Shown in pieces: positions 1-64,000 of a stretch of DNA of 64,000 bases. How positions within the stretch are numbered: the first letter of the stretch is position 1; each line of letters opens with the position of its first letter. The stretch spans positions 3,906,001 to 3,970,000 of the forward strand of contig NC_015177.1 of the NCBI RefSeq assembly GCF_000190735.1. Reading direction: 5' to 3'. The notes under the pieces were generated by a model, which saw only the letters and a program-made list of their open reading frames with translations, did not search any database and had not been told where the DNA came from. A program made the position numbers and the translations under genes. This DNA comes from Pseudopedobacter saltans DSM 12145. GTDB lineage: Bacteria > Bacteroidota > Bacteroidia > Sphingobacteriales > Sphingobacteriaceae.

Positions 1-375
1 ACCATAGAACCTTTGATACGCCCTTTGGGTTATGATTGGAAAATTGGAATTGGTTTGATAACATCTTTTGCCGCTCGCGAAGCATTTGTAGGTACTATGG
101 CTACTATATATAGCGTTGATGGTGGAGATGAAGACACAAATACCATACGAGAGCGGATGGCGGTTTCAATAAATCCGGTTACTGGAAAACCGGTTTATAC
201 TTTGGCAACAGGAATTTCATTAATGTTATTTTATGCTTTTGCTATGCAGTGTATGAGTACTGTAGCTATTGTCCATCGCGAAACAAAATCCTGGAAATGG
301 CCAGTAATACAGATAGTTTATATGACTGTTATGGCCTATGTTTGTGCTATGGTAGCTTATCAGCTATTGAAATAA
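1..375 (+). CDS. feoB: Ferrous iron transporter FeoB, C-terminal part
   Basis: This is the last 124 codons of FeoB, the inner-membrane Fe(II) transporter; the reading frame is open to the first base, so the G-domain and most of the membrane core lie outside the window. The visible part holds a conserved gate-type segment (GLITSFAAREAFVGTMATIY) followed by two further hydrophobic helices around the stretches TLATGISLMLFYAF and VYMTVMAYVCAMVAYQLL, then a stop. The protein ends at the usual place for the family. The SprT-like gene follows after 10 bases on the same strand, so the two are probably cotranscribed. The family assignment rests on the C-terminal pattern only. Confidence 0.9.
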   Translation, partial: TIEPLIRPLGYDWKIGIGLITSFAAREAFVGTMATIYSVDGGDEDTNTIRERMAVSINPVTGKPVYTLATGISLMLFYAFAMQCMSTVAIVHRETKSWKWPVIQIVYMTVMAYVCAMVAYQLLK

Positions 376-385
376 GACTGTCCTT

Positions 386-1000
386 ATGGATAAAAAAATT
401 CAGATATTAAGTCAATATATGCCGGAGAAAGCTGCAATGCTTATTTCCGAATGGATAGATAAATATCGTTGTGAATTTAAGATTACAAAAGGCAGGGAAT
501 CGAAATTTGGTGATTACAGAGCTCCGTTTCGAAATTCTGGCCATAGAATCTCTGTAAACCATAATCTTAATCCATATGCCTTTTTAATTACTACGGTGCA
601 TGAATTTGCACATTTGCTGACCTTTAATCAATGGAAGGGGAAAGTAAAACCACATGGCGCCGAATGGAAGAACAATTTTAAAATGATGATGATTCCGTTC
701 TTTGAAATGGAGATATTACCTTCAGATGTAGAAAAGGCACTTGCTAAATATTTAAAAAATCCAGCTGCATCTAGTTGTAGCGATCAGGTGCTTTTTGGTG
801 TTTTGCGCAATTATAATGAAAAAATAGATAATGGCTTTGTGAGTATCACCGAAATAACAGAAAACCAGATTTTCGAAATTAAGACTGGTAGAAAATTTAA
901 AAAGCTTTCAAAAAATAGAACCAGATACAAATGTCTTGAGATTTCTACTGGCAGGATTTACCTTTTTAGCCCCCTTGCAGAAGTAAGGGCCATTTCTTAA
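386..1000 (+). CDS. SprT-like zinc metalloprotease-family protein
   Basis: A 204-residue soluble protein without signal peptide. Residues 72-76 read HEFAH, a zinc-metallopeptidase HExxH motif, and His90 (in KPHGAEW) is placed to be the third ligand, as in the SprT-like domain found in bacterial SprT and eukaryotic Spartan. The C-terminal zinc ribbon of many SprT proteins is not recognisable: the tail carries only isolated cysteines. It starts 10 bases after feoB on the same strand and ends before a strong inverted repeat. Substrate and cellular role are unknown; a role in handling DNA-protein crosslinks would be extrapolation from Spartan. Confidence 0.8.
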   Translation: MDKKIQILSQYMPEKAAMLISEWIDKYRCEFKITKGRESKFGDYRAPFRNSGHRISVNHNLNPYAFLITTVHEFAHLLTFNQWKGKVKPHGAEWKNNFKMMMIPFFEMEILPSDVEKALAKYLKNPAASSCSDQVLFGVLRNYNEKIDNGFVSITEITENQIFEIKTGRKFKKLSKNRTRYKCLEISTGRIYLFSPLAEVRAIS

Positions 1001-1020
1001 AATCAAGTTTTACATTAAAT

Positions 1021-1074
1021 AAAGCTTTAACCACAAAATATCAGTATGGTAAAGTGATTTGCGGTTAAAGCTTT
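1021..1074. terminator. Convergent bidirectional terminator
   Basis: A long inverted repeat lies between the convergent SprT-like and azurin-like genes. The arms at 1021-1037 and 1058-1074 match over 17 bases with one mismatch (core AAAGCTTTAACC / GGTTAAAGCTTT), with a 20-base loop. It is placed to end transcription from both sides. Confidence 0.6.
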
Positions 1075-1085
1075 GAAGAAGAGGG

Positions 1086-1616
1086 CTATTCAGCTATAAT
1101 TTTTCCTTTCATAAAAGTAGCATGTCCGGGAAAAGAACACAGGAATTCATAAGTTCCTGGTTTGTCCAATGTGAATGTAATCGAGTCGGATTCGCCACCA
1201 CTTAAGAGTTTTGTATGTGCAATTATTTCGTTGTTTAAAGACTTAGGAATATAATCTGTAGATTTTGCTTTGATAGCTTCTGTATCAAAAGCATGTAAAT
1301 CGGATCCCATTTTCAAGACAACGACATTATGGCCCATAACATCTTTTTTCATGGTTCCAACATGTTTTAGCGTCAAATGAACGGGTTCTCCAGCTTTAAC
1401 TCTGAATTCTGTGGCATTAAATCTCATTTGATCATTACCTTCCAGCATAATATCCTGTGATAAAGGAGCCGAAGAGCTTGTAACAGGTGGTTCGGTTGGT
1501 TTTGTTTCTACCGGAGTAGTAGCGGTATTTTCTGTTTTTCTTTCTCCTGATCCTCCACAAGAGAAAAGCGCAAGACTCGCAATAACAGCGAATACGCTTA
1601 ATCTGAATTTATTCAT
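1086..1616 (-). CDS. Azurin-like cupredoxin lipoprotein
   Basis: A small blue-copper protein of the azurin family, probably a periplasmic or surface electron carrier. From the ATG at 1616 the product begins MNKFRLSVFAVIASLALFSC, a lipoprotein signal with the cysteine in the lipobox, followed by a low-complexity Thr/Pro/Glu linker. The cupredoxin domain has the ligand pattern of azurin: His in GHNVVV, then CSFPGHATFM near the C-terminus, which spaces Cys, His and Met as +0, +5 and +9. A longer reading from a TTG at 1649 would put extra residues before the signal peptide and is less likely. Electron donor and acceptor are not evident from the neighbours. Confidence 0.88.
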   Translation of the reverse strand: MNKFRLSVFAVIASLALFSCGGSGERKTENTATTPVETKPTEPPVTSSSAPLSQDIMLEGNDQMRFNATEFRVKAGEPVHLTLKHVGTMKKDVMGHNVVVLKMGSDLHAFDTEAIKAKSTDYIPKSLNNEIIAHTKLLSGGESDSITFTLDKPGTYEFLCSFPGHATFMKGKIIAE

Positions 1617-1756
1617 GATGATAGATTTTTTTGTTATGAATAAATTCAAGCAAAGATGATACCTTAATTTTAAAGAGAGGCGTTGAGAATCTCCGCTGCC
1701 TTTTTGACTTATTTTTATAAGACGCTTAGATTAGTAAATAAAATAAACCGCAGTAC

Positions 1757-1792
1757 CGTATAAAGTAGCTTTAACAGTAGATACTTTATGCG
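1757..1792 (-). terminator. Possible terminator of lutB
   Basis: Arms at 1757-1767 and 1782-1792 form an 11-base inverted repeat with one mismatch and a 14-base loop, overlapping the lutB stop codon. The downstream T-rich tract on the minus strand is weak, so the assignment is tentative. Confidence 0.3.
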
Positions 1793-3177
1793 TCTTTTTT
1801 GATTCCGTTATTTTCTTTCCACTCCTCACTAAAGGACTTTTGGTTCACTTCAGGCAATACTCTTTCTTTTCCCCATAATTTAGCGAAGAAGTTCCTTAGA
1901 AAGAAATTCTTCCATTTTCCACTAAAAAGGTCTACAAGCTTTCTGTTTGTCATTGCTTTTTTCCAGAAGAACCAACCTATATTTTCCGCTTTCGTACTTA
2001 AATTTTGATTTACGGCATCTCTGCGATTTAGCAAAAGCATCTTATGGATATCAATCTTAACCGGGCAAACCTCAGAACATTTTCCACATAAACTTGACGC
2101 ATAGCTTAAATGTTTGAAATCTTTCATTCCCTGCAAATGGGGAGTGATAATTGATCCGATCGGGCCACTATAAGTTGTATCGTAGGTATAACCACCTATA
2201 TTTTTATATATCGGACAGCCATTCAGGCAAGCGCCACATCGAATACAATATAACCCCTGTCTTTGTTCTTTTTGTGCAAGCAAGTTTGTACGGCCATTGT
2301 CCAGTAATATAACGTACATTTCTTCTGGTCCATCAGTTTCATGTGCTTGTCTGGGACCGCTTAAAATGCTGTTGTATACCGTTAGATTTTGTCCTGTGCC
2401 ATGTGTAGCAAGCATAGGCCAGAAAAGAGCCAGGTCGGCAAAAGAAGGAATCATTTTTTCGAATCCTACAATCGCAATATGTACTTTGGGAAATGTTGTT
2501 GTCAGTCTGGCATTTCCTTCATTCTCTGTCAGAGCGATACTCCCCGAGTCTGCAATCAGGAAATTGGCTCCGGTTATACCGACATCAGCAGTAAGGTACT
2601 TATCTCTGAGAAGTTCTCTAGCCTTTAAAGTTAATTGTTCGGGAGTAGCATCTATTGGAGTACCAAACTTTCTGTTAAACAACTCGGCAATTTTTTCCTT
2701 ATTTAAATGCATTGCCGGGGTTACAATATGGTAAGGCTTTTGTCCCAGCAATTGAACTATATATTCACCGAGATCTGATTCCAGGGATTCCACGCCATTT
2801 TTTTCAAGAAAATCATTTAAATGAATTTCCTCTGTTACCATAGATTTGGATTTTATGACACTTTTTGCCTGGTGCTTTTTTAGAATTTCAAGAATTTCTC
2901 TGTTAGCTTCCTGCGCGTCGTTTGCCCAAATTACTTTACCACCTTTTTTCTGGAAATTTGTCTCGAATTCTGGAAGGAGCTTGTCCAGATTTTCCATGAC
3001 TTTCCATTTTATTACATGGCCTTTTCTTTTGGCATGTTCTAAATTGACCAGCCTGGACAAACCGCGATCTACTGCAACATCATATTTTCCAATATTATAA
3101 TTGATGATGTCCCTGTGTTCCTTATCAAAAGCTTTTTCTGCAGAAGTACGTATAAAATCTTGGGCAAACGTTGTCAT
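1786..3177 (-). CDS. lutB: LutB-type iron-sulfur lactate utilisation protein
   Basis: A 463-residue LUD-domain protein with a ferredoxin-like C-terminal part, the LutB/YkgF type that works with LutA and LutC in oxidising L-lactate to pyruvate. The LUD domain covers roughly residues 60-300. Two [4Fe-4S] signatures follow: CIRCGACLNGCP near residue 310 and CGKCSEVCPV near residue 362. The usual partners lutA and lutC are absent on both sides, so they must lie elsewhere or a different electron partner is used. A perfect TAnnTTTG box ends four bases before the ATG, predicting a leaderless transcript. A LacI-type regulator is divergently placed 127 bases away. Confidence 0.88.
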   Translation of the reverse strand: MTTFAQDFIRTSAEKAFDKEHRDIINYNIGKYDVAVDRGLSRLVNLEHAKRKGHVIKWKVMENLDKLLPEFETNFQKKGGKVIWANDAQEANREILEILKKHQAKSVIKSKSMVTEEIHLNDFLEKNGVESLESDLGEYIVQLLGQKPYHIVTPAMHLNKEKIAELFNRKFGTPIDATPEQLTLKARELLRDKYLTADVGITGANFLIADSGSIALTENEGNARLTTTFPKVHIAIVGFEKMIPSFADLALFWPMLATHGTGQNLTVYNSILSGPRQAHETDGPEEMYVILLDNGRTNLLAQKEQRQGLYCIRCGACLNGCPIYKNIGGYTYDTTYSGPIGSIITPHLQGMKDFKHLSYASSLCGKCSEVCPVKIDIHKMLLLNRRDAVNQNLSTKAENIGWFFWKKAMTNRKLVDLFSGKWKNFFLRNFFAKLWGKERVLPEVNQKSFSEEWKENNGIKKDA

Positions 3178-3181
3178 ATTG

Positions 3182-3189
3182 CAAATGTA
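3182..3189 (-). promoter_or_regulatory. -7 promoter box of lutB, leaderless arrangement
   Basis: On the minus strand TACATTTG matches the Bacteroidota TAnnTTTG box and is followed by only four bases (CAAT) before the lutB ATG at 3177. The transcript would begin at or next to the start codon. No clear TTG -33 element was found. Confidence 0.5.
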
Positions 3190-3274
3190 GAAATAAATGG
3201 CGTTTTTAACTATGTGAGTTTTTGGAGAATAGCTCTCATTTTAACTTTAATTTTTTTATAATCCAGTATTTGCC

Positions 3275-3289
3275 TACTTTTAAGAAGTA
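3275..3289. promoter_or_regulatory. Palindrome upstream of lacI-type gene, possible operator
   Basis: TACTTTTAAGAAGTA is a dyad with 5-base arms around a 5-base centre, ending 15 bases before the regulator's start codon. LacI-family proteins bind such dyads and often control themselves. The arms are short and AT-rich, so chance is a real alternative. Confidence 0.3.
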
Positions 3290-3304
3290 TACAAAGCCGA
3301 GTTC

Positions 3305-4312
3305 ATGTTTAAACCTACAACGATCAAAGACATTGCCAAGGCCTTGAATTTGTCGACTTCGACAGTTTCAAGAGCTCTTCGGGGAGGATATGAAATAAGC
3401 GAAGACACAAAGAAAATTGTACTTGAGTATGCGGAAAAGATTAATTTTCAGCGGAATCCAATTGCCTTAAGTCTTAGAGAGAGAAGAAGCTATTCTATTG
3501 GTGTAGTAGTTTGTGAAGTTGCCAATCAGTTTTTTTCCCAGGCAATTGATGGCATAGAATCTATTGCTTATAGCAAGGGATATCACGTTATTATATCACA
3601 AACTCACGATAAATACAATCGTGAGGTAATCAATACTGAACACTTGGCAAACAGGTCTGTAGACGGACTTTTAATTTCATTAAGTGCAGAAACTAAAGAT
3701 TATGCCCACTTGGTGAGATTGCATCAGCAGGGTTTGCCGATTGTTTTTTTTGATAGAATTCTGGATTCTATAAAAACGCATAAAGTGACCAGCAACAATC
3801 GGGACGGTGCTTTTAAAGCGACGGAATATCTGATAAAAAAGGGTTGCAGACGTATTGCCCATCTGGCAAATGCATCGCAATTATCTATTACTTCTGAAAG
3901 AAAAACCGGTTATGAAGATGCTTTAGGGAAATATGGAATTCCGCTGGATGAGAATTTAGTAAGATATTGTGAGTACGGTGGAAGCAATAAGCAAGAGGTT
4001 GATGAAGCGGTAAAGTACTTTTTAGATATGCGCGATCGGCCTGATGCTATTTTTGTCGCAAGCGACAGATTAAGTACCGGATGCTTAGCTGCTTTAAAAA
4101 AATATAACGCCAAGAACAATATTCTAATTGCTGGCTTTAGTAATTCGGATGTTGTTGAACTTTTAAACCCTTCGTTATCTGCTGTTAGGCAACCTGCTTT
4201 TGAGATGGGGCGTAAAGCTGCGGAGATGTTAATCAGTCTGATAGAGAGTAAATATCCGGTGGAAGAGTTTGAAACAGCAATTTTGGAAACGACATTTCAT
4301 GAAAATACCTAA
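3305..4312 (+). CDS. LacI-family transcriptional regulator
   Basis: A 335-residue sugar-responsive repressor of the LacI/GalR family. Residues 5-27 form the N-terminal helix-turn-helix (IKDIAKALNLSTSTVSRAL), with the hinge helix near residues 50-60, followed by a periplasmic-binding-protein-like effector domain (GVVVCEVANQFFSQAIDGIE to the C-terminus). Full length for the family. It faces lutB head to head, but LacI proteins of Bacteroidota commonly control sugar uptake loci elsewhere, so lutB is not a proven target. The effector is unknown. Confidence 0.92.
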   Translation: MFKPTTIKDIAKALNLSTSTVSRALRGGYEISEDTKKIVLEYAEKINFQRNPIALSLRERRSYSIGVVVCEVANQFFSQAIDGIESIAYSKGYHVIISQTHDKYNREVINTEHLANRSVDGLLISLSAETKDYAHLVRLHQQGLPIVFFDRILDSIKTHKVTSNNRDGAFKATEYLIKKGCRRIAHLANASQLSITSERKTGYEDALGKYGIPLDENLVRYCEYGGSNKQEVDEAVKYFLDMRDRPDAIFVASDRLSTGCLAALKKYNAKNNILIAGFSNSDVVELLNPSLSAVRQPAFEMGRKAAEMLISLIESKYPVEEFETAILETTFHENT

Positions 4313-4356
4313 ACAACAATATAGGTATGTTGAAATTTGATGCCAGCTTTAAAGTG

Positions 4357-4392
4357 TTGCCTGACTTAATTTCTATAAGAAAAGCCAGGCAA
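4357..4392. terminator. Convergent terminator between lacI-type gene and hisS
   Basis: Arms TTGCCTG (4357-4363) and CAGGCAA (4386-4392) pair over 7 bases with a 22-base loop between two convergent genes. A modest hairpin; the position is its best support. Confidence 0.4.
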
Positions 4393-4410
4393 TTATAAAG
4401 CCGTGATTTT

Positions 4411-5790
4411 TTAGCAACTCAAAGATCTAACGATCTCGTCTATAGTCGCTTGTTTTTGTTCGCCGCTGTTCATATCCTTAAAAGTAAGTTTTCCGCTTTG
4501 CATTTCGTCACTGCCAATTACTATAGTGTATGGGATATGCTTGTCATTGGCATATTGCATTTGCTTTTTAAGTTTAGCGCCAAAAGGATAAAGCTCTGCG
4601 TTTATAGCGACGGAGCGCAGCTTCGCTAGCAAAGGAATTGCATATTGCTCCTCCTCTTTTCCAAATACACAGATTAATACTTTGGTACTTTCTTCTGCAG
4701 TCTTTGGAAATAAATTCAATTCTTCAAGAACATCGTAAATTCTGTCGGCGCCAAAAGAAACTCCTGCTCCTGTTAAGTTTTTTAGGCCAAACATTCCTGT
4801 AAGATCGTCATAACGGCCACCGCCGCCAATGGATCCCATTGCAACCTCATTGGTTTTTACTTCAAAAATACAACCGGTATAGTAATTCAGGCCTCTGGCT
4901 AATGTAAGATCAAGCTCTACTTTCGCTGTTTTAATGTCGAAACCAGCCAGATAAGAGAAAACAGTTTCTATTTCTTCGATTCCTTTTAAGCCATTTAACG
5001 AATCTTTTAACACCATTTTCAGTTGGGCGAGTTTTTCGTTATTGCTGCCATTTAATAGAATAACCGGTTTTAAAATTTCTAAGTCAGCTCCGGTAAAACC
5101 TTTGGATAGTAATTCTTTTTCTACCCCATCCAAACCAATTTTATCCAATTTGTCGATAGCAACGGTCATATCAACAATTTGATTGGGCTTACCAATCAGT
5201 TCGGCAATGCCGGTTAATATTTTCCTGTTATTGATTTTTATACTGAAATCTTTAAGGCCTAATTTCGATAAAGCTTCATCATATATACATATAAATTCGG
5301 CCTCGTTTAACAAAGAATCGGAGCCAACAACATCAACGTCACATTGGTAAAATTCTCTATATCTTCCTTTTTGTGGTCTGTCTGCCCGCCAAACTGGTTG
5401 AATTTGAAAACGCTTGAAAGGAAAAGTTATCTCGTTCTGGTGCATGACCACAAAACGGGCAAATGGAACAGTTAAATCGTAGCGTAGTGCTTTTTCCGAT
5501 ATTAATGGTAAAATACTTTTAGAACTGAAATCACCTTCAGCTGTTTTCTTGGCAGATGCTTTTTCGTAAAAATCTCCACTATTCAATATTTTGAAAATCA
5601 GTTTATCGCCTTCCTCTCCGTATTTTCCGGTAAGGGTATCCAAATTTTCCATTGTTGGAGTTTGGATTTCCTGATATCCATACTTTCTGAAAACTGATTT
5701 AATTGTGTTGTATATGTAGTTTCTTTTTTGAGTTTCAATTGGTCCAAAATCTCTTGTACCTTTTGGAACAGAAGCCTTAATAGTTGCCAT
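4411..5790 (-). CDS. hisS: Histidyl-tRNA synthetase
   Basis: A 459-residue class II aminoacyl-tRNA synthetase that charges tRNA-His. The N-terminus (PKGTRDFGP) is the standard hisRS start. The catalytic core carries the motif-2 region RYDLTVPFARFVVMHQNE and the histidine-specific segments ARGLNYYTGCIFE and GGGGRYDDL. The C-terminal 90 residues match the anticodon-binding domain. The start ATG at 5790 lies four bases after a TAnnTTTG box. An IS element inserted about 70 bases upstream replaced the original upstream terminator loop but left this promoter box in place. Confidence 0.97.
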   Translation of the reverse strand: MATIKASVPKGTRDFGPIETQKRNYIYNTIKSVFRKYGYQEIQTPTMENLDTLTGKYGEEGDKLIFKILNSGDFYEKASAKKTAEGDFSSKSILPLISEKALRYDLTVPFARFVVMHQNEITFPFKRFQIQPVWRADRPQKGRYREFYQCDVDVVGSDSLLNEAEFICIYDEALSKLGLKDFSIKINNRKILTGIAELIGKPNQIVDMTVAIDKLDKIGLDGVEKELLSKGFTGADLEILKPVILLNGSNNEKLAQLKMVLKDSLNGLKGIEEIETVFSYLAGFDIKTAKVELDLTLARGLNYYTGCIFEVKTNEVAMGSIGGGGRYDDLTGMFGLKNLTGAGVSFGADRIYDVLEELNLFPKTAEESTKVLICVFGKEEEQYAIPLLAKLRSVAINAELYPFGAKLKKQMQYANDKHIPYTIVIGSDEMQSGKLTFKDMNSGEQKQATIDEIVRSLSC

Positions 5791-5794
5791 GCCG

Positions 5795-5802
5795 CAAAAA
5801 TA
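5795..5802 (-). promoter_or_regulatory. -7 promoter box of hisS, leaderless arrangement
   Basis: On the minus strand TATTTTTG matches TAnnTTTG and is separated from the hisS ATG by only four bases (CGGC). The mRNA would then have no 5' untranslated region. The box lies about 70 bases from the IS end, so it is native to hisS. No good TTG -33 element is visible. Confidence 0.5.
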
Positions 5803-5861
5803 AGGATTTGGAAGATAAATAGAGATTTAAATACGGAAAGGAGAGAAGAAAAACTAAAGGC

Positions 5862-5873
5862 GGATTTTAGTCC
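5862..5873 (+). repeat. Target site duplication, left copy
   Basis: GGATTTTAGTCC, repeated identically at 7258-7269 on the other side of the IS. Twelve bases is within the range known for IS4-family elements. The repeat is itself nearly symmetric (GGA N6 TCC). Confidence 0.85.
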
Positions 5874-5904
5874 ACGAATGGTCGGAAGAAATTCTGGCCA
5901 TTTT

Positions 5905-7119
5905 TTATGTTTTAAAAAAAAGTCCTGGGTCTCCACCACATTGCAGAACAATCATAGCAATGGTAAGCTCTCTGAGCTCCATAGCGAAACGTCTTTTGGC
6001 CGTTTTGTAACCGATGTTGTTAGCTTTCTTGTACATCAACAGCATCATAGCAACGATCAGTGTCATGTATAGTATTACCTGTATCCCATTTTTGTTAAGC
6101 GAAACAAGGTGACTTACATTGAGTTCCTGTTTTAAGAACCTGAAAAAGACCTCTATGTCCCAACGCCTTCTGTATGCTTTTGAAATGTCTGCCGCTGAGC
6201 TTTCGAAGTCATTGGTCAGTAGCCAATATTGCTTTTGATCTCCTTTACCCTTAACTACTACAAGCCGAAAATGGGTGTCTACCAGTTCTTCGCTATAATA
6301 TTTTTTGCCGTTTTTATTAATGGGAATACCGGTGTAAAGCTGGACTTTACGGTCGCTGACCAGTAACGATTCGCCCAGATCGAGTTCCATTCCCTCAGTA
6401 ATAAGAGAGTCCAGTTCAACCAGTTTCCTGTTTTCCTTTGATCTGCAAACGAAAGTTATCTTCTCCTTGTTGAAAGCAGCTATCGTTCTGGTGGATTGCA
6501 GCCCCCTGTCCATCACATAGATATTCTGGTGGCCAGTTTCCTTTTTTACATGCTCCCTTACAACTTCCGGCAACGCATTATCTTCGTTACCATAGTTTGG
6601 ACTGGTGAACACTGATGAATGGCAGGGCAAAACACCGTCAAAGCCAATGCTATATTTGACCGCCTTTTTACCGCTTTTGTTATCAATCCCTTCCATAAGC
6701 TTACCAACACTTTCACTGACCATTGAGCTATCTACCCTGATCAGATTGTTCTTCTTTCTCTCTGTTGATGTATAAGCTCTGGAAAATTGCTCATAGATAC
6801 AATCATATATCTGCTTAAAATAGTCAGGATCAATCTTGGACAATCGCTCAGAAATGGAGCTTCTACGTACCGTTTCATCTTCATCGAGATTGAAAAGCAT
6901 CTTGAATATAGAATCATTAAACGTATCTTCCAGGGTTCGCTGACTCAGTCTGTCATTGTCCAGAATACCATAGAACAACAAATAGAACAGCTTATTTCCT
7001 TTCAGAACCTTTGCGTAGTGGTCGATCCTGGTAGTGAGAGACAAATTTGATAAAAGTGCTTCAGGAATGAAGCCAAGAAGCTGTTTTACGGTGATGTTGT
7101 GATCCTTGAAGATGGCCAT
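5905..7119 (-). CDS. IS4-family DDE transposase
   Basis: A 404-residue transposase that cuts and joins the ends of the surrounding IS. It has the RNase H-like DDE core: first Asp in RVDSSMV, second Asp in YVMDRGLQST, and the third acidic residue in YRRRWDIEVFFRFLKQ, which fits exactly the Y-(2)-R-(3)-E-(6)-K signature of the IS4 family. A long beta-rich insertion between the second Asp and the Glu (about residues 220-310) is also typical. No frameshift or internal stop is present. Its upstream leader contains a terminator-like hairpin that would block transcription entering from outside. Confidence 0.95.
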   Translation of the reverse strand: MAIFKDHNITVKQLLGFIPEALLSNLSLTTRIDHYAKVLKGNKLFYLLFYGILDNDRLSQRTLEDTFNDSIFKMLFNLDEDETVRRSSISERLSKIDPDYFKQIYDCIYEQFSRAYTSTERKKNNLIRVDSSMVSESVGKLMEGIDNKSGKKAVKYSIGFDGVLPCHSSVFTSPNYGNEDNALPEVVREHVKKETGHQNIYVMDRGLQSTRTIAAFNKEKITFVCRSKENRKLVELDSLITEGMELDLGESLLVSDRKVQLYTGIPINKNGKKYYSEELVDTHFRLVVVKGKGDQKQYWLLTNDFESSAADISKAYRRRWDIEVFFRFLKQELNVSHLVSLNKNGIQVILYMTLIVAMMLLMYKKANNIGYKTAKRRFAMELRELTIAMIVLQCGGDPGLFFKT

Positions 7120-7228
7120 ATATTATTTATTACCAGTGATTAAGATACAAATAATAACCAATAAAAACAATATAAATTATTGATTGCCAATGTATTACAT
7201 ACAAAACAAACCTCCTTAAAACAAAAAA

Positions 7229-7250
7229 GTCGGAAGAAAAATCTTCCGAC
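7229..7250 (-). terminator. Hairpin at the IS end, upstream of transposase
   Basis: Arms GTCGGAAGA and TCTTCCGAC pair perfectly over 9 bases with a 4-base loop. On the minus strand the stem is followed by six T residues, so it looks like an intrinsic terminator facing transcription that enters the IS from the 7286-7705 gene. Such a device would keep external promoters from driving the transposase. One arm overlaps the terminal inverted repeat. Confidence 0.65.
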
Positions 7251-7257
7251 CATGACT

Positions 7258-7269
7258 GGATTTTAGTCC
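7258..7269 (+). repeat. Target site duplication, right copy
   Basis: GGATTTTAGTCC, identical to 5862-5873, directly abutting the IS right end. Confidence 0.85.
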
Positions 7270-7285
7270 GCCCTTAGTAAATATT

Positions 7286-7705
7286 TTATTTGAATTCTCC
7301 AGAGAAATACCATTTGTCAATGATATCCTGGCGCTCTTTAGCAGAAAGTGAAGAAAACTCAGGATTTTTCTTTAAAAAGGACTTTAATGCTGTCAATTGT
7401 CCAAACCATAGACTCGAATATTCTCCGGCATTTTTCATCCCATGTTTAGAAAGGAACTCTGCATAGGTCTTTTCATTTCTCATAATTTTATCGCGGTTTT
7501 GCTCAATTTCTCTTACCGCTTCTTCCGATTTCGGCAATCTGAAATCTGTTTTTTTATCATCAAATTCTTTTTTAGCTTTTAAATATGCTACAAAAGACGG
7601 ATCCTGTTTTGCAGAGTAATAGTAATAATTAAGGTCTTTTGTCTTTTTTTGAGCGAAAGTGGTGAAACCACAAAGCATTAAAATTAGAAGGATTAATTTT
7701 CTCAT
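7286..7705 (-). CDS. Small secreted protein of unknown function
   Basis: A 139-residue protein with a clear signal peptide (MRKLILLILMLCGFTTFAQ) and a mature part rich in Lys, Glu and aromatic residues, predicted mostly helical, with a Tyr-rich start (LNYYYYSAKQD). There is no cysteine in the mature part. I do not recognise a family. It follows the phosphatase gene after 4 bases and is the last gene of a three-gene set (lipoprotein, phosphatase, this). Its terminator was split by the IS, so transcription would now run to the hairpin at the IS end. Confidence 0.7.
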   Translation of the reverse strand: MRKLILLILMLCGFTTFAQKKTKDLNYYYYSAKQDPSFVAYLKAKKEFDDKKTDFRLPKSEEAVREIEQNRDKIMRNEKTYAEFLSKHGMKNAGEYSSLWFGQLTALKSFLKKNPEFSSLSAKERQDIIDKWYFSGEFK

Positions 7706-7709
7706 TGTT

Positions 7710-8153
7710 TTAATTTTTCTTCGTTAAAGATTCTATCAATTTTTGACATTGTTCATAAATCATATGATAAACCGGGTCAAATTGAGTATCATCCCAATAT
7801 GGATCCGGAACCACGCCATTTGGAATAAATAACTTCACTTTATTTTTTTCCTCCTGGCTTTTTGCCAATGCAATAACGTCTTTATAGTTGTTTTCGTCCA
7901 TTACAAAGATAAAATCGTATCGGTCAAAATCGTTAATTTCAAATTGTCTGGCTCGTTGAGAAGATATGTCTACACCATAACTTTTCGCAACAGCTATAGA
8001 CCTCCGGTCGGGTTTGTGGCCTATATGCCATGATCCTGTGCCGGCGGAATCAATTTCCCAGTCCAGTCCATTCTCTTTAGCAAGATGCTCCAGAATGCCA
8101 TGAGCCAGAGGAGAACGACAAATATTGCCCAGGCAAACCATTAGTATCTTCAT
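7710..8153 (-). CDS. Low-molecular-weight protein-tyrosine phosphatase
   Basis: A 147-residue cytosolic phosphatase of the LMW-PTP family, which removes phosphate from tyrosine residues; in bacteria these often pair with BY-kinases that control polysaccharide export. The P-loop CLGNICRS at residues 7-14 gives the catalytic Cys7 and Arg13 (CX5RS), and the general acid Asp is in PDPYWDD near residue 118. The full fold length is present. No tyrosine kinase gene is adjacent. It overlaps the preceding lipoprotein gene by 4 bases, implying translational coupling. Confidence 0.93.
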   Translation of the reverse strand: MKILMVCLGNICRSPLAHGILEHLAKENGLDWEIDSAGTGSWHIGHKPDRRSIAVAKSYGVDISSQRARQFEINDFDRYDFIFVMDENNYKDVIALAKSQEEKNKVKLFIPNGVVPDPYWDDTQFDPVYHMIYEQCQKLIESLTKKN

Positions 8154-8653
8154 TTCTTTAGATTTTGTGTTTTATTGCAGCTTAACTTTTCTTTTAATTC
8201 AATTATATGTGATATAGAAGTAATAGTATTATATAATTCTAAGCTATCTGCACTGATTTTTTTTAATATAAATTCCTCTTTGAAGTTTCCAAATCGGTAA
8301 CAATCGCCTTGAGGCTTGAAACGATATGTTGAGCTTACAAATGCTCCGTTTAAATGCAACGTGTCTTTATTGACTTCGTAAGTTCCTTTTACATACTCCT
8401 GCCATTCGTTTTTATTGTAACAATCACCACCATTCAAATTTACTTTAGAATAGTTTTTGATATTCAAATAGAAAGAATCGCAAGTGAATTTAAGATAATA
8501 TTTCTCGTAAGAAACCAGTTTGTCCTGTAGCGGGACGGAGTCTTCTGCCCAAAAACCTTGCAAATCTTCGTCTCCTAAATTCTGAACAGACGGATTTAAG
8601 GTGCAAGAACAGATGACTAAGGAAGTAATAAAAACTAAAATTGACTTTTGCAT
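8150..8653 (-). CDS. Lipoprotein of unknown function
   Basis: A 167-residue protein with a lipoprotein signal (MQKSILVFITSLVICSC; Cys17 as the lipidated residue). The rest is beta-rich and starts with a segment LGDEDLQGFWAED that recalls small lipocalin-like domains of Bacteroidota, but no family can be assigned with confidence. Several cysteines (in FTCDSF, GGDCYN, GDCYRF) could form disulfides. It is the first gene of a set with the overlapping phosphatase. It starts directly after the fumC terminator. Confidence 0.72.
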   Translation of the reverse strand: MQKSILVFITSLVICSCTLNPSVQNLGDEDLQGFWAEDSVPLQDKLVSYEKYYLKFTCDSFYLNIKNYSKVNLNGGDCYNKNEWQEYVKGTYEVNKDTLHLNGAFVSSTYRFKPQGDCYRFGNFKEEFILKKISADSLELYNTITSISHIIELKEKLSCNKTQNLKK

Positions 8654-8672
8654 TCTAAATTAAAAACGAAAG

Positions 8673-8714
8673 ATATCAGGTTACAGCGATGTTTGATGCC
8701 CCGTAACCTGATAT
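8673..8714 (-). terminator. fumC terminator
   Basis: Arms ATATCAGGTTAC (8673-8684) and GTAACCTGATAT (8703-8714) pair perfectly over 12 bases with an 18-base loop, just past the fumC stop codon. On the minus strand a T-rich stretch follows. Confidence 0.7.
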
Positions 8715-8725
8715 TTTGGTTTGAT

Positions 8726-10123
8726 TTATTTTAAAGAACCAACCATATCTCCAGGTTTAACCCATTGATCAAACTGATCTTCGGTTAATAAACCTAATTC
8801 AACGGCAGCGGCTTTTAAAGTTTTATTTTCTTTATGTGCTTTCTTTGCAATTTTTGCAGCATTTTCATAACCAACATGCGGGTTTAATGCTGTAACCAAC
8901 ATTAGCGAGTTTTCCAAATGTTGTGTGATTACCGGTAAATTGGCTTCAATTCCGGCCGCACAATGATCATTAAAAGAAACGCATGCGTCCCCAATTAAAC
9001 GAGCAGATTGTAGTACGTTGGCTGCCATAACAGGTTTGAACACGTTTAATTCAAAATGGCCATTTGTACCTCCTACTGATACAGCTACATCATTGCCAAT
9101 AACCTGTGCCGCAACCATTGTTAAAGCTTCCGGTTGAGTTGGATTAACTTTTCCCGGCATAATAGAAGATCCCGGTTCATTATCAGGAATTATGATTTCT
9201 CCAATACCGCATCTTGGACCGGAGGATAACATTCTGATATCGTTAGCAATCTTCATTAAAGAAACTGCAACTCTCTTTAATGCACCAGATAATTCTACAA
9301 TTGCATCATGGGCTGCCAAAGCTTCAAATTTATTCGGGGCAGTTACAAAAGGAAGTCCGGTTAACTCAGCAATATATTTTGCAACCAATATATCATAACC
9401 ATTTGGTGTGTTTAAACCGGTGCCTACAGCAGTACCGCCCAAAGCCAATTCTGCAATCATTTCCAAAGAATTTTTGATTGCTCTGATACCATTAGTTATT
9501 TGTTGAACGTATCCGGAGAACTCCTGACCCAAGGTTAATGGAGTCGCATCCATAAAATGAGTACGGCCAGTTTTTACGATATCTTTAAATTCTTCTGATT
9601 TTTTAGCCAGGGTGTCTTTTAAAAGTTCTAATCCTGGTAAAGTTATTTCTACAACTTGTTTGTATGCAGCAATGTGCATAGCTGTAGGGAAAGTATCGTT
9701 AGAAGATTGCGATTTGTTTACATCATCATTTGGGTGCAGAATTTTCTTCGCATCCAATAAAGAACCACCATTATTTACATGGGCTCTGTAGGCTATAACC
9801 TCATTTGCGTTCATGTTTGATTGGGTTCCGGAACCAGTTTGCCAAATAACCAAAGGAAATTGGTCGTCAAGTTTCCCTGCTAATATCTCGTCACATGCCT
9901 GCGCAATTAAGTCTCTTTTTTCAGCAGGTAAGACACCTAGATCGGTATTTGCCATTGCTGCTGCTTTTTTCAGATAAGCGAAAGCATAAATTATCTCTTT
10001 CGGCATAGAAGCCTCGGGGCCAATTTTGAAATTGTTTCTTGAACGTTCGGTTTGCGCTCCCCAGAATTTGTCTGCTGGAACTTTAACCTCTCCCATGGTA
10101 TCATGCTCAATTCTGTATTCCAT
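8726..10123 (-). CDS. fumC: Class II fumarate hydratase
   Basis: A 465-residue enzyme that interconverts fumarate and malate in the TCA cycle. The superfamily signature [11 protein letters not shown] is near residue 320, with the other active-site segments [12 protein letters not shown] and [17 protein letters not shown] also intact. The length is normal for FumC and there is no iron-sulfur motif, so it is the oxygen-stable class. It is transcribed alone, with a -7 box 25 bases before the start codon and a strong hairpin after the stop. Confidence 0.97.
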
Positions 10124-10148
10124 TTTTTGATGATTTTTAATTAATATC

Positions 10149-10156
10149 CAAATTTA
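10149..10156 (-). promoter_or_regulatory. -7 promoter box of fumC
   Basis: TAAATTTG on the minus strand matches TAnnTTTG and leaves a leader of about 20 bases before the ATG at 10123. Confidence 0.5.
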
Positions 10157-10379
10157 TGATTTTTATTAATGATAGACCTGCCCAATGGGAGCTATATTAA
10201 AAAATCTGGACAATTTATGGTTTATATATATGATTATGGCATTTCTTTCGTTAGTTAATAGTAAAAATTATGCTCTACCGCCTAATATTCTGGATGTTTA
10301 AAACTAAGCCTTTTTATTAGGTATATAATTTTTAATTTGCCAGCTTTATAGTTTTTGAATAGGAAACCGATAATATTTA

Positions 10380-11591
10380 ATGAAATTTTTTAAAACCTTA
10401 TCCCTAGTTTTATTTTCCGTTGTTTTATATAGCTCGTGTTCGTCGTCCGGAAGAGAAAATAAGAATCCTAAAGTTAGAACCGCAAAAGACGATAAAAGCG
10501 ATAGTCTTTTATTAGTTTACGATAAGAAAAATGCAGATCCATATATCGCAGAATTTATGCAGAATCTTCATAAGAAATATGGATTTAATGGAAATGTAAT
10601 TGTAGCTAAAAAAGGAAAAATCCTTTTTGAAGGAAGTTACGGTTGGGCAAACTATCTGTTAAGAGACAGTTTAAAAATTGAGTCTCAATTTGAACTGGCC
10701 TCAGTAACCAAAACTTTTACCGGTGTAGCAATAATGCAATTACTGGAAGCAGGAAAGTTGTCTCTGGACGATAATGTGAAAAAATATTTTCCGGACTTTC
10801 CTTATGACAATATAACAATCAGACTATTACTTCCACATCGTAGCGGGATGATGAATTATGTCTATTTTATAGATGATATATGGAGGAAGGAAAAACGGGA
10901 TATGCGTAAAGGTATCACTAATCAGGAAGTCATGGATGTAATTGCCCAGTACAAACCTGCCCCTTATACAAGTCCAGACAGAACATTCCACTATAATAAT
11001 TCTAATTATATGGTTTTGGGGGGTATTATAGAGAAAGTTACCGGACAAAGTTATGCAGATTATGTCATGGAGCATATATTTAAACCGGCAGGTATGAAAA
11101 ATACCCATGTTTATTCAAAGGCGGTTTATGATAAGATACCTGTTGATGTGGTAGGACATGATAGGACATGGAGATATTCTGTAGCTCAAAATTTTCTCGA
11201 CGGCCCGGTAGGCGATAAGGGAATCTATTCGACAATAAAAGATTTGATACTATATGATCATGCTTTGAAAAATGGGCGTCTTCTTAATAAAAACAGCTTG
11301 GATTCGATGTATACCGGACGTAATAAGCCACAAAACGGACATTTTAATTATGGCTATGGCTGGAGAATGTTTGACGGAGCAAAAGGTGAAAAAGTAGTCT
11401 ATCACACTGGTTGGTGGCATGGTTTTAGAAATATTTATGTTAGAGATTTAAATAACGATATTGTAATCGCTTTTCTTGGAAACTTAACCAATGGAAGCTT
11501 GCTCCACTTAGACGATTTATATAAGCATTTGAAAATGCCTGTGATAAGAAGAGGCGCTTATGGCAGAGACGGAAGTTCTGATGTGGAATAA
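10380..11591 (+). CDS. Serine hydrolase, beta-lactamase class C fold lipoprotein
   Basis: A 403-residue exported serine hydrolase of the beta-lactamase/DD-peptidase (AmpC-like) family. The N-terminus is a lipoprotein signal with cysteine in LYSSC. The active-site serine lies in SVTK near residue 108 (SxxK), the Tyr in YNNSNY near residue 204 (YxN), and HTG near residue 341 replaces KTG, as in many class C esterases and peptidases. Natural substrates of such Bacteroidota proteins are usually unknown: peptidoglycan peptides or esters are likelier than beta-lactams. It stands alone, divergent from fumC. Confidence 0.9.
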   Translation: MKFFKTLSLVLFSVVLYSSCSSSGRENKNPKVRTAKDDKSDSLLLVYDKKNADPYIAEFMQNLHKKYGFNGNVIVAKKGKILFEGSYGWANYLLRDSLKIESQFELASVTKTFTGVAIMQLLEAGKLSLDDNVKKYFPDFPYDNITIRLLLPHRSGMMNYVYFIDDIWRKEKRDMRKGITNQEVMDVIAQYKPAPYTSPDRTFHYNNSNYMVLGGIIEKVTGQSYADYVMEHIFKPAGMKNTHVYSKAVYDKIPVDVVGHDRTWRYSVAQNFLDGPVGDKGIYSTIKDLILYDHALKNGRLLNKNSLDSMYTGRNKPQNGHFNYGYGWRMFDGAKGEKVVYHTGWWHGFRNIYVRDLNNDIVIAFLGNLTNGSLLHLDDLYKHLKMPVIRRGAYGRDGSSDVE

Positions 11592-11674
11592 ACTTTAGAT
11601 CGAGCTAATATTGAATGAAGTTAAGAAAAGCCAACGAACTACGAACAACAAAAACGAACTAAAATACTAAAGAT

Positions 11675-11998
11675 ATGTTTGACAAATTATTCGAAGCTCA
11701 GCAAAAAGCAGAGGACATAAAAAGGCGTTTAGATAGTATCAGTGTAAAAGGCGAAGCTGAAGGAGGTGCTATCCAGGTAGTGGCCACTGCCAATAAAAAA
11801 GTGAAAGAGGTGAAAATTGAAGAAGAATTTTTCAAAAACTCCGATAAAGAAGAAGTAGAAGAGCTATTAGTTGTAGCATTAAATAAAGCTTTCGAGCAGG
11901 CAGATAATATCTCTCAATCGGAAACTGCAGCCATGACACAAGAAATGTTGGGAAGTATGGGAGGTTTAGGCGCGCTTGGTAAACTATTCGGTAAATAA
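11675..11998 (+). CDS. YbaB/EbfC-family nucleoid-associated protein
   Basis: A 107-residue homologue of YbaB/EbfC, a small dimeric DNA-binding protein. The N-terminal helix (FDKLFEAQQKAEDIKRRL), the central sheet (EGGAIQVVATANKKVKEVKIEEEF) and a Gly-rich tail (GSMGGLGALGKLFGK) follow the family plan. Unlike in many bacteria it is not next to recR or dnaX. The metal-dependent hydrolase gene follows after 6 bases, probably in the same transcript. Confidence 0.93.
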   Translation: MFDKLFEAQQKAEDIKRRLDSISVKGEAEGGAIQVVATANKKVKEVKIEEEFFKNSDKEEVEELLVVALNKAFEQADNISQSETAAMTQEMLGSMGGLGALGKLFGK

Positions 11999-12004
11999 AA
12001 AGCT

Positions 12005-12697
12005 ATGAGAGTAAATTATTTTGGGCATTCTTGTTTTCTACTTCAAATAGGCGAAAATAAGATTTTGATAGATCCTTTCATTTCCCCAAATGAATTGGCT
12101 AAAGATATCAATATAAATGAAATCGAATGCAATTATATTCTGGTGTCTCACGGGCATAGTGATCATGTCGCTGATTTAATCAATATAGCAAAACGTACGG
12201 ATGCTACTATTATCAGCTCGTTTGAATTGGTACAATGGGCTTCGGGACAAGGTGCTGAAAAAATACATCCTATGAATTTAGGGGGGAGTTGGAATTTTGA
12301 TTTTGGAACGGTTAAAATGACTTATGCAGCCCATTCCAATTCTTTACCAAACGGGAGCTACGGTGGTCCTGCCGCCGGTTTTTTATTAAAGACTGACGGA
12401 AAAACTTATTATTATTCAGGGGATACGGCTTTAGTTTCAGATATGAGGCTACTGGGCGAATTATACGATATAGATTACGCTTTTTTATGTATTGGCGATA
12501 ACTTTACTATGGGGGTTGATGATGCCATTTTAGCCGCTAAATTTATCAATTGCAAAAAAATTATAGGTATGCATTATGATACTTTTGGTTATATCAAGAT
12601 TAATGAAGAGCAAGCAAAACAAAAATTTGAAGATGCAGGGCTTACACTAAACCTGATGAAAATATCGAACAAAACAGAAGACGCTATAGAAATTTAA
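12005..12697 (+). CDS. UPF0173-type metal-dependent hydrolase
   Basis: A 230-residue metallo-beta-lactamase-fold protein of the UPF0173 type. The metal-binding motif SHGHSDHVAD sits near residue 50, with further ligands expected at AAHSNS (near residue 116), SGDTAL (near 139) and GMHYDTF (near 193). It has no signal peptide, so it acts in the cytosol. The substrate of this family is not settled. It follows the YbaB gene closely and is ended by a strong convergent terminator. Confidence 0.9.
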   Translation: MRVNYFGHSCFLLQIGENKILIDPFISPNELAKDININEIECNYILVSHGHSDHVADLINIAKRTDATIISSFELVQWASGQGAEKIHPMNLGGSWNFDFGTVKMTYAAHSNSLPNGSYGGPAAGFLLKTDGKTYYYSGDTALVSDMRLLGELYDIDYAFLCIGDNFTMGVDDAILAAKFINCKKIIGMHYDTFGYIKINEEQAKQKFEDAGLTLNLMKISNKTEDAIEI

Positions 12698-12700
12698 GTT

Positions 12701-12742
12701 AAAGGTTGTCCGAAAAAAATAAAATCTTTCTGGACAACCTTT
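12701..12742. terminator. Convergent bidirectional terminator
   Basis: Arms AAAGGTTGTCC (12701-12711) and GGACAACCTTT (12732-12742) pair over 11 bases with a 20-base loop between two convergent genes, with T-runs on each side. Confidence 0.65.
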
Positions 12743-12762
12743 TAATCTATCAAAGTACTTGT

Positions 12763-13728
12763 CTAAGCCCGAATTTCCCTGCGCATAAAGCTAAAATATG
12801 ATAATGCAAAGCAAATAATAGTAGAAGCTAATAATCCCGTTAACTGATCCCAGACAATTTTTATACTTTCCCATATTGGTAACGGAGAAGGAATTGCTCC
12901 CTGAACTTGTTCCATACTTAAAGGGCCAAGGCTGCGTATAGAAGGCATCAGCAATATATTGGTTCCATCGTCAAATAGCTGATTTGGCGCGAAGCGTGTT
13001 AGAGTTAGCATAAAATCCTGATAAGCCTTGATCTCCTGATAAGATGAGTACGGATCTGGCATTATACGCTTTGCAATAACGTTTACAATCAGCGGATAAA
13101 ATACAGTAAAAAATAGCCATATCGCAATCCCTATAAGGGCCGAAGTTGCAGGTGATCTCCACAAAACTGAAAACAGAATGGAAAGATTTAGCCAAAATCC
13201 AACGTATACAATGGTCAAGAGTAAAAAAAGAAGTAATCTGCCACACTCCTGAAAGGTAGGCGATAAACCTGTCCAAATTATAGCTACGCCGGTTGTAAGC
13301 AAAAATAATGTACTAAATAAACACGCTATAATCAGTAATGCTCCTATAAACTTAGCATTTAGAAAGCTATCCCGGTGTATAGGCTGAGATAGAATTCTGC
13401 TGATTGTCCGGTTGTTGAACTCAGAGTTTACCGCATCGAAACCTAAACAAATTCCCAGAAGAGGCCCCAGAAAACCTACAAATACATGAAAAGGTGGTAA
13501 AGTACCATCTGATGTGGTAAATATTTTTAAAAAGAAAAATATCGAATCAGGATCATTAGGCGCAGGAATATTTTTTCTTAAAACAGATAGCGAATTATAT
13601 AAGGATGCAATACAAGTCAGTAGTACAATGCCTAATAGAATAATGAACTTCCAGCTTTTTATGTAATCTGAAATCTCTTTTCTGACGAGTATTTTGAAAG
13701 ATCTAAAATTGAAATCAGTTTTTTTCAT
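12763..13728 (-). CDS. ABC-2 type transporter permease
   Basis: A 321-residue integral membrane protein of the ABC-2 exporter class. A cytosolic N-terminus precedes about six hydrophobic segments, among them FIILLGIVLLTCIASLY (about 30-46), the region around FVGFLGPLLGICLGFD, ALLIIACLFSTLFLL, and a last one near the C-terminus (LLASTIICFALSYF). The segment FDAVNSEFNNRTISRILSQPIHRDSFLNAKF is typical of NosY/GldF-like permeases. Its ATG overlaps the stop codon of the ATPase gene (ATGA), so the pair forms one exporter. Substrate unknown. Confidence 0.88.
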   Translation of the reverse strand: MKKTDFNFRSFKILVRKEISDYIKSWKFIILLGIVLLTCIASLYNSLSVLRKNIPAPNDPDSIFFFLKIFTTSDGTLPPFHVFVGFLGPLLGICLGFDAVNSEFNNRTISRILSQPIHRDSFLNAKFIGALLIIACLFSTLFLLTTGVAIIWTGLSPTFQECGRLLLFLLLTIVYVGFWLNLSILFSVLWRSPATSALIGIAIWLFFTVFYPLIVNVIAKRIMPDPYSSYQEIKAYQDFMLTLTRFAPNQLFDDGTNILLMPSIRSLGPLSMEQVQGAIPSPLPIWESIKIVWDQLTGLLASTIICFALSYFSFMRREIRA

Positions 13729-14678
13729 GACTTATTTTCTTCAAAATAATACGAATAAATATCATCAAGACCATAACCCTTTTGTAATATCTGCATTATT
13801 GGAATTTCCTGTTTTGCCAATATTTTTACCAAAGGGGTATTGGAATTAAAAGAGTGGTGAATAACAATTTGATGTCCGTTGATTTCGGTACGATCTATTC
13901 CTCTTATATTTTGGAGTTTGTTTTTTATAGATTCGATTTCATCGTGGTTATTCAATCCGGTATCCAGTAATGTTGTCATACTGTCGGTTCCAAATAGTTG
14001 CTGAGCTAGATCCTTAACTTCTCCCTTCGCTATTAGATTCCCTTTTACAAAAATCCCCACTCGGTTACATACCTCCTGAACTTGATGCAGATGATGCGAG
14101 GAAAGTAGAACAGTAAGGTTTTCCTTTTTGCTCAAATCCCGTATCAACGATAAAAACTCCTTTACACCACTAGGGTCTAGTCCGAGAGTAGGCTCATCCA
14201 GGATAATAATCTTAGGATTTTTAATAAGTGTATCGGCAAGTCCAAGTCGTTGTTTCATACCTCGTGAATAGGTCGATACTTTTTGGTTACCTACTTCTTT
14301 TAATCCAACTGTTTCCAGAAGGTTTTTAGCCCTTGTAAAAGCATCATTATACTTATAACCGTTCAGCTCGGCGACGAGAACAAGATTATCTAAGCCAGTT
14401 CTGGTTTCGTAAAAACCAATATTATCTGGTAAATATCCGACCATTTTCTTCACTTCAACAGGATGCGTTTGCGGATTTATTCCGTTTACCCGGACAAATC
14501 CGGTGGTAGGTTCCGTTAGTCCCAACATCATAAGAATAGTAGTGGACTTTCCCGCGCCGTTTGGGCCTAGTAAGCCGAATATTTCGCCTCTTTGTATATC
14601 TAAATCCAGATGATTTACCGCAACATGGTTTTGATATACTTTTCTAAGTCCTTTTATTGAAATAATAGAAGTATCCAC
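13725..14678 (-). CDS. ABC transporter ATP-binding protein
   Basis: A 317-residue ATPase of the ABC-2 (CcmA/NosF) class. Walker A is GPNGAGKST (about 38-46), the signature motif is YSRGMKQRL (about 138), Walker B with catalytic Glu is IIILDEPTLGLDP (about 157-169), and the switch His is in SSHHL. A C-terminal extension of about 90 residues follows the nucleotide-binding domain. It overlaps the permease gene by 4 bases and follows the NEW3-domain gene after 5 bases, so the three are cotranscribed and probably work together. Confidence 0.92.
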   Translation of the reverse strand: MDTSIISIKGLRKVYQNHVAVNHLDLDIQRGEIFGLLGPNGAGKSTTILMMLGLTEPTTGFVRVNGINPQTHPVEVKKMVGYLPDNIGFYETRTGLDNLVLVAELNGYKYNDAFTRAKNLLETVGLKEVGNQKVSTYSRGMKQRLGLADTLIKNPKIIILDEPTLGLDPSGVKEFLSLIRDLSKKENLTVLLSSHHLHQVQEVCNRVGIFVKGNLIAKGEVKDLAQQLFGTDSMTTLLDTGLNNHDEIESIKNKLQNIRGIDRTEINGHQIVIHHSFNSNTPLVKILAKQEIPIMQILQKGYGLDDIYSYYFEENKS

Positions 14679-14683
14679 ACTTA

Positions 14684-15820
14684 CTATCTCCTTCCATATT
14701 TACGAATAAGATAATAGACAACACCAACAGCCAATGCAATTAAAGTGATTCCAAACCAGCCTTTCAGGATTGAAGTTTCTACTGTAATTCTGAACTGCGC
14801 CTGGCTACTTGTCTCTGATGATCTGGCGGAAGCAGTTAATACATAGTCCCCTGCTATGGCATTAGACGTTGGTTTAATATTCATGTTCACCGTGGCCGAT
14901 TCGCCGGCCTTTAGCGTAGTAATTCTGGTTGGTTCAAATATTACTTCCCAGTTTGAAGGTGCCTCCGATGACAGGTTAATCTGGCTGAGATCTGATGCTC
15001 CGGTGTTTTTTACCGATAGTTGTATCTTTTTTACCGATCCGCTTGTGGCGGTTGTGCTTAACGCACCTGAAGGAGTGGTTAACTCAAGCTTATAAGATCC
15101 GCTTACTACAACCTCAAAAATAATTTCTGACTGATTGCTACCGTTTGTAGCTCTGACAGGTATCTTATAAGTTCCTTTTTTTATACCCTCGGGAGCGTTT
15201 ATTTCAACTATTATATCTTTACGCTGGTTAGGTTCGATATCTACTGAACTTACTTGTTTGCCATCAGATTTAAATATAACTCCCCAGCCAGCAGCTGCGT
15301 TTGCTGACAATGCATAAACCTGGCCATCCGATGATCTGTTGAATAAAGTTGCGTTATAGGTGAATGTTGAGTTTGCAGCACCTTCCATGTTGGTTTGGGT
15401 GGAAGTTAATTCGGAACTTGAAACACCTTCTTCTGTTATTTTAACGGTAAGTGGTAGCCTTGTTCCTCCGGCAGATACATAAAATGTGTAAGAACCTTTT
15501 TTCTGGATACCCGGAACGAAGAGCTTCAGGTTTAGCGTCTTCCTGTCTTTTGGAAGAACAGAAAGGCGATCTATTACATAGTTGCCGGATTTGAGTTCGT
15601 AATGCCAGCCTTTTGGTAGCGAGGATAAAGAGATGTCACTGGTTTTAACCGCGCTGCTGTTGTTGATCAATTCGATACTGTAATCTACTACTTCTCCAGG
15701 AGAGACTGAAATTTTAGGATAAGTAGTGTAAAGTTGTACATTTTGGGCGTTTAATTTGGTGAAAACCATCAAAATAATGCCCAGAAAAACTAACCGGAGT
15801 TGATTCTCTCTGCTTGACAT
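14684..15820 (-). CDS. Membrane-anchored NEW3-domain protein
   Basis: A 378-residue exported protein with an N-terminal signal segment (LVFLGIILMVFTKLNAQ) and one C-terminal transmembrane helix (GWFGITLIALAVGVVYYLI) followed by a short basic tail. Between them lie three Ig-like beta-sandwich units; the later two resemble the NEW3 domain (alpha-galactosidase-associated; COG1470), with repeated patterns such as KGTYKIPVRATNGS and AGDYVLTASARSS. It would stand on the periplasmic side of the inner membrane. It precedes an ABC-2 ATPase and permease in one operon, which suggests an accessory role to that exporter. The activity is unknown. Confidence 0.82.
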   Translation of the reverse strand: MSSRENQLRLVFLGIILMVFTKLNAQNVQLYTTYPKISVSPGEVVDYSIELINNSSAVKTSDISLSSLPKGWHYELKSGNYVIDRLSVLPKDRKTLNLKLFVPGIQKKGSYTFYVSAGGTRLPLTVKITEEGVSSSELTSTQTNMEGAANSTFTYNATLFNRSSDGQVYALSANAAAGWGVIFKSDGKQVSSVDIEPNQRKDIIVEINAPEGIKKGTYKIPVRATNGSNQSEIIFEVVVSGSYKLELTTPSGALSTTATSGSVKKIQLSVKNTGASDLSQINLSSEAPSNWEVIFEPTRITTLKAGESATVNMNIKPTSNAIAGDYVLTASARSSETSSQAQFRITVETSILKGWFGITLIALAVGVVYYLIRKYGRR

Positions 15821-15858
15821 AAATCTTTTAATATGGTTTAATAATAATTTAGAATTTT

Positions 15859-16245
15859 CTAAATCGAATTTAGAGACGGCTTAAAACAAATCAAAAAATT
15901 TAACATTTTTTTGCAATTTTGTGTTATAGGCGAAATAAGTTTTTCTAAATTATTATCAATAACTGTTGAGAAGTAAGTTTGTGTAGCTCTTATTATCTGT
16001 GGTTTAGTGGCAGTACCCTGATTTAGAATTGGGATCAAGAAAATAAAAGTATACAATTTGGTTTTATCACAAAAATAGACTTTAACCGCGCTGATTTCTT
16101 TTCCAAATCGATCTTTGTAAGTAACAGTAATATCTCCTAAAATATCAACCCTTTTTGCAATGGTGAAATTTTGAGCAAGGGAAGAAAGTGCGATGTTAAC
16201 GCAGAGAAATAGGGTGAAAAGAATCAGTCTGTCATAAAGTAAAGT
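15859..16245 (-). pseudogene. Secreted protein gene without a usable start, probably frameshifted
   Basis: An open frame on the minus strand encodes a convincing signal peptide (RLILFTLFLCVNIALSSLAQ) and a mature segment starting NFTIAKRVDILGDITVTYKD, ending at a stop at 15859. The frame has no ATG, GTG or TTG before the signal peptide: an in-frame TAA lies directly upstream. An ATG at 16235 lies in the neighbouring frame and stops after three codons, so a one- or two-base indel near the start would restore a gene of about 125 codons. It lies 38 bases before the NEW3 gene. A non-standard start such as CTG at 16227 is the alternative. No family recognised. Confidence 0.45.
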
Positions 16246-16294
16246 TTACTTTTAAGATTATACCTGCTTCTTAAACGGTTTAAAAGTAAGCACA

Positions 16295-16328
16295 AAAAAG
16301 CCAGAAATTCATATATTTCTGGCTTTTT
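16295..16328 (-). terminator. Terminator of the greA-HIT pair
   Basis: Perfect 14-base arms (core AAGCCAGAAAT / ATTTCTGGCTT) with a 6-base loop and T-runs on both sides, 15 bases after the HIT gene stop. Confidence 0.85.
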
Positions 16329-16343
16329 CAAGACTATTTGTAT

Positions 16344-16745
16344 TTAAACTTCTCTTAATGCGTCTAAAATTTTTAATGCGGTTTCGCTTAGTTGTTCCGT
16401 AGTAGGAGTAAGCTTTTTCTTTCCAAAATCCATATCCGAAATCTTATCTATTGGGATAAGATGGATGTGTGCATGAGGAACCTCCAAGCCAACCACAGCA
16501 ACGCCAACACGATTACAAGGTATGGCTTTCTTTATTCCAGCAGCTACAATTTTAGCAAAGATCATCATGCTGACATACAGTTCGTCTTCAATATCAAAAA
16601 TGTAGTCTATTTCCTTTTTAGGGATCACCAAAACATGACCTTCTTTAAGAGGGTTAATGTCTAAAAAAGCTAAGAATTCGGATGTCTCCGCTACTTTATG
16701 TGCTGGAATCTCCCCATTTACAATTTTTGTGAATATGCTGGCCAT
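16344..16745 (-). CDS. HIT-family nucleotide-binding protein
   Basis: A 133-residue histidine-triad protein of the Hint/HinT branch, which hydrolyses phosphoramidate or acyl-adenylate derivatives of AMP. The triad motif HAHIHLIP is near residues 97-104, and the N-terminal segment SIFTKIVNGEIPAHKVAE is typical of the branch. It is cytosolic and full length. It follows greA by about 90 bases on the same strand and shares its terminator, an arrangement that probably gives cotranscription, although the spacer is long enough for its own promoter. Confidence 0.93.
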   Translation of the reverse strand: MASIFTKIVNGEIPAHKVAETSEFLAFLDINPLKEGHVLVIPKKEIDYIFDIEDELYVSMMIFAKIVAAGIKKAIPCNRVGVAVVGLEVPHAHIHLIPIDKISDMDFGKKKLTPTTEQLSETALKILDALREV

Positions 16746-16753
16746 TTTTTTAT

Positions 16754-16818
16754 TAGTTCATTAGTAAATTATCTTGGCGCACTAGTTCATTAGATAAATG
16801 TCTATAGGTTCATGAACC
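16754..16818. repeat. Short direct repeats and a palindrome between greA and HIT gene
   Basis: TAGTTCATTAG occurs twice (16754-16764 and 16783-16793, 29 bases apart), followed by a perfect 12-base palindrome GGTTCATGAACC (16807-16818) sharing the GTTCAT core. This could be a binding region or a low-complexity spacer. Confidence 0.4.
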
Positions 16819-16837
16819 ATCATCTGATTGATATTGA

Positions 16838-17311
16838 CTACCTGCTAATATCAAGAATTTCAAATTCCATTTTGCCCGCCGGTACAGTAATTTCAGCTTT
16901 ATCTCCAACAGATTTTCCCAATAAACCTTGTGCGATTGGAGACTTTACAGAAATCTTGCCAGATTTTAAATCAGCTTCATTCTCGGCAACCAGTTGATAA
17001 GTCATTGTTGCACCATTTTTCACATTCTTAATTTTCACTATGGACAAAGCTAATACTTTAGTTGTGTCAATCTTAGACTCATCAATTAAGCGGGCATTAG
17101 CCAATGTGTTTTCTAATTTAGCAATTTTTGTCTCGTGTAAAGCTTGAGCCTCCTTCGCAGCGTCATATTCTGCATTTTCAGATAGGTCACCTTTATCTCT
17201 TGCTTCGGCAATTGCGTTTGCAATTTTAGCCCTTCCTTCCGTTTTTAGGTACTGTAACTCTTGTTTTAAGTTCTCTAATCCTTCTTTGGTGAAATATGCT
17301 ATCTCAGTCAT
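16838..17311 (-). CDS. greA: Transcription elongation factor GreA
   Basis: A 157-residue Gre factor that rescues backtracked RNA polymerase by stimulating transcript cleavage. The N-terminal coiled coil carries the acidic tip in ARDKGDLSENAEYDAAKEAQ, and the C-terminal FKBP-like domain ends with SPIAQGLLGKSVGDKAEITVP. The start is placed at the ATG at 17311 (MTEIAYFTKEG), which matches the family start; six extra codons upstream are unlikely to be translated. The HIT gene follows downstream. Confidence 0.95.
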   Translation of the reverse strand: MTEIAYFTKEGLENLKQELQYLKTEGRAKIANAIAEARDKGDLSENAEYDAAKEAQALHETKIAKLENTLANARLIDESKIDTTKVLALSIVKIKNVKNGATMTYQLVAENEADLKSGKISVKSPIAQGLLGKSVGDKAEITVPAGKMEFEILDISR

Positions 17312-17365
17312 AATTTTATTTTTGAACACTAAACATTTTGGCTTTCGCCGGTCTATAAAAAAGAA

Positions 17366-17397
17366 GCAAGACTATAACAGCGTGGTTATAGTCTTGC
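17366..17397 (-). terminator. Terminator of the rsmA-dehydrogenase pair
   Basis: Perfect 13-base arms GCAAGACTATAAC and GTTATAGTCTTGC with a 6-base loop, followed on the minus strand by TTCTTTTTT. It separates the dehydrogenase from greA. Confidence 0.85.
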
Positions 17398-17427
17398 CCG
17401 ATTTTCACGAAGATAATATTTTTATTT

Positions 17428-18354
17428 TTACAAATCCAAATTTTTCAGCTTGTCGGCTAATACCTCAGAAATTTTACGATACGAGTCAAAAGTCCATCCT
17501 CCAACATGCGGGCTCAATAATACTTTCGGCTCATTTGCAAGATCCTGGTACCAATCCTGCTCACTTAATTTAGGGAATTTTTCAACTTCCAGAACATCCA
17601 GCCCTGCGCCTAAAATCTTTCCTTCTTTTATAGCATTAAGTATGGCCCTCGTGTTAGTAATTTCGCCTCTGGCCAAACTGATAAAGAATATCGGTTTTTT
17701 AAAATGTCTCAAATATTCATTATTTACCATTTGTCTGGTTTCAGGAGTTAGTGGAATATGTAAGCTTACAACGTCTGCTAATTTTACTACTTCTTCCATG
17801 CTCACTTCTCTAACATAATCGTCAGAAAAACCGGTTTTATACTTGTCGTAAGCAATTACATCAACACCAAATCCTTTTAGTCTTCTGGCAAAGGCACCGC
17901 CATTATTTCCATAACCAATAATCGCTACAGTTTTGCCCATAAGCTCATATCCTCTGTTAGCCTCTCTGTCCCAAATGCCGTTTCGAACTTGCATATCTGC
18001 TTGTTGTAAATTATTCATAAGGTTTAACAGCATTCCCATGGCATGTTCTGCAACTGCATCCCTATTTCCCTCAGGCGCGTTAATCAAAGCTATGTTTTTT
18101 GCAACGGCATAAGCCTCATCAATATTATCCATTCCCGCGCCGGCTCTTGCAATGAATTTTAAATTAGGGCCTTTATCTATAACCTCTTTGTCAAAATTGA
18201 ATTTAGATCTTACAGCAACACCGTCATATTCATGCAAAATCTCTAAAGCTTCCGCTTTAGTTATTTTAGGTTGGTAATTTACCTGGTATCCAAGCTCTTC
18301 AGCGGCAATTTGGAAACTCTTTTCCAAATCATCTATAATTAAAAGTTTTTTCAT
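17428..18354 (-). CDS. D-2-hydroxyacid dehydrogenase (NAD-dependent)
   Basis: A 308-residue member of the D-isomer-specific 2-hydroxyacid dehydrogenases. The NAD-binding glycine motif is in VAIIGYGNNGGAFARRL, the catalytic Arg in SLARGEITNT, and the catalytic His in LSPHVGGWTFDS. It resembles 3-phosphoglycerate dehydrogenase cores (RAGAGMDNIDEAYA), but it lacks an ACT domain and is not beside serC, so the substrate is left open. It follows rsmA after 3 bases in one operon with a strong terminator behind it. Confidence 0.9.
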   Translation of the reverse strand: MKKLLIIDDLEKSFQIAAEELGYQVNYQPKITKAEALEILHEYDGVAVRSKFNFDKEVIDKGPNLKFIARAGAGMDNIDEAYAVAKNIALINAPEGNRDAVAEHAMGMLLNLMNNLQQADMQVRNGIWDREANRGYELMGKTVAIIGYGNNGGAFARRLKGFGVDVIAYDKYKTGFSDDYVREVSMEEVVKLADVVSLHIPLTPETRQMVNNEYLRHFKKPIFFISLARGEITNTRAILNAIKEGKILGAGLDVLEVEKFPKLSEQDWYQDLANEPKVLLSPHVGGWTFDSYRKISEVLADKLKNLDL

Positions 18355-18357
18355 CTA

Positions 18358-19152
18358 CTATTGGTGATCAAGTGATTTGTTTTGTTCTATCAGGTTTGTT
18401 AAGTCAACAAAATCTTTAACCGTTAACCTTTCTGCCCGTAAAGTCCATACTTCTTCTTCGCCCTGCAATTCTTTTTTGATTATCCCGGATAATGCATTGC
18501 TTAAAGTCTTTCTTCGCTGGTTGAAACCAGCTTTTACAATCTGCCAAAAAAGTTTTTCATTGCACTCCAATGTCTCGGTTTCGTTCCTTGTCAGTCTGAT
18601 GACTGCCGATAGAACTTTTGGAGGGGGATTAAAAACGCCGGCTTTTACAGTAAAGAGATATTCACATTTATAATAAGCCTGTAAAAACACACTTAATATT
18701 CCATATTCCTTGCTCCCTGCTTTTGCCACACAACGTTCAGCTACTTCTTTTTGAAACATTCCAACAACTTCAGGTACATGGTTTCTGTTCTCTAAAACTT
18801 TAAATAAAATCTGGGAACTGATGTTGTAAGGAAAATTTCCAATGATAGCAAAAGGTTCTAAAAAGATATCCCGGAAATTCAATTGGAGAAAATCCGCATT
18901 AATTAATTTGTCTCCTAAATTCGGATATTGTTTATGTAAAAATTCAAAAGATTCTGTGTCAATGTCTATCAGATAAGTTTCATAATCAGTTTTTTGAAGC
19001 AAAAAATCAGAAAGTACGCCCATTCCGGGGCCAACTTCCAGTACTTTTTTGTACTTATCTGTATGAATTAGGGAGTCTACAATTTTTTGAGCGATATTTT
19101 TATCTGTCAAAAAGTGCTGTCCTAAATGCTTTTTTGCTTTAACCGAATCCAT
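18358..19152 (-). CDS. rsmA: 16S rRNA dimethyladenosine transferase
   Basis: RsmA/KsgA dimethylates two adjacent adenines near the 3' end of 16S rRNA during small-subunit assembly. The protein begins MDSVKAKKHLGQHFLTDKNIA, with the SAM-binding motif EVGPGMGVLSDF and motif IV NFPYNISSQ (Phe in place of the commoner Leu). The start is set at the ATG at 19152, because a -7 promoter box lies inside the longer possible reading from 19209, and the family N-terminus begins here. About 264 residues, normal length. It is divergent from pdxA with a 101-base gap. Confidence 0.95.
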   Translation of the reverse strand: MDSVKAKKHLGQHFLTDKNIAQKIVDSLIHTDKYKKVLEVGPGMGVLSDFLLQKTDYETYLIDIDTESFEFLHKQYPNLGDKLINADFLQLNFRDIFLEPFAIIGNFPYNISSQILFKVLENRNHVPEVVGMFQKEVAERCVAKAGSKEYGILSVFLQAYYKCEYLFTVKAGVFNPPPKVLSAVIRLTRNETETLECNEKLFWQIVKAGFNQRRKTLSNALSGIIKKELQGEEEVWTLRAERLTVKDFVDLTNLIEQNKSLDHQ

Positions 19153-19170
19153 TCTGAATAAAATTGGCGA

Positions 19171-19178
19171 CAAATTTA
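19171..19178 (-). promoter_or_regulatory. -7 promoter box of rsmA
   Basis: TAAATTTG on the minus strand, 18 bases before the chosen ATG. A TTG lies about 25 bases further upstream, slightly long for a -33 partner. It supports the shorter start of rsmA. Confidence 0.5.
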
Positions 19179-19253
19179 CATAAAAGATTACTAAGGAATA
19201 GGCCAACATTCAACTCAAAATCTTTAATTTGCAAAAAATAAGAGATAAAATCT

Positions 19254-20309
19254 ATGAGCAGAAACTTAAAAGTTGGTATATCTATAGGAGATATCAATGG
19301 TATTGGCTTAGAAGTGATTATTAAAACGCTTAGCGATTCGGAGATATATAAATATTGTACCCCAATTGTTTATGGCCATACAAAAGTGGCCTCTTTTCAT
19401 AGAAAAGCTGCGGGAATAAATGAATTTGTGTTTCAGGTAATTAATGATGCCGAAAGTGCTCAGGCAGGGAAACCCAATATGATTAATTGTTGGGAAGAAG
19501 ATGTGAAGATAGATCTGGGTGTTTCCAATGAAACCGGAGGGAAGTACGCATTGTTGTCGTTGCAAAGAGCTACTGACGATTTGGTTTCCCGAAAAATTGA
19601 TGCATTAATAACTGCGCCAATTAACAAGCATAATATACAAAGCGAAGACTTTAAATTTCCCGGACATACAGAATACATTCAGGAAAGAGCAAATGGCAAG
19701 GACTCTTTAATGTTTTTGATAAGTGAAGATTTAAAGGTGGGGGTTGTTACAGGTCATGTGCCGGTTAAAGATATTGTTAAGGGTGTAACCAAGGAAGCCA
19801 TCGTTTCGAAACTTAAATTGATGAATGAATCTTTGAAAAAAGATTTTTGGGTAGAGAAGCCGAAAATAGCCGTTTTAGGTCTTAATCCACATGCCGGGGA
19901 TAATGGTCTTTTGGGGTCGGAGGAATTGGAAATTATAAGTCCGGCAATAGAAGAAGCATTCAACGAAGGAATTCTGGCATTTGGTCCTTTTCCTGCAGAT
20001 GGATTCTTTGGAAACCAGTCTTATGCGAAATTTGATGCCATATTGGCAATGTATCACGATCAGGGATTAATTCCATTTAAAGCAGCTAGTTTTAATAGGG
20101 GAATAAACTTTACGGCAGGATTGGATGTTGTGAGAACTTCTCCCGACCATGGTACAGGATATGATATTGCGGGCAAAAATATGGCATCACCAACATCTTT
20201 CAGAGAAGCGCTTTTTTTAGCGCTGCATATAGTAAGACAAAGGAGAGAGCAGGAAGAGTTGATGAGTAATCCGCTGCTTTTCTCCAAAATGAGTAAAGAT
20301 AGAGACTAA
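19254..20309 (+). CDS. pdxA: 4-hydroxythreonine-4-phosphate dehydrogenase PdxA
   Basis: A 351-residue NAD-dependent metalloenzyme of the DXP-dependent pyridoxal phosphate pathway, which oxidises 4-phosphohydroxy-L-threonine. Family segments visible are GISIGDINGIGLEVIIK at the start, TAPINKHNI, FPGHTEYI, LNPHAGDNGLLGSEE and MYHDQGLIPFK, which include the metal-binding histidines. A histidine also occurs in TSPDHGTGYDIAG. Complete length. It is monocistronic, divergent from rsmA and followed by a 139-base gap. No pdxJ is seen nearby. Confidence 0.95.
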   Translation: MSRNLKVGISIGDINGIGLEVIIKTLSDSEIYKYCTPIVYGHTKVASFHRKAAGINEFVFQVINDAESAQAGKPNMINCWEEDVKIDLGVSNETGGKYALLSLQRATDDLVSRKIDALITAPINKHNIQSEDFKFPGHTEYIQERANGKDSLMFLISEDLKVGVVTGHVPVKDIVKGVTKEAIVSKLKLMNESLKKDFWVEKPKIAVLGLNPHAGDNGLLGSEELEIISPAIEEAFNEGILAFGPFPADGFFGNQSYAKFDAILAMYHDQGLIPFKAASFNRGINFTAGLDVVRTSPDHGTGYDIAGKNMASPTSFREALFLALHIVRQRREQEELMSNPLLFSKMSKDRD

Positions 20310-20421
20310 GTAAGCAGAATATTTGGTAATTAAAGTAGTGTGAAATTATCGATGTTGTTACTTGTTGATAATGATTTAGATATATTTTTTTAAAAAACTT
20401 TATAGCTGAATAAAAAATTCC

Positions 20422-20429
20422 TAAATTTG
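20422..20429 (+). promoter_or_regulatory. -7 promoter box of the yceD-rpmF operon
   Basis: TAAATTTG, a perfect TAnnTTTG match, lies 19 bases before the TTG start codon of the YceD-like gene. No clear TTG -33 element at the expected distance. Confidence 0.45.
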
Positions 20430-20448
20430 CAGGCTTAATTGTCGGACT

Positions 20449-20982
20449 TTGAAATCGTTAAAGCAATATTCGGTACCTCACACAGGTTTAAAGCTTGGGA
20501 AGCATCAATTTAGTTTTGATGTAGACAAGGCTTTCTTCGATGAGTTTGAGTATTCTCTGGTAAAGGAAGGGAAGGTAAAAGTAGATCTTGTTTTAGATAA
20601 ACAAGAGACTATGTTGATATTGGATTTTAAGCTGCAGGGGCAAGTTTATTTAACTTGCGACCGTTGTTTGTCTGAGTATCCGCAACATATAGAAGGGGAA
20701 GATAGACTGATAGCTAAGTTCTCTGAAGATAAAGAATTGGAGGATGATTCGGAGGAAGTTGTTGTTTTGACTAAAAATGATTCCGAAATAAATGTTTCGG
20801 AGTTCATTTATGAAATGATAACTTTGTCCCTGCCTTATATCAATTTATGTGATGCACCAGGCAATACATCAGCTTGTGATGAGGAAATGATAGCGAAGCT
20901 AAAAGAGCTTTCAGCTGAAGAAGAAGAAAATAACAATACGGACCCTCGTTGGGACGCGTTGAAAAGTATAAAGAATAATTAA
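20449..20982 (+). CDS. YceD/DUF177-family protein
   Basis: A 177-residue acidic protein of the DUF177/YceD family, whose genes sit beside rpmF in most bacteria and have been linked to 23S rRNA metabolism. It has two cysteine clusters, LTCDRC near residue 67 and NLCDAPGNTSACDEE near residue 140, that probably bind zinc. The only start in frame is TTG at 20449; no ATG or GTG lies between it and the promoter box. It is followed after 13 bases by rpmF, the conserved pairing. Confidence 0.88.
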   Translation: MKSLKQYSVPHTGLKLGKHQFSFDVDKAFFDEFEYSLVKEGKVKVDLVLDKQETMLILDFKLQGQVYLTCDRCLSEYPQHIEGEDRLIAKFSEDKELEDDSEEVVVLTKNDSEINVSEFIYEMITLSLPYINLCDAPGNTSACDEEMIAKLKELSAEEEENNNTDPRWDALKSIKNN

Positions 20983-20995
20983 AAAATAGGAAAAA

Positions 20996-21187
20996 ATGGC
21001 ACATCCAAAGCGCAAAACATCAAAAGCGAGAAGAGATAAGAGAAGAACTCATTATAAAGCGGAAGCTCCAGCTTTATGGGTTTGCAAAGAAACCGGTGCG
21101 GTACATTTACCACACAGAGCTTATAACGTTGATGGTAACCTTTACTACAAAGGGAAACTTATCATTGAAAACACAGCTATAGCATAA
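20996..21187 (+). CDS. rpmF: 50S ribosomal protein L32
   Basis: A 63-residue L32 with the standard N-terminus [20 protein letters not shown]. The segment [16 protein letters not shown] is the conserved core with a single Cys: the four-cysteine zinc form is not present. Part of the yceD-rpmF-plsX-fabH order conserved across bacteria. Confidence 0.97.
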
Positions 21188-21256
21188 GTTTAGTTTTTTC
21201 TAAGCTGGGGAACTAATTACTGTTTTCCGTTGTCTTTTAAAAGCATTGATATAAGT

Positions 21257-21285
21257 AGAACCCATGTGTTAAACACATGGGTTCT
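21257..21285 (+). terminator. Perfect hairpin between rpmF and plsX
   Basis: Arms AGAACCCATGTGT and ACACATGGGTTCT pair perfectly over 13 bases with a 3-base loop, 69 bases after rpmF and 74 before plsX. Only a short T-tract (TTCTTTAATC) follows, so it may end or attenuate transcription into the lipid genes, or stabilise the rpmF transcript. Confidence 0.6.
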
Positions 21286-21359
21286 TTAATCACGACTATT
21301 TGTTTGTCGATTTTAAGCGCATTAAAAGCAAACATTTTAACGAAAAAACGAATCACTTG

Positions 21360-22298
21360 ATGAAAATTGGCTTAGATATTATGGGAGGTGATTATGCTCC
21401 TAAAGCTACCGTACTAGGTGCTATAGAAGCTCACTCTCAACTAAAAAATAACCAACACCTGGTTCTCGTAGGAGATAAAGACCAAATTATTCCTATTCTA
21501 CAAGACCAAAACTTCAACCCAGATCATTTCGAATATATACATACTACAGAAGTAATAGGTATGGGCGAACACCCGACAAAGGCCATCGTTCAGAAACCAA
21601 ATTCCAGTATATCTGTAGGTTTCCAATTGTTAAAAACAGGAGATCTGGATTCCTTTGCATCTGCAGGAAATACTGGAGCAATGCTTGTTGGATCAATGTT
21701 CAGTGTAAAAGCAATTCCGGGAGTTATTAGACCGGCTATTGCCTCGATAGCCCCGCAACTTGCAGGTGGCTACGGTATTTTGCTTGATGTTGGTGCAAAT
21801 GCAGATTGTAAACCAGATAATCTATTGCAATTTGGAATTCTGGGAAGTCTATATATAGAGCACATATATGGTGTTAAAAATGGCAAGGTTGGGTTAATGA
21901 ATATAGGCGAAGAAGAAGAAAAAGGTAATTTGCTGGCTCAGGCCGCTTATACCATGATGAAAGAAACCAGCCTGATTAATTTTATTGGAAATATAGAAGG
22001 TAGAGACCTTTTTAATAATACAGCAGATGTAATTGTTTGCGATGGTTTTACTGGAAATGTTATGCTGAAATTGGCAGAATCATTTTATGTAATCACACGC
22101 AAAAAAGGTTTTAAAGACGAATTTTTCGATCGCTTGAATTACGAGGAAATCGGAGGTAGCCCAATATTGGGAATTAACGCTCCGGCTGTAATCGGACACG
22201 GGGTTTCTTCGCCAAAAGCGATAAAAAATATGGTTTTAATGTCGAGAGATATGGTGGAAACCAATCTTATTGAGAAATTTAAAGCTGCTTTTAATTAA
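21360..22298 (+). CDS. plsX: Phosphate acyltransferase PlsX
   Basis: PlsX converts acyl-ACP to acyl-phosphate, the first step of the PlsX/PlsY route to phosphatidic acid. The start is placed at the ATG at 21360, where the protein begins MKIGLDIMGGDYAPKATVLG, the family N-terminus; 20 upstream codons read as Lys-rich non-conserved sequence. Further family segments are SAGNTGAMLVG, LLDVGANADCKP and CDGFTGNVMLK. 312 residues, normal. fabH follows after 15 bases. Confidence 0.95.
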   Translation: MKIGLDIMGGDYAPKATVLGAIEAHSQLKNNQHLVLVGDKDQIIPILQDQNFNPDHFEYIHTTEVIGMGEHPTKAIVQKPNSSISVGFQLLKTGDLDSFASAGNTGAMLVGSMFSVKAIPGVIRPAIASIAPQLAGGYGILLDVGANADCKPDNLLQFGILGSLYIEHIYGVKNGKVGLMNIGEEEEKGNLLAQAAYTMMKETSLINFIGNIEGRDLFNNTADVIVCDGFTGNVMLKLAESFYVITRKKGFKDEFFDRLNYEEIGGSPILGINAPAVIGHGVSSPKAIKNMVLMSRDMVETNLIEKFKAAFN

Positions 22299-22313
22299 TC
22301 TTAAGAGATTTTT

Positions 22314-23318
22314 ATGAATAAAATTCATGCTGCTATTACAGCAGTACATGGTTATGTTCCAGATTACGTTTTAACCAATCACGAGTTAGAGAAAATGGTT
22401 GAAACCAATGATGAGTGGATTGTGTCCCGTACAGGAATTAAGGAAAGACGGATATTAAAAGATGTTACGCAGGCGACTTCTGATTTGGCTGTTCCTGCAG
22501 TAGAAGGCTTGCTTAAAAAAAGAGGAATATCTGCGGAAGAGATAGATTTAATAATTTTCTGTACATCCACACCGGATATGTTATTTCCGGCAACAGCAAA
22601 TATTCTTGCAGACAAGGTGGGTGCAAAAAATGCTTGGGGATATGATTTACAAGCGGCGTGTTCTGGTTTTATTTATGGACTTACAACAGGTGCTCAGTTT
22701 ATAGAATCCGGTCATCACAAAAAAGTGTTGGTAGTAGGTGGCGACACAATGTCTCGTGTAATTAATTATGAAGACAGGGCTACTTGTATTTTATTTGGTG
22801 ACGGTTGCGGTTGCGCATTGTTAGAACCAAACGAGGAAGGTCTTGGAATACAAGATGCGATCCTTAAAAGTGATGGTGGAGGCAAGGACTATTTGAATAT
22901 CCGTGGAGGAGGTTCATTACATCCGGCAACTCACGAGACGGTGGACCAAAAGCTTCACTACGCATTTCAGGAAGGCCAAACCGTGTTTAAATTTGCAGTT
23001 ACCAATATGGCAAATGTTGCAGCAGAGATTATGGAAAAAAATAATCTTACAGCTGACGATATAAAGTGGTTAATTCCGCATCAGGCCAATAAAAGAATTA
23101 TAGACGCAACTGCAAACAGAATGGGAATAGGCCCCGAAAAAGTGGCAATTAATATTGAGAAGTACGGTAATACAACAAACGGTACTATTCCGTTATGCTT
23201 GTGGGACTGGGAAAGCAAACTGAAAAAAGGAGATAACCTTATTTTAGCGGCTTTCGGTGGAGGTTTTACCTGGGGTTCCGTTTACCTTAAGTGGGCTTAC
23301 GACGGTAACAAATCATAA
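22314..23318 (+). CDS. fabH: Beta-ketoacyl-ACP synthase III FabH
   Basis: FabH condenses acetyl-CoA (or a branched acyl-CoA) with malonyl-ACP to begin fatty acid synthesis. The Cys-His-Asn triad is visible: Cys in LQAACSGFIYGL near residue 115, His in IPHQANKRI near residue 259, and Asn in KYGNTTNGTIP near residue 290. 334 residues, full length. It sits between plsX and the acetyl-CoA carboxylase genes accB and accC, so substrate supply and chain initiation are encoded together. Confidence 0.96.
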   Translation: MNKIHAAITAVHGYVPDYVLTNHELEKMVETNDEWIVSRTGIKERRILKDVTQATSDLAVPAVEGLLKKRGISAEEIDLIIFCTSTPDMLFPATANILADKVGAKNAWGYDLQAACSGFIYGLTTGAQFIESGHHKKVLVVGGDTMSRVINYEDRATCILFGDGCGCALLEPNEEGLGIQDAILKSDGGGKDYLNIRGGGSLHPATHETVDQKLHYAFQEGQTVFKFAVTNMANVAAEIMEKNNLTADDIKWLIPHQANKRIIDATANRMGIGPEKVAINIEKYGNTTNGTIPLCLWDWESKLKKGDNLILAAFGGGFTWGSVYLKWAYDGNKS

Positions 23319-23378
23319 CGATAATTAGATAATTACTATATTAGCTTTTTTTTAACATTTAATATAATACCACAACCA

Positions 23379-23864
23379 ATGGGAATGGACATCAAACAAA
23401 TTCAAGATCTGATTAAGTTTGTAGCTAAATCGGGAGTGAATGAAGTCTCAATTGAAGAAGAGGATTTTAAGATTACTATAAAAACAAACCAGGAGCCTAC
23501 TTACGTAGCAGCTCCGGCACCTCAAGTTATTCAAGCTTCGGTACCAGCAACGGCACCTGTTGCGCCAGTTTCTGCTCCGCAAGCACCTGCTGCTGCAGCT
23601 CAGCCTGCGACAGACAATAACAACTATATTACTATCAAATCTCCAATGATTGGTACTTTTTACCGTTCATCTTCTCCGGATAAGCCATCTTTTGTAAACG
23701 TTGGTGATGAGATTTCTGCTGGAAAAGTGCTTTGTATCGTAGAGGCAATGAAACTTTTCAACGAAATCGAATCAGAAGTATCAGGAAGAATAGTAAAAGT
23801 TTTGGTGGATAATGCTCAACCAGTTGAGTACGATCAACCTTTATTCTTGGTAGAACCAATCTAA
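23379..23864 (+). CDS. accB: Biotin carboxyl carrier protein AccB
   Basis: A 161-residue carrier subunit of acetyl-CoA carboxylase. The N-terminal helical part (residues 1-45) is joined by an Ala/Pro/Gln-rich flexible linker (about 48-82) to the C-terminal biotinyl domain. The biotin-accepting lysine is in [12 protein letters not shown] near residue 124. The thumb segment of the biotinyl domain ([19 protein letters not shown]) identifies it as an acetyl-CoA carboxylase subunit. accC follows after 78 bases. Its need for biotin links this operon functionally to the bio genes at 58-63 kb. Confidence 0.97.
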
Positions 23865-23942
23865 TCAATCAATTTGCCAATCAAATTGTCAATTTTCAGA
23901 GGTTGACTGGTTGGCTATTGTTGTTACTATTTTTAAAGATTT

Positions 23943-25283
23943 ATGTTTAAGAAAATATTAATTGCAAACAGGGGCGAAATTGCGTTACGTATTATACGTA
24001 CATGTAAAGAGATGGGGATTAAAACTGTTGCGGTGTATTCTACCGCCGATAGAGATAGTTTACATGTAAGATTTGCAGATGAAGCCGTTTGTATTGGACC
24101 TCCGCCAAGTAGAGATTCTTATTTGAATATCCCAAATATTATTTCTGCTGCGGAAGTGACTAATGCAGATGCTATTCACCCAGGATATGGATTCTTGTCT
24201 GAGAATGCGAAGTTTTCCGCAATCTGTCAGGAATATGGAATCAAATTTATAGGAGCTACTGCTGATCAAATTAATGCGATGGGCGATAAAGCTTCAGCGA
24301 AAGCGACAATGAAAATAGCTGGAGTTCCAACAATACCGGGTTCAGAAGGGCTTTTGACAAGCGTTAAAGAAGGTATTGAATTAGCAAATAAAATAGGGTA
24401 TCCAATTATCCTGAAAGCAACTGCCGGAGGTGGTGGGCGTGGTATGCGTGTGGTTTGGAAAGACGAAGATTTTGAAAATGCATGGGACAGTGCCCGTCAG
24501 GAATCTGGAGCAGCGTTTGGCAACGATGGTCTTTATATGGAGAAATATATCGAAGACCCAAGACATATCGAAATCCAGGTTATAGGTGACCAATTCGGGA
24601 CAGCCTGCCATTTATCAGAAAGAGATTGTTCCATCCAGCGTCGTCACCAAAAATTAGTAGAAGAAGCACCTTCTCCTTTTATGACTGATGAACTAAGACA
24701 ACGAATGGGAGAAGCTGCTATTAAAGGAGCTGTGGCTGTTAAATATGAAGGAGCGGGAACTATAGAGTTCCTGGTGGATAAGCATCGCAATTTCTATTTC
24801 ATGGAGATGAATACGCGTATCCAGGTAGAGCACCCGGTAACAGAAGAGGTTATTAATTTTGACCTGATTAAAGAACAAATTAAAGTTGCGGCTGGTATCC
24901 CTATTTCGGGAAAATCTTATACGCCTAATATGCATGCTATCGAGTGTCGTATCAATGCGGAAGATCCTTTCAATAACTTTAGACCTTCTCCAGGTAAAAT
25001 TACACATTTCCACTCACCGGGTGGACATGGGGTAAGGGTAGACACTCATGTTTACGCAGGTTATACTATCCCGCCTAATTACGATTCTATGATTGCTAAA
25101 CTAATCTGTGTTGCACAAACCAGGGAAGAAGCTATCAGTACAATGGAGAGAGCGTTGAGTGAGTTTGTGATTGAGGGAATTAAAACAACTATACCGTTTC
25201 ATTTAAGGTTAATGAAGGATCCTAACTTCAGAGCTGGTAATTTTACCACCAAGTTTATGGAAAGCTTCGACTTATCTGAATAG
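23943..25283 (+). CDS. accC: Biotin carboxylase AccC
   Basis: The ATP-grasp subunit of acetyl-CoA carboxylase, which carboxylates the biotin on AccB with bicarbonate and ATP. The N-terminus [20 protein letters not shown] is standard. The glycine-rich ATP loop is [14 protein letters not shown], and the metal and biotin-binding segments [15 protein letters not shown] and [17 protein letters not shown] are intact. 446 residues, full length. It is the last gene of the plsX-fabH-accB-accC set, followed by a strong terminator. Confidence 0.97.
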
Positions 25284-25304
25284 TTTTTGAAACTAATTAT
25301 TCTT

Positions 25305-25339
25305 AAAATACCATTCTATTTAAATAGAATGGTATTTTT
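25305..25339. terminator. accC terminator
   Basis: Fourteen-base perfect arms (core ATACCATTCTA / TAGAATGGTAT) with a TTTAAA loop and T-runs on both strands, 21 bases after accC. Confidence 0.85.
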
Positions 25340-25404
25340 GTTTGAAGATAAATGGAGTAAATCTATTATTGTATAAGTGGCTCAATTAGAGATAATTTTT
25401 ATAA

Positions 25405-26277
25405 ATGAAAGAGAAGAAAAGTCTTGTCGACGCAATTAAACAAAAGGGAAAAAACTTAGAGGCAGAAATGTCTTTTTTTGATCATCTTGAGATATTAAGA
25501 TGGCATTTACTCCGCTCGGCAGTCGCTATTATTATTTTTACTATCCTGTCCTTTGTTTTTTACGATTTTATTTTTGATACCATTATTATGGGGCCGAAGA
25601 AGCCAGATTTCTGGACCTATAGAATGATGTGTAAAATTGGTTCATATTTCGATATGGGGCCGGACTTTTGTATAAAGGAAATTCCAGGTAAAATTATCAA
25701 TACTGAATTGGCCGGACAGTTCACTCTGCAGCTCAATTCCTCATTGCTAACAGGTGTTGTCCTGGGCTTTCCATATTTGCTATGGGAGTTATGGAGATTT
25801 GTTAAACCTGCATTACATGATAATGAAAGACAATCGGCAAGTGGCTTTGTGCTTTATGCAACATTGTTGTTTATTCTGGGTATTGCCTTTGGTTACTTTT
25901 TGGTGGCGCCTTTGTCTGTCAATTTTCTCTCCAATTACACTGTATCTAACGTTATAGAAAATACAATAACTGTAGATTCCTATCTGTCAACAGTAGCAAC
26001 ATTGACATTGGGAACCGGCGTAGTTTTTGAGCTACCAATAATCATTTACATTTTATCAAAGCTTGGCATTATGACTCCTCAGTTTATGAGGGAGAAACGT
26101 CGTTATGCTATTGTTCTGATTCTAATAACAGCAGCAATCGTCACACCAACACCAGACATTTTAACAATGTTAACGGTTAGTTTTCCTTTGTTTATGCTGT
26201 ATGAATTGAGTATAGGAGTTTCGAAAAATGTACAGAAGAAAAAGGAAAAAGAAGAACAAGAGTTTTATTCTAACTAA
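25405..26277 (+). CDS. tatC: Twin-arginine translocase subunit TatC
   Basis: A 290-residue integral membrane protein that recognises twin-arginine signal peptides and, with TatA, exports folded proteins. The N-terminal family segment MSFFDHLEILRWHLLRS and the segment FVKPALHDNERQSASGF after the second transmembrane helix are typical, and six hydrophobic helices can be counted, the last near FPLFMLYELSI. Bacteroidota TatC carry a longer first periplasmic loop, as here (about residues 60-115). tatA is not in view. rpiB follows after 17 bases. Confidence 0.95.
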   Translation: MKEKKSLVDAIKQKGKNLEAEMSFFDHLEILRWHLLRSAVAIIIFTILSFVFYDFIFDTIIMGPKKPDFWTYRMMCKIGSYFDMGPDFCIKEIPGKIINTELAGQFTLQLNSSLLTGVVLGFPYLLWELWRFVKPALHDNERQSASGFVLYATLLFILGIAFGYFLVAPLSVNFLSNYTVSNVIENTITVDSYLSTVATLTLGTGVVFELPIIIYILSKLGIMTPQFMREKRRYAIVLILITAAIVTPTPDILTMLTVSFPLFMLYELSIGVSKNVQKKKEKEEQEFYSN

Positions 26278-26294
26278 TATTATATCTATATATC

Positions 26295-26744
26295 ATGGAA
26301 AAAATTAAAATAGCAATAGGGGCTGACCATGCAGGATTTGATTACAAGCAAATCCTTATCCCTTATTTGCAGGGTAAAGAAGAGATATCAGAGGTAAAGG
26401 ATTTTGGTACACATTCCAAAGATTCTGTAGACTATCCGGATTTTGCTCATCCGGTAGCTTCTGCAGTTGAAAACGGAGAATTTGATTTGGGAATATTAAT
26501 CTGTGGAAGTGCGAATGGTGTAGCAATAACGGCAAACAAACATCAGGGAATCAGAGCCGCAATTTGCTGGGAAAAACAATTGGCGGTTTTGGCGAAATCG
26601 CATAACAATGCAAATATTCTTTGTATACCAGAGCGTTTTATTTCTCAGGAAACAGCTATGGAGATAGTAGACGCTTTCCTCGAAACTCCCTTTGAAGGTG
26701 GAAGACATGCTAATAGGGTCGGAAAGATAGCTTGTAGCTGTTAA
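26295..26744 (+). CDS. rpiB: Ribose-5-phosphate isomerase B
   Basis: A 149-residue RpiB/LacAB-fold isomerase that interconverts ribose 5-phosphate and ribulose 5-phosphate. Visible motifs are IGADHAGFDYK at the start, YPDFAHPVA, and the phosphate-binding segment ILICGSANGVAITANK with the catalytic cysteine near residue 74. The length is normal. It probably shares a transcript with tatC and ends in a strong terminator. Confidence 0.95.
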   Translation: MEKIKIAIGADHAGFDYKQILIPYLQGKEEISEVKDFGTHSKDSVDYPDFAHPVASAVENGEFDLGILICGSANGVAITANKHQGIRAAICWEKQLAVLAKSHNNANILCIPERFISQETAMEIVDAFLETPFEGGRHANRVGKIACSC

Positions 26745-26764
26745 GCTTCGGTCTTATGGAAAAG

Positions 26765-26798
26765 AAAAAGGGCTGAAATTAATTTTTCAGCCCTTTTT
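26765..26798. terminator. Convergent terminator after rpiB
   Basis: Fourteen-base perfect arms (core GGGCTGAAA / TTTCAGCCC) with a 6-base loop and A/T tails on both sides. It serves rpiB on the plus strand and the zinc-ribbon gene on the minus strand. Confidence 0.88.
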
Positions 26799-26817
26799 TA
26801 TGCTTAAAGGAATACTA

Positions 26818-27567
26818 TTATCCTATGTGAGATTTTATATCTTCAGCCATCGTTTCATCAACTAAAATACGTCCGCAATGCTCACAAACAATGATTTTTT
26901 TACGTTGACGGATATCAGATTGTCTTTGAGGGGGGATTTTGTTAAAACATCCTGAACAAGAATCTCTTTCGATTGTAACCACAGCCAAACCGTTTTTGTA
27001 ATTTTTTCTCAAGCGGTTATAAGCAGTCAATAATCTTTCCTCAATTTTCTCGTTGTATTTTTCGGCGTCAGCTACAAGAACTTCTTCTTCTTTTTGAGTT
27101 TCAGATGTGATCGTCTCCAGCTCAACCTTTTTAGCAGCTAAATCACCTTTTCTTTCTTCAAGATTTTGAACAGCTTTTTCATAAATATCAGATTTTGTTC
27201 TTATCTCATATTCATGCTCTCTGATTTTCTTTTCGCAAACCTGAATTTCTAAACCTTGAATTTCAATTTCTTTTGAAAGAGCATCGAATTCGCGGTTGTT
27301 TTTAACGTTGTCTTGCTGACCTTCGTATTTCTTAATCAAAGCTTGTGAATCTTTGATCATATTTTTACGATTAACGATTGAATCTTCTAAATCATCCAAT
27401 TCGTTTTTGATTTTTTGTATACGAGTTTCAAGACCAGCAACTTCGTCTTCTAAATCAGCAACCTCCATAGGAAGTTCACCTCTTGTTTGGCGAATTCTGT
27501 CAATCTTTGTATGAATTGTTTGCAGTTCGTATAAAGCTTCAAGCTTTTGTTCTACGGTTTGTTCCAT
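26818..27567 (-). CDS. Coiled-coil protein with C4 zinc ribbon (COG1579 type)
   Basis: A 249-residue cytosolic protein with a long coiled coil over about residues 5-185 and a C-terminal zinc ribbon: CSGCFNKIPPQ and CEHCGRILVDE give two CxxC pairs near residues 202 and 225. This is the COG1579 family, thought to act on nucleic acids, but no reaction is established. Its start codon shares one base with the stop codon of the Nif3-like gene, a pairing found in many Bacteroidota and proteobacteria. Confidence 0.9.
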   Translation of the reverse strand: MEQTVEQKLEALYELQTIHTKIDRIRQTRGELPMEVADLEDEVAGLETRIQKIKNELDDLEDSIVNRKNMIKDSQALIKKYEGQQDNVKNNREFDALSKEIEIQGLEIQVCEKKIREHEYEIRTKSDIYEKAVQNLEERKGDLAAKKVELETITSETQKEEEVLVADAEKYNEKIEERLLTAYNRLRKNYKNGLAVVTIERDSCSGCFNKIPPQRQSDIRQRKKIIVCEHCGRILVDETMAEDIKSHIG

Positions 27568-28664
27568 TAGGACAAATATTTTATTGGGTTCGTATTCTGT
27601 ACAGTTAAACGGAGGGCAAAGTTAGGAAATTTTTTTTGAATTATTTCCAATAACAAATCTTGTGTAAATTGTTCACTTTCAAAATGTCCAATGTCTGCAA
27701 TGATTATTTTTCCGTTGGCATCAAAAAACTCATGATATTTAAAATCTGCAGATACAAAAATATCTGCACCAGAGCCAATTGCCTGTTTCAATAGAAAACT
27801 TCCGGCACCGCCACAAACCGCCACTTTCCGTATTTTTTTTCCTAATAGTGCAGTATGCCTGACTACGTCAGCTTTCATGTTTGATTTAATCAAATTTAAG
27901 ACATCGGTTTCATCCATTGGTTCAGTCAATTCTCCAATCATACCAGCTCCAACTTCCGAATAGGAGATGCTTAAAGCATATATGTCATAAGCAATCTCTT
28001 CGTAGGGATGGCTTTTGAACAGCGCACTTATAATTGCTTTTTCTAAAGCAGCAGGATATATGAATTCTACTCTTGTTTCATTCTCGGTATGGCGCTTATT
28101 CTTCTCGCCTACAAAAGGCTCTGCATTCTCATTTGCTTTAAAGTTCCCTTGTCCGTTTACTTCAAAACTGCATTCGCTATAATTTCCAATTTTTCCTGCT
28201 CCGGCTAGAAAGATAGCATCTTTCACCTGTTCTTTATGACTTTGTGGTACAAAGGTCACCAGTTTTTTTAATAAATTGTCTTTCGGCGCCAGGACCTGAG
28301 TATTTACCAAACCAAGTTTGTCGCAAATCCTTTTACTTACACCTACACTAACGTGATCTAAATTTGTGTGAATTGCATAAATGGAGATATCGTGTTTTAT
28401 AGCCTTGATAATCACTCTTTCTACATAATCTTTCCCATTTATCTTTTTCAATCCTTTAAAAACAATAGGATGATGGGCGATGATTAAGTCGATACCATTC
28501 GCAATCGCTTCGTCTACAACAGATTCTATACAATCCAAACAAATTAAAGCACTGGATATTTCTTTGTTAGGATCGCCAACAATAAGCCCCGCATTATCAT
28601 AAGATTCCTGATAAGACAGCGGAGCAATTTCTTCGAGATAATTTGTTAAATCTTTTATCCTCAT
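27567..28664 (-). CDS. Nif3-like dinuclear metal-centre protein
   Basis: A 365-residue member of the Nif3/YbgI/YqfO family, hexameric proteins with a two-metal site. Ligand segments visible are IAHHPIVFKGLKKI near residue 65, HTNLDHVSVG near 100, and DIGHFESEQF near 333. It is the long form, with an inserted domain (about residues 130-235) like that of YqfO. A GTP cyclohydrolase activity has been claimed for some members but is not settled. A TAnnTTTG box ends four bases before the ATG, so the transcript is predicted to be leaderless. Confidence 0.92.
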   Translation of the reverse strand: MRIKDLTNYLEEIAPLSYQESYDNAGLIVGDPNKEISSALICLDCIESVVDEAIANGIDLIIAHHPIVFKGLKKINGKDYVERVIIKAIKHDISIYAIHTNLDHVSVGVSKRICDKLGLVNTQVLAPKDNLLKKLVTFVPQSHKEQVKDAIFLAGAGKIGNYSECSFEVNGQGNFKANENAEPFVGEKNKRHTENETRVEFIYPAALEKAIISALFKSHPYEEIAYDIYALSISYSEVGAGMIGELTEPMDETDVLNLIKSNMKADVVRHTALLGKKIRKVAVCGGAGSFLLKQAIGSGADIFVSADFKYHEFFDANGKIIIADIGHFESEQFTQDLLLEIIQKKFPNFALRLTVQNTNPIKYLS

Positions 28665-28668
28665 TTAA

Positions 28669-28676
28669 CAAAAATA
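28669..28676 (-). promoter_or_regulatory. -7 promoter box of the nif3-like gene, leaderless arrangement
   Basis: TATTTTTG on the minus strand followed by four bases (TTAA) and the ATG at 28664. This is the same box and spacing as at hisS and lutB. Confidence 0.5.
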
Positions 28677-28698
28677 CGGAAAGCTTTTGGGATAAGTA

Positions 28699-29049
28699 TT
28701 AAAGAGATATGAATCTGGCGCTCTCCAATGCCATTTTATAATTGTATTCGTTTGCAATGCTTTTATAGTTTATCAGGTCTACAATTGTTCCGATAAAGCA
28801 AAGCCCTACAGTTAGAAAATACAGAATCCCCAATCCAATCTGATTGGTTAAGAAGCGCTGTATTCCGGAAGCACCAAAGAAACCTAAAAGAGTAAACAAT
28901 AAAATATGTTGAGGATCCCTCCTTTTTCCATTATAAACAACGGAAAAGCCTTTTCTCTGTTCTTCCGTCATGTCTTTTGTGATTTCTCTTAAGAAAACCA
29001 ATTCCTGATCGGTTACATTTGCCAGGTAGAAAAAATTATCGTTTATCAT
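28699..29049 (-). CDS. TM2 domain-containing membrane protein
   Basis: A 116-residue small membrane protein. The TM2 domain is a pair of hydrophobic helices with a short turn (ILLFTLLGFFGASGIQRFLTN and GILYFLTVGLCFIGTIVDLIN), with the usual G-IQRFYL-like turn and DLI end. The soluble N-terminus of about 50 residues is charged. The function is unknown in bacteria. It follows the DUF2752 gene after 3 bases on the same strand. Confidence 0.85.
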   Translation of the reverse strand: MINDNFFYLANVTDQELVFLREITKDMTEEQRKGFSVVYNGKRRDPQHILLFTLLGFFGASGIQRFLTNQIGLGILYFLTVGLCFIGTIVDLINYKSIANEYNYKMALESARFISL

Positions 29050-29052
29050 AAC

Positions 29053-29331
29053 CTAAATTTTATTAATGAATGTTTTTCTGGTTAGACTATAAATCCGGTA
29101 TGTTATTACAAAAAATGCGAAAAAACCTAAAGGATGAAATTGGAAAGACTTATTAAACTCGCCATGCATAAAAAAATGTATGGAGCGCCCGAGGCCACAA
29201 CCCGGGCAAAAGCTAAATCCCAGCCTATTTAGAGGGCATAAAGACTCGTGTTGTTGCGAAGCATCCAGAAAATATAGAAGTACCAGCGCTACCGAAAAGA
29301 AAATAAGTTCCAGAGGTATCTTTTTGTTCAT
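29053..29331 (-). CDS. DUF2752 membrane protein
   Basis: A 92-residue membrane protein of the DUF2752 type. It shows the family cysteine motif FSFCPGCGLGRSIHFF between hydrophobic stretches and an ending helix (FFAFFVITYRIYSL). The CPxCGLGRS motif may bind a metal or form a disulfide. Function unknown. It overlaps the preceding DUF4199-type gene by 1 base; together with the TM2 gene these three form a small membrane-protein operon often seen in Bacteroidota. Confidence 0.83.
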   Translation of the reverse strand: MNKKIPLELIFFSVALVLLYFLDASQQHESLCPLNRLGFSFCPGCGLGRSIHFFMHGEFNKSFQFHPLGFFAFFVITYRIYSLTRKTFINKI

Positions 29332-29729
29332 TAAAGATGTTTAGGTGTTGTCATTAACAAAAGTGAACTCGCTAAATTGGCAATGATTCCAATAATTAAG
29401 CCCCCAAATATGCGTTGCATATAATCTGTAGTATTCAACTCCGAAAATTTTGTGAGATATAAAAAGCTTATAGCTCCGCTTATAACAGCTCCAATTACCA
29501 ATATTTTAAAGCCTTCTACAAGACATTCAAAAAATGATATCAAATGGCCATGTTCATGCCTAAAAGCTCTGATTCCAAAATACAGTCCGATAAAAGGGAT
29601 AGGAATAGAAGTCAATTCTATCCAGCTGTTTTTATAATAATCAGGCGTAAAACCCAATAAGTGCATAACCAAAATCCATAAGCCAGAAAGCAACGCTAAT
29701 AAAAGCCCGTATTTCAATGCATTTTTCAT
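29331..29729 (-). CDS. DUF4199-like integral membrane protein
   Basis: A 132-residue protein with four predicted membrane helices (starting YGLLLALLSGLWILVMHLL, IPFIGLYFGIRAF, ILVIGAVISGAISFLYL, and a last helix near IIGIIANLASSLLLM). The pattern and neighbourhood fit DUF4199, a Bacteroidota-restricted family without known function. First gene of the small membrane-protein set. Confidence 0.75.
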   Translation of the reverse strand: MKNALKYGLLLALLSGLWILVMHLLGFTPDYYKNSWIELTSIPIPFIGLYFGIRAFRHEHGHLISFFECLVEGFKILVIGAVISGAISFLYLTKFSELNTTDYMQRIFGGLIIGIIANLASSLLLMTTPKHL

Positions 29730-29880
29730 ATTTTATTGTTTTAGTTAGATTGTTTTATTCAAAAATAGTTACACAATTAATGCCATAAATAATGGTTTAG
29801 CAGTTCATTCATCATCGATTGCCCTTCTGCAATAAAGTGCAAAAAGCTGAGTTATTTAGACATCCGAACTTCGGTCTTTC

Positions 29881-29893
29881 AGACTTTAAGTCT
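29881..29893. promoter_or_regulatory. Palindrome in the mfd promoter
   Basis: AGACTTTAAGTCT is a perfect dyad around a central T. It ends 8 bases before the mfd -7 box, where RNA polymerase would contact the spacer. A repressor site is possible, but no protein is known. Confidence 0.35.
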
Positions 29894-29901
29894 TTTATAA
29901 C

Positions 29902-29909
29902 TATATTTG
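29902..29909 (+). promoter_or_regulatory. -7 promoter box of mfd
   Basis: TATATTTG, a perfect match to TAnnTTTG, 16 bases before the GTG start codon of mfd. Confidence 0.55.
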
Positions 29910-29925
29910 TAATAAGGATTTTATC

Positions 29926-32900
29926 GTGAATATTAAAGATATCTTAAATAGCTATAAGGAAGATGTGCGGGTTGGCGAACTTATAAAAGAGTTAAATCTT
30001 CCGAAATCTAGAATACATTTAAAAGGACTTATAGGATCTCAAGACGCCTTTGTTGCTGCTACAAGTTATTTTCTAAATCATAGAAGCGTAGTTTTTGTAC
30101 TTCCGGACAGAGAGGAAGCTAATTTCTTTTTATCAGACCTGGAAAATCTCACAGAAAAGGAAATATTGCTTTTTCCGTCATCGTATAGGAAATCTGCCGA
30201 TTTTACGCAGGTAGACTCTTCCAATGTATTATTGCGGGCAGAGGTGCTTAACGAACTAAGTCATGCTACCGAATATGGAAAACTTATAGTAACTTATCCG
30301 GAAGCTGTAGCAGAAAAGGTAATCGACAGATCTGCTTTAGAGAAAAATACTCTGGAAATAACCATCAATAATAAGTTAAGCATAGACTTTATTAACGAGT
30401 TCCTGATTGAATATGATTTCGAGCGTACAGATTTTGTATACGAACCGGGACAGTTTTCTATTAGAGGAGGTATAGTTGATATATTTTCTTTTTCTAACGA
30501 ATTGCCTTACCGGATAGAGTTCTTCGGAGACCATATAGAATCTATCCGAACTTTCGAGATAGAAAGCCAGCTTTCAGTAGAACAGGTAAAGACAGTTACT
30601 GTAGTTCCAAACGTACAGTCCAAATTTTTAACAGAAAGTAATATCTCGCTACTTGAATTTATAGATCAGGATTCTGTAATCTGGTTTAAAGATATTCAGT
30701 TCTCGATGGATATCGTTAAATCTGGGTATAAAAAAGCTACTGAACTTTGGCGAGCGTTGTCTGTTGCAGATAAAGAGAAAAATCCGGAATGGATAGATCC
30801 TAAATATGCCTTTGTAGACGAAAAGCTCTTTTCAGATCAGCTGAGAGACTTTCAGGTTGTCGAGTTCGGGAAGCAATTCTTTTATTCCGAAACCAAAAGT
30901 ATTACGTTTGATTCCAAACCACAGCCTTCATTCAATAAAGACTTTAATCTGCTTGTACATAACCTGAAAGAGAATGAAAAGGCAGGTGTAAAGAATTATA
31001 TCCTTACAGATTCCGGAAAACAGCAAGAGCGCATTTTTTCTATCCTGGGCGATATAGATAGAGATTTGAGATTTGTGCCTTTACATGTTTCTATCAGAGA
31101 AGGATTTATCGATTACGAACAAAAGATAGCATGTTATACAGATCACCAGATTTTCGATCGGTATTATAAATATAAACTTCGCCGTGGTTATACCAAATCT
31201 CAGGCGATAACACTAAAAGAGCTTAGGGATTTAAAACCAGGTGATTTTATCACACATATAGATCATGGTGTAGGGAAATATGGAGGGCTCGAGAAAGTGG
31301 AGGTAAATGGCAAAGAGCAGGAAATGATCCGTCTGATTTATGCAGATAACGATTTACTATATGTCAACATCAACTCATTAAACCGAATTTCCAAATACTC
31401 AGGTAAAGATGGCCATACTCCGAAGATGAATAAGCTCGGAACAGAGGCTTGGGACAAGTTGAAGAAAACGACAAAAAAAAAAGTTAAAGACATTGCCCGT
31501 GATCTGATTAAGCTTTATGCCGTACGTAAATCTCAGGTCGGATTTGCTTTCTCGCCCGATACCTATCTTCAAAATGAATTAGAAGCATCCTTTATTTACG
31601 AAGACACCCCAGACCAGGAAAAAGCAACAGCCGATGTGAAAAAAGATATGGAGTCAGAACATCCCATGGACAGGCTGGTTTGTGGAGATGTTGGATTTGG
31701 TAAAACAGAAGTTGCAATAAGGGCTGCTTTTAAGGCGGCAACGGAGGGTAAGCAGGTGGCCATTTTGGTGCCTACAACCATTTTGGCTATGCAACATTAT
31801 AAAACGTTTTCAGAGCGTTTGAAAGACTTTCCTGTGCGGATAGATTATATTAATAGGTTTAAGACAACCAAGCAGGTTAAAGGTACATTAGAAGCGTTAA
31901 AAGAGGGCAAAGTAGAAATACTGATAGGTACACATCGGCTGGTAGCGAAAGATGTTAAGTTTAAAGATCTGGGTTTATTGATCATAGATGAAGAGCAGAA
32001 ATTTGGAGTAAGCGTAAAAGAGAAATTAAAACAGTTTCGCGCAAATGTAGATACGCTGACGCTTACTGCAACACCAATTCCAAGAACTTTGCATTTCTCA
32101 CTAATGGGAGCGAGGGACTTATCTATTATCCAAACGCCTCCGCCAAACAGGCAACCAGTGGATACAGAACTTCACGTATTCAATGAAAAACTGATAAAAG
32201 AAGCGGTAGAATTTGAACTGGATAGAGAAGGGCAGGTTTTCTTCATACACAATCGTGTAGCAGATTTAAGACAATTAGGGGGCTTGATTCAGAAATTGGT
32301 GCCTAAAGCCAGAATAGCTATTGCCCATGGCCAATTGGAAGGAGATAAACTGGAAGATATCATGCTTGATTTTATAGAAGGAAAGTATGATGTTCTGGTG
32401 GCAACTACAATTATAGAAGCAGGCTTGGATGTGCCAAATGCCAATACAATTCTTATCAATCATGCCCATATGTTTGGTTTAAGTGATTTGCATCAAATGA
32501 GAGGGCGTGTGGGGCGTTCCAATAAAAAAGCATTTTGCTACTTATTGAGCCCTCCTTTATCTACGCTTACACCGGAGGCGAGAAAGCGTTTAAGTGCGAT
32601 AGAAGAGTTTTCTGATTTGGGCAGTGGATTTAATGTAGCGATGCGAGATCTGGATATCAGAGGTAGCGGAAATTTGTTGGGAGCAGAACAAAGTGGATTT
32701 ATTGCAGAAATAGGTTTCGATATGTACCATAAAATCTTAGACGAAGCAATTCAGGAGCTGAAAGACGAAGAATTTAAAGGACTATTTGCAGACGAAAAAC
32801 CAAGACCATTTGTGAGTGCTACGCAGATCGAAACTGATATGGAATTATTAATTCCGGACGAATATGTTACCAATATTCAAGAACGTTATAATTTATATAC

Positions 32901-33276
32901 CGAGCTGTCTAAGATTGAGAATAAGGAAGCTTTAACCACTTTTGCTCAAAAGCTGGAAGACCGATTTGGTGCTTTACCAAAGCAGGTTTGGGATTTGTTA
33001 AGAACAGTCGAATTGCAGTGGTTGGGTAAAGATATTGGACTTGAAAAAATAAGCTGGAAAAAATCTGTCTTAAGAGGGTATTTTGTCTCCGATAAACAGT
33101 CTAAATATTTCGAGTCGGAGTTATTTGGTAATATTTTGCAATACGCGCAATATAATTCAAGAAAAGTAAATCTTAAAGAAGTAAAAAATAGTTTAAGAAT
33201 TGCCGTCGAGGATGTGAAAAATATTGAGGAAGCTATTTTTGTTTTAGAGCAGATGAAAAATCCTGTTGTGATATAA
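29926..33276 (+). CDS. mfd: Transcription-repair coupling factor Mfd
   Basis: A 1116-residue translocase that removes stalled RNA polymerase from DNA lesions and recruits UvrA. In order: UvrB-homology region (to about 330, with YEPGQFSIRGGIVDIFSF), CarD-like polymerase-interacting domain (about 435-505, LKPGDFITHIDHGVGKYGG), helicase domain 1 with Walker A GDVGFGKTEVA and the DEEQ box IIDEEQKFGV, helicase domain 2 with the Q-R segment HQMRGRVGRSNKK, and the C-terminal TRCF domain. It starts with GTG. Complete and apparently monocistronic. Confidence 0.97.
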   Translation: MNIKDILNSYKEDVRVGELIKELNLPKSRIHLKGLIGSQDAFVAATSYFLNHRSVVFVLPDREEANFFLSDLENLTEKEILLFPSSYRKSADFTQVDSSNVLLRAEVLNELSHATEYGKLIVTYPEAVAEKVIDRSALEKNTLEITINNKLSIDFINEFLIEYDFERTDFVYEPGQFSIRGGIVDIFSFSNELPYRIEFFGDHIESIRTFEIESQLSVEQVKTVTVVPNVQSKFLTESNISLLEFIDQDSVIWFKDIQFSMDIVKSGYKKATELWRALSVADKEKNPEWIDPKYAFVDEKLFSDQLRDFQVVEFGKQFFYSETKSITFDSKPQPSFNKDFNLLVHNLKENEKAGVKNYILTDSGKQQERIFSILGDIDRDLRFVPLHVSIREGFIDYEQKIACYTDHQIFDRYYKYKLRRGYTKSQAITLKELRDLKPGDFITHIDHGVGKYGGLEKVEVNGKEQEMIRLIYADNDLLYVNINSLNRISKYSGKDGHTPKMNKLGTEAWDKLKKTTKKKVKDIARDLIKLYAVRKSQVGFAFSPDTYLQNELEASFIYEDTPDQEKATADVKKDMESEHPMDRLVCGDVGFGKTEVAIRAAFKAATEGKQVAILVPTTILAMQHYKTFSERLKDFPVRIDYINRFKTTKQVKGTLEALKEGKVEILIGTHRLVAKDVKFKDLGLLIIDEEQKFGVSVKEKLKQFRANVDTLTLTATPIPRTLHFSLMGARDLSIIQTPPPNRQPVDTELHVFNEKLIKEAVEFELDREGQVFFIHNRVADLRQLGGLIQKLVPKARIAIAHGQLEGDKLEDIMLDFIEGKYDVLVATTIIEAGLDVPNANTILINHAHMFGLSDLHQMRGRVGRSNKKAFCYLLSPPLSTLTPEARKRLSAIEEFSDLGSGFNVAMRDLDIRGSGNLLGAEQSGFIAEIGFDMYHKILDEAIQELKDEEFKGLFADEKPRPFVSATQIETDMELLIPDEYVTNIQERYNLYTELSKIENKEALTTFAQKLEDRFGALPKQVWDLLRTVELQWLGKDIGLEKISWKKSVLRGYFVSDKQSKYFESELFGNILQYAQYNSRKVNLKEVKNSLRIAVEDVKNIEEAIFVLEQMKNPVVI

Positions 33277-33309
33277 AAAAAGCCGCTAAAATCCCTTTAG
33301 CGGCTTTTT
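33277..33309. terminator. Convergent terminator after mfd
   Basis: Fourteen-base perfect arms (core AGCCGCTAAA / TTTAGCGGCT) around a 5-base loop, with A and T tails, overlapping the end of mfd and serving the gene on the other strand too. Confidence 0.88.
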
Positions 33310-33321
33310 ATGAGTTCTTGT

Positions 33322-34224
33322 TTATTTCAGGGAGAAAGTACCTCTTCCTAAAGTCCCCCCGTCGGCATAAAGTATTACGGTATAGGTTCCGCTTTCAAAA
33401 GCAGCTCTGTTGGCCCAATCTATAACATAAGATCTGGCTTCACCGTTGTATTCTACGGCAGTTTTATAAGTGTATTGATACTCCTGGTTGTTAGCAGCGA
33501 ACATTCCACCCTCACCAATAATTAAATTCCCTGCTGGATCCATAACGCGCATATAAACATCATGCATACCTTTAAAAGCCAAAGGATTTGGGTTAATAGT
33601 AAATGCAACTTTTATCTTTTGTGCGGTGCTTGCTTTACTAACCTGCGTTTCTTTGCCGTTAGAGCGAACTCTGAAAGTGCCAATCTCTACCGAGCTGGTT
33701 TTAAGCGCAGCTCCTTCTTTAACTTTGGTAGAAAGAGAATCATTTGTTTTAGATAAATTTTCTGCAACACGATTTACATTAGATATGGTCGCCTTCAAGC
33801 TGTCCCTTTCCGTAGTTAATGATGCATTTTTTTGCTGTAGGACCTCAATATCATCAGTGTATTTTGTAACAAAATATCTAAGCTGTTTAATATCCTCCTT
33901 TGCTTTTTTTAATTCACCCGTTGTGAGCTGCCCCTTATTTAATGCGATTCTGAGCTGTGCAATTTTAGCTTTCAATTCCTCGTCCTTGGCTTTTAAATCA
34001 TCTGATAACTGAGACGTTGTTGTTGAAGCTTGTTCAAGTTCGGTTTCTAATTTTTCTAGTTCAGCCTGTAAAGCAGTCCTCTCATCGCTGACAGTTACAA
34101 TTCTTTTATCCGACTTGTTTTTTTGAAAGAAAAGATAGGCGTTTGTACCTAATAAAGCTACTATCACTGCTATTAAGAAGTAAATTTTATTGGTATCTTT
34201 CTTTTTTTGTTCCTGATTTTCCAT
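33322..34224 (-). CDS. Membrane-anchored coiled-coil protein of unknown function
   Basis: A 300-residue protein with a short charged N-terminus, one transmembrane helix (IYFLIAVIVALLGTNAYLFF, about 14-33), a long coiled coil (about 40-175, heptad-like Leu/Glu/Lys repeats) and a C-terminal beta-rich domain of about 110 residues with motifs such as INPNPLAFKGMHDVYMRVMD. The C-terminal part should be periplasmic. I do not recognise a named family; similar proteins are common in Sphingobacteriaceae. It is convergent with mfd and divergent from the GHL10 gene. Confidence 0.78.
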   Translation of the reverse strand: MENQEQKKKDTNKIYFLIAVIVALLGTNAYLFFQKNKSDKRIVTVSDERTALQAELEKLETELEQASTTTSQLSDDLKAKDEELKAKIAQLRIALNKGQLTTGELKKAKEDIKQLRYFVTKYTDDIEVLQQKNASLTTERDSLKATISNVNRVAENLSKTNDSLSTKVKEGAALKTSSVEIGTFRVRSNGKETQVSKASTAQKIKVAFTINPNPLAFKGMHDVYMRVMDPAGNLIIGEGGMFAANNQEYQYTYKTAVEYNGEARSYVIDWANRAAFESGTYTVILYADGGTLGRGTFSLK

Positions 34225-34452
34225 TTTATATTCTGTAAGAGAGTATATGTATGTTTAGATTTTTTATGACATTTTTATTAGCAAATATTATTCCATATCT
34301 GTAAAAAGTGTGTTTTCTTATTCGAAATTATAAAAATAAGTTAGAACGCAAATGAATTAACGCATTTTGTTGTCCTTAAATTGTGACACACTTTGTTTTA
34401 TTTTTTAACGTTCATTGTTTCATTATCTTTACACGATTTTAAAAGTTTATAA

Positions 34453-36009
34453 ATGAGATTAAAAATGAGGCTATTAGCGCTTGGCTTATTGTTGTTGATA
34501 GGAGTTAATTTAAAAGGACAAGAAGTCGATGCGCCAAAACGGGAATTTAGAGGAGTATGGGTAGCAACGGTCGCTAATATAGATTGGCCAACCAAAGGTG
34601 TTTGGGAAGTAGATAAGCAAAAGAAAGATTTAATTTCCATTTTAGACGAGCATAAAAGACAAGGCATAAATGCGGTTATTTTTCAAATTCGTCCCGCGGC
34701 AGATGCTTTATATGCTAAGTCTGGCGAGCCATGGTCTCAATGGTTGACTGGAGCACAGGGAAAAGCACCAAATGAAACTTTTGATCCCCTTGCTTTTGCA
34801 ATAGAAGAATGCCATAAAAGAGGTATAGAATTACATGCATGGTTTAATCCGTACAGAGCAACTTTTGATGCTGTTTCAGCTATTCACCCAACGCATATTA
34901 CCAAACAAAAGCCGGAGTGGTTTTTCTCTTATGGAGGGAAGAAACTTTTTGATCCGGGAATACCAGATGTCAGAGAATATATCACACAGGTTATTTTAAA
35001 TGTAGTTAAGAATTATGATATAGATGGTGTGCATTTTGACGATTACTTTTATCCTTATGGGATTAAGGGACAAGTTATTAACGACGCGGCAAGTTTCAGA
35101 AATTATAACTACGAAAATATAACCTCAATTGCAGATTGGAGAAGGAACAATGTAGACCGTTTAATTAAAATGGTTTCAGATAGTATCAAACATTACAAAA
35201 ACTATGTGAAATTTGGAATAAGCCCATTTGGAATCTGGCAGAATAAAAGACAAAGTATAGAAGGGTCTGAAACCAACGGTGGAGACTCTTACCACGGACT
35301 CTATGCTGACTCAAGGAAATGGGCAAAAGAAGGTTGGGTAGATTACATTAATCCACAAATTTATTGGTCTTTCGAATCAAGCCCAGCGCCATACGCCAAA
35401 TTAGTTGATTGGTGGAGCGAGAATGCATACGGACGACACCTCTATATCGGACATGGGGCATATCGAATTAACGATCCAAAGGATTATGCATGGAAAGACC
35501 CTAAGCAAATTCCAAATCAGATAATTTACAACAGACAAAATACAAGAGTACAGGGTAGTATCTATTTTAGTTCAAAATCGTTAACCACTAATAGATTGGG
35601 GGTATCAGATTCCCTAGCTAATAATTATTATAAATATCCTTCATTGCCTCCGGTGATGTTATGGGTAGATTCTATAGCTCCGTATAATCCTCAAAATCTG
35701 TTAGCAGCAAATACTGGCAAAAGTATTGTACTATCCTGGAAACAGCCATTGGAGGCTAAAGATAAAGAACCTACATATGGTTATGTGGTTTACCGTTTTG
35801 AAAATGGTGATACTGTAAATACTGAAAAAGCTTCCGCGATAAAGAATATATATTATGGAGATATTACATCCTGGGAAGATAAAGATATTCGGCCGGGAAA
35901 TAGCTATACTTACGTAGTTACTGCTATTGATAGAATGAAAAATGAAAGTGAGTATTCAATTCCGGTAACTATTCTGGTAGAGGAAAAAGCTAGTATAGGG
36001 AAATTGTAA
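34453..36009 (+). CDS. Family 10 glycosylhydrolase-like protein (GHL10)
   Basis: A 518-residue exported protein of the glycosyl hydrolase-like 10 family (PF02638, formerly DUF187). After a signal peptide (MRLLALGLLLLIGVNLKG) the TIM-barrel domain runs from about residue 30 to 350, with typical segments RGVWVATVANIDWP, FQIRPAADALY, LHAWFNPYRA and the acidic DGVHFDDYFYP. A C-terminal fibronectin-III-like domain (about 405-510) follows. The related YngK and DigH proteins act on peptidoglycan glycans; DigH cleaves denuded strands. A second ATG four codons downstream is an equally good start. Confidence 0.88.
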   Translation: MRLKMRLLALGLLLLIGVNLKGQEVDAPKREFRGVWVATVANIDWPTKGVWEVDKQKKDLISILDEHKRQGINAVIFQIRPAADALYAKSGEPWSQWLTGAQGKAPNETFDPLAFAIEECHKRGIELHAWFNPYRATFDAVSAIHPTHITKQKPEWFFSYGGKKLFDPGIPDVREYITQVILNVVKNYDIDGVHFDDYFYPYGIKGQVINDAASFRNYNYENITSIADWRRNNVDRLIKMVSDSIKHYKNYVKFGISPFGIWQNKRQSIEGSETNGGDSYHGLYADSRKWAKEGWVDYINPQIYWSFESSPAPYAKLVDWWSENAYGRHLYIGHGAYRINDPKDYAWKDPKQIPNQIIYNRQNTRVQGSIYFSSKSLTTNRLGVSDSLANNYYKYPSLPPVMLWVDSIAPYNPQNLLAANTGKSIVLSWKQPLEAKDKEPTYGYVVYRFENGDTVNTEKASAIKNIYYGDITSWEDKDIRPGNSYTYVVTAIDRMKNESEYSIPVTILVEEKASIGKL

Positions 36010-36020
36010 TAATTTAGTTT

Positions 36021-37037
36021 TTGATGATGGAACCAATTAAAACAGGTCTTTTGGCATATGGTATGTCAGGGAGAATTTTTCATGCGCCATTTCTTAATGC
36101 TCATGATGGATTTGAATTATCTGCTATAGTTGAGAGAAGTAAGAGCGATGCTATTAATGATTACCCGAATGTTGCACACATTAGGAACTACGAAGATTTA
36201 CTGGCAGATGAATCTATTGAATTAGTTGTAGTTAATACCCCGAATTTTACGCATTATCAGTATGCGAAAGAAGCGCTTAATGCCGGTAAACATGTCTTAA
36301 TAGAGAAACCTGTTGCAGTATTGAGAAAAGAAGCGGAAGAACTTTTTGCTCTGGCATATAGAAAAAATCTAAAAGTTCTGGCTTATCAGAATCGTAGGTT
36401 TGACAGCGATTTCTTGTCTGTAAAAGAAATTTTGGAAAGCGGAAAGCTGGGCAAGATTGTAGAAGCTCATTTTCGTTTCGACAGATATAGAAATGAGATA
36501 AGCTATAAACTTTTTAAAGAAGAAGCAGTTCCTGGATCCGGCGTTCTCTACGATTTAGGTGCACATATCATAGATCAGGCGATTTCTCTATTCGGTGCAC
36601 CATCGGATTTTGAAAAAGTTTACAGCTGCAATAGAACAGGATCTGTTGTTGATGACTATGCCAACTTACATCTTAAATATAAAAGTGGGCCAAACGTATA
36701 TGTAACCACTAATATGTTGGTTGCAGACGAACCGCCAGCCTATAGTATTTACGGTACTAGAGGAACTTTTACAAAACATCGAACGGATATACAGGAAACA
36801 CAGCTACTGGCAGGAATGTTGCCAACAGACACTATATATGGCATCGAGAATGAAAATTGTGAAGGGAGATTGGTTTATATGACTGAAGTTGGAGAGAAAA
36901 AAATAGAAGAAATACCTGCTGGAAAAGGTAACTATATGATGTTGTTTGATGAAGTATACAACACGATCAGAAGAGATACGGAATATTTTGTCAAACAGAG
37001 TGATATATTAAGCCAATTAGAGCTTTTAGAAAAATAA
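36021..37037 (+). CDS. Gfo/Idh/MocA-family oxidoreductase
   Basis: A 338-residue NAD(P)-dependent sugar-type dehydrogenase. The N-terminal Rossmann domain has the nucleotide motif GLLAYGMSGRIFHAPFL, then VLIEKPVAVL with the conserved Lys, and AYQNRRFDSDFLSV. The C-terminal alpha/beta domain includes SGVLYDLGAHIIDQAISLFG, which holds the usual catalytic-region His. It has no signal peptide. It follows the GHL10 gene after 11 bases and may act on a released sugar, but substrate and direction are unknown. Confidence 0.9.
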   Translation: MMMEPIKTGLLAYGMSGRIFHAPFLNAHDGFELSAIVERSKSDAINDYPNVAHIRNYEDLLADESIELVVVNTPNFTHYQYAKEALNAGKHVLIEKPVAVLRKEAEELFALAYRKNLKVLAYQNRRFDSDFLSVKEILESGKLGKIVEAHFRFDRYRNEISYKLFKEEAVPGSGVLYDLGAHIIDQAISLFGAPSDFEKVYSCNRTGSVVDDYANLHLKYKSGPNVYVTTNMLVADEPPAYSIYGTRGTFTKHRTDIQETQLLAGMLPTDTIYGIENENCEGRLVYMTEVGEKKIEEIPAGKGNYMMLFDEVYNTIRRDTEYFVKQSDILSQLELLEK

Positions 37038-37081
37038 ATACCTGGTTTTGAGTTAGGTAAATTTAAAAATCAAAAATAGTA

Positions 37082-37110
37082 TTGTAAATAGAAACAAATG
37101 TTTATATTTG
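37082..37110 (+). promoter_or_regulatory. tRNA-Asp promoter
   Basis: TTG (37082-37084) and TATATTTG (37103-37110) are separated by 18 bases, matching both elements of the Bacteroidota consensus (TTG, 17-23 bases, TAnnTTTG). This is the clearest promoter in the window. The leader before the tRNA is about 25 bases. Confidence 0.75.
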
Positions 37111-37138
37111 CACTCCCAATCGCAAGGAATGGGAAAAA

Positions 37139-37212
37139 GGTCTGGTAGTTCAGCTGGTTAGAATACATGCCTGTCACGCATGGGGTCGCGGGTTCGAGTC
37201 CCGTCCAGACCG
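37139..37212 (+). tRNA. tRNA-Asp (GTC)
   Basis: A complete cloverleaf. Acceptor GGTCTGG pairs with CCAGACC (37205-37211), with discriminator G as expected for Asp. The anticodon stem CATGC/GCATG holds loop CTGTCAC with anticodon GTC at 37173-37175. The T arm is GCGGG TTCGAGT CCCGT. CCA is not encoded. A terminator follows at once. Confidence 0.97.
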
Positions 37213-37213
37213 C

Positions 37214-37243
37214 AAAAAAGGTTAACTTAGGTTAACCTTTTTT
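37214..37243 (+). terminator. tRNA-Asp terminator
   Basis: Arms AAAAAAGGTTAAC and GTTAACCTTTTTT with a TTAG loop, directly after the tRNA. Confidence 0.85.
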
Positions 37244-38014
37244 CGTTTATAACTAATTTGTTTGTGTCATTAAGGGATCAAAATTATTGGGGGGATAAAA
37301 TTGAAGAATATATCTTGATAACCCTGAACATAAGGCATTCGACATTTTTTACTCTCCTTAATTGAGTTCTTAGGCATTTGGTCTTTGCGTTCAAGCATTC
37401 TGATGAGGTGGTTCTGCTTTATCGGTTTTTACCTTCTTTCCGTTCAGCGGTCGTTTTTGTTGGTCCTGATTAGAGATGGACTAGCTGGTTTGCGTGGAGC
37501 TTTGATTAAATCGGCTGGCGGCTGGTCTTTTGCAGTGCTTAGTGTATTTTTATTTCAAAAAAGCCAGACTGACTCCACAAGGGAAGTATTTGCCGAGTTT
37601 TGTGCTTAACTTTGGTGCAAGGCGAGATCTGTTTAAAAGGAAAGGGTCGATTTATTTTACTGTATCAGATGTTTTTGAAAGTCAACGTCAGAAAGCGGAG
37701 TTAACCAGTGTTGGTTTAATCCAAGATATATATACTCGTGGTAATTCGCGGATTGCCTACCTCGGAATGAGTTACAATTTTGGGATAGTGAAAAGGAAAA
37801 AAGAACTCACATTTGAAAATACGTTGTAAATATCGTTATGAGTTTATGGAAAAGTTTTATTGCTCTTTACGGTTGATTTTTATAGGACATCCGTCGATAA
37901 GTAAGCGAATCGAAAGATTAATCAGGTTGAGAAAATAAGCTCTCTGCAATTTATCTTTCTATTTGGCTACTCCTTTATTTACCTTAAGGGTTCTTTATAA
38001 TAAACCTGATATTA
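37244..38014 (+). other. Gene-poor stretch after tRNA-Asp
   Basis: About 770 bases between the tRNA terminator and the GH18 gene. The only recognisable coding sequence is the barrel-gene remnant at 37557-37829. In 37244-37556 and 37830-38014 I see no gene with a start, conserved motif or signal peptide on either strand. The stretch looks like decayed DNA at a tRNA-proximal site. No copy of the tRNA 3' end that would mark an integrase att site was noticed. Confidence 0.6.
37557..37829 (+). pseudogene. 3' remnant of an outer-membrane beta-barrel protein gene
   Basis: About 90 codons in frame to a stop encode the tail of a TonB-dependent-receptor-like barrel protein of the Bacteroidota outer-membrane beta-barrel type. 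Features are TPQGKYLPSFVLNFGARRDL, then GSIYFTVSDVFESQRQ, then RIAYLGMSYNFGIVKRKKE, i.e. the last barrel strands and the basic tail. Upstream, the frame has no start, signal peptide, plug or other strands, so the 5' part of the gene (expected about 2 kb) is missing. It was probably lost in a deletion or left behind by a rearrangement near the tRNA. Confidence 0.65.
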
Positions 38015-39019
38015 ATGAAAGAGAAATTACTTAATCTAAGCTTTGTCTTATTGGCCTTTTTTTCGTTTAAATCTGTAGAGTCAAAAGAGAAACCGAAAGT
38101 AATTGTAGCATATGTTACATCGTGGAGCAGTGTAAAGCCAGATCCCTTTTTAATGACACATATCAATTATGCGTTTGGGCATGTTAGCCAGGACTTTAAA
38201 GGAGTGAGAGTAAGTAACGAGTCGAGGCTTAGAGAGGTTGTAACCTTGCGAACTAAAAATCCTAAGCTGAAAGTTTTATTGTCAATTGGAGGATGGGGAA
38301 GTGGAAACTTTAGCGAAATGGCTGCCAGCGATACATTAAGAAAAAGCTTTGCTAAAGATTGTTCTGCAAAAGTAAAAGAGTTTGATTTGGATGGTATAGA
38401 CATAGACTGGGAGTATCCCACATCTAATGCGGCAGGCATCTCAGCTTCTCCCGCAGATTACTATAATTTCACGCTTTTGATGAGAGATATCAGAGAGGAG
38501 ATAGGCAAAAAAAAACTATTGACTTTGGCAACTGCGGCAAGTGCAGAATTTATTGATTTTAAAGGTATAAACCCTTATATAGATTTTGTAAATGTGATGA
38601 CTTACGATATGGCTACGCCGCCATTCCATCATGCAGGGCTCTACCGTTCTGAATTTACTAAGGGCTTATCGGTTGAAGAAGCAATTTTAAAACATTTTAA
38701 TGCGGGTGTTCCGTATGATAAGTTGGTTATGGGAATCCCGTTTTATGGGAGAGGGAATAAAGAAATTGGCGGGTTTACTAATTATAGGAATATTCTGGAG
38801 CTGAAAGGATATGAACGTAAGTGGGACGAGGTTTCGAAAGTTCCTTATTTGGTAGATTCGGCAGGAAATTTCGTTTGTACCTATGAAGATTCAGAATCTA
38901 TCGCCTACAAAACCGAGTTTATTAAGAAAATGGGCCTTCTAGGGGGAATGTACTGGGATTATGCCGGTGATACTAATGATGCCGTTTTAGCTAAAAAAGT
39001 AAAAAAAGGACTCCTGTAG
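38015..39019 (+). CDS. Glycoside hydrolase family 18 protein
   Basis: A 334-residue secreted GH18 enzyme (chitinase or endo-beta-N-acetylglucosaminidase class). A signal peptide (LLNLSFVLLAFFSFKSVES) precedes one TIM-barrel domain with the catalytic signature LDGIDIDWEYP near residues 127-137 (DxxDxDxE, Glu as acid), the upstream LLSIGGWGSGNFSEMA, and the downstream VNVMTYDMATP and GGMYWDYAGD. No carbohydrate-binding module or lipobox. It precedes the PUL sigma factor by 168 bases and could supply oligosaccharides to it, or be independent. Confidence 0.93.
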   Translation: MKEKLLNLSFVLLAFFSFKSVESKEKPKVIVAYVTSWSSVKPDPFLMTHINYAFGHVSQDFKGVRVSNESRLREVVTLRTKNPKLKVLLSIGGWGSGNFSEMAASDTLRKSFAKDCSAKVKEFDLDGIDIDWEYPTSNAAGISASPADYYNFTLLMRDIREEIGKKKLLTLATAASAEFIDFKGINPYIDFVNVMTYDMATPPFHHAGLYRSEFTKGLSVEEAILKHFNAGVPYDKLVMGIPFYGRGNKEIGGFTNYRNILELKGYERKWDEVSKVPYLVDSAGNFVCTYEDSESIAYKTEFIKKMGLLGGMYWDYAGDTNDAVLAKKVKKGLL

Positions 39020-39187
39020 TGGTATTGTAGTGGTGTTCTTTATTGTGTTTTTTATAGAAAGCAATATGTTTGTAAACGAAGACAGTCCAATTTGAAACCT
39101 AAAATCCTTTGTCTTGATCTTTATTTTACAACGGGAAATTCTTTCGTTGTTTTAAAGGTTTGAGTTAGGATGTTGTTGTGAATTAAG

Positions 39188-39787
39188 ATGACCAAAGATG
39201 TTTTTGTTGCATTAAGTGATGAGGAACTTTTGAAATTTATTTCTGAAAGGAATGAATTAGCATTTGAAGTTCTTTATAATAGGTATCAACGTAAAATATA
39301 TACTTTTGCTCTTAAAGTGCTCAAACACGAAGAAAGAGCCGAGGATGTGGTACACGAAATTTTTTTAAGGTTGTGGCAGCACTCTCAACCTGCACAAATC
39401 AATAATCTCGAAGCTTATCTACGGATTGCGACGAGGAATTATTCTCTAAAAGTGCTTCGAAGACTGATTGTCGAAGAAAATGCTGCTGAAAGAATTGTAA
39501 ATACACAGATGGGCCGCCAATTATCGGATATAGAGGAGCAGATTTTTTTTAAAGAGATTGATGGTCGCTATCGTGAGGTTTTAAGTAAAATGCCGTCGCA
39601 GCAGCAAAAAGTATATATACTTTGTAAGGAAGAGGGACTTAAATATGAAGAAGTAGCAGAAAAAATGGCTATTTCGAAACTTACCGTAAAAACGCACATG
39701 CAACATGCATTGCGTTTTATGCGGTCTAACCTAATAAAATATACAGGTACTGTTCTGATACTTATACTATTGAAAAGTTTTTTTTAA
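39188..39787 (+). CDS. ECF-type RNA polymerase sigma factor
   Basis: A 199-residue sigma-70 family ECF factor of the Bacteroidota FecI-like type. Region 2 lies at about residues 25-90 (FEVLYNRYQRKIYTFALKVL, AEDVVHEIFLRLW) and region 4 at about 125-180 (LSKMPSQQQKVYILCKEEGL, YEEVAEKMAISKLTVKTHMQ). A hydrophobic tail (TGTVLILILLKSFF) ends the protein. It is followed 92 bases later by its probable anti-sigma factor, then by the STN-containing SusC. It should activate this locus in response to substrate uptake. Confidence 0.94.
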   Translation: MTKDVFVALSDEELLKFISERNELAFEVLYNRYQRKIYTFALKVLKHEERAEDVVHEIFLRLWQHSQPAQINNLEAYLRIATRNYSLKVLRRLIVEENAAERIVNTQMGRQLSDIEEQIFFKEIDGRYREVLSKMPSQQQKVYILCKEEGLKYEEVAEKMAISKLTVKTHMQHALRFMRSNLIKYTGTVLILILLKSFF

Positions 39788-39879
39788 AAAAGGCGTCAAT
39801 AACAATACTCCTATTGTAGAACTTGTGGGTCTTATCTATGAAAAGGCAGTAATACGTCTTACCCAATCGGTTTTTTGTA

Positions 39880-41064
39880 ATGGAAAAAGATCAACGCATA
39901 AGTTATTTATATCAGCGCTATTTAAATGGAAATTTGCTCCCTGAAGAACATCAGGAGTTAAAAGAATATTTGTCTGATTTTGCTTATGGCGATGATTTTA
40001 ACCGCGCATTGGACGATACCTGGAATGCTTTGGATGAGAATCAGTTGGTTGGGTTGGAAGATTATAAGGCAAAGGAAATTTTCGATGATATTTTGAAAAG
40101 GAGAAAAGGAATTAGATGGTTTGGTGAATATTTCAAAACGCTAACTGTAGCTGCTTCGATTATACTGGTGAGTATTGTGACCATTTTGTTCTTGAAAAAA
40201 TCTTACAAAAGCGATTTATCTGAAAAATTAAGTCTGGAACAGGAAATTTTGCCTGGAGGAAATAAAGCATTTTTAACCTTAGGGAATGGAGAAAGCATCG
40301 ACCTAAGTGAAGAAAAATCCGGGATAAAAGTTTCCGATGCAGGTATTTCCTACGTTAACGGAGCAAATATTATAGAAGGAAAAAAAGGAGATAATTCTTC
40401 TACTTATCTAGTTTTGAATACGCCAAAAGGCGGAGAGTACCAGATTACACTTTCTGATGGGACGAAGGTTTGGTTGAATGCGGAAAGTAAACTTAAATAT
40501 CCCTTTAAGTTTCAAGGAAAAGTAAGGAACGTAGAGTTGGAAGGTGAAGCTTATTTCGAAGTTGCGAAATCTAAAGATCAACCTTTTATAGTACAAAGCA
40601 GAGGGCAACAGGTTAAGGTGTTGGGTACTCATTTTAATATTAATACTTACGATACCGAAACAAAAACAACTTTAGTTGAGGGGAAAGTCAGGGTAGATAA
40701 GCAAGATCAGAGAGGCGAAAAAACGTCTGTTATCCTAAAACCGGGAGAGCAATCGGTCGTACAGCCTTTCGCCAGTCAGATAGATGTGCAGAACGTAAAT
40801 ATTTTAGAATTTCTGGATTGGAAGGATGGTCTTTTCGTATTCAATAATGAATCTATTGTAAGTATAGCAAAGAAACTGTCGAGATGGTATGATGTGGATT
40901 TTTCTTTTCAGGGAAATGTAAATAATGTAAGATTCTCTGGTAATTATTTACGTAAAAATACTTTAACCAATTTACTTAAAAATATAGAACTAACCGGTTC
41001 TGTGAAATTTAAAACTGAAAATTTAAAAGAAGGAAGGAGGATTATGGTAATAGCCAATTACTAA
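39880..41064 (+). CDS. FecR-family anti-sigma factor
   Basis: A 394-residue inner-membrane anti-sigma factor. A cytosolic N-terminal part (1-85) binds the sigma factor, a transmembrane helix (about 90-107, LTVAASIILVSIVTILFL) spans the membrane, and the periplasmic part contains the FecR domain (about 180-275, LNTPKGGEYQITLSDGTKVW and YFEVAKSKDQPF) and a DUF4974-type end (about 320-392, VSIAKKLSRWYDVDFSFQG). In the known mechanism the STN domain of the partner receptor contacts the periplasmic part and frees the sigma factor. Confidence 0.94.
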   Translation: MEKDQRISYLYQRYLNGNLLPEEHQELKEYLSDFAYGDDFNRALDDTWNALDENQLVGLEDYKAKEIFDDILKRRKGIRWFGEYFKTLTVAASIILVSIVTILFLKKSYKSDLSEKLSLEQEILPGGNKAFLTLGNGESIDLSEEKSGIKVSDAGISYVNGANIIEGKKGDNSSTYLVLNTPKGGEYQITLSDGTKVWLNAESKLKYPFKFQGKVRNVELEGEAYFEVAKSKDQPFIVQSRGQQVKVLGTHFNINTYDTETKTTLVEGKVRVDKQDQRGEKTSVILKPGEQSVVQPFASQIDVQNVNILEFLDWKDGLFVFNNESIVSIAKKLSRWYDVDFSFQGNVNNVRFSGNYLRKNTLTNLLKNIELTGSVKFKTENLKEGRRIMVIANY

Positions 41065-41086
41065 ACCAAAAAGCAATTATAAAAAA

Positions 41087-41112
41087 TTCAGGAGTGTTAG
41101 CGCACCCCTGAA
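41087..41112 (+). promoter_or_regulatory. Hairpin in the SusC leader
   Basis: Arms TTCAGGAGTG and CACCCCTGAA pair over 10 bases with one mismatch and a 6-base loop, 75 bases before the first SusC gene and 23 after fecR. No T-tract follows, so a stability or translation-control role is likelier than termination. Confidence 0.4.
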
Positions 41113-41187
41113 CATAACAATTCTTTGAATTGCAAAGGGCGAAACAAACCTTATTAAGTACGAAAAAATTTATTTAACCCAAATCAA

Positions 41188-44100
41188 ATGTATAAAAAAT
41201 ATTCGGCAAGATTATACCGGACGCATACCTGCTGTCTTAAAAAATACTTTATTGCTATGAAACTTACTGTTATACTTTTAACAGTTGCTTTTTTACAGGC
41301 TTCTGCAGCTGGATTTGCTCAGAGGGTTAGTATCGATGTGAAAAAGACATCGGTAAAGGACGTACTGTACAACATAACGAAACAAACGGGTTATAGCTTT
41401 ATAGCTAACGGCGCTATTTTAGAAAAATTAGATCCGGTGACCTTACAGGTCAAAAATGAGGACCTTAAAAAAGTACTCGATAAAATTTTTGACGAAGACA
41501 AGTTTGAAATTCTCTTTAACGAAAGCCAGACCGTGGTGATAAAAGGGAGAAGTAATAAGTTTTCTATTTTACAAAATCGAACGGTAAGAGGAAAAGTAAA
41601 AGATGACAGGGGAGAGGAATTGCCAGGCGTTTCTGTTTCAATTAAAGGGACATCCGTAGGTGTACTCTCCGATGTAAACGGTAATTTTACGCTGGCTAAT
41701 GTACCGCCAAATGCGGTGCTGTCATTCTCTTTTATAGGGATGGAGCCACAAGAGATTTCTTTAAACGGGCGGGCAGAAATTGCCGTCGTGATGAAGAGCC
41801 ATGTAATCAATGTTGAAGAGGTTGTTGTGGTTGCTTACGGGCAGCAGAAAAAGGAATCGGTAACAGCGGCCATATCAACGGTTTCTTCAAAAGAATTGGT
41901 GCAGTCTCCGGTAGCGAATATCAGTAATGCTTTAGCTGGAAGACTTTCTGGTCTTACAGCAATTCAGCAAAATGGTAAGCCGGGAACAGATGCAACTACT
42001 TTATATGTTCGTGGGGTAGGTACATATACAGACCAGACAAGTCCTTTAATTATGGTAGATGGTGTAGCCAGGGAAAGCTACAATGAAATCGACCCTAATG
42101 AAATTGAAACAATCAGTATCTTAAAAGATGCGTCGGCAACTGCTGTTTACGGTGTAAGGGGAGCTAATGGTGTAATCTTAATTACCACAAAACGAGGTAA
42201 AGAAGGTGCTCCGAAAATCACTGCATCTGCACAGACCGCAATTTCGGAATTTACCAAAAAACCAACTTTTGTGAACTCTTATGAGTATGCAATGCTTCAA
42301 AATGAAAAAAGCTTCCAGACTTATTGGATCAATCATGCAAGAGATGCTGATATAACAACATGGAACGACTTTTTAGTGAAAAGAGAGGCAAATTGGATTA
42401 AGGAAGCTTCATTATATTACAGTCCTCAGGAGATGCTGTATTATAAAAATGCTCATACTCCAACGTTAGAAAATGGACAGAGAAATCCTTATTATGATCC
42501 ATACTTCCACCCTGACGTTAACTGGACAGACCAAATCTTTAAAGATTTTGCCCCTCAAAGCCAAATTAACGCAAATATTACCGGAGGAACAGAAGCGCTT
42601 AAATACTTTGTGTCTCTCGGATATTTGACGCAAGGAGGGCTGTTTAATACAGACTACATGCCTTTTTCCAAGGAGATGGATTTTAGGAAAAGGCGTTATA
42701 ACCTGAGAGGGAATTTTGATTTTGACGTTAATAAAAACTTCAGGATATCGGTTGATGTTGGAACCCAATTCGTGAATATCAGCGGAATGGATAATGACGG
42801 ATATGCCTGGGAGAAAAGAATTTTATGGTCAACTCCGCTTTCTTCACCAGGTATAATTGATGGAAAATTTGTTGTGCCTTATTCAAATCCAAATACTGCT
42901 TTAAACCCGCTTTATGAAATAGCTAATAGTAATAATTATAATCTGACAGATAACAGTACATTGAATTCTTCTGTGCGTTTGTCGCATAAACTGGATTTTA
43001 TTACTAAGGGGCTTTCTATTAATGCAAGAGGAGCGTATGACAGCTATTTCTCTAGCAGATCCGGCGGTAAATTTTCTCCTATTTACTATGGTATAAGCCG
43101 CAATCCAAATGGAGATAATTTGGACCCTATTTTCTCACAATTGAAGGAGGTAACACCTGCAGAGAGATGGTCGCCTTGGTACAATGGTAAATGGCGTAAG
43201 GTGTATGGCGAGTTTGCGCTTAATTACGGTAGAACCTTTGGTGGTCACAATATAACAGGATTATTACTTTATAATATGGAGAAGTTGTTTAATCCGTATC
43301 TGGCATATCATCTTCCAAAATCTTATTTGGGAATGGCCAGCCGCTTTACCTATGGTTATAAAGGACGTTATCTGGGAGAGTTTAATATGGGATATAACGG
43401 ATCTGAAAATTTTCCGGAAGGTAAAAGATTTGGATTCTTACCTGCATATTCTTTAGGATGGGTGGCTTCGAATGAAGACTTTTTTCCAAAAAATGATTAT
43501 ATAAGTTATTTGAAGATTAGGGGATCAAGAGGGAAAGTGGGGAATGATAACATTGGGGGGGCCAGATATCTGTATCTTCCTGATGTTTGGGCTTACGGAG
43601 GCTCGGGCTACTCTTACATGGGCTACACCTTTGGGACTTTAAATGATAAAAACACATTGCAGGGAGCTCAGGAAGGGACTTTAGGTAATCCTAACGTTAC
43701 CTGGGAAACGGCCACAAAATCTAATATCGGATTCGAGTTACACCTGTTTAAAGATAAGTTGTCATTTACATATGATTATTTCCATGAGAAAAGGATAGAC
43801 ATTTTATCTTACAGAGGGACTGTGCCGGCTATTGTTCAGGCAACTTTGCCTCCTTATAACCTGGGACAGGTTAAAAACTGGGGTAATGAACTGGAAGTAA
43901 GCTTTAGAGATAGCAAAGGTAGTGTAGGATATTGGGTGAAAGGTAATTTCTCTACAAACCACAACAAAATTGTTTTTCAGGATGAAGCTATTGCAGATGG
44001 TTTAGAATATCAGGCAACCACGGGTAGGCCAATTGGCCAAGGGCTTTACTTACAGGCTGAGGGCTTATATACCTCGTGGTCGGATTTATATAAAATTGAT

Positions 44101-44775
44101 GGCAACGGGGACCCCATTTTATCAGAACCTGTGCGGGCATTAAACAAAAACGGACAACCTTATCAAAATGCAGCCGGACAACCTGTTTACCAAAAAGATT
44201 TAGGATATGGTGGCGTAGCTGTACAACCTGGAGAAGTACGCTTGAAAGATGTTAATGAGGACGGTATTGTAAATGAAAAGGATTTTATAAGAATAGGAAA
44301 TACAACTATTCCTAAGGTTGCTTTTGGTTTTTCTTTCGGTTTCAATTATAAGGGATTTGATTTTTCTACACTTTTTCAGGGAGTTGGTGGTGTAGCGAAA
44401 TTTGCCATGGGGCAAAGACACTTTAACAAGCAGGAATCTTTATTTGAAGTCGACTTGAATCGTTTTACGTTAGAACGTTACAATAATGGTGAGCGTATTG
44501 ATTTTCCTTTGGCAGCTTACGACCATGCGGGAGCAAATAATAGCTACTTTCTTAAAAATACTTCATACATGCGTTTGAAGAATCTGGAGGTAGGCTATAC
44601 TGTAAAACCAGATTTTCTGAAAAGAGTAGGGTTAAGATCTGCCCGTGTTTACGTTAATGGAAATAATTTGTACACCTGGTCTCCTAATAAAATCTGGGGA
44701 GATCCTGAAAATCTGGGATACATAGGCTATCCATTAACCAGAACGTACAACGTGGGATTAAATGTTAATTTCTAA
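41188..44775 (+). CDS. SusC/RagA-family TonB-dependent receptor with STN domain
   Basis: A 1195-residue outer-membrane transporter that imports oligosaccharides with its SusD lid. After a long leader with a signal segment (LTVILLTVAFLQASAAGFAQ, about 26-45) come the STN signalling domain (about 50-118), a carboxypeptidase-regulatory-like domain (about 133-205, GVSVSIKGTSVGVLSDVNGNF), the plug (about 222-335, with ILKDASATAVYGVRGANGVI) and the barrel ending in YNVGLNVNF. The STN domain identifies it as the sensor for the FecR/sigma pair directly upstream. SusD follows after 19 bases. Confidence 0.96.
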   Translation: MYKKYSARLYRTHTCCLKKYFIAMKLTVILLTVAFLQASAAGFAQRVSIDVKKTSVKDVLYNITKQTGYSFIANGAILEKLDPVTLQVKNEDLKKVLDKIFDEDKFEILFNESQTVVIKGRSNKFSILQNRTVRGKVKDDRGEELPGVSVSIKGTSVGVLSDVNGNFTLANVPPNAVLSFSFIGMEPQEISLNGRAEIAVVMKSHVINVEEVVVVAYGQQKKESVTAAISTVSSKELVQSPVANISNALAGRLSGLTAIQQNGKPGTDATTLYVRGVGTYTDQTSPLIMVDGVARESYNEIDPNEIETISILKDASATAVYGVRGANGVILITTKRGKEGAPKITASAQTAISEFTKKPTFVNSYEYAMLQNEKSFQTYWINHARDADITTWNDFLVKREANWIKEASLYYSPQEMLYYKNAHTPTLENGQRNPYYDPYFHPDVNWTDQIFKDFAPQSQINANITGGTEALKYFVSLGYLTQGGLFNTDYMPFSKEMDFRKRRYNLRGNFDFDVNKNFRISVDVGTQFVNISGMDNDGYAWEKRILWSTPLSSPGIIDGKFVVPYSNPNTALNPLYEIANSNNYNLTDNSTLNSSVRLSHKLDFITKGLSINARGAYDSYFSSRSGGKFSPIYYGISRNPNGDNLDPIFSQLKEVTPAERWSPWYNGKWRKVYGEFALNYGRTFGGHNITGLLLYNMEKLFNPYLAYHLPKSYLGMASRFTYGYKGRYLGEFNMGYNGSENFPEGKRFGFLPAYSLGWVASNEDFFPKNDYISYLKIRGSRGKVGNDNIGGARYLYLPDVWAYGGSGYSYMGYTFGTLNDKNTLQGAQEGTLGNPNVTWETATKSNIGFELHLFKDKLSFTYDYFHEKRIDILSYRGTVPAIVQATLPPYNLGQVKNWGNELEVSFRDSKGSVGYWVKGNFSTNHNKIVFQDEAIADGLEYQATTGRPIGQGLYLQAEGLYTSWSDLYKIDGNGDPILSEPVRALNKNGQPYQNAAGQPVYQKDLGYGGVAVQPGEVRLKDVNEDGIVNEKDFIRIGNTTIPKVAFGFSFGFNYKGFDFSTLFQGVGGVAKFAMGQRHFNKQESLFEVDLNRFTLERYNNGERIDFPLAAYDHAGANNSYFLKNTSYMRLKNLEVGYTVKPDFLKRVGLRSARVYVNGNNLYTWSPNKIWGDPENLGYIGYPLTRTYNVGLNVNF

Positions 44776-44794
44776 CCGAATTATCTAAAAGGAA

Positions 44795-46690
44795 ATGAAA
44801 AAATCGATTTTAAATATTTTACTTCTTGGCGGTTTGGCTGTAGCAATATTTACGGCTGGTTGTACAAAAGACTTTTTACAAAAACCCAAAGGAGGTGCTG
44901 TAACCGTTGATACAATTTTCCATACTAAAAATCAGGCTCAATTTGCGGTTTCCAGAATGTACACATGGTGTGTAAGAGGTTACTTACCACAGGGATCTAC
45001 TGATTTGCCAAGGCCAGAGATTCTGACAGATGCGCTTTATATTATATCTCCGGGATATGACTGGGCGAATCTGGGAATCAACGCTCCGACCTATAAGAAA
45101 GGGAATATGGGAGCAAATAGTAATGTAGACTACGGTTGGGGAGCGGGTACTGATAAAAATGTTACGGGAGGAGCATTCGGCTGGCACTATAAAGGTATAC
45201 GGCAGGCAAATTTGGTGTTAAAGAATATAGATATGGTTGTCGATGCAGATCAGGCATGGAAAAGTGACGTAAAAGGCCAGGCTATTTTTTGTAGGGCATT
45301 ACAGCATTATGAATTATTCCGTTACTACGGCGGTATACCTATTGTTTCCAATGCGTTAGCCGGTGACGGAAATATTAACTTGCCAAGAAGATCTATCCAA
45401 TCAGTAGTAGACAGTGTGGTAAAATGGTGTGATCAGGCAGCAAATCTTTTACCTCCTACCAGAAGTAGTTCCGACTATGGCAAGATTACAAAGCTTGCAG
45501 CAATGGCTTTAAAATCAAGAATTCTATTGTATGCCGCAAGTCCGTTATATAATACTCCGGATAATATGAAATCCGTAATTTCTCCTGCAAGGTATGGAGA
45601 TCAGCGAGATACGGTATTATGCTATCCTAATTATGATAAGGAACGATGGAAAAGAGCCGCGGATGCCGCAAAGGATGTAATTGATAATGCAGCTGCGGCC
45701 GGAGTAGAGATTTATAACACGGGAAAAGCGGAAACTGATATTGGAACAGACAATTATGCAGGTTTGGGAGATTATGAGGCTGTTTGGAATGTGTTTGCAA
45801 ATAAAGAATTGATTTTGGTAAGTACCAAAAATCAGGATGGTGGTGATTGGGGAGCAACATTGACAGCATGGGGTAAGAACCTGTCATCTAAAGTAGGAAA
45901 CTGGGAGTGGGGTGTGAAGAATAATATGCCTATAGAATTTATGCAGCTTTATGAAAAGCGAGATGGTACTAAGTTTACGTTACCTGCGTCGGGTACAGAT
46001 TTACCGGTAGACATTCGAAGTTTTAATCTTGATCCGAGATTTTACCAGACGGTGGCTTATGATGGAATGTTTTTTAGAGCGGCATCGGGAGGTAAGTTTG
46101 GTGTAGTTCCTTTTTATAAAGCCGGCGATGGTTTTCAGGCAGGAGCTTTATCCGCCAGTGACGTGGGGCCGGATGGTTATGCTTTGGATGTTTATAAGTT
46201 TGTGGCGAGAGTAGATAACGGTTCTTGGAATCATTTCGCATGGCCGGTTTTTAGATTGGCCGAATTCTACTTGAGCTATGCCGAAGCAATAAACGAATAC
46301 AATGGTGGGCCAAATTCAGAAGCATATAAATACTTAAACGACATCAGAAAAAGAGCAGGTATGCCCGATAAAGCAGGTTTGGATTATCAGGCTTTTCAAA
46401 GTGCAGTACAAAATGAACGTACTATTGAGCTGGCTTACGAAGGACACAGATACAATGATCTTTTGAGATGGTTGAAAGCACATACGGTTTTGAATACCAA
46501 TTTAAGAGGTATCGCCACTACGGCAAAAAAGGGCGGTGATGGTAGCTTAAAAAGATCTTGGGAAATCGTTCCTTTTATGACACAGGTATTCCCTTTAAAA
46601 TATTACTATTTGCCATTCATTACATCAGAGGTAAGTAAGAAATATTTAGGAGACGGAGCATCTTGGGATGGACAAAATCCAGGCTGGTAA
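44795..46690 (+). CDS. SusD/RagB-family outer-membrane lipoprotein, first
   Basis: A 631-residue surface glycan-binding lipoprotein that caps the SusC channel. The lipoprotein signal ends at AIFTAGC. The N-terminal TPR-like part has the family segment GIRQANLVLKNIDM and the C-terminal part the signatures FRLAEFYLSYAEAINEYN and YEGHRYNDLLRWL. It is longer than the usual 500-570 residues, from insertions in the middle. It pairs with the preceding SusC. Confidence 0.95.
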   Translation: MKKSILNILLLGGLAVAIFTAGCTKDFLQKPKGGAVTVDTIFHTKNQAQFAVSRMYTWCVRGYLPQGSTDLPRPEILTDALYIISPGYDWANLGINAPTYKKGNMGANSNVDYGWGAGTDKNVTGGAFGWHYKGIRQANLVLKNIDMVVDADQAWKSDVKGQAIFCRALQHYELFRYYGGIPIVSNALAGDGNINLPRRSIQSVVDSVVKWCDQAANLLPPTRSSSDYGKITKLAAMALKSRILLYAASPLYNTPDNMKSVISPARYGDQRDTVLCYPNYDKERWKRAADAAKDVIDNAAAAGVEIYNTGKAETDIGTDNYAGLGDYEAVWNVFANKELILVSTKNQDGGDWGATLTAWGKNLSSKVGNWEWGVKNNMPIEFMQLYEKRDGTKFTLPASGTDLPVDIRSFNLDPRFYQTVAYDGMFFRAASGGKFGVVPFYKAGDGFQAGALSASDVGPDGYALDVYKFVARVDNGSWNHFAWPVFRLAEFYLSYAEAINEYNGGPNSEAYKYLNDIRKRAGMPDKAGLDYQAFQSAVQNERTIELAYEGHRYNDLLRWLKAHTVLNTNLRGIATTAKKGGDGSLKRSWEIVPFMTQVFPLKYYYLPFITSEVSKKYLGDGASWDGQNPGW

Positions 46691-46717
46691 TAATTTAAAC
46701 TTTATTAATTGGGAAAA

Positions 46718-49555
46718 ATGAAAAAAGAATATATAAAACTTTTTGCCTGTGTCTTTTCATTTTGCGGTTTTCTGTCTGCTAAGGCGCAAAGCATAGAGGA
46801 AAGTCTGTCCGGCGTAAAAAATAGTGTAGGTTCATTTGCCGATAGCTCTTCTGTAGCCGGTATACGACAAAATACGGGAGCTGTTTTTACATTGAAAGGT
46901 ACAGAGCTTCAGCGTATGATGGTTGGGAATCTGTTAAATACTTTACAAGGACGAATCCCGGGACTGACAGTAGTTACAGGTTCTGGGGAACCCGGATATG
47001 ATAACCCTACGTTATACCTTAGAGGACAGAGCAGCTGGAATATTGCCGGAAACAAAGTGCTTATTTATCTGGATGGTTTTGAAGTGGACATGAATACAAT
47101 ATCGTCTTTGTCTGCTTACGAGATAGAATCTGTAACGCTTTTTAAAGATGCTTTAGCTTTGGCTTCTTACGGTTTACAGGGGGGAGCGGGTGTACTTTGG
47201 ATCAGGACGGTTTCTGGTGACGCTTCAAAGGTGAAAATTATGGCTAATGGACGGTATGGTATACAAAGTGCTTTAAAATTACCAACTGTTGTTGACGCGT
47301 ATGATTTCACCACACATTATAATCAGGCATTAACGAATGACGGGCTTCCGATAAAATATCCAAATCCGGACCTGTATAAAGCAACTAATGATCCATTTCA
47401 TCCAAACGTGAATTGGTACGACCAGGTTCTTAAAAATACATCTACTATTCAGGATTACAATTTGTCTTTCAGGGGTGGAAGCGAGAAAGCGAAATACTTT
47501 GTATTGATGAATTATACTGACTTTACTGGTTTATATAAAGATGCAGATGTTATTGATAAGGAATTTGGCACAAATGCCCGTTACAACAAGATCAATTTAA
47601 GAGGTAACGTAGATTTGCAATTGAGTAAGAGTCTTTCGGTAACGGCAAATATTTCGGCCATTACAGAAGACAAGAATACTCCTGCAGGTTTTACTGCAAC
47701 AGAATTATTCGATAATCTTTTGAAAACTCCTGCCTCTGCTTTCCCCGTAAAAAATCCAAATGATAGCTGGGGGATATCATCAGCCTATAATTTCAATGCG
47801 GTGCAACGGCTACAAAGGTTTGGTATATGGAACTCGCATACCAGAAATTTGCAGACAAACTTTTCTTTTACAGAGAAACTGGATGCCATCACAAAAGGAT
47901 TGGCCTTGAAAGGCGGGCTTTCTTTCAGCAATCAATATGTTGGCTATTATCAAAAACTTTTTGGAATACCGGGGTACGAAATTGCTAAGAATGCTAACGA
48001 TGAGCCAATTCTTGATGGTTTTGGTAATATTGGTTATATCCAGAGAGGAAGTATTAGCGAAAAAATAGAAGAGGGAGAAACAAGTCACTGGAATAGAAAT
48101 ACCGGACAGTTGGGGCTCGAATACCGAAGAACTTTTAATGAAAGTACTTTTTCGGGGACCTTATTGGCGAAAAGACAGAATTATTCTAAAAATAATACGG
48201 TCTATCAGTTAAGGCATCAGGGTTTGTCCGCGAGTTTTTCTTACGATTACTCAAAAACTTACCTATTGGATTTGGTGGCATCGTATAACGGTTCTACAGA
48301 TTTTGCTCCTGGAAAAAGATATGGTTTTTTTCCTGCTGTAGGTTTAGCTTGGGTTTTATCTAATGAAAATTTCTTAAAAGAGAATAATAGTATTGATTTT
48401 CTTAAACTAAGAGCTACTTATGGTAAGGTAGGAAATGTTAACGAAAGCTACCGTTTCTTATACCAACAATGGGCAATATCCAGCGGTAACTGGAAATTGG
48501 GTTCGGGAAATGCAGATAAAGGAGGAAGAAAAGAAGGTCCCATTGCGAATCCTGAAGCTTCATGGGAAGAAAAGACCAGCTTTAATCTGGGATTTGATTT
48601 GAAATTGTTTAAAAAACTAACTGCAACAATTGATTTATTCAATGAAAAGCGAACTGGTAGTCTTGAACTTCCAAGTGCAGACATTCCGGCTTATACAGGT
48701 TTTTCACTTCAATACTTAAATACTGGCGAAGTTAAAAATAAAGGATTTGAGGCTTCTTTATCCTTTGATAATAATGATCATGCATTCCAGTATTATTTAA
48801 GGGGTTCTGCATCTTTTGCTAGAAATGAGATTACTAAACGGTCCGAAGCTTTACAGCCTTATAGCTATTTGTATTCACAGGGCTATCGTTTAGGGCAATT
48901 TAAGGGACTTGTTTTTGATGGTTTTTATCAGGAGGCTGATTTTAATACAGATGGTACTTTAAAATCGGGTACTGTGAGTTCTTCTTATGCGCCAATTAAA
49001 CCTGGAGACTTAAAGTTTAAAGACCAGGATAACAATGGCATCATCAACGATTACGACAAAATTCCTTTAGCCTATGCCAAGCTTCCCGAGATGACTTTGG
49101 GATTTAATATCGGTTTCAAATTTAAAAGATTTGATTTTGATGCATTTCTACAAGGTGTAATGAACAGGACGGTAAGTCTTCTGAGCGATGCCTACATCTA
49201 TACTCATCCATTTGTGGATAATAACAATATGACGGTATTCTCACTAAACAGTTGGACATCGGCAACAGCATCAACTGCAGATTATCCAAGGCTGTCTACA
49301 CTAAAAAATGCCAATAACGAACAACAATCCGATTTTTGGTTACGTAATGGAAACTTTTTTAAGCTAAGAAGCATAGAGTTGGGATATACACTTCCTAAAA
49401 TCAATTCCTTAAAACGCCTAGATGATGTACGCCTTTTTGTTAATGGGACAAATCTTTTTATCTGGGATAATATCGAAGATTTGGAAGCGGAACGCATGTC
49501 AATGGGTTACCCTTTGATGAAAGCTGTGAGCTTTGGATTAAAAATGAAGTTTTAG
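46718..49555 (+). CDS. SusC-family receptor lacking N-terminal STN and carboxypeptidase-like domains
   Basis: A second SusC of 945 residues, starting at the ATG at 46718 (a TTG three codons upstream is less likely). The signal peptide (LFACVFSFCGFLSAKAQ) is followed by only about 30 unstructured residues before the plug (LKGTELQRMMVGNLLNTLQG, ESVTLFKDALALASYGLQGG). Neither STN nor carboxypeptidase-regulatory-like domain is present. The barrel is complete and ends in SFGLKMKF. It cannot signal to FecR directly and probably depends on the first receptor for induction. Similarity to the first SusC looks low, so it is not a recent duplicate. Confidence 0.92.
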   Translation: MKKEYIKLFACVFSFCGFLSAKAQSIEESLSGVKNSVGSFADSSSVAGIRQNTGAVFTLKGTELQRMMVGNLLNTLQGRIPGLTVVTGSGEPGYDNPTLYLRGQSSWNIAGNKVLIYLDGFEVDMNTISSLSAYEIESVTLFKDALALASYGLQGGAGVLWIRTVSGDASKVKIMANGRYGIQSALKLPTVVDAYDFTTHYNQALTNDGLPIKYPNPDLYKATNDPFHPNVNWYDQVLKNTSTIQDYNLSFRGGSEKAKYFVLMNYTDFTGLYKDADVIDKEFGTNARYNKINLRGNVDLQLSKSLSVTANISAITEDKNTPAGFTATELFDNLLKTPASAFPVKNPNDSWGISSAYNFNAVQRLQRFGIWNSHTRNLQTNFSFTEKLDAITKGLALKGGLSFSNQYVGYYQKLFGIPGYEIAKNANDEPILDGFGNIGYIQRGSISEKIEEGETSHWNRNTGQLGLEYRRTFNESTFSGTLLAKRQNYSKNNTVYQLRHQGLSASFSYDYSKTYLLDLVASYNGSTDFAPGKRYGFFPAVGLAWVLSNENFLKENNSIDFLKLRATYGKVGNVNESYRFLYQQWAISSGNWKLGSGNADKGGRKEGPIANPEASWEEKTSFNLGFDLKLFKKLTATIDLFNEKRTGSLELPSADIPAYTGFSLQYLNTGEVKNKGFEASLSFDNNDHAFQYYLRGSASFARNEITKRSEALQPYSYLYSQGYRLGQFKGLVFDGFYQEADFNTDGTLKSGTVSSSYAPIKPGDLKFKDQDNNGIINDYDKIPLAYAKLPEMTLGFNIGFKFKRFDFDAFLQGVMNRTVSLLSDAYIYTHPFVDNNNMTVFSLNSWTSATASTADYPRLSTLKNANNEQQSDFWLRNGNFFKLRSIELGYTLPKINSLKRLDDVRLFVNGTNLFIWDNIEDLEAERMSMGYPLMKAVSFGLKMKF

Positions 49556-49577
49556 TATCAATTATAAAACATAGACA

Positions 49578-51263
49578 ATGAAAATTAATCGATATATATC
49601 AGCTCTAATATTATCCGCTATCGTTTACGGATGTAAAGACGATTATCTGGATGTAAGAAAAATTGATGCGAACATATCTACCGAGCAACTTTATTCTACA
49701 TACACTTACGTTCAGGGTGTGGTTTGGAATACCTATAGCTACTTGCCGGACGGTTTAGCTGACGTGAAAAGAGAGGGCGCTACCGATAATGCAGAATGTA
49801 CCAATGTAAGTGCAGATGCACAGGTGTTCAATTTAGGAATCTGGAATCAATACGCTAATCCCGATGGTGTATGGAGTAAAAATTTCGAAGGCATTAGGCA
49901 AGCAAATCTATTCCTTAAGAATAAAGGTAAGATAGACATCTCTTATATCAAGAACGGCGTTGTTGGAGTAGATTCTACATCTTATTACAATGCCCGCGAT
50001 AACGTGAAATATATGGAGGGCGAAGTATTGTTTTTAAAAGCATATTTCTATTTCGAATTACTAAAGCGTTATGGTGGCGTTCCGATTTTTGAAGAGCCTT
50101 TAGATTATAAGGATAAAAATACCTGGAAAAATGTGCAGCGAAATTCTGTTGATGAGGTTATCAAATATATTGCATCATTATGTGATAAAGCGGCAAATAT
50201 AATTCCGGCAAATTTAAATGCATCCTGGTACGAAGATGGTAGGGTCACCCATGGAGCTATTAAAGCTTTAAAAGCAAAAGCACTGTTATATGGTGCCAGT
50301 CCTTTGTATAAAGAGGCCGGATCAACCATAAGTTGGGCAGATGCTGCAAGTGCAGCTAATGACGTGATAAAACTGAAAAAATACTCGTTAGATGCTTCCT
50401 ATTCTAAATTATTCGGTCCGGATAACACCAGTACAGCAGAACTGATTTTTTATAGAAGATATGGTTCTATAAATTGGCCAGAGAAAGATAATTTTCCAAT
50501 TGTTTTCGAGAATAGTAATGGAAACAGTACTACTCCTTCTCAAAATTATGTAGATGGGTTTGAAGTGCTTATAAAGTCGGGAAATACCGTTACAGGATCC
50601 GAACCATTTAATTGGAATAATCCGGTGCATGCGGCCAATCCGTACCAAAATAGAGATCCACGCCTGGCAGCGACTGTTATTTTCAATAATGCTAATTATA
50701 AATCTACAGTTATTGAGACTTTTTATGGAGGTAACAGTGGTTTACCGAAATTAAATGCCACCAAGACAGGTTACTATTTGTCAAAATGGTCCAACCCGGC
50801 TTTAGATTTAGTGAACGATACGAAATCGAACCATACATGGGCTTATATGCGATATGCTGAAGTTTTATTGAATTATGCCGAAGCTATGTTTAATGCTTAT
50901 GGGGCTACAGCAGATCCGGGAAGTTTTGGTTTGACGGCTTTACAGGCAATTAACCAGGTAAGAGCCAGATCGGCTATGCCGGCATTAACTGCAAACCAAT
51001 TAAACCAGGCTGCTATAGAAAGAGAGCGTAATGTGGAACTGGGTTTCGAAGATCAGCGATTTTGGGATGTAAGGAGATGGAATAAGGGCGAAACATATTT
51101 TAAAACACCTTTAAATAGAATTGAAATCGCTAAGCAGGGAAACAGCTTTATTTATCAGGTGAAAAAGTTAGAGGATAGGGTATATGACAAAAAAATGAAC
51201 TGGTACCCAATTCCGCAAACTGAAATAAGTATTACGGGCTGGACACAAAACCCTAATTGGTAA
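49578..51263 (+). CDS. SusD/RagB-family outer-membrane lipoprotein, second
   Basis: A 561-residue SusD with normal length. The lipoprotein signal ends at AIVYGC. Family signatures are EGIRQANLFLKNKG near residue 105, GEVLFLKAYFYFELLKRYGG, AYMRYAEVLLNYAEAMFNAYG and ELGFEDQRFWDVRRWNKG. It follows the second SusC after 22 bases and should form its lid. The DUF1735-type lipoprotein starts 30 bases downstream. Confidence 0.95.
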   Translation: MKINRYISALILSAIVYGCKDDYLDVRKIDANISTEQLYSTYTYVQGVVWNTYSYLPDGLADVKREGATDNAECTNVSADAQVFNLGIWNQYANPDGVWSKNFEGIRQANLFLKNKGKIDISYIKNGVVGVDSTSYYNARDNVKYMEGEVLFLKAYFYFELLKRYGGVPIFEEPLDYKDKNTWKNVQRNSVDEVIKYIASLCDKAANIIPANLNASWYEDGRVTHGAIKALKAKALLYGASPLYKEAGSTISWADAASAANDVIKLKKYSLDASYSKLFGPDNTSTAELIFYRRYGSINWPEKDNFPIVFENSNGNSTTPSQNYVDGFEVLIKSGNTVTGSEPFNWNNPVHAANPYQNRDPRLAATVIFNNANYKSTVIETFYGGNSGLPKLNATKTGYYLSKWSNPALDLVNDTKSNHTWAYMRYAEVLLNYAEAMFNAYGATADPGSFGLTALQAINQVRARSAMPALTANQLNQAAIERERNVELGFEDQRFWDVRRWNKGETYFKTPLNRIEIAKQGNSFIYQVKKLEDRVYDKKMNWYPIPQTEISITGWTQNPNW

Positions 51264-51293
51264 AAATTATTGCTTACGATAAAAAGAGATATT

Positions 51294-52775
51294 ATGAAAA
51301 TCCATAAATATTCGAAATATAAATTGTTTGCATTCCTGGCGTTTTTAAGCTCGGCTTGTCAGCAGGAAACTATTGAAGGACCTAAGGCAACAGGAAATGA
51401 ACCCTATAAGGTTTATTTCTTAAATGCTGATGCACCAAATGGGGTGATTAATGCTGTGGACAAGACTGCTATGGAAATAGATGCTGAAGCAAAGACAGCG
51501 AATTTTCCTTTGCAAATTTTTAGAGGTGGCCAGGCAGGTTCGGAACCCTTTACTGTTGATGTAGAAATAGATAATAGCACTATTCCCGCTTTAATACAAT
51601 CGGGTGCACTGCCTGCAAATACCATAGCCTTAGATGCCAGTACCTACACTTTTGATACTAAAACAGCACTTTCGGTTACAAATGATATGATGAAAGGAAG
51701 TGCTACACCAAAGGTTAATATCGGTAAGTTGGGACCGTATGCAGGAAAGAATGTCGCTCTGGGATTTAAGTTAAAAAGTACATCAAGATATACTATCAAT
51801 GAAACGAAAAATAAAGTGGTAATGTATTTTGAGGTTAATAAAATAGCTGGCCCAATTTATTTTCCGGTTTCTCAATCATCAAATCCAGGGAAGTTAGATT
51901 TGATGACTACAACCTACTCTGTTAATAATACCGCTAATGAAGTTACTTTTAATATCCCAGTACAGAGGGCTGGAGTAGCCAATTTGGGAACTTTTACAGT
52001 AGATGTTACGGTAGATAACAGCATTATTGCAGGCGCTTCTTTGCCGGCAAATACGGTAGCTTTAGATCCTGCAGATTACTCTTTGGAAAATAAAGTGAAC
52101 ATGAACTTGACTACCGGTGTGGTCCAGGGAAATATCCGTCCTAAAATTAAGATTTCAAGTTTGGATAAGTATAGTGGGAAAATTGTTGCATTGGGACTGA
52201 AATTGGCGAATGCTTCTCAGTTCACTATAGATCCCAGTAAAGATAAAGCAGTGGTTTATTTTAATGCGGACGCTTTATTGGATGACGTGGTTCCACCTAC
52301 AAACCAAATAGTGAATTCGGCCTGGCAAATTTTGAAAATCTCTAATAATGATAATGTTAAGTTCACAGTAAATGGCGACGGAAGTGTACTAGCCACTGGT
52401 GGTAATAGTGGTCACCAGGGGATTTATCAAGCGATACAAGTTAAAGCCGGTAGAAAATATAAGATTGATATGCGTGTAAAAGGATCTGGAACAACAGATA
52501 CCTGGTTTGAAGTTTATGTGGGAACACCAGCTCCTGTGCAATTGAGTGATTATAGCAGTGGAGGAAATTTAATGGGGTTAAATACCTGGAGCGGTTGTGG
52601 TAAATCTCCTTTTGATGGGCAGCTTTCGGCCATCGCTTGTTCTGGAGCTACACCTAAAGGTGTTTTTACTGCTTCAGCAACGGGAACAATGTATGTGGTT
52701 ATTCGTTCTGGAGGAGCAAATCTTGGAGCCGATGGAATAACGATTACCAATATAGATTTAAGAAGGATACCTTAG
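51294..52775 (+). CDS. DUF1735-type surface glycan-binding lipoprotein
   Basis: A 493-residue lipoprotein (signal ending FLAFLSSAC) placed where surface glycan-binding proteins usually sit in a PUL. It has two tandem DUF1735-like Ig domains with parallel patterns: about 35-185 (PLQIFRGGQAGSEPFTVDVE, DNSTIPALI, LPANTIALDASTYTF) and about 190-330 (NIPVQRAGVANLGTFTVDVT, DNSIIAGAS, LPANTVALDPADYSL). A C-terminal jelly-roll of about 145 residues (NSAWQILKISNNDNVKF to the end) resembles a carbohydrate-binding module. The start is set at 51294 so the signal peptide is normal. The glycan bound is unknown. Confidence 0.82.
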   Translation: MKIHKYSKYKLFAFLAFLSSACQQETIEGPKATGNEPYKVYFLNADAPNGVINAVDKTAMEIDAEAKTANFPLQIFRGGQAGSEPFTVDVEIDNSTIPALIQSGALPANTIALDASTYTFDTKTALSVTNDMMKGSATPKVNIGKLGPYAGKNVALGFKLKSTSRYTINETKNKVVMYFEVNKIAGPIYFPVSQSSNPGKLDLMTTTYSVNNTANEVTFNIPVQRAGVANLGTFTVDVTVDNSIIAGASLPANTVALDPADYSLENKVNMNLTTGVVQGNIRPKIKISSLDKYSGKIVALGLKLANASQFTIDPSKDKAVVYFNADALLDDVVPPTNQIVNSAWQILKISNNDNVKFTVNGDGSVLATGGNSGHQGIYQAIQVKAGRKYKIDMRVKGSGTTDTWFEVYVGTPAPVQLSDYSSGGNLMGLNTWSGCGKSPFDGQLSAIACSGATPKGVFTASATGTMYVVIRSGGANLGADGITITNIDLRRIP

Positions 52776-52796
52776 AATTTTATAGAAACCAATAGG

Positions 52797-52832
52797 CAAA
52801 GGCTCTACCTTTATGGTAGAGTTTTGCTTTTT
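52797..52832 (+). terminator. Terminator after the DUF1735-type gene
   Basis: The core CTCTACC / GGTAGAG pairs over 7 bases with a 5-base loop, extended by further A-T and G-T pairs, and is followed by T-runs. It separates the uptake genes from the ThuA gene by partial termination or a new transcript. Confidence 0.6.
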
Positions 52833-52844
52833 AAAGGGCTTAAT

Positions 52845-53624
52845 ATGGTGGCAAGCACATTTAAAAAAATCATTCTCCTTATTATTTGTCATAGTGTCTT
52901 TTTGCAATTATCTTTTTCAAAATCCAGAGCACATTACAAATTTAAAGCCTTGGTTCTGACCGAACGGGGCGGACAGCATGAAGGTTTTGTATCAGCGGCT
53001 TTGGTATGGTTAGAGGAGTTTTCTAAAAAGGAGAATTTTCAAATCACGGTAATTAACCATCCTAAAGAGATGGAGAAAGTGGACTTAGCTAATTATAAAG
53101 TGTTTATACAGCTTAATTATCCGCCATATAACTGGACGGATAAGACCAAGCAAGCTTTTGAAAATTATATTGACGAAGGGCATGGAGGTTGGGTTGGTTT
53201 TCATCATGCTACTTTATTGGGGGATTTTGATGGTTATCCCATGTGGAATTGGTTTTCTGATTTTATGGGCGGTATCAAATTCAAGTCTTATATAGCAGAA
53301 AGGGCGACTGGAACAGTGCATGTCGAAGATAGTAAACATCCGATAATGAACGGTTTGCCGACTTCATTTGATCTTCCGGATGACGAATGGTATACCTTTG
53401 ACAAAAATCCTCGAGACAATGTGCATGTTCTGGCGAATGTTGATGAATCCAGTTACAATCCTGCATCTAATGTGAAGATGGGAGATCATCCCGTAATTTG
53501 GATTAATCACCATAAAAAAGCGAAGAATGTTTATTTCTTAATGGGGCATCATGCGAATTTATTAAAGACCGAAAACTTTAAGAAAATATTTGCAAACGCT
53601 ATATTATGGGCAGCCAAAAAATAA
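52845..53624 (+). CDS. Secreted ThuA-domain protein, first
   Basis: A 259-residue protein with a signal peptide (about residues 1-24, IILLIICHSVFLQLSFSKS) and a ThuA domain, a class I glutamine-amidotransferase-like fold named after a trehalose-utilisation gene of Sinorhizobium. Family segments visible are ALVLTERGGQHEGFVSAAL, the Gly-rich EGHGGWVGFHHATLLGD, DDEWYTFDKNP and HPVIWINHHKKAKNVYF. The lack of a lipobox suggests a periplasmic location. The start is at the ATG at 52845, since the upstream extension would precede the signal. Its reaction is unknown. Confidence 0.87.
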   Translation: MVASTFKKIILLIICHSVFLQLSFSKSRAHYKFKALVLTERGGQHEGFVSAALVWLEEFSKKENFQITVINHPKEMEKVDLANYKVFIQLNYPPYNWTDKTKQAFENYIDEGHGGWVGFHHATLLGDFDGYPMWNWFSDFMGGIKFKSYIAERATGTVHVEDSKHPIMNGLPTSFDLPDDEWYTFDKNPRDNVHVLANVDESSYNPASNVKMGDHPVIWINHHKKAKNVYFLMGHHANLLKTENFKKIFANAILWAAKK

Positions 53625-53648
53625 TTATATAAACCAAACCTTGAATCA

Positions 53649-54842
53649 ATGACAGAAAAACTATCTGTACGTATTTTATCCATTGATATTATGCGGGGCC
53701 TAACATTATTCCTGATGTTATTTGTTAATGATCTTTATGAACCGGGAGTTCCAAAATGGTTGGTACATACCAAAGCTAATGTTGATGGAATGGGTCTGGC
53801 CGATTGGGTCTTTCCCGGATTTTTATTTATGGTAGGCCTGTCAATTCCCTATGCTGTAAAAGCCAGAAAGGCTAAAGGAGAGTCTGGCTTTAAGATTTTT
53901 GTACATATTCTTTTAAGAGCCTTAAGCCTTTTGTTTATAGGTATACTTATGCTAAATGCAGACAGAGTTAATCCAGAACTGACTGGTATGAACAAATTGC
54001 TGTGGGCAGGTCTGGTGTATATTAGTGTTTTTTTAGTGTGGAATAACTATCCAAAAAGTAAAAAATACAGATTTCTATTTCCGGCGTTGAGGGTATTTGG
54101 ACTCCTAGGTCTGCTATGTCTTATCTATATATTTAAAGCAGGAGATGGGGAAAATATTAAATGGCTGGAAACGGGATGGTGGGGAATACTGGGCCTTATT
54201 GGCTGGGGATATTTTACTTCTGCCTTTGTATATCTATTGGTTAAGGATAATGTAGTAATACTAAGTCTTGTATGGTTACTTTTTATCTGGATTAATGCTT
54301 TTTCGCAGTTAGGCATGTTTGAGGTTTCTGCTAATATCAACCAGATTTTTGGTGTTATAATCTCGGGAAATGTACCATCAATAGTGTTGTCCGGTTTATT
54401 GGTAGGTGTTTTAATTAAGCGGGAAGCGTATAATCCGAAGAAGCTCTTATTCATTTTGTTTTGTTTGGGGATATTATCGTTGGGGGTAGGTTTTATACTC
54501 AGGAACTGGTTTATTATTTCTAAGATTTACGGGACACCAAGCTGGGCTATGATCTGCAATGGTATCAGTATAATTGTTTTTGCTGCGCTGTATTTTATTG
54601 TCGATCAAAAAAGGAGTATTAAATGGACCGGTCCGTTCGATATGGCTGGAAAAAATTCCCTTACAACTTATTTAATGCCAGATCTTATTTATTTCACAAG
54701 TTGGGGATTTGCTATTCCATTATTCTTTTACAAGCAGAACGAAAATATGCTATTGGCTGTTTCAGGATCAATCATTTGGGCATTACTGATGATTTATCTT
54801 GTTAATCTGCTTTCTAAAATTAATATCAAACTTAAACTATAG
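53649..54842 (+). CDS. HGSNAT-like/DUF5009 integral membrane acyltransferase-family protein
   Basis: A 397-residue polytopic inner-membrane protein with about ten hydrophobic segments. The N-terminus (RILSIDIMRGLTLFLMLFVN) and the following DWVFPGFLFMVGLSIPYAVKAR are typical of the COG4299 family, which includes the animal heparan-alpha-glucosaminide N-acetyltransferase. In that enzyme the acetyl group crosses the membrane to a sugar on the far side. Here it would acetylate or transfer to a periplasmic sugar during glycan processing, which is inference. It lies between two ThuA genes with gaps of 24 and 12 bases. Confidence 0.87.
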   Translation: MTEKLSVRILSIDIMRGLTLFLMLFVNDLYEPGVPKWLVHTKANVDGMGLADWVFPGFLFMVGLSIPYAVKARKAKGESGFKIFVHILLRALSLLFIGILMLNADRVNPELTGMNKLLWAGLVYISVFLVWNNYPKSKKYRFLFPALRVFGLLGLLCLIYIFKAGDGENIKWLETGWWGILGLIGWGYFTSAFVYLLVKDNVVILSLVWLLFIWINAFSQLGMFEVSANINQIFGVIISGNVPSIVLSGLLVGVLIKREAYNPKKLLFILFCLGILSLGVGFILRNWFIISKIYGTPSWAMICNGISIIVFAALYFIVDQKRSIKWTGPFDMAGKNSLTTYLMPDLIYFTSWGFAIPLFFYKQNENMLLAVSGSIIWALLMIYLVNLLSKINIKLKL

Positions 54843-54854
54843 CGGAATTATAAT

Positions 54855-55688
54855 ATGAAGAATTTTTTAAGCATACTTTTCTTTTTCCTCGTAAGTTTTA
54901 TAGTAAAAAATGAGACTGCATGTGGACAATCCGGTATTAAAAAAGGAAAAAGCTTTAATGTTGTCGGGTTTTATTCTGGAAATTGGGATGTAGCACATAT
55001 TAGCTATGTGCATGAAGCAAATAAATGGTTTGCAGAAATGGCTGCTCAATATGGATTTAAATATGACTCTACTAACAACTGGAATAATTTAAATGAAAAA
55101 TTTCTTTCTAAATATCAGATTGTGATGTTTTTGGATAATTCACCACAAACTGAAAGCCAGCAACAGGCTTTTGAGCGATATATGAAAAAAGGCGGTGGAT
55201 TTATTGGTTATCATGTGTCTGCTTTCAATACCGATCCTGAGAAATGGCCCTGGTATTTTAATGATTTTCTGGGCACTGGGAAATTTGCTGGTAATACCTG
55301 GAAACCAACGTCTGCCAATTTGAAGGTCGAGAAGAAAGACCACCCGTCTACAAAGGGATTGCCTGAGTTATTTAAATCTTCTCCGAACGAATGGTACAAA
55401 TGGCAAAATGATGTGTCTAAAAATCCGGATATTTCGGTTTTAATGTCTATTGATCCCTCTAGTTTTCCGCTGGGAACTAAACAAAATGAAATCTGGTACA
55501 GTGGCTATTATCCGGTAGTATGGACAAATAAAAATTACAGAATGCTTTATGTAAATATGGGACATAATGATATGGTTTACAATCCTGATAGAACGGTTTC
55601 ATACACTTTTGCAAATGATATTCAGAATCAATTTATCTTAAATAGTTTATTTTGGTTGAGAGGGAGGAATCAAAAAGATAAGAGATAA
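54855..55688 (+). CDS. Secreted ThuA-domain protein, second
   Basis: A 277-residue protein with a signal peptide (FLSILFFFLVSFIVKNETACG) and a second ThuA domain, clearly diverged from the first. Matching segments are NVVGFYSGNWDVAHISYVHE, KKGGGFIGYHVSAFNTDPEK, HPSTKGLPELFKSSPNEWYKW and YPVVWTNKNYRMLYVNMGHND. A cysteine lies in the signal region, but the lipobox is poor. It is 12 bases downstream of the acyltransferase-like gene. The two ThuA proteins may act on different sugars or form a heteromer. Confidence 0.86.
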   Translation: MKNFLSILFFFLVSFIVKNETACGQSGIKKGKSFNVVGFYSGNWDVAHISYVHEANKWFAEMAAQYGFKYDSTNNWNNLNEKFLSKYQIVMFLDNSPQTESQQQAFERYMKKGGGFIGYHVSAFNTDPEKWPWYFNDFLGTGKFAGNTWKPTSANLKVEKKDHPSTKGLPELFKSSPNEWYKWQNDVSKNPDISVLMSIDPSSFPLGTKQNEIWYSGYYPVVWTNKNYRMLYVNMGHNDMVYNPDRTVSYTFANDIQNQFILNSLFWLRGRNQKDKR

Positions 55689-56001
55689 TGATATATTTCT
55701 TTTGCGAACAAGGAAGTTGCAAGTTGTTAATCATATAAAAAGAACTAGTATCGTGTTAACGATAAAATGTCATATGCGTTTGTCACTCCCGTTGGCGGGA
55801 CAAGCTCTGAGGTTCTCGAAGGGTCATTCGCAGAGGCTTCGATTCCGAAAAGTCGGGAAGCCAGACAAAATGTGGTTGACAGGACATTAGTCTCGATTTA
55901 ACCTTCAGAATTAACAAAATCACAGAAGCTTTTGCTTATCCTACTTAATCTTTAATACTAAAAAAAAGTTAAGTTACAATGCGCAAAACATGCTTTGTAA
56001 C
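55689..56001. other. Intergenic region with repeat-like GC-richer block
   Basis: About 310 bases between the second ThuA gene and the hydrolase gene without a convincing gene. The middle third is GC-richer than its surroundings and holds the repeat-like element described separately. The last 110 bases are AT-rich and probably carry the promoter of the hydrolase gene, but no exact TAnnTTTG box was found. Confidence 0.6.
55770..55890. repeat. Possible dispersed intergenic repeat
   Basis: The block contains GGACAAGCTCTGAGG and TCTCGAAGGGTCA, which resemble the CGACAAGCTCAGG-type repeats scattered between genes in many Bacteroidota. It also contains an internal hairpin: GGCTTC (55835-55840) with GAAGCC (55857-55862) and CCGA (55845-55848) with TCGG (55853-55856). 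Only one copy was noticed in the window, so the assignment rests on similarity to known repeats. Confidence 0.4.
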
Positions 56002-58299
56002 ATGGAAAAATATACAAGAAAAGTAATAAGCTTATTGCTGCTGAGTATAGCGATTGGAACTACTGCAAATGCTCAGGAAATATATGCCGGAAGATATAAG
56101 GCAATTTTTACTCAAGAACCTGAGAATGTGCCTACCGGGAAAACGCCCGATGGGCCATTGGCCGGAAATGGAGATATTGGATTGACTTTGGGAGGTGATG
56201 GAAGTCATTTGCGATTCTTCTTCGGGAAAAACGATTTCTGGAGGGCGTATCCGGTTTATCCCGGTGGTGGGATAGCTTTTCCAGGTTTTATGGATCTTAA
56301 AATAGACGCTTTAAAAGGAGCGGATTATTATGCGGAGCAGTTGCCAGATAGTGCCTTTATCAGAGCTAGATTTTCTAAGGGGGATTTACAGGTTAATTTA
56401 AAAACATGGGTTTCTGCGAATAACAATAATGTTGTAGTGGAGTTAGCGGCCAATAAACCGACCAAAATAAATTTAGGTCTTCATGCTGCAACTGGAAATA
56501 CCTCTAAAACTGCAAAAGGCAGAATTAAAGATGTTTTTTGGGTAACACGTTCTTTTGAGGGGACAGATCTGTTGGAGTGGCCGGCACACGTTGCAATCGC
56601 TTTGAAAGGAATTGGGAAGGCTATTGGTAGTGACGGTACATTAACCTTAAATAAAGACGAAAAAGCGACGTTGGTTCTTACTCTTTATACCAATTTTGAT
56701 CGTAAAAAATGGAAAGAGAAAGCGATTGAAGACACAGAAAGTTTAACTGGAAATATAATTAAACAAAGATGGAGCGAACATTTAGATTGGTGGAAAAATT
56801 ATTGGTCTAAGTCTGAAGTTAGGATTGGAGATCTCTTCATTGAAAAATACTATTATGCTTCGCAGTATTTTTTTGGTGCTACATCAAGAGGAGATAAATT
56901 TGCTCCAGGTATCTGGGGGCCATTCGTTACTAAGGATTCGACAGCCTGGGGCGGAGATTATCATTTAAACTATAATTATCAGGCGCCATATTGGGCGGCA
57001 TTTTCATCAAACCATATAGAGGAAACAGAAAATTTTGACCAGCCTTTATTAGATTATATGGATAAAGGGCGCTCTTTTTCGAAACAATTATTAGGGACAA
57101 AAGGAATTTATTATCCTGTAGGAATTGGCCCTTTGGGATTAACCACAACCCATTGGCCTTTAACGGCAGATGAAATGGAAAAGCGTTATGGCACCCGGGA
57201 TAATACCATAGATAATGGCTATAAGTTTCTAGGACAGAAAATAAATGCTGTTTTTAGCGTAGGGAATATGTTGATGCGCTTTTACAGCACTTATGATAAA
57301 GCTTATGCCGAAAAAGTTTATCCGTATCTGTTAGAATGTGCCAATTTTTGGGAGGATTATCTAAAGTTTGAAAATGGGAATTATGTGATTTATATGGATC
57401 ACTATAACGAAGTGATGCCAAATTTACGTAATCAAGGGCAATGGAAACACCTTTTAGGTGATTATAATTCAACGCTTTCCCTTGGTCTGGTGAAAATGCT
57501 GTTTAAAGGAATACTGGACATGAGTGATTTTTTAAATCAAGATCAATCCCGAAAAGCCAAGTGGAAACATATTGTCACTCATCTTAGTCCCTTTCCAGTT
57601 TCAGAAAAAGGTGGTTTTTTAAGTCTGAAAAACGTAGAGAAAAGTCCTTCGCCCTGGCAACAGGGGGTGAATGGTTTAGCCAGGGTCTCTATTCACGGTT
57701 TAGTATTGCCCGGAGGTGTTTGTGGTCCTAAAACGGATTCGGCTTTCAATGCTATTCTTTTAAATGATGTGAAAAATTGGGAGAAGAAAACAACAACTAA
57801 AGGGGACTGGGGAAACACCTTTGGGAATGGAATTGAAACCTGTTTTCCTGCTGCGGTCAGGGTTGGTTATAGTTCCGATAAGATTTTGGGATTTTTAAAA
57901 GACAGGATAGAAGTGCAATCTCTTCCCAATCTATGGATTACTGCTGCTGGCGGTGGCATTGAGACACTTTCTGCTGTTCCTTTAACGGTAAACGAAATGC
58001 TGATGCAAAGTTATGAACATGTAATACGCATTTTTCCCAATTGGAATAGGAACAAAGATGCTGAGTTTTCTAATCTTCGCGCTTATGGTGCCTTTTTAGT
58101 TAGCAGTAAGCTGGGCGCAGGCGATATAAAATATGTACACTTATTAAGTGAGGTCGGCAGAGTCTGTAAAATGGAAAATCCATGGCCGTTGAAAAAAGTC
58201 TTGTTGAAAAGAAAAGATGGGGTTATAGAATTGAAAGGTCCTGTTTTTGAGTTTGAAACACAAAAAGGCGAGCAGATAGAACTTGTTCCTTTTAATTGA
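56002..58299 (+). CDS. Secreted alpha/alpha-barrel glycoside hydrolase-like protein
   Basis: A 765-residue exported enzyme. Signal peptide VISLLLLSIAIGTTANAQ; N-terminal beta-sandwich (about 25-250, starting with PDGPLAGNGDIGLTLGGDG and FFFGKNDFWRAYPVYPGGG), helical catalytic domain (about 270-660, with WGGDYHLNYNYQAPYWAAFS and MDHYNEVMPNLRNQG), and a C-terminal beta domain. The architecture is that of the GH65/GH95 clan of (alpha/alpha)6-barrel enzymes; GH95 contains alpha-L-fucosidases and galactosidases. The exact family and catalytic acid are not certain. It starts at the ATG at 56002. It closes the PUL. Confidence 0.75.
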   Translation: MEKYTRKVISLLLLSIAIGTTANAQEIYAGRYKAIFTQEPENVPTGKTPDGPLAGNGDIGLTLGGDGSHLRFFFGKNDFWRAYPVYPGGGIAFPGFMDLKIDALKGADYYAEQLPDSAFIRARFSKGDLQVNLKTWVSANNNNVVVELAANKPTKINLGLHAATGNTSKTAKGRIKDVFWVTRSFEGTDLLEWPAHVAIALKGIGKAIGSDGTLTLNKDEKATLVLTLYTNFDRKKWKEKAIEDTESLTGNIIKQRWSEHLDWWKNYWSKSEVRIGDLFIEKYYYASQYFFGATSRGDKFAPGIWGPFVTKDSTAWGGDYHLNYNYQAPYWAAFSSNHIEETENFDQPLLDYMDKGRSFSKQLLGTKGIYYPVGIGPLGLTTTHWPLTADEMEKRYGTRDNTIDNGYKFLGQKINAVFSVGNMLMRFYSTYDKAYAEKVYPYLLECANFWEDYLKFENGNYVIYMDHYNEVMPNLRNQGQWKHLLGDYNSTLSLGLVKMLFKGILDMSDFLNQDQSRKAKWKHIVTHLSPFPVSEKGGFLSLKNVEKSPSPWQQGVNGLARVSIHGLVLPGGVCGPKTDSAFNAILLNDVKNWEKKTTTKGDWGNTFGNGIETCFPAAVRVGYSSDKILGFLKDRIEVQSLPNLWITAAGGGIETLSAVPLTVNEMLMQSYEHVIRIFPNWNRNKDAEFSNLRAYGAFLVSSKLGAGDIKYVHLLSEVGRVCKMENPWPLKKVLLKRKDGVIELKGPVFEFETQKGEQIELVPFN

Positions 58300-58361
58300 T
58301 GCAAGCCTATGATAAAGTGAAAACTAACTTATATTCCTGCGGTAGAATATCAAATTTACCA

Positions 58362-58391
58362 GCTAAAGGGATATGGAAATAGCCCTTTAGC
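58362..58391. terminator. Convergent terminator between hydrolase gene and bioA
   Basis: Arms GCTAAAGGG (58362-58370) and CCCTTTAGC (58383-58391) pair perfectly over 9 bases with a 12-base loop, between two convergent genes. Confidence 0.6.
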
Positions 58392-58431
58392 GGAAAGAAG
58401 GATTGATAGCTGGATGGATTTATTTGTAAAA

Positions 58432-59700
58432 TCAAAGCGTTTCCAAAGCATCCAGAATACAAAAGTAGATATATTCCAGATCCTGTTGGGAGATGCAGTA
58501 AGGAGGAACTAAATAAATAATGTTCCCCAGTGGACGCATTAAAATACCCCGTTGCAAAAAGAAAGGATAGAGGATATCATGCATATCGCTGAAATAGGAA
58601 GTGTCTTCTTCGATTTTCCATTCTAGGGCGAATATAGTTCCTTGTTGCCGGACATTTTTTATTTTAGGGTGTTTTACCAATGTATTGACAAACTGTTGAT
58701 GCTGTTTACAAATTCTTTGGATATTTTGTTGGGTTTCTTCCTGCAGTAATAAATCCATGCTGGCTAAAGCTGCAGCACAGGCTAGTGGACTCGCGGTAAA
58801 CGAATGTCCGTGAAAAAGCGCCTTGGTTTTATCGTTGGAATAAAAAGCATCATAGATTTTCTGCGAACTGGTTGTGATGCCTAATGGCATAGTCCCGCCT
58901 GTGAGGCCTTTTGAAAAACACATGATATCCGCTTGTGCTGATAAATGGTTGGCAGCAAACAGCTTGCCTGTACGTCCAAACCCAACAAAAATCTCATCTT
59001 GTATCAGTAAGATCCCTTTTGATCTGCAAAATTTCATCAGTTCGGATAAGTCATCTGCTTCATGCATCAACATGCCACCGGCACCCTGTACCAGTGGTTC
59101 GTAAATGAAACATGCAATTTCTGAAGCATGTTTTTCGATAAAACTTTTTGTACCCGAAAGATTTTCTTTGGTAGGTGCATCAATGAAAAGAACATCAAAT
59201 AATAATTCACCAAAAGGCGCCGTCCATAACCCACGGCCACTTACAGACATAGCGCCAAAGGTATCTCCGTGATAGCCATTTTTAAAGGCCAGAATTTTAT
59301 TCTTACGGACACCTTGATTGTGGCCATATTGAATGCACATTTTCAAAGCTACTTCTACCGCTGTGGAACCATTATCTGTGTAAAATACCTTTTCCTGATT
59401 ATCGGGTAGCAGATTTAATAGTCTTTCAGATAATTCAATAGCCACGGGATGTGTGAATCCGGCAAAGATTACCTGTTCTAATGTGTTTAGTTGTTCGGCA
59501 ACCTTTTTTGCAATATACGGATGCGCATGGCCATGTAGCGTTACCCACCAGGAAGATACCGCATCAATGTAACGTTTACCGTTAGCATCAAAAATGTAAG
59601 CCCCTTCTCCCCGAATAATCGGAATATGCCGGGCTGTTTTCATTTGGGTATAAGGGTGCCAGTTGACTTTTCTATCGCGTTCTATCAATTCGCTTTGCAT
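58432..59700 (-). CDS. bioA: Adenosylmethionine-8-amino-7-oxononanoate aminotransferase
   Basis: BioA makes 7,8-diaminopelargonate from KAPA with SAM as amino donor, using PLP. Family segments are [17 protein letters not shown] at the start, [52 protein letters not shown], and the PLP lysine in [14 protein letters not shown] near residue 280. 422 residues, complete. It is the last gene of the operon and overlaps bioB by 16 bases. Confidence 0.96.
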
Positions 59701-60680
59701 GCACTTTCTTTTTCTTTTACAAGAGGTTTTAGTCCTAGATTTTTAAGCATCTGCATATCTTCGGATACGCCCGGATTTGGTGTAACCAATAAAGTCTGTC
59801 TTTCTCCGGTAAAGATAGAATTAGCTCCGGCCATAAAACACCATGCCTGTTCGGTTTCACTCATTTCAATACGTCCTGCGCTTAAACGAACCATAGAAGC
59901 AGGCATTACAATACGGGCAGTAGCAATCATGCGTACCATATCCCAGATATCAACTTTCGGATTGTTTTCTAAAGGTGTTCCTTTTACTCGCGCCAATGCA
60001 TTGATGGGAACCGATTCGGGATGTTTTTCCATATTGGCCAGGGTACGTAACATGGAAATCCGGTCTTCATTAGTTTCGCCTAAACCTATAATACCACCAG
60101 AACAAACAGTAATTCCCGCTTTTCTGACATTATTTATGGTGTTGATACGATTATCGAATTGACGGGTAGATATAATTTCATCATAATATTCTTCAGAAGT
60201 GTCCAGATTATGGTTATAGGCATATAAGCCGGCGTCCTGTAAACGTTGTGCCTGGTTTTCGGTTAGCATCCCTAAAGTGCAGCATACTTCCAAACCCAAA
60301 TCATTTACACCTTTTACCATATCGATAATTCTATCAAAATCGCTATTGTCGCGGACTTCCCGCCATGCTGCTGCCATGCAGAAGCGTGATGAACCATTAT
60401 CTTTTGCTTTTTGCGCATGAGCAATTACTGTTTCTGTTGGTAATAATGCCTGAACTTTTATATCTGTATGGTATCTGGCCGCCTGTCCGCAATAAGAGCA
60501 ATCTTCGGGACAGCCACCGGTTTTTACCGACAGTAAAGTAGAAATTTGAACTTCGTCTGCCTTATGCCATTCACGATGAACGGTCGCCGCTTCATAAACG
60601 AGTTCTATTAAGGGCTTGTTGTAAATTTCTAAAAGTTCTTCTTTTGTCCAATTGTGACGTAATGTTTTTGTGTTTTCCAT
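59685..60680 (-). CDS. bioB: Biotin synthase BioB
   Basis: A radical-SAM enzyme that inserts sulfur into dethiobiotin. The cluster motif is [10 protein letters not shown] near residues 56-65 (CxxxCxxC, [4Fe-4S]); the family segments [33 protein letters not shown] and [16 protein letters not shown], the last with the Arg ligand of the [2Fe-2S] cluster, are intact. 331 residues. It lies 8 bases after bioD and overlaps bioA. Confidence 0.97.
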
Positions 60681-60688
60681 TGTCTTTT

Positions 60689-61300
60689 CTATAATGAAAG
60701 TGTTGTACAGATTTTTTTGATATCGGCTTTGTTGAGTTTGTTGAACTCGGGCAAGTGGATAATTTTTGTATGTTGATTAATGTTTTTAAGGATAATCCGT
60801 TCAGAATCCGGATTGAATTTCCCGTTAAGAACCATATAATCTATTTTGATCTGCCTTTGTCGCAAGGCCTGAATAGATAAAAGGGTATGATTAATGCATC
60901 CCAAATAATCCCGGGATACCAAAACTGTGGGAATGCTTAATTTTTCTATCAGATCAATAACGAAAAACTGCTCATTTAGAGGAACAAACAGTCCGCCCGC
61001 TCCTTCAATGATTAAATGATTGTTAGTCTGTGGCAATGCAAAATCATCTAACTCAATCTCTATATTTTCCATTCTGGCAGATTGATGTGGTGATGCCGCT
61101 ACTTTTAATCGATAATTTTCTTTATGGATCTTAAGATGTTCATCTATCAAAGCTCGTATGATCATACTGTCGCTCTGATGCAAATCGCCAGATTGGACAG
61201 GTTTCCAGTAATCTGCCTGAAAGTATTGTGTAAAAACAGCCGAAATAATCGTCTTTCCAACACCTGTTCCAATTCCGGTTACAAATAGCTTTTTATACAT
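60689..61300 (-). CDS. bioD: Dethiobiotin synthetase BioD
   Basis: BioD closes the ureido ring of dethiobiotin from DAPA, CO2 and ATP. The P-loop is [15 protein letters not shown] at residues 9-23 and the carboxylate-binding segment [14 protein letters not shown] is near residue 98. 203 residues, a little shorter than E. coli BioD. Its start overlaps the end of bioF by 8 bases. Confidence 0.94.
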
Positions 61301-62408
61301 ATTGATGTTGTTTGATGATACGACAAAGCCTGTCTATTTCTGCAAATGAATTAAACTGATGCAGACAAATCCGTAGTCTTTCCAATCCCGGTTTCACGGT
61401 AGGGGCAAATACTGAATAGGTTTCGATGTCTATTGCTGAAAGAGCAGTAACCGCCTGTCGCAGTTTTGTTGATGAAGGAAACTGAACAATTTGTATAGGG
61501 CTTTTCTCCTGAGATATGGAATGAACCTGATGTGACCTGAAATATTCAATGTTTTTCTGTAATCTTATCGCCAAATCGGGATGTTCATCCATGTATTTGT
61601 AGGAAGCTCGTATGCTTAAACTCTGAAAATCTGATGCTGCAGTAGAGTAGATAAACGGAGAAGCGAAATTGATCAGATATTCTTTTAGTACCCGGCTTCC
61701 CAAAACTGCAGCACCATTCAATCCCATGGCTTTTCCGTAGGTAGCGATAGTCGCAAATACCTTGTTTTGCAGTTGGTTTTGATAAACCAGACCTTTTCCA
61801 AAAACACCCAAAGCATGTGCTTCATCTACAATAAGATTGGCCTGATATCTAAATGCAAGTTCCGCGATATCTTCTAAGGGTGCAAAATCGCCGTCCATAG
61901 AATACAGGCTTTCTATGGCGATTAAGGTATTTCCTTTCATCTTTTTGAGGAGAGACTCCAGATGATCTAAATCGTTATGTTTAAATTTCCATTTTGTTGC
62001 ATTAGAAAGCAAGCAGCCGTCGTGAACAGAACGGTGAACATACTCGTCAACTAAAATAGTATCGTTTCTTTGGGCAATACAAGAGAATAGCGCCAGATTA
62101 GCTTTATAGCCAGATGGAAATAATAAAGCGCTTTTGTTACCGTGGTTTTCGGCTAAAAAGCTTTCCACCTGCATGGTAGTTTCCGTATTTCCACTAATTA
62201 ATCTTGATCCGGTTGACCCCATTAGCGATTTGGGATTTTCCAGAGCTGTTTTCAGGATTTGCTGTTGAAAAGTTTGGTCGCGGGTCAATCCTAAATAATC
62301 ATTAGAACAGAAATCGATAGATGCTTTGCCGATTTTTAATTTCCGCAAAATCCCTTCGCTTTCACGTTGTTCAAGTCGGTTAAGCAATTGTGCTTGTAGC
62401 GTTAACAT
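61293..62408 (-). CDS. bioF: 8-amino-7-oxononanoate synthase BioF
   Basis: BioF condenses a pimeloyl thioester with alanine to KAPA, using PLP. Family segments are IDFCSNDYLGLTRDQ, SGSTGSRLISGN-like (here GSTGSRLISGNTETT), LIVDEAHALGVFGKG, and the PLP lysine in TYGKAMGLNGAAVLG near residue 226. 371 residues, normal. It begins inside the last 29 bases of the preceding diiron-like gene. Its substrate pimeloyl unit has no visible producer in this operon unless the upstream gene supplies it. Confidence 0.94.
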   Translation of the reverse strand: MLTLQAQLLNRLEQRESEGILRKLKIGKASIDFCSNDYLGLTRDQTFQQQILKTALENPKSLMGSTGSRLISGNTETTMQVESFLAENHGNKSALLFPSGYKANLALFSCIAQRNDTILVDEYVHRSVHDGCLLSNATKWKFKHNDLDHLESLLKKMKGNTLIAIESLYSMDGDFAPLEDIAELAFRYQANLIVDEAHALGVFGKGLVYQNQLQNKVFATIATYGKAMGLNGAAVLGSRVLKEYLINFASPFIYSTAASDFQSLSIRASYKYMDEHPDLAIRLQKNIEYFRSHQVHSISQEKSPIQIVQFPSSTKLRQAVTALSAIDIETYSVFAPTVKPGLERLRICLHQFNSFAEIDRLCRIIKQHQYV

Positions 62409-63012
62409 AAGCTAAAACCTCTTTTGAAATGGCCGAAAACCAATTGGAAAATAATTGTTGCTCGATTTTCTGCATGTGGGAAGCATGTTGTTTCCAGTTA
62501 CAATCAAATCGTTCTAATTGTGTTATCATTTCTTCCAAATGCCCTTCTTCTTCTAAAATGATAGATTTTACCATCACTTTTGAATGCTGTCTGGTTAAAA
62601 CTTCCTGATATTGTGGATACAGCTCATCCGCTCGAACTTCTATAGCATAAGTGACAAAAAGGTATGAAGCATATTTTAGTTCGTTCCCACTCAGTGCAAA
62701 TTGCTTTTTTAAATAGCGGCTGCATAATACGTCCAAAGACTGCAGGTATTGTCTGGTATATACCTTGCCCAACAAATCGTCTAAGAAGTAATATCTAAAG
62801 GAATTTGGTGTTATTTTTTCAATTTGTTTCTTTAAATAATAAGCATGTCTGTGCTCTTCGGCGGCATGTTTTAGCTGGATAATATCTGTGGTATAAGGAT
62901 GTTCACAGGCCGAAATTTTTCTGGCACCTGCGTTCTCCATAAAAGATAAAGTGTTAAGCCATTTTGCATGCAATTCGGAATGTTCTACAATATGTTGAAG
63001 CGTGGAAAGCAT
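62380..63012 (-). CDS. Ferritin-like diiron-motif protein heading the biotin operon
   Basis: A 210-residue soluble, all-helical protein of no family I can name. It shows the ligand plan of ferritin-like diiron proteins: Glu26 in helix 1 (SFMENAGARKI), Glu53-x-x-His56 in helix 2 (AAEEHRHAYYL), Glu125 or Glu130 in helix 3 (AIEVRADELY), and Glu155-x-x-His158 in helix 4 (ILEEEGHLEEM). It is the first gene of the biotin operon, overlapping bioF by 29 bases, so it is translationally coupled to it. A role in making the pimeloyl precursor by oxidation, in place of BioC/BioH or BioI, is inference. Alternatives are a regulatory or structural role. A weaker -7-like TACTTTTA lies 16 bases upstream. Confidence 0.7.
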   Translation of the reverse strand: MLSTLQHIVEHSELHAKWLNTLSFMENAGARKISACEHPYTTDIIQLKHAAEEHRHAYYLKKQIEKITPNSFRYYFLDDLLGKVYTRQYLQSLDVLCSRYLKKQFALSGNELKYASYLFVTYAIEVRADELYPQYQEVLTRQHSKVMVKSIILEEEGHLEEMITQLERFDCNWKQHASHMQKIEQQLFSNWFSAISKEVLAYVNATSTIA

Positions 63013-63029
63013 ATTTCTACTTTTTTGAT

Positions 63030-63044
63030 AAAAGTATTACCTTT
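63030..63044. promoter_or_regulatory. Palindrome in the bio/MocR divergent promoter region
   Basis: AAAAGTATTACCTTT is a 15-base dyad (7-base arms, one mismatch) in the 64-base gap between the operon and the divergent regulator. It overlaps the likely -7 box of the minus-strand operon, so a protein bound here would block it. It is the best candidate for the regulator's operator. Confidence 0.4.
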
Positions 63045-63076
63045 CCGGATGGTTTGGTTGTGCCAGTTTTTAAATT

Positions 63077-64000
63077 ATGGATAGTCCGGTTGAGATACCT
63101 TTTAAAAGTTTTATACAGATTGACCGAAAATCGGAGGTAGCGGTGTTTATGCAAATTGCCAATCAGCTGATTTATGCCATTCAGAGAAATCTGGTTTTAC
63201 CAGGAACAAAATTACCAGGAACCAGAGTTTTAGGTGAATTGCTGGATGTGCATCGCAATACCATTACTGCTGTTTATGACGAACTTTATGCACAGGGTTG
63301 GGTAGAAATAAAACCGAATCAGGGAACTTTTATAAGTTCCGAACTACCTTTCACAGAAAAATTGCGATCGGGAATGCCCGAATATGTTTATCCACAACAG
63401 ACAGGATTTACTTTCAGAAAATCTAATTTACTGGATAACCCTTTTGAAAATACCACCTGTGATTACGTTTTTAATGATGGCGTACCTGATGTCCGTTTAA
63501 CCCAGTTGAATGACATTTCTCGATTTTACAGTGCGAATATCAAACGGCGAAGCAACCGAAAAAGAATGGGTTATTATAACCAGGAAGGAAGTGAATATTT
63601 TAAATATCAATTATCCTATTACCTTAATTTGTCGCGTGGCCTCCCTGTTTCGACTAATAATTTGCTGATTACCCGCAGTATTGAAATGAGTTTGTTTATC
63701 ATCTCGGAAATCCTGCTTTCTGCACAAGACACAGTTGTGGTGGGAAGATTGAGTTATTTTTCGGCAAATATGATCTTTCAAAAATCGGGAGCGCGAATAA
63801 AAACTATTCCGGTAGACGAAGAGGGAATTGACACCGATGCTTTACAAAAACTATGCGAACAGCAGCAGATTAGAATGGTGTATGTTACACCACATCATCA
63901 TTATCCAACGACTGTAAGTTTAAGCGTACCAAGAAGGATGGAGCTGTTGAGATTGGCGAATCACTATGGTTTTGTGATTGTAGAAGATGACTATGACTAT
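63077..64000 (+). CDS. MocR-family (GntR-aminotransferase fusion) regulator, partial
   Basis: The first 308 codons of a PLP-dependent MocR/PdxR-type transcription factor; the frame is open to the window end. An N-terminal GntR winged helix (about 15-85: NLVLPGTKLPGTRVLGELLDV, then HRNTITAVYDELYAQGWVEI) is joined by a linker to a fold-type I aminotransferase domain. The visible part includes MGYYNQEGSEYFKYQLSYYL, VYVTPHHHYPTTVSLS and the PLP-binding Asp of the EDDYDY motif; the Schiff-base lysine would lie beyond the window. Divergent placement suggests that it controls the biotin operon. Confidence 0.9.
   Translation, partial: MDSPVEIPFKSFIQIDRKSEVAVFMQIANQLIYAIQRNLVLPGTKLPGTRVLGELLDVHRNTITAVYDELYAQGWVEIKPNQGTFISSELPFTEKLRSGMPEYVYPQQTGFTFRKSNLLDNPFENTTCDYVFNDGVPDVRLTQLNDISRFYSANIKRRSNRKRMGYYNQEGSEYFKYQLSYYLNLSRGLPVSTNNLLITRSIEMSLFIISEILLSAQDTVVVGRLSYFSANMIFQKSGARIKTIPVDEEGIDTDALQKLCEQQQIRMVYVTPHHHYPTTVSLSVPRRMELLRLANHYGFVIVEDDYDY

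Follow-up and report, generated by a model that had tools for sequence, protein, structure and literature searches.

The closest described system is BioE, which PMC12915131 counts as the fourth described route to the pimeloyl unit of biotin. As presented in that paper, which credits the discovery to PNAS 2025, 122, 2501226122, EmBioE of Elizabethkingia meningoseptica is a diiron oxygenase that cuts long-chain acyl-ACP or acyl-CoA between C7 and C8 to give a pimeloyl thioester. EmBioE and CpBioE, the latter from Chlamydia psittaci, produce pimeloyl-ACP from C14-C18 acyl-ACP, CpBioE having been shown to yield undecanoic acid from C18, and both replace BioC-BioH in E. coli; the assays were supplied with a reductant, and complementation failed without air (PMC12915131). 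Acyl-CoA is also accepted by EmBioE, and EmBioF is said to take only pimeloyl-CoA in vivo (PMC12915131). For the homologues, the same source reports iron content, products, oxygen need, mutants, and repression of the bio operon by BioL, which is described as sensing the product of BioF, and it lists Sphingobacteriaceae among the families with BioE.

We have analysed a stretch of 64,000 nucleotides, hereafter the window, from Pseudopedobacter saltans DSM 12145, a member of the Sphingobacteriaceae with a genome in a single contig of 4,635,236 bases. The G+C content of the window is 37.3%, versus the 36.6% published for Pedobacter saltans 113T, a species recorded by keyword as strictly aerobic (PMC3236043), and a viral-contig scan returned no match. 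Close to its right-hand end, five genes follow one another on the same strand in the order bioE-F-D-B-A, with bioE first and a regulator gene diverging from it:

bioE, 62380..63012, minus strand: ATG start, 210 residues, putative diiron oxygenase with ligands E26, E53, H56, E125, E155 and H158; named by homology and the EmBioE ligands.
bioF, 61293..62408, minus strand: 8-amino-7-oxononanoate synthase, 371 residues; best family TIGR00858, with 299.7 bits where the cut-off is 426.45, so that the name rests on best family and context.
bioD, 60689..61300, minus strand: dethiobiotin synthase; TIGR00347 above cut-off.
bioB, 59685..60680, minus strand: biotin synthase; TIGR00433 above cut-off.
bioA, 58432..59700, minus strand: DAPA transaminase; TIGR00508 above cut-off.
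bioL, 63077..64000 and on past the window end (genome 3969077-3970552; L036:778-2253), plus strand: MocR-type regulator with GntR and aminotransferase parts, 491 residues.

Judging by sequence and by analogy with the published homologues, we regard it as very probable that the first gene is bioE and that the whole explanation applies, in which diiron cleavage of an acyl chain would feed BioF under repression by BioL. The window BioE would bind two irons through its six ligands, activate O2 using electrons from a donor, and cut long-chain acyl-ACP or acyl-CoA between C7 and C8 into a shorter fatty acid and pimeloyl-ACP or pimeloyl-CoA. BioF would then couple the pimeloyl thioester to alanine, BioA, BioD, and BioB would complete biotin, and the divergent MocR-type BioL would repress the operon through the 64 bases of promoter DNA that the two share. 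The overlap of bioE with bioF (62380-62408, 29 bases) would suit a reaction whose product goes straight to BioF. The original prediction, in which a diiron enzyme supplies BioF by oxidising a fatty acyl chain, is supported and agrees with the activity of EmBioE and CpBioE (PMC12915131). Its further suggestion of a new route does not stand, as the BioE-BioL route was published in 2025 with Sphingobacteriaceae on its list (PMC12915131); the BioE system of the window is already known.

The six ligand residues carry identical numbers in the window protein and in EmBioE (PMC12915131), and no exception to them occurs among the 126 homologue rows (80 named and 46 from the window's family, some genomes occurring twice), so the conservation looked for among homologues holds for these six. 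A seventh residue had been put forward with them, and all seven are present in the protein, but E130 was rejected as a ligand because it is not conserved (E in 63 of the 80 named and 39 of the 46 family rows). Named homologues are the best 80 of 505 relatives from a genome-collection scan, and counts among them are not independent, since this best 80 is rich in Chryseobacterium and Chitinophaga. The 126-row alignment omits two copies of the gene itself (L001 and L036), a truncated row (L045) and one without a hit (L046); family genomes G118 and G128 stand in it twice, and three Sphingobacterium contigs are apparently in both the named and the family groups (L005/L072, L006/L075, and L007/L093). 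Two smaller alignments hold 28 homologues (A1) and 30 of the 80 named sequences (A2).

Likeness to EmBioE extends to the pocket, where the window protein has all six inhibitor-contact residues of the published enzyme, L22, M25, K32, Y117, I124, and L131 (PMC12915131). Across the alignment, L22, K32, Y117, I124, and Y132 are identical in all 126 rows and L131 in 125. The window protein is 63% identical to its counterpart in E. miricola (residues 1-209), 65% to that of E. sp. YR214 (1-207), 66% to that of E. occulta (1-202), and 66% to a Chryseobacterium indologenes protein. These Elizabethkingia values exceed the BioE rule of PMC12915131 (>40% identity over >85% coverage), although our identities are to congeners and the rule is set against EmBioE itself. 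The proteins differ at the CoA interface, where EmBioE has K46 and H91 (PMC12915131) and the window protein has Q at both positions; Q46 is invariant in 31 aligned sequences, Elizabethkingia included. By homology, the window BioE protein and BioL would do the same job as their published counterparts, and we can likewise only infer whether acyl-ACP or acyl-CoA would be the preferred substrate. PMC12915131 describes CpBioE as about 40% identical to EmBioE, monomeric, active on acyl-ACP only, and lacking bioL. Its six ligands match those of the window protein by a shift of 15 residues, and by the same numbering shift 10 of its 11 pocket residues map to hydrophobic or aromatic ones in the window protein. 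Pocket residue L205 of CpBioE corresponds by that shift to residue 190 of the window protein, which is N; like the two CoA-interface differences, this speaks against the BioE reading.

An AlphaFold2 model built from 31 sequences is all-helical and confident (mean pLDDT 95.1, pTM 0.91) and agrees, as do the coordinates, with the earlier description of a helical protein from a 210-residue reading frame overlapping bioF by 29 bases. It places the ligands on four predicted long helices, with E26 on 12-35, E53/H56 on 44-64, E125 on 109-141, and E155/H158 on 149-169. No PDB structure reached E 0.001 in a Foldseek search. AetD chains formed the top rows, with a best E of 0.013 and TM up to 0.61 by query length, and the ferritin-like 3ez0 came at rank 33 with TM 0.50, behind many F-BAR chains. 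On this ranking, the protein might have the fold of heme-oxygenase-like diiron oxygenases (HDOs) and not that of ferritin-like ones (FDOs), a fold question compatible with BioE function. Among solved folds, AetD comes nearest by Foldseek; with UndA, it shares with the window protein the character of a helical diiron oxygenase. According to a 2026 review, most HDOs have 3 His and 3 carboxylates, on core helices 1-3, and the rest mostly 3 His and 4 carboxylates, and sets of 4 carboxylates and 2 His occur among FDOs (PMC13108848). FDOs draw their ligands from four core helices; the window protein matches ferritin-like folds weakly. The conserved set in the homologues, 4 Glu and 2 His in two ExxH motifs, departs from the 3 His/3 carboxylate set of AetD and UndA and corresponds to one found among FDOs, and the Foldseek E-values are 0.013 or worse, so we judge the HDO assignment improbable. 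On the strength of the conserved 4 Glu/2 His set, we keep the ferritin-like label of PMC12915131, with reserve as to the fold.

The arrangement seen in the window, a divergent bioL followed by bioE-F-D-B-A, recurs in 63 of the 80 named loci, while bioE-B alone beside a divergent bioL occurs in 14, all Chitinophaga, and bioE-F-D-B-A with no bioL in view in 3; a bioL homologue is thus in view in 77 of the 80. These counts compare six bio genes, a match being counted from 35% identity upwards when it covered half of the query or more; a gene for an electron donor close to bioE would not show in them. E. miricola, the congener of the EmBioE source, likewise has a divergent bioL-like gene and the window's gene order, with a bioE/bioF overlap of 26 bases (L058). 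The locus differs from that of E. meningoseptica, for which two BioL-bound promoters are described, before bioEFD and before bioBA (PMC12915131), whereas the window bioB follows bioD after 8 bases.

Across the 151 genomes of the window's family, for which the listings give all matches but not all misses, BioE was matched in 80 and bioB in 104, with both in 78, BioE only in 2, bioB only in 26, and neither in 45. The gene bioB was therefore found in 78 of the 80 genomes with a BioE match versus 26 of the 71 without, in counts that ignore relatedness. One BioE-only genome (G138) is a draft with 7% contamination. The other, G090, carries a 125-residue reading frame (L177:6603-6980) that fuses approximately the first 53 BioE residues to the terminal part of BioB and looks like the scar of a deletion; neither a bioB match at E 1e-60 nor a full-length match to BioE was found in this genome. 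At the level of the phylum, the BioE profile matched 15 of 392 genomes, P. saltans included.

The divergent gene at 63077 looks like BioL. Its part within the window has GntR and aminotransferase Pfam domains above cut-off, as in MocR-type regulators, and the protein carries R50 as well as a lysine of PLP type, residue 337, in the motif GSFGKSL, which is also present in the bioL-like neighbour of E. miricola. In EmBioL, the DNA-contacting R50 and the PLP-binding K340 were tested (PMC12915131); lysine 337 is matched to K340 by motif only. The divergent promoter region between bioE and bioL (63013-63076) is very compact at 64 bases, and within it lies a conserved element:

Conserved promoter element, 63035..63066, minus strand: CTGG-N14-CCGG followed by TACTTTTA, in the 64-base bioE/bioL intergenic stretch.

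In 66 of the 80 named loci, across Bacteroidota families, CTGG-N13/14-CCGG was found no more than 250 bases upstream of bioE; the two strands of the named loci (1,980,172 bases) contain it 151 times in total. TA and TTT follow at fixed places in 66 of 66, mostly as TACTTTTG. The exact pattern is absent from 14 named loci; among the 12 listed, several have one-base variants, and L064 and L092 have no element. A longer version of the pattern matched twice in the whole P. saltans genome, once at bioE, and a reversed control pattern did not match at all. We consider the element a probable BioL operator combined with the bioE promoter, and its conservation is consistent with repression of bioE by BioL. 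The probes used in EMSAs of BioL are said to have been palindromic promoter sequences of ~50 bp (PMC12915131).

In a tree of 96 BioE rows (95 homologues, thinned by hand, with long branches flagged by the program), the window protein is placed in a 60-row clade (support 100/99) that includes Chitinophagaceae, Weeksellaceae, Sphingobacterium, and single rows of other families; its inner position is not strongly supported. BioE was matched in 14 other genomes of the same genus, and the six of these proteins that the tree includes all lie outside the 60-row clade. Their bioE genes adjoin bioA with no bioL in view, and bioB is on another contig in four of the six; in the other two it lies at a distance of ~7 kb (G054) and >400 kb (G108). 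The BioE protein tree and these layouts suggest that the window operon may have been acquired as a unit by horizontal transfer and that it differs from the usual form of its genus. Four divergent BioE proteins, from loci of family genomes that also have the bioL-bioE-F-D-B order (L037, L039, L040, and L044; 49-56% identity), sit on long branches near the midpoint root and are possibly an older or faster-evolving form.

Profile searches of the P. saltans genome gave no match for BioW, P450, or BioG. The route of Bacillus subtilis thus has no counterpart among these matches, and its BioI, a P450 heme enzyme, belongs to another family than BioE. No BioC stood above the cut-off of 184.95 bits, although twenty weak matches were recorded, the best at 60 bits. 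In 14 control genomes, BioW passed its cut-off in 2 and P450 in 7, BioC passed in 1, and BioG was matched in 1 and above cut-off in 0; because the BioG and BioC controls are weak, those two negatives weigh less than the ones for BioW and P450. Three KAS III genes were above cut-off and one below. The strongest of them lies in the window:

KAS III, FabH-like, 22314-23318: PF08541, 112.5 bits, the strongest KAS III of the genome.

Judging from translations, we take its neighbours to be rpmF-plsX before and accB-accC after, and on this neighbourhood we read it as the housekeeping FabH, not BioZ. The accB- and accC-like genes that follow it belong to a system that uses biotin. The claim that the window holds no pimeloyl genes is therefore to be qualified by this KAS III, read as FabH, and by a weak BioC-model match at 18868-19119 (22.7 bits against the cut-off of 184.95). 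For the genome as a whole, no complete alternative pimeloyl route, which would have spoken against the prediction, was found with the BioW, BioG, P450, BioC, and KAS III models, the strongest of the three KAS III genes above cut-off being the one assigned.

Two other functions for the gene have to be weighed against this background. A diverged BioC with an esterase, or a BioZ-like KAS III, might provide the pimeloyl unit and leave bioE with another job; the twenty weak BioC matches and the KAS III genes above and below cut-off would be the material for such a route, but the best BioC match, at 60 bits, is far from 184.95 and the strongest KAS III stands in housekeeping gene order, which makes this reading highly unlikely. 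The protein might instead store or handle iron for the iron-sulfur enzyme BioB, or protect against oxygen, and take no part in pimeloyl synthesis. Searches with the window protein gave nothing in Pfam better than E 0.39, no convincing relative in PDB sequence searches with the protein or alignments, and, as the best NCBIfam model, an encapsulin-associated ferritin-like family at E 0.0042, far below its cut-off; 8 of 29 homologues resemble a rubrerythrin profile, at best with E 0.00018. These faint ferritin-like similarities speak for an iron-handling role, as does the placement of bioE directly before bioB in the 14 named Chitinophaga loci. Against it, published homologues make pimeloyl-ACP and replace BioC-BioH in E. 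coli (PMC12915131), the hydrophobic pocket residues are conserved in homologues, and the P. saltans genome would be left with no other pimeloyl source found; we hold iron storage or protection to be very improbable, and BioE-dependent pimeloyl synthesis remains by far the preferred reading.

The 26 family genomes (L145-L170, among the 151) with bioB have no BioE match, the profile reaching E 0.08 at best, and no BioC above cut-off. With 26 of the 104 bioB genomes in this state, bioE is not the sole way to live with bioB. In 19 of the 26 stretches, some of them short, bioB is the one member of the six bio genes to be seen, and in four (L150, L155, L167, and L168) it lies beside a bioL-like gene. 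A lone bioB is uninformative by itself, since it also occurs in all six bioE-carrying comparison genomes (L171-L176). Salvage of dethiobiotin is one possible reading of the bioB-only genomes. G021, G077, and G144 (L153, L158, and L169) have a complete bioB-F-D-A cluster without a BioE match or a BioC above cut-off, and no obvious pimeloyl gene adjoins these clusters. An additional, undescribed pimeloyl source in the window's family is conceivable, if rather unlikely; the main alternative for the bioB-only genomes is a diverged BioC, whose model matched G021, G077, and G144 at 75-81 bits, and no family genome passed its cut-off.

The window adds a probable BioE member, encoded in a compact operon of five genes, from a free-living soil bacterium whose genome gave no match to BioW, BioG, or P450. 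Because none of the Pfam and NCBIfam families matched the window protein above cut-off, and no listed one bears the name BioE, genes of this kind go unnamed in both libraries, and genomes that depend on them could be misread as having no pimeloyl route. The window bioE would be a clean system in which to study where the electrons come from, how the chain is cut at C7-C8, and how BioL exerts control. What remains of interest is this free-living member itself, the candidate operator, the two forms of the locus, and the 26 bioB-only genomes of the family.
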